Notes under the pieces: generated by a model
Database searches by the model: none
Told to the model about the DNA's origin: nothing
What the model saw: only the letters and a program-made list of their open reading frames with translations
Translations under genes and position numbers: made by a program
In this document: piece by piece, positions 1 to 14,644 of the stretch
Layout: each line of letters begins with the position of its first letter
Numbering within the stretch: position 1 is the first letter of the stretch
Assembly (NCBI GenBank): GCA_024278555.1
Contig: JAJRSX010000113.1
Coordinates: 1-14,644 of the forward strand
DNA: 14,644 nucleotides
Direction: 5' to 3'
DNA from: a bacterium
GTDB taxonomy: Bacteria > CG2-30-53-67 > CG2-30-70-394

Positions 1-389
1 AGGGGGCAGAGGGCGGTGCCGTTGCCGCGCACGAACAGGAGCACCCGCTCGCCCACCGTAAAGGTCGGCATCCCCTCGATCCGCTCCCCGGCGCCGTTCA
101 CCTCGCCGCCGGCGAAGCGCAGCTCCAGGGTCGGCCCCGCGTGGCTCCCCTGCACCACCCGCAGCCCCTCCAGGGTGACGTAGGTAAAGATCCCCGTTAG
201 CTCCTCCCGCGGCACCACCGCCGCCACCCACCCCTCCACCACCAGGTCGGCGGAGAGACTCATCTCCGCCAGGGTCACCGGCGCCACGGTGGTGGCGTGG
301 GCGCGCCCCACCAGGACAAATGCCACGACGGCCACGGCACAAGCGCCGAGCCACCGCCATCGCCTTCCACGAACGCTCCCGCCGCCCAT
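1..389 (-). CDS. Exported protein of unknown function, 3' end outside the window
   Basis: The frame is open from an ATG at 389 to the window edge, giving 129 codons. An SD-like GGGGAG lies about 6 bases before the ATG. The N-terminus has Arg residues, then a hydrophobic stretch (about residues 14-29) ending in GRAHATT, which looks like a Sec signal peptide with cleavage near A32. The mature part (LAEMSLSADLVVEGWV, then YVTLEGLRVVQG, FAGGEVNG, GMPTFTVGERVLLFV) looks like a small all-beta exported domain. I recall similar proteins in delta-type Proteobacteria, sometimes near secreted metalloproteases, but I cannot name a function. It is last in a long run of minus-strand surface-protein genes. 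The C-terminus and any anchor are missing from view. The reading frame is secure and the function is unknown. Confidence 0.75.
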   Translation of the reverse strand, partial: MGGGSVRGRRWRWLGACAVAVVAFVLVGRAHATTVAPVTLAEMSLSADLVVEGWVAAVVPREELTGIFTYVTLEGLRVVQGSHAGPTLELRFAGGEVNGAGERIEGMPTFTVGERVLLFVRGNGTALCP

Positions 390-391
390 TG

Positions 392-574
392 TCATCTCCC
401 CATGCGCCGACATGGCGCTTCGCCTGCGCACCGTACGCCAGACCGGCCCACTGCACCCGGGTGGCGGTCGGGCCTATGCCACCCCATGGAGGCCCCGCCC
501 TCTTCGCCCGCGGCGGAGCCATGTACAACGGCCCCCAAGGACACCCGACCAAGTCCACAAAGTCTGTGCACCAT
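392..574 (-). CDS. Possible 60-residue small ORF before the truncated exported gene (doubtful)
   Basis: On the minus strand a good SD (AAGGAGAGGTG) directly precedes an ATG at 574. The frame stays open to a TGA at 392-394, two bases before the ATG of the next gene (389). That arrangement would allow translational coupling. The product has no recognisable domain, is rich in Gly, Arg, His and Cys, and its composition does not differ clearly from random high-GC reading. It may be a leader ORF, a gene remnant or chance. The rest of the 390-675 gap holds nothing I recognise. Confidence 0.2.
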   Translation of the reverse strand: MVHRLCGLGRVSLGAVVHGSAAGEEGGASMGWHRPDRHPGAVGRSGVRCAGEAPCRRMGR

Positions 575-675
575 CACCTCTCCTTTCCCACATCCCGCCG
601 CACCAGAAATCCGCCGCCGCTCGGCCACGAAGCGCCCGAGAGCACGGCGGAAATCTGGGATGCCTGGCGCGGCCC

Positions 676-2331
676 TCACGGCCCCAGGTGGGAGCCGAAG
701 TGGCTGCGCACCACAATCAGATCGGTCACCGAGACGGTGCACGAGCCGTTCACGTCGAGCCGCGGGTCCCAGCCCGGGTCGCCGCACCGGCTACCGAAGG
801 CGCGGCGCACCTTGACGAGGTCGGTGATCGACACGCTCCCGGAGAGGTCCACATCGCCGGCCACCGTGTCCGCCACCAAGGGGTCGGAGCCGAAGCTCGC
901 CTCCAGGGTGTCCGGGTAGCCGTCGTTGTCGTCGTCCGGGTCGCTGTTATCACCAATCCCGTCGCCGTCGTGGTCCGCCCACTCGGTCGGGTCGTCGGGG
1001 AAGAGGTCGACGCTGTTGCCCACCCCGTCGCCGTCGTTGTCCCCATCAAAGCCGAGGAGGCCGTCGGGATCCGCGGGGCTCGCGCAGAGGCAGTCCCCGT
1101 CCTGATCATCAAAGGCGTCGGTGGGACAGGGGTCGCACCGGTTCCCCCGCCCGTCCCCGTCCGTGTCTCGCTGGTCCACGTTGGGGTGGTTGGGACAGTT
1201 GTCCACGCCATCCAGGAGGCCGTCCCCGTCCCGGTCACCGTCCGGGCCGCCGAGGGCCTCGAATGAGCCCTCCAGGTGGAGGAGGTACCCGGTACCGCCG
1301 AGGCCCGATGGGTCGCCTGCCGGGATGGTCGCGGCGTAGTCGAGCAGGTCGTCGCCCCCGCCGGCCACGCCGTCGACGCCGTAGTCCACCACCGCCGGCG
1401 CCCCCTGGCCCAGGTCGATGGCGACCGTGCCGTCATAGGCCATGCGCCACGCGGCCATGGCCACGGTCGCCGTCCCGTTGCCGTTATCGGTCACCGGCAA
1501 CGACCCGACGGTGAAGTGGACCCCGTCCGCGCCGTAGATCGACCACGGCGCATCCACCTCCGACTGGGTGATCCACCCGGCCCCAAAGCCGCCCGTGTGA
1601 GCGAACCCCTCGGCCGTGGCCATGTCGAGTCCACGGCCGTCGGTGTCGGTGGCGCTCGGCGCCATCTCCACCCGCAGCCAGGTGCCGAGATCGAGGGCAA
1701 ACCACGACCCTCGGCCACTAAACACGCCCGCATCCGCCACCGTGCCGCCAAGGCCCGGGGCGAAAAGGAAGTAGGGATCCACCACCACCGTCCCCCGCTC
1801 CTGGCCATCGCACGCATCGGCGACGTCCACCACGCCGTTGCCGTCGAGGTCGTTCTCGAAGTCGTTACACACCCCGTCGCCGTTGGCATCCACGGCCCCG
1901 GCCGGATCGTCCGGGCAGTCATCCGCCACGTTCGGCGTCCCGTCACCGTCGTTGTCGTCATCGAAGCCGAAGGTGCCGTCCACATCGTCCGGGTTGGCAC
2001 AGAAACAGTCGCCATCCAGATCGTCCAGGCGGTCCGTGGGGCAAACATCGCAGGCATCCCCGCTGCCGTCACCGTCCGTATCCGCCTGAGTTGGGTTATA
2101 GATCACCGGGCAGTTATCGGTCGTGTCGGAAACGCCGTCGCCGTCTTGGTCCGACGGCCCTCCGGGATAGGCCAACCAACCACGTAGAAAGAGCGTGTAG
2201 TGGACCCCCTCAAAACCCGATGGCGGCGAGTTCGGCACCAGGGTGTTGTAGATCAGCTCGTAGGTACCGTCTGCGTGCCGGATGAAATAGTTGTCGGCAA
2301 AGGGATCGAGACCGGTTGTGTCGGTGACCAT
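676..2331 (-). CDS. Thrombospondin type-3 repeat protein with C-terminal dockerin; N-terminus probably lost
   Basis: 551 codons from the ATG at 2331. Upstream of this ATG the frame stays open but encodes Pro/Arg-rich shadow of the isomerase gene. Order: residues 1-60 uncharacterised; 61-178 acidic DxDGDGxxDxxDNCP repeats (TSP3-like calcium sites with paired Cys); 180-362 a beta-rich globular part; 363-490 a second TSP3 block; 492-551 a type-I-like dockerin. The dockerin has two loops, DVDLSGSVSITD and DVNGSCTVSVTD, with ligands at positions 1, 3, 5 and 12. Expected role: a calcium-stabilised extracellular protein that docks onto a cohesin. There is no signal peptide and no SD, and the start lies inside the isomerase reading frame. 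The gene is therefore likely 5'-truncated, fused or frameshifted. Its last 80 or so residues closely match those of the NHL protein at 3451-6504. The middle part may resemble a domain seen in other sorted proteins, but that is not secure. Confidence 0.75.
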   Translation of the reverse strand: MVTDTTGLDPFADNYFIRHADGTYELIYNTLVPNSPPSGFEGVHYTLFLRGWLAYPGGPSDQDGDGVSDTTDNCPVIYNPTQADTDGDGSGDACDVCPTDRLDDLDGDCFCANPDDVDGTFGFDDDNDGDGTPNVADDCPDDPAGAVDANGDGVCNDFENDLDGNGVVDVADACDGQERGTVVVDPYFLFAPGLGGTVADAGVFSGRGSWFALDLGTWLRVEMAPSATDTDGRGLDMATAEGFAHTGGFGAGWITQSEVDAPWSIYGADGVHFTVGSLPVTDNGNGTATVAMAAWRMAYDGTVAIDLGQGAPAVVDYGVDGVAGGGDDLLDYAATIPAGDPSGLGGTGYLLHLEGSFEALGGPDGDRDGDGLLDGVDNCPNHPNVDQRDTDGDGRGNRCDPCPTDAFDDQDGDCLCASPADPDGLLGFDGDNDGDGVGNSVDLFPDDPTEWADHDGDGIGDNSDPDDDNDGYPDTLEASFGSDPLVADTVAGDVDLSGSVSITDLVKVRRAFGSRCGDPGWDPRLDVNGSCTVSVTDLIVVRSHFGSHLGP

Positions 2332-3209
2332 GCGGCGAGGTCGTGGTAGAGGCGGTCGAGCTGGGCGCGGTCCGGGGTGAGGTGCCAGCGGGGGCGGAGG
2401 GAGCGGGTGAGGGCCTCGATGGCGACCTCGCGCCGCTCGCGGCGGAGGCGCTGGACGATTCGGTCGCGGACCGCGGCAAAGGGGAGGGGCTCGGCCGGGC
2501 GGCGTGCCTCGACCTCGACCAGGTGGTAGCCGAAGCGGCTCTCGACCACGGAGGAGCGCTCCTCCGGCAGGAGCCGTTGCAGGGCGGCGCGGAGGGCGGG
2601 CTCGATCTGCCCCTCTTCGTGCCACCCCATCTCGCCGCCACGGTTGGCCGAGGGGTGGACGGAGTACCGGCGCGCCACCGCGCCAAAGGGGTCGCCGGCA
2701 GCCAGGCGGGCCGCCGCCGCCTCGGCGCGGTCGCGGCGGCGGCAGAGGATCTGGCGGAAGCGGACCCGCGGTGCACCCTGGAGATCGGGGAGGTTGGCCT
2801 CATAGAGGCGGCGCGTCTCGGCCTCGCGGATCGGGCCGCGCCGGGCCGCCTCGGTGTCGATCCGGGCGGCGGCCAGGAGGCGGTCACGGCGGGGGCCGGG
2901 GGGGCTGGCGAGGAGGGGGTCCCCGGCAGGGAGCGCCTGCTCCGCCTCTCTGGCCAGGAGGTGGAGGGCGGCGAGGTCACGGAGGAAGGCGTCGAAGATC
3001 GGCCGCCGGGTGAGGGCCGCCCGCTGCACCGGCCCGAGGGCGGCGGCGGCCGCCCGCACGTCGGCGGCGGCGAGGCCGGTGCCGTCGGCGAAGCGGATCA
3101 CCAGCGGCCCGCCCGTGGAGGGCGGCGGAGGGGGAGAGGGGGGAGCGGTGGCACACCCGACCACCCACGCCACCGCCAAGAGCATCCAACCCGCCGCCGT
3201 CACCCGCAT
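2253..3209 (-). CDS. Parvulin-type peptidyl-prolyl cis-trans isomerase lipoprotein
   Basis: 318 codons from an ATG at 3209, preceded by the SD GGAGGG at good spacing. The signal peptide MRVTAAGWMLLAVAWVVGC carries a lipobox (VVGC, Cys19), followed by a Pro-rich linker, so this should be a periplasmic lipoprotein. Residues about 145-238 form a rotamase domain: VRFRQILC, DPFGAVARRYSVHPSANRGGEMGW, SRFGYHLVEVEARRP. Residues 40-140 are helical, as in SurA/PrsA-type chaperones. It probably helps fold exported proteins. EpsD-type isomerases of exosortase/EPS loci are one comparison, but I cannot assign it to that family. The last 25 or so residues (from about W294) are an out-of-frame reading of the TSP3/dockerin gene, so the original C-terminus has probably been replaced. 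The 79-base overlap with that gene is unusual. Confidence 0.85.
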   Translation of the reverse strand: MRVTAAGWMLLAVAWVVGCATAPPSPPPPPSTGGPLVIRFADGTGLAAADVRAAAAALGPVQRAALTRRPIFDAFLRDLAALHLLAREAEQALPAGDPLLASPPGPRRDRLLAAARIDTEAARRGPIREAETRRLYEANLPDLQGAPRVRFRQILCRRRDRAEAAAARLAAGDPFGAVARRYSVHPSANRGGEMGWHEEGQIEPALRAALQRLLPEERSSVVESRFGYHLVEVEARRPAEPLPFAAVRDRIVQRLRRERREVAIEALTRSLRPRWHLTPDRAQLDRLYHDLAAWSPTQPVSIPLPTTISSGTQTVPTS

Positions 3210-3303
3210 CACACCCTCCGTTTTGCGTGGGGCCCACGGTACACCGTCCCGAAAGGGGAGGCCCGTGCGGGCCGGGTGGGCCGCTTCCAAGGTGGCAACC
3301 TCC

Positions 3304-3392
3304 CGGTAGGAGGGGGCCGTGCCCCTGATCCGCGCCACCGGCGCGGCGGGCCGCGAAGCGGCCCGGGTCGCGGCCATGGCCCGCTCCTACCG
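3304..3392. repeat. GTAG-type REP-like paired palindrome (BIME-like), copy 1
   Basis: CGGTAGGAG (3304-3312) and CTCCTACCG (3384-3392) are perfect terminal inverted repeats. Each arm has a GTAG head, a short hairpin and a GYGAYCC-like end. Read from the right end, the arm is GGTAGGAGCGGGCCATGGCC followed by GCGACCC. Smaller hairpins lie inside: GCGCC-ACC-GGCGC (3332-3344) and GGGCCGC-GAA-GCGGCCC (3348-3364). It lies between the NHL/dockerin gene and the isomerase gene and matches the element at 13882-13965. GTAG-headed REPs are normally mobilised by RAYT (Y1/TnpA-REP) proteins. None is encoded here. Confidence 0.75.
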
Positions 3393-3450
3393 CTGCATGC
3401 AACAGGCGAGGATGCGGCGGAGAGATGGCGTGCATGGCGCCGCCATCACC

Positions 3451-6400
3451 TCACGGCCCCAGGTGGGAGCCGAAGTGGCCACGGACCAGGATCAGGTCGG
3501 TGATCGAGATGGTGCATGAGCCGTTGAGATCCAGCCGGTCGTCCCAGCCGGGATCGACGCACTGCTTGCCGAAACCGCCGCGTACCTTGATCAGGTCGGT
3601 GATCGAGACGGTGCCGGAGCAGTCCACGTCGCCCACCAGGGTGTCCGGGACGAGGGGATCGCTCCCGAAGGTCGCCTCCAGAGTGTCCGGGTAGCAGTCG
3701 TTGTCGTCGTCCGGATCGCAGGCGTCGCCCGTGCCGTCGCCGTCCGTGTCGAGCTGGTTCGGGTTGGCGAGGCCGGGGCAGTTGTCGTCGCAGCCGGTGG
3801 TGGCGCCGCCGGTGCACGGGTGGTCTCCCGCCACCCCCGAGCCGTCGCCGTCGTCGGGGACCCCGTCACCGTCGGTGTCCAGGAGGCCGAACTTCTGGAT
3901 CCGGTGGTTCCACTTGTCCACCACAAAGAGGTTGCCTCCCGGCCCCACCGCGAGGTCGGTGGGCTTCCAGAACACACCGGGGCCGGTCCCCTGGGTACCC
4001 CACTGCTTGAGGTAGGCCCCGGAGGCGGTGAACTCCTGGATCCGGTGGTTCATGGTGTCGGCCACGAAGATATGGCCGCCGGGGCCGATCGCGATCCCCT
4101 GGGGCGTGTCGAACTGGCCGTCGCCGCTCCCGGGGGCGCCCCACTTGTTCATGAAGGTCCCGGCCGGGTCGAAGACCTGGATCCGGTGGTTGCCCGTGTC
4201 TGCCACGTACAGGTGGCCGGCCGCATCCGCCGCGATCCCGTAGGGGGAGAGAAACTGACCGTCGCCGCTCCCCGGCCCTCCCCACCGGCCCAGGTAGGTC
4301 CCGGCGGCGGTGAAGCGCTGCACCCGGTGGTTCCAGGTGTCCGCCACCAGGAGCTCTCCGGCGGCGTCCACCGCCACCCGGTTGGGGTACTGGAAGGCAC
4401 CGTCACCGGCACCGAAGGTGCCCCACTCGAGGAGGAAGAGGCCGTCGTTGTCGAACTTCTCGATCCGGTGGTTACTCACCTGGCCGTACTGGTTGCCGTC
4501 GGCAACATACACGTCGCCCGCCCCGTCCACCGCGATCCCCGAGGGGTACCACAGCTCGCCCGCGCCGCGGCCGCAGGTGCCCCACTCGGTGAGGAGGGGG
4601 TAGGGGGCGGTGGCCATGGGCGAGAGGGGAAGGGCCGCGGAGGTCGCCACCGCGGCGCGGGGCGGGAAGGGGGGCGGCCGGTCGAGGTTCAGGTTGGGGC
4701 GGAACTTCTCGATCCGTTGGTTGTAGCTGTCGGCCACGTAGGTGTTGCCCGCCCCGTCGGCGGCCACCCCGAGGGGCCACTGGAGCTCGCCGGCGGCCGA
4801 GCCGCGCCCGCCGAAGGCCTCGAGGAAGACCCCGTCGCCGGTGTAGACCTCGATCTGGTTGCCCCAGAAGTTGGTGACATAGACCCGACCCGCGCCGTCC
4901 ACCGCCACGTCCTTCGGCCAGGAGGTGTTCCACTCGCCCAGGTAGTTGCCGTCGGCGTCGAACCACTGGATCCGCTGGTTGTAGTAGTCGGCCACGTAGA
5001 CCCGGCCGGCGCTGCTCACCGCCACCCCGAGGGGGCTCACGAACTGGCCCGGCGCCGCGCCACAGCCGCCCCACTGGCCGACGAAGTTGCCCGCGGCGTC
5101 GAACTTCTGGATCCGCTGGTTGCCCGTGTCCGCCACGTAGACGAAGCCGGCCGGCCCCACGGCCGCCCCCTGGGGACTCTGAAACTGGCCCGGAGCGGTG
5201 CCGGCGCCGCCCCACTCGAGGAGAAAGGCGCCGCCGGGATCGAGCATCTGGATCCGGTGGTTGCCCGTGTCCACCACGTAGACATTGCCCGAGGCGTCTC
5301 CGGCCACGTCGCGCGGATAGCGGAACTCACCGGGGCCGGTGCCGGAGGTGCCGGCGATGGCGAGAAAGGCGCCGGTGGCGTCGAAGCGCTGGACCCGGTG
5401 GTTGTACTGGTCCGCCACCCACACGGCGCCGGTCCCGTCCACGTCGGCGCCGGCGGGGCGGCTGAAGGCGCCCTTGCCCCCGGTGGCGCTGCCCCACAGG
5501 GTGTCGAAGGTGCCGGTGTTGGAGAAGCGCTGGATCCGGTGGTTCCAGGTGTCCGCCACCACGACCCACTGGGCGCCGAAGGGGGCGGTGTTCACCGCCA
5601 CCCCGCGCGGCTCGTTCAGGTTGCCCGGCAGGAGGATGCCGGGCGTGCCGAACTCGAGGACGAAGGTGCCGTCGGTATGGAACTTCTGGACCCGGCCGTT
5701 GCCGGGATCAGCCACGTACACCTCGCCGGCGTGGTCCACCCCGATGCCCTTGGGCCGGACGAACTGCCCCGCACCGCCGCCGCCTTCGCCCCACTCGCCG
5801 ACGAAGTGGCCGTTCGCGGTGAACTTCTGCACCCGGCTGTTGCCCGTGTCCGCCACGAAGACCAAGCCCGACGGCCCCACCGCCACCCCCTCGGGGGCCT
5901 TGAACTCGCCGGGACCACTCCCCAGGCCGCCCCACCCACCGAGATAGGTGCCGTTGGCGTCGAACCGCTGGATCCGGTGGTTGCCCCGGTCGGCCACGTA
6001 GACGGTGGTGCCCAGGGGCGAGAGGGCTACCCCCGCGGGTGCCACGAACTCTCCGGGGCCGGCGCCCGAGTGGCCCCACTTGCCGAGGAAGGTGCCGCCG
6101 GCGTCGAACTTCTGGATCCGGTGGTTGGCCGTGTCCGCCACGTAGACCGTGCCGCCCACCACGGCGATCCCCTCCGGGCGGATGAACTGGCCGTCGCCGT
6201 TGCCGTATCCACCCCAGGTGAGGACGAGGGCGCCGCTGCGGTCGAACTTCTGCACCCGGTGGTTCCAGGTGTCCGCCACGTAGACATTGCCCTTGCCGTC
6301 CATGGCCGTGGCCGACGGCACATCGAAGCGACCCGCCGGCGCCACCACGCTGCCCCACGCCGTGTCGTACACGTGGGAGGCGTGCACGGCCGTCGCCCCC

Positions 6401-6504
6401 AGGAGCAACACGAGGAGGGCCGCGAGCCCAGCCACCGTGCGATGGGCAACCGCACCCCCCTTCCCCTCCCACTCTCCTCCGCTCCATCGCGCGGTTGTCC
6501 TCAT
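3451..6504 (-). CDS. Secreted 17-NHL-repeat protein with TSP3 repeats and C-terminal dockerin
   Basis: 1017 codons from the ATG at 6504, behind a strong SD (AGGAGGAAAGAG). The reading frame extends 30 codons further upstream without a better start. A Sec signal peptide has its hydrophobic core in TVAGLAALLVLLLGATAVHA (about residues 24-43). Then follow 17 NHL repeats with the core VYVADTxNHRIQKF and spacing near 47 residues, in blocks of 12 and 5. A Pro/Ala-rich linker separates them at about residues 600-637. Twelve repeats would fit two six-bladed beta-propellers, and five a third, possibly incomplete one. Residues about 878-955 carry DTDGDGxxD TSP3 motifs with Cys. Residues 958-1017 are a dockerin (DVDCSGTVSITD and DLNGSCTISITD). 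No PEP-CTERM tail or other anchor follows, so attachment through the dockerin is likely. NHL propellers bind proteins, sugars or RNA; the ligand here is unknown. No sigma-54 promoter was found in the 265 bases upstream. Confidence 0.93.
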   Translation of the reverse strand: MRTTARWSGGEWEGKGGAVAHRTVAGLAALLVLLLGATAVHASHVYDTAWGSVVAPAGRFDVPSATAMDGKGNVYVADTWNHRVQKFDRSGALVLTWGGYGNGDGQFIRPEGIAVVGGTVYVADTANHRIQKFDAGGTFLGKWGHSGAGPGEFVAPAGVALSPLGTTVYVADRGNHRIQRFDANGTYLGGWGGLGSGPGEFKAPEGVAVGPSGLVFVADTGNSRVQKFTANGHFVGEWGEGGGGAGQFVRPKGIGVDHAGEVYVADPGNGRVQKFHTDGTFVLEFGTPGILLPGNLNEPRGVAVNTAPFGAQWVVVADTWNHRIQRFSNTGTFDTLWGSATGGKGAFSRPAGADVDGTGAVWVADQYNHRVQRFDATGAFLAIAGTSGTGPGEFRYPRDVAGDASGNVYVVDTGNHRIQMLDPGGAFLLEWGGAGTAPGQFQSPQGAAVGPAGFVYVADTGNQRIQKFDAAGNFVGQWGGCGAAPGQFVSPLGVAVSSAGRVYVADYYNQRIQWFDADGNYLGEWNTSWPKDVAVDGAGRVYVTNFWGNQIEVYTGDGVFLEAFGGRGSAAGELQWPLGVAADGAGNTYVADSYNQRIEKFRPNLNLDRPPPFPPRAAVATSAALPLSPMATAPYPLLTEWGTCGRGAGELWYPSGIAVDGAGDVYVADGNQYGQVSNHRIEKFDNDGLFLLEWGTFGAGDGAFQYPNRVAVDAAGELLVADTWNHRVQRFTAAGTYLGRWGGPGSGDGQFLSPYGIAADAAGHLYVADTGNHRIQVFDPAGTFMNKWGAPGSGDGQFDTPQGIAIGPGGHIFVADTMNHRIQEFTASGAYLKQWGTQGTGPGVFWKPTDLAVGPGGNLFVVDKWNHRIQKFGLLDTDGDGVPDDGDGSGVAGDHPCTGGATTGCDDNCPGLANPNQLDTDGDGTGDACDPDDDNDCYPDTLEATFGSDPLVPDTLVGDVDCSGTVSITDLIKVRGGFGKQCVDPGWDDRLDLNGSCTISITDLILVRGHFGSHLGP

Positions 6505-6694
6505 GATCTCTTTCCTCCTCTGTTCTGGATCTCCTCCACGGCGGCACCCGGGGCCGCTGCCCGGATCTCCTTGCGAATCGTCATGGATCAACACCCTATC
6601 TCAACTGCCGGCGAGGACCGCCCGCGGCCACCCAGTGGGTGGCAGGCCGACCCCCTCCCCCTTCCCTTCCACTCCACCCGCCCCCGCCATACGG

Positions 6695-6749
6695 ACGGCG
6701 CCGGGGCACAGCCCCGACCCCTCCCGCCGATCCGGGGGGGAGGCGCCGT
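6695..6749. other. Branched inverted repeat between the CHRD and NHL genes
   Basis: ACGGCGCC (6695-6702) pairs with GGCGCCGT (6742-6749). Enclosed are a perfect hairpin CGGGGC-ACA-GCCCCG (6702-6716) and a second possible stem, CCTCCC/GGGAGG, around 6720-6742. The shape is a three-way junction. No T-run follows on either strand, so it is not a standard rho-independent terminator. It could be an mRNA processing or attenuation structure between the two minus-strand genes. The remainder of 6505-6769 shows only the NHL gene's SD. Confidence 0.4.
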
Positions 6750-6769
6750 ACGGCCTCGTGGTGGTCGCC

Positions 6770-7288
6770 CTACACATCCCCTCTCCCTCTCCTGAGCCAC
6801 GCTGCCGCCGTGGCCACCAGGAGCAAGGCCGTGGGCTCGGGCACCGCGGGGATGAACTGGCCGCGGATCTCGCCGGCCGGGAAGGGGGTGGTGTGCAGGT
6901 TGATGTAGGTATCGCCGCCGAGCAGGGCCGCCTCGCTCGCCGCCGGGAAGGGGGCGCCGTTGACGGCGCGCCCAAAGACACCCATTCCGCCGAAGAAGGA
7001 GGCGGCGCCGAGGTCGACCACCACCGGCCCGTTGACGCCCGGGGGCGCCTGGTGGATGTGGGCGCCGGTGAGGTCGGCGAGGGCGATGCCGTTACCCACC
7101 AGGGCGAGGTCGAAGAGGTGGGTGGCGGTGTCGTAGGACATCACCGCGTCGCCGACCGCGTTGCTCGCGGTGGCGGGCACCTCCTGGCCCCCGTCGAGGT
7201 GGGCGGTGAGGGTGATGAGGGCGGCGGTAGCCGGTGTTGCGGCCGCCACCACCCAAACGAGGAGGGCAAATAAGATGCGATTAGCCAT
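6770..7288 (-). CDS. CHRD-domain protein with PEP-CTERM sorting signal
   Basis: 172 codons. A signal peptide MANRILFALLVWVVAAATPATA is followed by a CHRD domain (about residues 24-147): LTAHLDGGQEVPAT, YDTATHLFDLAL, LTGAHIHQAPPGVNGPVVVDL, YINLHTTPFPAGEIRGQF. CHRD domains, named from chordin, are common in bacterial exported proteins; their ligand is not established. The end is VPEP (149-152), a hydrophobic helix ALLLVATAAAW and RRGRG, a complete PEP-CTERM signal for exosortase processing. Only 39 bases separate it from the cohesin-like gene upstream, so the two are probably one operon read from the sigma-54 promoter at 8187-8203. A GGGGGT about 5 bases before the ATG is a weak ribosome site. 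Confidence 0.93.
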   Translation of the reverse strand: MANRILFALLVWVVAAATPATAALITLTAHLDGGQEVPATASNAVGDAVMSYDTATHLFDLALVGNGIALADLTGAHIHQAPPGVNGPVVVDLGAASFFGGMGVFGRAVNGAPFPAASEAALLGGDTYINLHTTPFPAGEIRGQFIPAVPEPTALLLVATAAAWLRRGRGDV

Positions 7289-7327
7289 GATGACCCCCGC
7301 AGGTGTTCGAAGTTGAAGGGGACCGCC

Positions 7328-7921
7328 TCACGCGCGGCGCCGGCGGATCAGGAGGCCGAGGAGCGGTAGGCCGATGAGGGCGAGGCTGGTGGGCTCGGGG
7401 ACACCGACGGTGACCCGGGCACCGGTGAAGCTGTAGAGGGTGGTGAGATCGGCCCCGGTAGTGTCGGCGACCGCCTCAAAGCCGGTGCGGGCACCGAAGT
7501 CGATGAAATTGATCTGGCTCACCCCCGGGGTCGGGCCCGCCTGGAGGCGGAGGATGCCCAGGATCCCCATCCCCTCATGATCGGCAATCGAGAAATCAAG
7601 CTGCGTAAACCGTACATGACCAGCGGCTACAGCCGTCCCACCCGCCTCAAAGGGGGTCGTAAGGAAGCTTCCATCCTCCACCCCGGTGAAGCTGGCGACG
7701 CTGGAGTCGGAGGAATCCAGTTCGAGATCGAAAGAACTCATTGGGGCACCGGTGGAGTCGATGTGAATCGGCATGTCGAAGGCGGTCCCTGGAGCGACGG
7801 TGATCGCCTCGAGCCAGATCGCCGGCGGCGCCATGGCCGCGTGGGCCGCGGTGGCGGCGGTAAAGAGGAGGACGGTGGCTGCGAGGCAGGTGCGGGTGGC
7901 GATGGAGGCGATGGACTTCAT
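7328..7921 (-). CDS. Cohesin-like domain protein with PEP-CTERM sorting signal
   Basis: 197 codons from an ATG at 7921, with AAAGG upstream. The open frame extends 96 codons further, but that part is Pro/Arg-rich and comes before the signal peptide (residues 1-28, ending TAATAAHA). Residues about 35-172 have the cohesin pattern: an opening ITVAPGTAFDMPIHID, MSSFDLELD, a FTGVEDGSFL segment, GHVRFTQLDF, then GMGILGILRLQAG-TPGVSQINFI and a final strand TGARVTV. This fits the nine-stranded jelly-roll of cohesins and the GxGxLxxLxFxA-G signature. It ends VPEP (174-177), SLALIGLPLLGLLI, RRRRA. The product would be an exosortase-sorted envelope protein able to hold dockerin partners, and two dockerin proteins are encoded downstream on the same strand. 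Similar beta-sandwiches occur in PEP-CTERM proteins without proven cohesin activity, so the domain name is strong but not certain. Confidence 0.85.
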   Translation of the reverse strand: MKSIASIATRTCLAATVLLFTAATAAHAAMAPPAIWLEAITVAPGTAFDMPIHIDSTGAPMSSFDLELDSSDSSVASFTGVEDGSFLTTPFEAGGTAVAAGHVRFTQLDFSIADHEGMGILGILRLQAGPTPGVSQINFIDFGARTGFEAVADTTGADLTTLYSFTGARVTVGVPEPTSLALIGLPLLGLLIRRRRA

Positions 7922-8186
7922 AACGTGGAACCTTTCTCCCTCGGTTTCGAGGATAATGGGTGGCACCAAACCCAAGATGGGTGGGGCGCCGCGTGGACGT
8001 AGATGGGACTTCTTGTTGGCTCTGTGTTGCGCATTAATTCCCTCGGTACCTCCTGCATTCCCGCACGCCCTCCGCGTGCATCCGGCTGGCCTCCTGGCCT
8101 CCTCAGTACGGCCGCCGCCCCGTCCCTCCGAGGGGAAAGAGGGCGGGACAAAGACAGCGGCGGCGAAGGGGGAATACAGGCTCTGC
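7922..8186 (-). other. Long 5' leader of the cohesin-like/CHRD operon
   Basis: If transcription starts about 12 bases after the sigma-54 -12 element, the transcript has a leader of roughly 250 bases before the ATG at 7921. It contains a perfect hairpin GCACGC/GCGTGC near 8062-8078 and a short duplicated GGCCTCCT stretch near 8087-8102. I see no known riboswitch, including no convincing cyclic-di-GMP aptamer core. Short frames in it look non-coding. Confidence 0.4.
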
Positions 8187-8203
8187 AGCAATCTACATAC
8201 CAA
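8187..8203 (-). promoter_or_regulatory. Sigma-54 -24/-12 promoter for the cohesin-like/CHRD operon
   Basis: The minus strand reads TTGGTATGTAGATTGCT. Against the consensus TTGGCACGNNNNTTGCW it keeps GG and GC at the exact spacing, the G7 and the TTGCW box, with two C-to-T differences. It lies 266 bases before the ATG at 7921. The sequence just upstream (8204-8285) is the most AT-rich stretch of the window, as expected for DNA bending between enhancer and promoter. I could not identify a clear IHF site. Confidence 0.72.
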
Positions 8204-8297
8204 CCTCACAGGTCTTAACTGAGAAAACGTTATGCATCTATTAAATTCACTTATTTAAGAAATACATCCACCCCTTTTCTGAACTTGCATGCGCCCA

Positions 8298-8354
8298 AAA
8301 TGGAAATCCGTGTTTCCATTTCATGGGGCCAGAATGGAAACTCGCGTTTCCATT
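8298..8354. promoter_or_regulatory. Paired palindromic enhancer (UAS) sites of the cohesin-like/CHRD promoter
   Basis: There are two palindromes. Proximal: AAATGGAAA (8298-8306) with TTTCCATTT (8313-8321). Distal: AATGGAAAC (8333-8341) with GTTTCCATT (8346-8354), a perfect nine-base pair arm around TCGC. Their centres are 34 bases apart and lie 121 and 155 bases from the -12 GC of the promoter at 8187-8203. The pair at 9713-9765 has the same motif and geometry. Likely binding sites for a Fis-type enhancer-binding protein. Elsewhere in the 8204-8487 gap I see only the terminator at 8423-8449. Confidence 0.7.
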
Positions 8355-8422
8355 TCCAGGGGTCTCCTTGGGCTATCGCCGACTGTGGCACACGGCACAT
8401 TTGGCGACACACCACCGGTGTC

Positions 8423-8450
8423 ACAAAAACGGCCGCCATCGTAGGCGGCG
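8423..8450 (-). terminator. Rho-independent terminator after the small conserved gene
   Basis: Read on the minus strand, GCCGCC-TACGAT-GGCGGC (8449-8432) is followed by CG and TTTTT (8429-8425). It sits about 40 bases after the stop codon at 8488 and would end the transcript from the promoter at 9602-9618. Confidence 0.65.
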
Positions 8451-8487
8451 GCGACACACCCGTCCGTAGCCGTGGCGGCTACCTGGC

Positions 8488-8709
8488 TCACTCATAGAGG
8501 GGGAGGGTGTGCACGTGGTGCGGGGAGCGGGCCGGGGCGTCGTCAAACCGCTCTAGGCCGGAGAGGATCGACCATAGCTCGCTGACATTTCGAAATGGGT
8601 GGCGCGTCTCGTCTTCGATCCCCATCACCACGCCGGTGAGGCTGGACCCGGTGAGGCTCGGTTGGGATCGCTCTGCGGCGCGATAGATGCGTACGACGTA
8701 GCTGGCCAT
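8488..8709 (-). CDS. Small conserved protein of the YVVRIYR type, function unknown
   Basis: 73 codons. The sequence MASYVVRIYRAAERSQPS, then LTGVVMGIEDETRHPFRNVSELWSIL, fits a family of short bacterial proteins I recall with the plan YxVRIYRRE, GxVE, FxxxxELWxIL. These proteins appear as isolated small genes and have no assigned role. It has no signal peptide, Cys or membrane segment, so the product should be cytoplasmic, unlike its neighbours. It starts 86 bases after the PEP-CTERM gene stop and is followed by a terminator, so the two probably form one sigma-54 transcription unit. The SD is weak (GAGACAG). It could be an accessory or regulatory factor for the unit, but nothing in the sequence shows that. 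Confidence 0.75.
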   Translation of the reverse strand: MASYVVRIYRAAERSQPSLTGSSLTGVVMGIEDETRHPFRNVSELWSILSGLERFDDAPARSPHHVHTLPLYE

Positions 8710-8795
8710 GGGTTCGCTGTCTCAATTGTGTGGGACGCCGGAAGAGGGCGGTCCCCTGTTCTCGTTTGGGTCGTCAAAGGGGCAACGACGCGGGA

Positions 8796-9404
8796 TCAGC
8801 CATGGGGTGTGCCACGGCGCAGGCCCCACAGAGAGAGGCCAAGGCCACCCACCAGGGCCAGGGCGGTGGGCTCGGGGACGATCACCTGCGCCGAGTCGAG
8901 CAGGGTGGGCACCGTGTTATCCATGACCTGGAAGGGGACGCCGCCGTCCTTGGTGACGTAGTAGACAAAGAGTTGGGAGACCGGCACATCCCCCGCGACG
9001 GTGTAGGCGAAGCTGGCGGTCTCCCCCTCGGTGAGGGCGGAGGCGGCGTCGCCGGTCCAGTCGAGGAAATTGCCCGTGGTGGTGGTGGGGTCCGCCCACC
9101 CGGCGGTATTGCTCAGGCCGCTCGCCGCCCCCTCGGACCAGTCGCGGATGATCGCGAAGTCGACCACCGTCCACTCGGCCGCGGCGTCCGCGTTGAGGGT
9201 GAGGTCGTAGGTGAGGCCGGTCTCCCCGACGATCGAGGTGTCGATGGTGAGCGCCAGGGTGAGGGAGAGGGTGTCGATATTGTGGTCCGGCGCCACACCA
9301 CCGGCGGGGACCAAGGCCGGCGCGGCAATCAGGGCAGCACCGGCGAGTTGGGGCGCCAGCAGGAGGGAAAGACCGAGGGTCACGATTTTCAACAGGGTGG
9401 ACAT
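8796..9404 (-). CDS. PEP-CTERM sorting-domain protein, function unknown
   Basis: 202 codons from an ATG at 9404, preceded by GGAGA. Signal peptide: MSTLLKIVTLGLSLLLAPQLAGA. The mature part (about 24-172) is Thr/Ala/Asp-rich and predicted all-beta: LSLTLALTIDTS, LTYDLTLNADAAAEWTVVDF, SFAYTVAGDVP, LFVYYVTKDGGVPFQV. It has no Cys, suits an extracellular adhesin or matrix protein, and matches no enzyme family I recognise. The tail is VPEP (176-179), TALALVGGLGLSLWGL, RRG, a typical exosortase sorting signal. A sigma-54 promoter lies about 200 bases upstream, with paired enhancers behind it. The activator gene at 10029 is divergent. Such proteins are known to be secreted and built into exopolysaccharide matrix or flocs in some species. 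Confidence 0.92.
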   Translation of the reverse strand: MSTLLKIVTLGLSLLLAPQLAGAALIAAPALVPAGGVAPDHNIDTLSLTLALTIDTSIVGETGLTYDLTLNADAAAEWTVVDFAIIRDWSEGAASGLSNTAGWADPTTTTGNFLDWTGDAASALTEGETASFAYTVAGDVPVSQLFVYYVTKDGGVPFQVMDNTVPTLLDSAQVIVPEPTALALVGGLGLSLWGLRRGTPHG

Positions 9405-9601
9405 GGACGATCTCCGCGAGGGGGTTCAGGTGAGGGTTAGGGTTTTGGTGCACCCGCCGTGTGCGGGCGCTGTGGGTGGTGCGTGCTCCAGCCCCCTGCG
9501 CCGGGCACCCACCCGGCGCCTCAAACCGGGCCGGGGCACCGCCGCCCCAGGGGGGAGCGACGGCGCTTCGGACCTGCATGAAGGGGCAACACCCACCCCT
9601 A
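9405..9601 (-). other. Structured 5' leader of the PEP-CTERM gene
   Basis: The putative leader of about 185 bases is GC-rich and folds strongly. A perfect hairpin GCGCCGGG-CACCCA-CCCGGCGC occupies 9498-9519, and a second, CCCGC/GCGGG, lies near 9455-9469. No T-run follows and no known aptamer is recognisable. The leader may slow translation or serve processing. Short frames through it are not convincing as genes. Confidence 0.35.
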
Positions 9602-9618
9602 TGCAGACCGCGTGCCAA
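9602..9618 (-). promoter_or_regulatory. Sigma-54 -24/-12 promoter for the PEP-CTERM unit
   Basis: The minus strand reads TTGGCACGCGGTCTGCA. It matches TTGGCACGNNNNTTGCW at every fixed position but one (T to C), with exact GG-to-GC spacing. It lies 198 bases before the ATG at 9404. This is the best sigma-54 match in the window. Confidence 0.82.
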
Positions 9619-9712
9619 CTGGGAAAAGCCCCCGCATAGACGGACATCATCCCTTACACAACAATGGCTTATGAACTTTTTTCGACCTCGCCAGAGGCCC
9701 ACAGGCAGCGGA

Positions 9713-9769
9713 AATGGAAACTCTGATTTCCGTTATTCACCCCCGAAAAGGAAACTCGAGTTTCCATTT
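9713..9769. promoter_or_regulatory. Paired palindromic enhancer (UAS) sites of the PEP-CTERM promoter
   Basis: Proximal palindrome: AATGGAAA (9713-9720) with TTTCCGTT (9727-9734), one wobble. Distal palindrome: GGAAACTC/GAGTTTCC (9750-9765), perfect, continuing into CATTTC. Centres are 34 bases apart and 120 and 154 bases from the -12 GC at 9603-9604. The distal copy is nearly identical to the distal copy at 8333-8354 (GGAAACTCGNGTTTCCATTTC, 20 of 21 bases). It also lies upstream of the activator gene, so autoregulation is possible, although I see no sigma-54 promoter in 9770-10028. That 259-base stretch holds nothing else I can name. Confidence 0.7.
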
Positions 9770-10028
9770 CACCCCCCTCCCACCCCGCCCTTCCGGGGAG
9801 TCGGAGGCAGGTGGTAGCTGGTTCGCTTTGGCTCAGGCGAAGAGGCCGCCGTGTAATGGGGCGGTAATGCCACCCTTGTAGAGTGGGTCCGCTTACCAGT
9901 CGGTCGTAGCGCTGTCCCGGTCGTGTGGGGATGGAGCTGCCCTGCTGGTTGCAGCCGGGGCCGAGGCCTCCGGGGGATGTAGGAACAGGGGTGTTATTGC
10001 TCGAGGGGTGAGAAAGTAGGGTGGTCGT

Positions 10029-11099
10029 ATGGAGGGTGGAATCACCGCAAAAGAGCGGCAGACAGAGGAGCGCCAGCGGCAACAGGAGGAGCAGTGGGCC
10101 CGGGAGAACTGTCCGGAGATTGTCGGCCGCCACCCACGCCTCATCAGCGCACTGCAGATCGTCCGCATGGCCGCGGAGGACGGTGATTGCACCGTCCTCA
10201 TCACCGGTCCGACCGGCAGCGGCAAGGAGCTGGTGGCCGCGGCGATCCACGAGTGCTCCTTCCGCCGCGCCGCCCCGTACCGGACGGTGAACGCGGCGTC
10301 ACTGCCCGCGGAGCTCGCCGACTCCCTCCTCTTTGGCCACCAGAAGGGCGCCTTCACCGACGCCACCTCGTCGACCCGAGGCCTGTTGCGGGAGGCCCAC
10401 GGCGGGACCCTCTTCCTCGACGAGATCCAGGAGCTCCACCCGCGGGTTCAGGCGAAGCTCCTGCGCTTCCTCCAGGACCACCGGGTGGCACCGGTGGGGG
10501 CGGCGGGTGAGCCGTGGGAGGTCGATGTCCGCATCCTCGCCGGCTCCAACCAGCACCTCCCGGAGGCGGTGGCGGCCGGCCGCTTCCGCGCCGACCTCTT
10601 CTACCGCCTCAACGTCCTCCCCATCGACCTGCCGCCGTTGGCGGAGCGCAAGGAGGACATCCCCCTCCTCGCGACCCATTTCCTCGACCAGCTCAATGGG
10701 CAGAAGGGGTCCACCACCTCCCTGGCGCCGGAGACGGTGGCCGCGCTGGTGGCCTACGACTGGCCGGGCAACGTACGCGAGCTGAGGAACCTCATGGAGC
10801 GGCTGGTGATCGTCTGCCGAAACCGCACCATCGAGATGGATGACCTGCCGCAGGAGATCGCCCCCCTGGACGAGGCGACGCGGGCCGCCATCGGCAAGCA
10901 CGACCTGCGGGCGGCCAAGGAGGCGATGGTCGCCGCCTTCGAGCGTGACTACATCTCCCGCCAGTGGGTCGCCAACGACTACCGCCTGCAACAGACCGCC
11001 GAGGCCCTCGGTACGACCCGCCAGTGGCTCACGAAGCAGATCCGCAAGTACGGGATCGAGTACCCGGATCGCCCGCGACGGGGGCCACGGATCCAGTAA
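10029..11099 (+). CDS. Stand-alone sigma-54 enhancer-binding protein (AAA+ and Fis-type HTH)
   Basis: 356 codons. There is no receiver, GAF or PAS domain: only about 30 residues, Glu/Gln-rich, precede the AAA+ core. Motifs: Walker A GPTGSGKE (60-67), the sigma-54 contact loop as GAFTDA (107-112) rather than GAFTGA, Walker B GTLFLDE (126-132), arginine-finger region FRADLFYRL (186-194), and sensor II WPGNVREL (245-252). Residues about 290-345 form a Fis-type helix-turn-helix (QQTAEALGTTRQWLTKQIRKYGI). It should hydrolyse ATP to remodel sigma-54 holoenzyme. Like PspF it lacks a regulatory domain, so control must come from its level, an anti-activator or a partner. It is encoded divergently beside two sigma-54 promoters with paired palindromic enhancers, its most likely targets. 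In other bacteria PEP-CTERM genes are controlled by RpoN with PrsK/PrsR, but PrsR has a receiver. Start: ATG after AGGGTGG. Confidence 0.93.
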   Translation: MEGGITAKERQTEERQRQQEEQWARENCPEIVGRHPRLISALQIVRMAAEDGDCTVLITGPTGSGKELVAAAIHECSFRRAAPYRTVNAASLPAELADSLLFGHQKGAFTDATSSTRGLLREAHGGTLFLDEIQELHPRVQAKLLRFLQDHRVAPVGAAGEPWEVDVRILAGSNQHLPEAVAAGRFRADLFYRLNVLPIDLPPLAERKEDIPLLATHFLDQLNGQKGSTTSLAPETVAALVAYDWPGNVRELRNLMERLVIVCRNRTIEMDDLPQEIAPLDEATRAAIGKHDLRAAKEAMVAAFERDYISRQWVANDYRLQQTAEALGTTRQWLTKQIRKYGIEYPDRPRRGPRIQ

Positions 11100-11552
11100 T
11101 TACGGCAGGCGGAGCCGTTCCTCTCTCCCCCTCGGGAGGAGCGGCTCCGCCTCCGGCTTGGGGGTGATGTCGAGGGTGGTGACTCGCCGGGCCGGTGGGT
11201 GCGGCAACGAGAAGGCGTCGCGTCGCGGCAGGCGCTCGGCCTCACCGCGCACCCGGATGGTGATGAAGTAGTGGGCGCCGTCGTACTCGGCGTCCACGTA
11301 CTCGTGGCCGAGGATGTTGCACAGGTGGATCAGGTCGCGGTGGGTCTCCTGCCAGCTCGACCGGAAGATGGCGGTCTCGCCCGGCTCCAGACGATTGATC
11401 AGGGCACGGGCCAGACACACCTCCGACAGCAGCAGGGGGCCCGTGAGGTCGAGCTCACGGAGCAGGTCGCCGTCTCGGCTCACCCGCCTCCCATCGGCGA
11501 GCAGCGCGCTGGCAACACGGTCGAGGAGGGGCATGGCACACATTGGACTCAT
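11100..11552 (-). CDS. TusA/SirA-like protein without the catalytic cysteine motif
   Basis: 150 codons from an ATG at 11552, chosen because AGGAGA lies 13 bases upstream. ATGs at 11543 and 11534 are alternatives. Residues about 31-101 follow the TusA plan: ELDLTGPLLLSEVCLARALINRLEPGETAIFRSS, then an LCNILGHEYVDAEYDGAHYFITIRV end. In TusA the first strand is followed by a CPxP motif whose Cys carries persulfide sulfur. Here the corresponding segment is GPLLLSEV, so sulfur transfer by the usual mechanism is unlikely. A Pro/Arg-rich tail of about 48 residues follows. The stop codon abuts that of the enhancer-binding protein (TAATTA at 11097-11102), and the genes converge. It may be a binding or regulatory version of the fold. 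Family assignment is moderately secure. Confidence 0.7.
   Translation of the reverse strand: MSPMCAMPLLDRVASALLADGRRVSRDGDLLRELDLTGPLLLSEVCLARALINRLEPGETAIFRSSWQETHRDLIHLCNILGHEYVDAEYDGAHYFITIRVRGEAERLPRRDAFSLPHPPARRVTTLDITPKPEAEPLLPRGREERLRLP
11108..11151. other. Long hairpin at the convergent 3' ends
   Basis: GGCGGAGCCG (11108-11117) is a perfect inverted repeat of CGGCTCCGCC (11142-11151). The stem extends inward by TTCCTC/GAGGAG with one wobble, to about 16 pairs. It lies 9 bases after the activator's stop and inside the end of the TusA-like gene. No T-run follows, so it is at best a pause, processing or non-classical termination structure for the plus-strand transcript. Confidence 0.45.
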
Positions 11553-11742
11553 CGTACCACCGGTCTCTCCTACTATTCGGAACCCCGTTGGCGATGGCAA
11601 ATCGATATGGCAGAATCCCCCGCCGTTCGCGTCGCTCCAGGTACCTCGGAGGTCGCGGACATATCCCGCCCACGCCTCACCGGCCCCTGACGGGGGTAGC
11701 CGGTTTCTTGTGTTGTCTCACCCGTATTCAGGAGGTAGACCC

Positions 11743-11985
11743 ATGGCATTCGTCCAGAAGATCCCCCAGGCCCAGTTTCTCCACGTTCCCGCTGCCGGCA
11801 GCCAGTTGTGGGCGACGATCGACGGCAACCGCCTCCTGTGCGACTTCCGCGGCGACGTCCAGGTCCTTGGCAGGCTGCCCGAGGATCGGCGTTACAAGGT
11901 CTACAACGAGAGCCTGCACAACGGCTTTGCCTGGGTCATGGCGAAAGACATCGAGGTCGCTGAGGAGGACAAGAAGGCGGCGTAG
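11743..11985 (+). CDS. Small conserved-looking protein of unknown function (80 residues)
   Basis: 80 codons from an ATG preceded by a perfect SD, AGGAGG, at 7-base spacing. The frame stays open upstream, but the SD fixes this start. The product MAFVQKIPQAQFLHVPAAGS, then LWATIDGNRLLCDFRGDVQVLG and an acidic/Lys end EEDKKAA, looks like a compact alpha/beta cytoplasmic protein. It has one Cys, no signal peptide and no membrane segment. I do not recognise a family. It is transcribed alone or with the OmpA-like gene and is followed 23 bases later by a strong terminator. The good SD and terminator suggest a well-expressed small protein. No convincing promoter was found in the 190-base divergent region 11553-11742. 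Confidence 0.75.
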   Translation: MAFVQKIPQAQFLHVPAAGSQLWATIDGNRLLCDFRGDVQVLGRLPEDRRYKVYNESLHNGFAWVMAKDIEVAEEDKKAA

Positions 11986-12007
11986 CCCCTGCACCCCTCG
12001 TTGAAAC

Positions 12008-12051
12008 CGCCCGGCATGCCGATTCCTTCGGCATGGCCGGGCGTTTTTTTT
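12008..12051 (+). terminator. Strong rho-independent terminator
   Basis: CGCCCGGC-ATGCCGA pairs with TCGGCAT-GGCCGGGCG (one bulged G, loop TTCCT) and is followed by eight T (12044-12051). It follows the 80-residue protein gene and also contains the start codon of the OmpA-like gene at 12033. Confidence 0.88.
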
Positions 12052-12740
12052 CCCTCCTCCTGTTTCTCCTCCTGCCCCCCTTGGCCGCTGGCGCGACCCA
12101 CAAGGTGGTGGCGGTAGAACCACCCCTGGCCGCCGACCAAGGCCCCGACTACCACCTCGATGGCCCCCCGGTGGAGGTGGGTACCCGCCTCCTGGTGAGT
12201 CGGCCACGAGTGGTCGCGGGCAGGCCTCTGGCGGTCCCGGTGGCGGTGGTCCGAACGATCCACACGGAGGGGGGCCGCGCCGTCGCCCGTCTCGTCCGGC
12301 GCATCCCCCGCGCCGAGGCCCCCCTCCTCGTGGAGGCAACCCCGATGGTCGGAGACGAGGCGACCGTCCTGGCCGAGGTCACCCACCTGGAGATCCCCGG
12401 TGACATCCTCTTCGCCTTCGACCGCGCCGACCTGCGCCCGGAGGCGCGCTCGCTCCTCGCCCCCCTCGCCGCGGCCCTCGCCGACGATGGCGCCGGCGAC
12501 CCGATCGAGATCGGCGGCCACACCGACAGCCTCGGCTCCGCCGCCTACAACCGGGCACTCTCCCAGCGCCGCGCCGCGGCGGTCGCCCGCTTCCTCACCG
12601 ACCACGGGGTCGCCGCCGGCCGCCTGCGCGTCCACGGCCACGGCGAGGAGGAACCGGTCGCCGACAACACCACCGAGCAGGGCCGCGCCCACAACCGGCG
12701 GGTGGAGATCCGCCTCCCGGTGGCGACCGCGTCGCGGTAA
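12033..12740 (+). CDS. OmpA/MotB-domain exported protein
   Basis: 235 codons. Signal peptide MAGRFFSLLLFLLLPPLAAGA; the two Phe codons come from the T-run of the terminator in which the ATG lies. Residues 22-122 contain VGTRLLVSRPRVVAGRPLAVPVAVVRTI and PLLVEATPMVGDE, a beta-rich part resembling the C-terminal module of FlgT-like proteins. Residues about 124-229 are an OmpA C-terminal peptidoglycan-binding domain: ILFAFDRADLRPEA, IGGHTDSLGSAAYNRALSQRRA, VHGHGEEEPVADNTTEQGRAHNRRVEI. The product would sit in the periplasm or outer membrane and bind meso-diaminopimelate. There is no SD, and no alternative in-frame start precedes the signal peptide. Translation may depend on read-through past the terminator or an internal promoter. 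Confidence 0.88.
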   Translation: MAGRFFSLLLFLLLPPLAAGATHKVVAVEPPLAADQGPDYHLDGPPVEVGTRLLVSRPRVVAGRPLAVPVAVVRTIHTEGGRAVARLVRRIPRAEAPLLVEATPMVGDEATVLAEVTHLEIPGDILFAFDRADLRPEARSLLAPLAAALADDGAGDPIEIGGHTDSLGSAAYNRALSQRRAAAVARFLTDHGVAAGRLRVHGHGEEEPVADNTTEQGRAHNRRVEIRLPVATASR

Positions 12741-12766
12741 CTGTGCGGGCCGCGCGGGGTCCGCCG

Positions 12767-13258
12767 TCACCGCCGCCAGCTCACCCGCACCAGCCGCTCG
12801 TCGTCGGCGTACCGGACCGTGAGGTCGCCGCCGTAGGCGCGGTGGATCGCCTCGCCGAGGCGCCGTCCCAGGTGGACGTCGGTGGTCTCGACCACCACCG
12901 TCTCGCCCTCCTCCGCCACCCCCATGATCCGGTGGAGGGGGTGCTCCCGCTCCATCCGCGCCGTCTCCTGGTAGACCAGGTTGACGATCTCCTCGCCGTG
13001 CGCGGCGAGGAAGGGGCCGCCGAGGGTCACCACCCCGGCCGGCTGGTGGTCGCGGATCCGGCGACACGCCGGGCAGAGGTGTGGCGCCCCACCCCCATCC
13101 TGCACCGCCCACTGCCACCGGCCGCGCCGGTAGGCGGCGCCGCACCCGGGACAGACGGTGGGCTCGGGCAGCTTCCCGTGGATGGCGTAGGCGTCGTGGT
13201 CCCGCTCCCGGACCAGGCGATCGCGTCGTGGGATCGACCTTCTCGTGGTGCCCGACAT
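12767..13258 (-). CDS. BCAM0308-type protein with two CxxC zinc-ribbon pairs
   Basis: 163 codons from an ATG with an excellent SD (AGGAGGTG). The N-terminus is basic (RRDRLVRERDHDAY). CPGC (36-39) and CPAC (62-65) flank GRWQWAV and could bind one zinc ion. The C-terminal part, PLHRIMGVAEEG, VVVETTDVHLGRRLGEAIHRAYGGDLTVRYADDERLVRVSW, fits a beta-alpha-beta fold reminiscent of NMD3-type domains. I recall this plan from the uncharacterised proteobacterial BCAM0308 family. Function is unknown; an RNA- or ribosome-related role is only a guess. Short spacings separate it from the convergent OmpA-like gene (26 bases) and the divergent rsmD (85 bases). Confidence 0.85.
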   Translation of the reverse strand: MSGTTRRSIPRRDRLVRERDHDAYAIHGKLPEPTVCPGCGAAYRRGRWQWAVQDGGGAPHLCPACRRIRDHQPAGVVTLGGPFLAAHGEEIVNLVYQETARMEREHPLHRIMGVAEEGETVVVETTDVHLGRRLGEAIHRAYGGDLTVRYADDERLVRVSWRR

Positions 13259-13343
13259 GGTGCACCTCCTTCTTCACCCCCTCTCCTGCAAATGTAGTCG
13301 AAGGGGGTGGTGATGCGGCATCGGTGCCACGGTACCCTCGGCT

Positions 13344-13886
13344 ATGCGGATCATCGCCGGCAGCCTCGGATCGCGCCGCCTGAAGGCACCCAGGGGGCGC
13401 GACACCCGCCCCACCTCGGAGCGGGCGCGGGAGGCACTCTTCGCCCTGCTCGGCCCGGTGGACGGTGCGCGGGTCGCCGACCTCTTCGCCGGCAGCGGCG
13501 CCCTCGGCCTGGAGGCCCTGTCGCGCGGTGCCGCCGGGTGCACCTTCGTGGAGTCGGGGCGCGCCGCCCTCATTGCCCTGCGCGCCAACCTCGCCGACCT
13601 CGCCCCGGCCGGCGCGGTGGTGGTCACCGCCCCCCTCCCCGGGGCCGTCGACCGCCTCTCCCCCCCCATCGACCTCCTCCTCCTCGACCCCCCCTACGCC
13701 GCCGGTGGTCTGCTGACCGCCACCCTCGAACGGCTCGCCGCCTCGCCGCTGCTGGCCGACGGCTCGCTCATCGTGGTCGAGCACGCCGCCCGCACCCCCC
13801 CGGTCATCCCCCCCGGGCTCACCGTCGAGGAGCGCCACCGCGCCGGCGAGACCGCCTTCACCCTCCTCCGGCCGGGAACACGGTAG
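13344..13886 (+). CDS. rsmD: 16S rRNA (guanine(966)-N(2))-methyltransferase RsmD
   Basis: 180 codons, normal length for the family. MRIIAGSLGSRRLKAP and RPTSERAREALFALL (22-36) are the typical RsmD start. DLFAGSGALGLEALSRGA (46-63) is the SAM-binding motif I, and DPPY (115-118) is the catalytic motif of N-methyltransferases. It methylates N2 of G966 in the small-subunit rRNA during 30S assembly, using S-adenosylmethionine. There is no clear SD before the ATG. The stop codon TAG is part of the GTAG repeat that begins at 13882, so the last codons may have been altered by insertion of that repeat. The catalytic domain itself appears intact. Confidence 0.95.
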   Translation: MRIIAGSLGSRRLKAPRGRDTRPTSERAREALFALLGPVDGARVADLFAGSGALGLEALSRGAAGCTFVESGRAALIALRANLADLAPAGAVVVTAPLPGAVDRLSPPIDLLLLDPPYAAGGLLTATLERLAASPLLADGSLIVVEHAARTPPVIPPGLTVEERHRAGETAFTLLRPGTR

Positions 13887-13965
13887 GAGCGGGCTCCTGC
13901 CGGCGATCCGCGCGCAGCGCGGCAGGCCCTGCTGGCCTGAATCGCGAGCGGGGCCCGCTCCTACC
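13882..13965. repeat. GTAG-type REP-like paired palindrome (BIME-like), copy 2
   Basis: GGTAGGAGCGGG (13882-13893) and CCCGCTCCTACC (13954-13965) are perfect 12-base terminal inverted repeats. Both arms follow the plan GTAGGAGCGGGC, short hairpin, GCGATYC. Between them is a second palindromic part with CGCGCAGCGCG. The element overlaps the last two codons of rsmD and lies 118 bases before comEC. It has the same organisation and arm sequence as 3304-3392. Confidence 0.8.
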
Positions 13966-14082
13966 TCGACCCGGTCGATCGAGCGCTACAACCGCCCGCC
14001 GATCAGATCGGGCTCACCACCCCTTCCCCCCCATCGCGCTTCGTGGTTCCGTAGCCTCGCCCGACTCGGCGAAGTCTCACGG

Positions 14083-14644
14083 ATGAGCACGCCCACCGCC
14101 CCACACCTCCTGCCGCGCGACCCCCTCCTCCGCCTCACCCTCGGGGTGGTTGCGGGGCTGGCCGCCGCCCATCTGTGGCCGGCCCCCCGCGGCCGGGTGG
14201 CGCCCGTCGCCGTGGCCCTCATCCTCTTCGCGGCCGCGGTCCGGTGGCGACATGGACGGCTCGCGGCGGCGGCCGCCGGTGGCGGCGCGGCGTTGCTGGT
14301 GTGGGTCGTCCATGGTGGTCTGGCGCCGCCGCCGGCGCAGGTGGCACGGGTTCCCCACGCCACGGTACGGATCACCGGGACGGTGGCCGGCCTGGTGCAG
14401 CGGGAGACAACGCGGCAGCGGTTTCTCCTACATACGGCGACGGTCGGCGGCCGCCCCATCGCGCTGACCCTGGGGGTGGCGGTCTACGGGCCACCGCAAC
14501 CGTGGATCGAACCGGGCGCCCGCATCGCCGTCACCGCCCGCATCCACCCGCCGCGCGCCTACAAGAACCCGGGCACCTTCAACTACCGGAGGTGGCGGGC
14601 GCGGCAGGGGATCCACTGGGAGACGGCAGCGGCGGCGCGCCGGG
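14083..14644 (+). CDS. comEC: ComEC/Rec2-type competence protein, N-terminal part only
   Basis: 187 codons are visible, open at the window edge. The N-terminus has two or three hydrophobic helices (LLRLTLGVVAGLAAAHLW; VAPVAVALILFAAAV; LAAAAAGGGAALLVWVV). An OB-fold-like periplasmic part (DUF4131 region) follows with VRITGTVAGLVQRE, PGARIAVTARIHPPR and the family signature KNPGTFNYRRWRARQGIHWE. ComEC forms the inner-membrane channel that takes up single-stranded DNA in natural transformation. The competence core and the beta-lactamase-like domain would lie beyond 14644, so integrity is unknown. The SD is weak. The 196-base gap to rsmD is mostly the REP-like element. Confidence 0.85.
   Translation, partial: MSTPTAPHLLPRDPLLRLTLGVVAGLAAAHLWPAPRGRVAPVAVALILFAAAVRWRHGRLAAAAAGGGAALLVWVVHGGLAPPPAQVARVPHATVRITGTVAGLVQRETTRQRFLLHTATVGGRPIALTLGVAVYGPPQPWIEPGARIAVTARIHPPRAYKNPGTFNYRRWRARQGIHWETAAAARR

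Follow-up and report, generated by a model that had tools for sequence, protein, structure and literature searches.

The window, a 14,644-nucleotide stretch of DNA, encodes two proteins ending in dockerins and a small protein, P0003, in which an earlier note had recognised by eye a cohesin-like domain and a PEP-CTERM tail. This arrangement raises the question of whether P0003 operates as a surface anchor for dockerin-bearing proteins. We estimate a probability of roughly 70% that P0003 is an exosortase-processed, single-cohesin anchor that displays dockerin-tagged cargo.

Predicted export, sorting and fold of P0003

P0003 (197 aa; 7328-7921, reverse strand), the proposed anchor, encompasses a signal-like N-terminal stretch, a single cohesin and a C-terminal PEP-CTERM tail. 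The tail (VPEPTSLALIGLPLLGLLIRRRR; 7334-7402, reverse strand) scored 19.4 bits against the NCBIfam model TIGR02595, above the curated cut-off of 16. The open reading frame, signal-like stretch and tail score uphold the earlier description of a 197-residue exported protein with a full PEP-CTERM tail. The genome search for exosortases that had been suggested identified two, encoded outside the window on contigs C106 and C11, with the C106 enzyme scoring above the XrtA cut-off. With a tail above the curated cut-off and exosortases in the genome, P0003 is a predicted PEP-CTERM/exosortase substrate.

The cohesin domain was located at residues 30-172 (7406-7834, reverse strand) by a profile HMM and by a fold match with VIA. 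Pfam and PDB sequence searches queried with P0003 returned no cohesin, and Pfam's own cohesin model (PF00963) does not recognise the protein, which must therefore be a divergent member of the family. The profile HMM, compiled from 30 PF00963-selected and independently chosen cohesins, matched P0003 with 29.8 bits (E = 2.6e-11), while the best among 5,000 shuffles reached 11.4 bits. Structure prediction of P0003 alone, also suggested in the earlier note, was performed with AF2 on P0003 and its sister homologue, an alignment without any known cohesin. The best 37 matches of this model in a Foldseek search against PDB were all cohesins. With VIA, the best PDB cohesin aligned over 127 residues at 2.7 A (Z 10.6), and the first 28 of the 50 PDB entries listed were cohesins (Z 10.6 to 8.8). 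Model confidence was low, with a pLDDT of 50 for the searched model and of 47.6 for a full-length model left out of the fold search; given a pLDDT of just 50, the jelly-roll result is provisional. Two largely independent tests, the profile against shuffles and the fold search, hence support the P0003 core as a predicted cohesin, with PF00963-type sequence homology and, provisionally, the jelly-roll fold, and they substantiate the call made by eye.

Dockerin proteins and their putative display

The first putative cargo, P0002 (3451-6504, reverse strand), presents a signal-like N-terminus, 17 NHL repeats, TSP3 repeats and a C-terminal dockerin (3454-3633, reverse strand) with two calcium-type loops (GDVDCSGTVSITDLIKVR... 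and RLDLNGSCTISITDLILVR...). The second, P0001 (676-2330, reverse strand), combines beta-domains, the first copy being truncated, with TSP3 repeats and a C-terminal dockerin (679-858, reverse strand). Both the 17 NHL repeats and the TSP3 repeats had been described correctly. The tandem calcium-loop/helix segments of the P0002 dockerin (DVDCSGTVSITD and DLNGSCTISITD) have counterparts in P0001 and in a protein encoded on contig C58, conforming to the two tandem segments of Type I dockerins (PF00404). The two window dockerins lie at the C-terminus, as had been reported, and no sorting tail was found on either protein; their supposed near-identity did not hold, with 14 differences over 60 residues (77% identity by direct count).

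The search of the 3.06-Mb genome for further dockerin proteins, likewise proposed earlier, identified exactly three dockerins, scoring 22.9 (P0001), 17.9 and 15.6 bits; among the window dockerins, only that of P0001 reached the Pfam cut-off, and only in this genome search. The third is the C-terminus of a matrixin protease on C58 (matrixin-CARDB-TSP3-dockerin), the third putative cargo. The left end of the window carries the N-terminal part of a secreted protein (3-431, reverse strand) that runs off the contig towards C58 and whose homologues precede a matrixin. C58 very probably abuts this end, with the third dockerin gene continuing there, so that all three dockerin genes would cluster with the only cohesin found. 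The view that the cargo are not glycoside hydrolases stands for the NHL, TSP3/beta-domain and matrixin-CARDB proteins, with the addition of a metalloprotease that had escaped the earlier note.

The C-terminal TSP3-dockerin module (139 aa including TSP3) is 70-82% identical among these otherwise unrelated proteins, as might be expected of a sorting tag. It could accordingly be a calcium-stabilised cap or a secretion tag with no need for a cohesin, and 42 of the 88 dockerin genomes in a survey of 290 genomes lacked a PF00963 cohesin. Some of these genomes, however, hold cohesins missed by Pfam that adjoin dockerin genes, and co-occurrence of both modules across genomes is strong (46 of 59 cohesin genomes also have dockerins), making a cap or tag improbable.

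Under the anchor reading, a signal peptide would direct the export of P0003, the PEP-CTERM tail would retain it, and one or other of the exosortases would carry out its processing. Its cohesin is predicted to bind, in a possibly calcium-dependent manner, the C-terminal dockerins of three neighbouring proteins: the 17-repeat NHL propeller, the matrixin-CARDB metalloprotease and, if exported, the TSP3/beta-domain protein. Tail-less cargo may thereby be retained on the cell surface or within the exopolysaccharide matrix. As cargo would be held through the cohesin anchor, the dockerin would stand in for a PEP-CTERM tail, and the single cohesin per anchor implies one cargo at a time and no multi-enzyme scaffold.

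The proviso on the TSP3/beta-domain protein stems from its 5' end. No signal peptide was detected on P0001 as assembled. Its codon signal starts at ATG 2330, in a different frame from that of the parvulin (rotamase) lipoprotein gene (2253-3209, reverse strand), whose own codon signal stops near 2330. The first beta-domain of P0001 is cut short relative to the full copies in genome G004, and the loss of most of its length suggests that sequence near 2330 was deleted or misassembled; for the same reason, we rejected the idea that parvulin and TSP3 protein are one chain split by a simple frameshift. With the gene 5'-truncated as assembled, export of P0001 is putative. The parvulin lipoprotein is indeed present in the cluster, but its suggested role as a dedicated cargo-folding factor is not supported, since such parvulins occur in most relatives.

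Recurrence in the phylum

PEP-CTERM cohesins beside dockerin genes were identified in three other genomes of the candidate phylum CG2-30-70-394 (G003, G004 and G006), and their PEP-CTERM tails were confirmed. G003 encodes a dockerin protein followed by a PEP-CTERM cohesin; G004 presents a dockerin gene, a cohesin and a PEP-CTERM cohesin, in this order; and in G006 a dockerin gene lies about 3 kb from a PEP-CTERM cohesin on the same strand. Overall, a cohesin was detected near the dockerin in 4 of 11 phylum dockerin loci, against none of 40 control stretches (exploratory Fisher test, p = 0.0013), with no cohesin match near the other seven. In G004, moreover, members of one beta-domain family within a single locus carry a PEP-CTERM tail in some cases and a dockerin in others. 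The proposal of an anchor with docked cargo is thus strengthened by recurrence in three genomes and by tail swapping, and weakened where it requires P0001 in its assembled form to be exported.

These cohesins are too divergent from P0003 to be called its orthologues by sequence comparison (hhalign gave 1.3% against the G004 pair). A scan of genome contigs for related loci matched the sister genome G001 alone, and neither P0003 nor the dockerin had a match among plasmids. PF00963 detected no cohesin over the whole genome. Cohesins invisible to Pfam were sought in part of it, and no match was obtained in its other PEP-CTERM loci or in 265 kb of control contigs, leaving P0003 as the only cohesin found among its PEP-CTERM loci, within its only dockerin cluster.

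The recurrence also bears on the notion that the genes ended up together by chance, in a locus prone to duplicating modules, and that their products do not interact. The three dockerin modules do resemble recent copies of each other, and unrelated PEP-CTERM genes are also found in the window. Two additional genera nevertheless show the pairing, their dockerins being of different types and their cohesins divergent, and the control stretches have no cohesins; accident therefore seems very improbable.

The sister genome bears on a different alternative, in which P0003 is a PEP-CTERM surface protein reusing a cohesin-fold beta-sandwich, for instance for polysaccharide contact, and the dockerins bind another, unrecognised partner. 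G001 retains the cohesin gene and its upstream neighbours without this type of dockerin; its one dockerin, on another contig, is of another type, which counts against the anchor reading. Many PEP-CTERM proteins have beta-sandwich bodies, and the failure of Pfam's model on P0003 points the same way. The G001 homologue (47% identical) contains, on the other hand, an in-frame TAG, so that this gene may be decaying. Together with the association of PEP-CTERM cohesins with dockerin genes in three further genomes and of P0003 with the only dockerin cluster, this renders the alternative unlikely, though less so than the two preceding ones.

Known systems and gene context

The locus is a new combination of known parts. 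A cellulosome was rejected, with no scaffoldin and no glycoside hydrolases in the cluster: PF00963 is silent genome-wide, cohesins invisible to Pfam were sought in part of the genome, P0003 has a single cohesin rather than a multi-cohesin scaffoldin, and the cargo are NHL, TSP3/beta-domain and matrixin-CARDB proteins. The closest parallel within cellulosomes is that of clostridial anchoring scaffoldins, the single-cohesin OlpA and OlpC, whose cohesins (3ul4, 4dh2) ranked among the top fold matches of P0003. As predicted for P0003, they are surface-anchored single cohesins taking dockerin proteins; they differ from it in that P0003 has an exosortase tail, in a presumed diderm, where no scaffoldin was detected and the cluster encodes no glycoside hydrolase.

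Non-cellulosomal pairs, reviewed by Peer et al. 2009 (as cited in PMC9012536 and PMC5244752), similarly comprise single cohesins and dockerins that have no part in breaking down plant fibre. Among them is the Archaeoglobus fulgidus cohesin (PDB 2xdh), also matched by the P0003 fold (Z 9.2). As far as these sources describe them, the pairs lack what is seen here, a bacterial PEP-CTERM tail on the cohesin and one anchor gene with three dockerin cargoes. In the ANME cohesin/dockerin proteins the cargo is likewise extracellular and non-cellulolytic, and attachment to the cell's outer layer has been proposed (PMC5244752, PMC9012536). Their context is an archaeal S-layer, some are multi-cohesin proteins, and the available portions of both papers describe no PEP-CTERM cohesin.

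The sorting tail is that of PEP-CTERM/exosortase systems (Haft 2006, PMC1569441; Nostoc CrtB, PMC12188702; Aquincola PepA, PMC9850573), which also share exosortases and sigma-54-type promoters upstream of PEP-CTERM genes. In those systems effector domain and tail reside on one chain, whereas most cargo here has a dockerin instead. P0002 illustrates this difference: it scores 519.8 bits against the model of ScyF, an NHL PEP-CTERM protein (NF035926, cut-off 350), a value inflated by its 17 repeats, and it falls outside this equivalog in ending in TSP3-dockerin rather than PEP-CTERM.

What cohesins and dockerins do outside cellulosomes has been called unknown (PMC5244752). Roughly half of the surveyed dockerin genomes are without a Pfam-recognised cohesin. 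The locus presents a specific pair, in which a divergent cohesin equipped with a sorting tail of its own neighbours dockerin cargo. We tentatively suggest, at somewhat less than even odds, that such genomes are partly explained by a general display scheme, with small, divergent, anchored cohesins beside dockerin cargo genes and the dockerin as an indirect sorting signal interchangeable with the PEP-CTERM tail. Anchors in this scheme are proposed to be an exosortase tail, a lipobox or a membrane tail, one per cohesin. Under the anchor reading, an exosortase could place at the surface, via a non-covalent adaptor, proteins without its tail. A literature search found no paper naming PEP-CTERM alongside dockerin or "cohesin domain".

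Further PEP-CTERM genes flank P0003. Lying 40 bp downstream, an exported CHRD-domain protein (6770-7288, reverse strand; PF07452, 5e-25) has a weak tail, scoring 14.6 bits with TIGR02595 in hmmscan (cut-off 16) and 18.0 in the genome search. Upstream is a PEP-CTERM protein (8796-9404, reverse strand), in a gene order kept in G001. A sigma-70 scan returned no promoter-like site, and a sigma-54-like site at 8202-8187, upstream of P0003, was weak and within chance, with no counterpart seen upstream of the G001 gene. A sigma-54-type promoter box (TGGCACGCGGTCTGCA; 9602-9617, reverse strand) is also present upstream of the orthologous G001 gene, and a sigma-54 activator of the AAA+ type (10029-11099, forward strand) adjoins the PEP-CTERM/cohesin genes in both genomes.

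A cohesin-like PEP-CTERM protein among dockerin genes

The window corresponds to contig C84, one of 211 in a 3.06 Mb genome whose nearest named relative, Nitrospirae bacterium CG2_30_70_394, belongs to the same genus and corresponds to the sister genome G001; GTDB uses CG2-30-70-394 as a placeholder name at ranks up to phylum (PMC8728215). The relevant genes all lie on the minus strand. Taken in the direction of transcription, the first encodes a PEP-CTERM protein (9404-8796) and the second P0003 (7921-7328), which is cohesin-like and also has a PEP-CTERM tail. They are followed by genes for a CHRD protein whose PEP-CTERM tail is weak (7288-6770), for P0002, which combines NHL, TSP3 and dockerin modules (6504-3451), and for a parvulin lipoprotein (from 3209). 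Last come P0001, with beta-domain, TSP3 and dockerin (to 676), and the beginning of a gene for a secreted protein (3-431) that leaves the contig.

The Pfam cohesin model returned no match to P0003. With a hidden Markov model derived from 30 domains picked by the Pfam model in other genomes, independently of P0003, the protein scored 29.8 bits (E 2.6e-11), against a maximum of 11.4 bits for its shuffled sequence (n=5,000); an earlier, slightly biased cohesin set had yielded 40.7 bits, and 97% in profile comparison. The AlphaFold2 model, obtained from an input alignment of P0003 and its sister homologue only, is all-beta and of low confidence (pLDDT 50, pTM 0.49). The best 37 PDB matches to this model in Foldseek were all cohesins, and VIA-align reported a Z of 10.6 across 127 residues, with cohesins in all of the top 28 places of its 50-entry list. 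Although the low pLDDT does limit this result, fold matches this uniform would be hard to get by accident. With both profile and fold tests positive, P0003 is predicted to be a cohesin, and the structure prediction of the protein alone provisionally agrees with what the earlier note had read from the sequence.

Sister genome G001 encodes a P0003 homologue (L122:9710-10297) that is 47% identical and contains an in-frame TAG, and the single dockerin of that genome is of a different type. The TAG could denote decay of the gene once the cargo had been lost, making it a possible pseudogene, or a sequencing error; alternatively, the retention of a cohesin without matching dockerins could be a sign of another cohesin role.

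Dockerin-tailed proteins and the extent of the cluster

The dockerin modules of P0001 and P0002 both carry two calcium-type loops, those of P0002 being DVDCSGTVSITD and DLNGSCTISITD. By direct count they share 77% identity over 60 residues; both modules are real, but less alike than the near-identity first attributed to them. The proposal that the TSP3 protein P0001 is docked cargo is supported in part, since the dockerin is present but the gene is 5'-truncated and lacks an export signal as assembled. Near position 2330, at an ATG, the codon signal changes frame sharply, with the parvulin coding signal ending and the TSP3 signal starting, and most of the first P0001 beta-domain is absent, as is any signal peptide. 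The junction looks like a genuine deletion or else a misassembly.

A genome-wide search with the Pfam model and our own alignment located one further dockerin, for a total of three, at the C-terminus of a protein with matrixin (PF00413) and CARDB domains, encoded on contig C58. The proposed cargo set of NHL and TSP3 dockerin proteins would be extended with a matrixin protease and a third dockerin gene. Within the family of the ORF at the left end of the window, a matrixin directly follows the family member in at least 9 of 17 loci. The start of C58 resembles the absent C-terminus of a protein of this type and is followed by the matrixin gene; the ends of C84 and C58 share no overlap. These sequence features strongly suggest that C84 joins C58, which would gather the three dockerin genes and P0003 in one cluster. 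The small uncharacterised secreted protein (3-431, minus strand) followed by a matrixin metalloprotease is a conserved pair in many unrelated genomes. The 3' end of C58 (L066) and contig C101 (L068), which carries a TSP3 lipoprotein gene, present an exact 16-bp end overlap with one reading frame continuing across it, so that C84, C58 and C101 are probably one stretch.

P0002 exceeds the cut-off for ScyF, a PEP-CTERM NHL protein, with a score inflated by its 17 repeats, yet its C-terminus is a dockerin. The P0001-type beta-domain occurs in three copies in a locus of another phylum member (G004), two with a PEP-CTERM tail and one with a dockerin tail. Together, these observations suggest that a dockerin can replace the PEP-CTERM tail.

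Recurrence of cohesin and dockerin gene pairs

In G004, the gene for a dockerin-tailed protein is followed after 37 bp by that of a small, exported, tailless cohesin and then by that of a PEP-CTERM cohesin-like protein, which shares 37% identity with its tailless neighbor (E 1e-32). Two further phylum members show related arrangements: G003 encodes a 192-aa PEP-CTERM cohesin downstream of a dockerin gene, and in G006 a dockerin gene and a PEP-CTERM cohesin gene lie about 3 kb apart on one strand. The G003 dockerin gene (L046:1-1110) is frameshifted, in the assembly or in reality, with its second repeat in another frame. No cohesin matches were detected in 476 kb of control stretches of G004 and the window's genome (G000), or in the other PEP-CTERM loci of the latter. 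Cohesins were found in 4/11 dockerin loci and in 0/40 control stretches (p = 0.0013), a value that is exploratory because TSP3 repeats had led to one of the loci and the G004 pair is part of one of the two scoring models. G003, G004 and G006 have cohesins too divergent from P0003 for orthologue status, as are their dockerins from those of the window; this divergence would fit pairs drifting together.

Dockerin genes adjoining an individually anchored cohesin were also identified in two other lineages. In G226 (L260:8300-10199), a lipoprotein-like cohesin gene (with a lipobox-like motif) overlaps the end of the dockerin gene. In G064 (L261:9627-13293), the dockerin gene adjoins a cohesin that bears TSP3 repeats and whose hydrophobic tail ends in arginine, with PEP-CTERM genes nearby. 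Across 290 genomes, dockerins were present in 46 of the 59 with Pfam cohesins, and 42 of the 88 with Pfam dockerins had no Pfam cohesin. The latter include G000, G003, G004 and G006, yet these four carry cohesins missed by Pfam. The parts of the system are known; what is new, among non-cellulosomal cohesin-dockerin pairs, is the proposed sorting by an exosortase of a single cohesin that would hold dockerin cargo. The literature searched, which covered few subscription papers, contained no mention of PEP-CTERM together with dockerin or "cohesin domain", and automatic annotations joining cohesin and PEP-CTERM may exist.

Sorting machinery and proposed assembly

The search for exosortases identified them at two sites of the genome, on C106 (exceeding the XrtA cut-off) and on C11, and the genome encodes 18 PEP-CTERM tails. 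In other bacteria, PEP-CTERM proteins require exosortases to reach the exterior (PMC12188702), and in flocs a PEP-CTERM protein attaches exopolysaccharide to cells (PMC9850573). Around the observed domains, tails, exosortases and gene linkage, we infer the binding of cohesin to dockerin, its calcium dependence, the cellular location and the purpose. P0003 would be exported, processed by an exosortase and display a single cohesin holding the NHL propeller protein and the matrixin protease, as well as the TSP3 protein, if exported. The central idea of the earlier note, a PEP-CTERM cohesin anchor with dockerin-tailed cargo, is, with the above corrections, better supported than its author could know.

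Sigma-54-type boxes (TGGCAC-N5-TTGC, with at most one mismatch) lie 5' of the PEP-CTERM tail, on the correct strand, in 8 of the 18 PEP-CTERM loci of the genome, at 9602-9617 (minus) in the window and in L006, L007, L012, L013, L014, L016 and L019. These boxes agree with the RpoN dependence of pepA (PMC9850573), and one is also present upstream of the sister-genome orthologue of the 8796-9404 gene.
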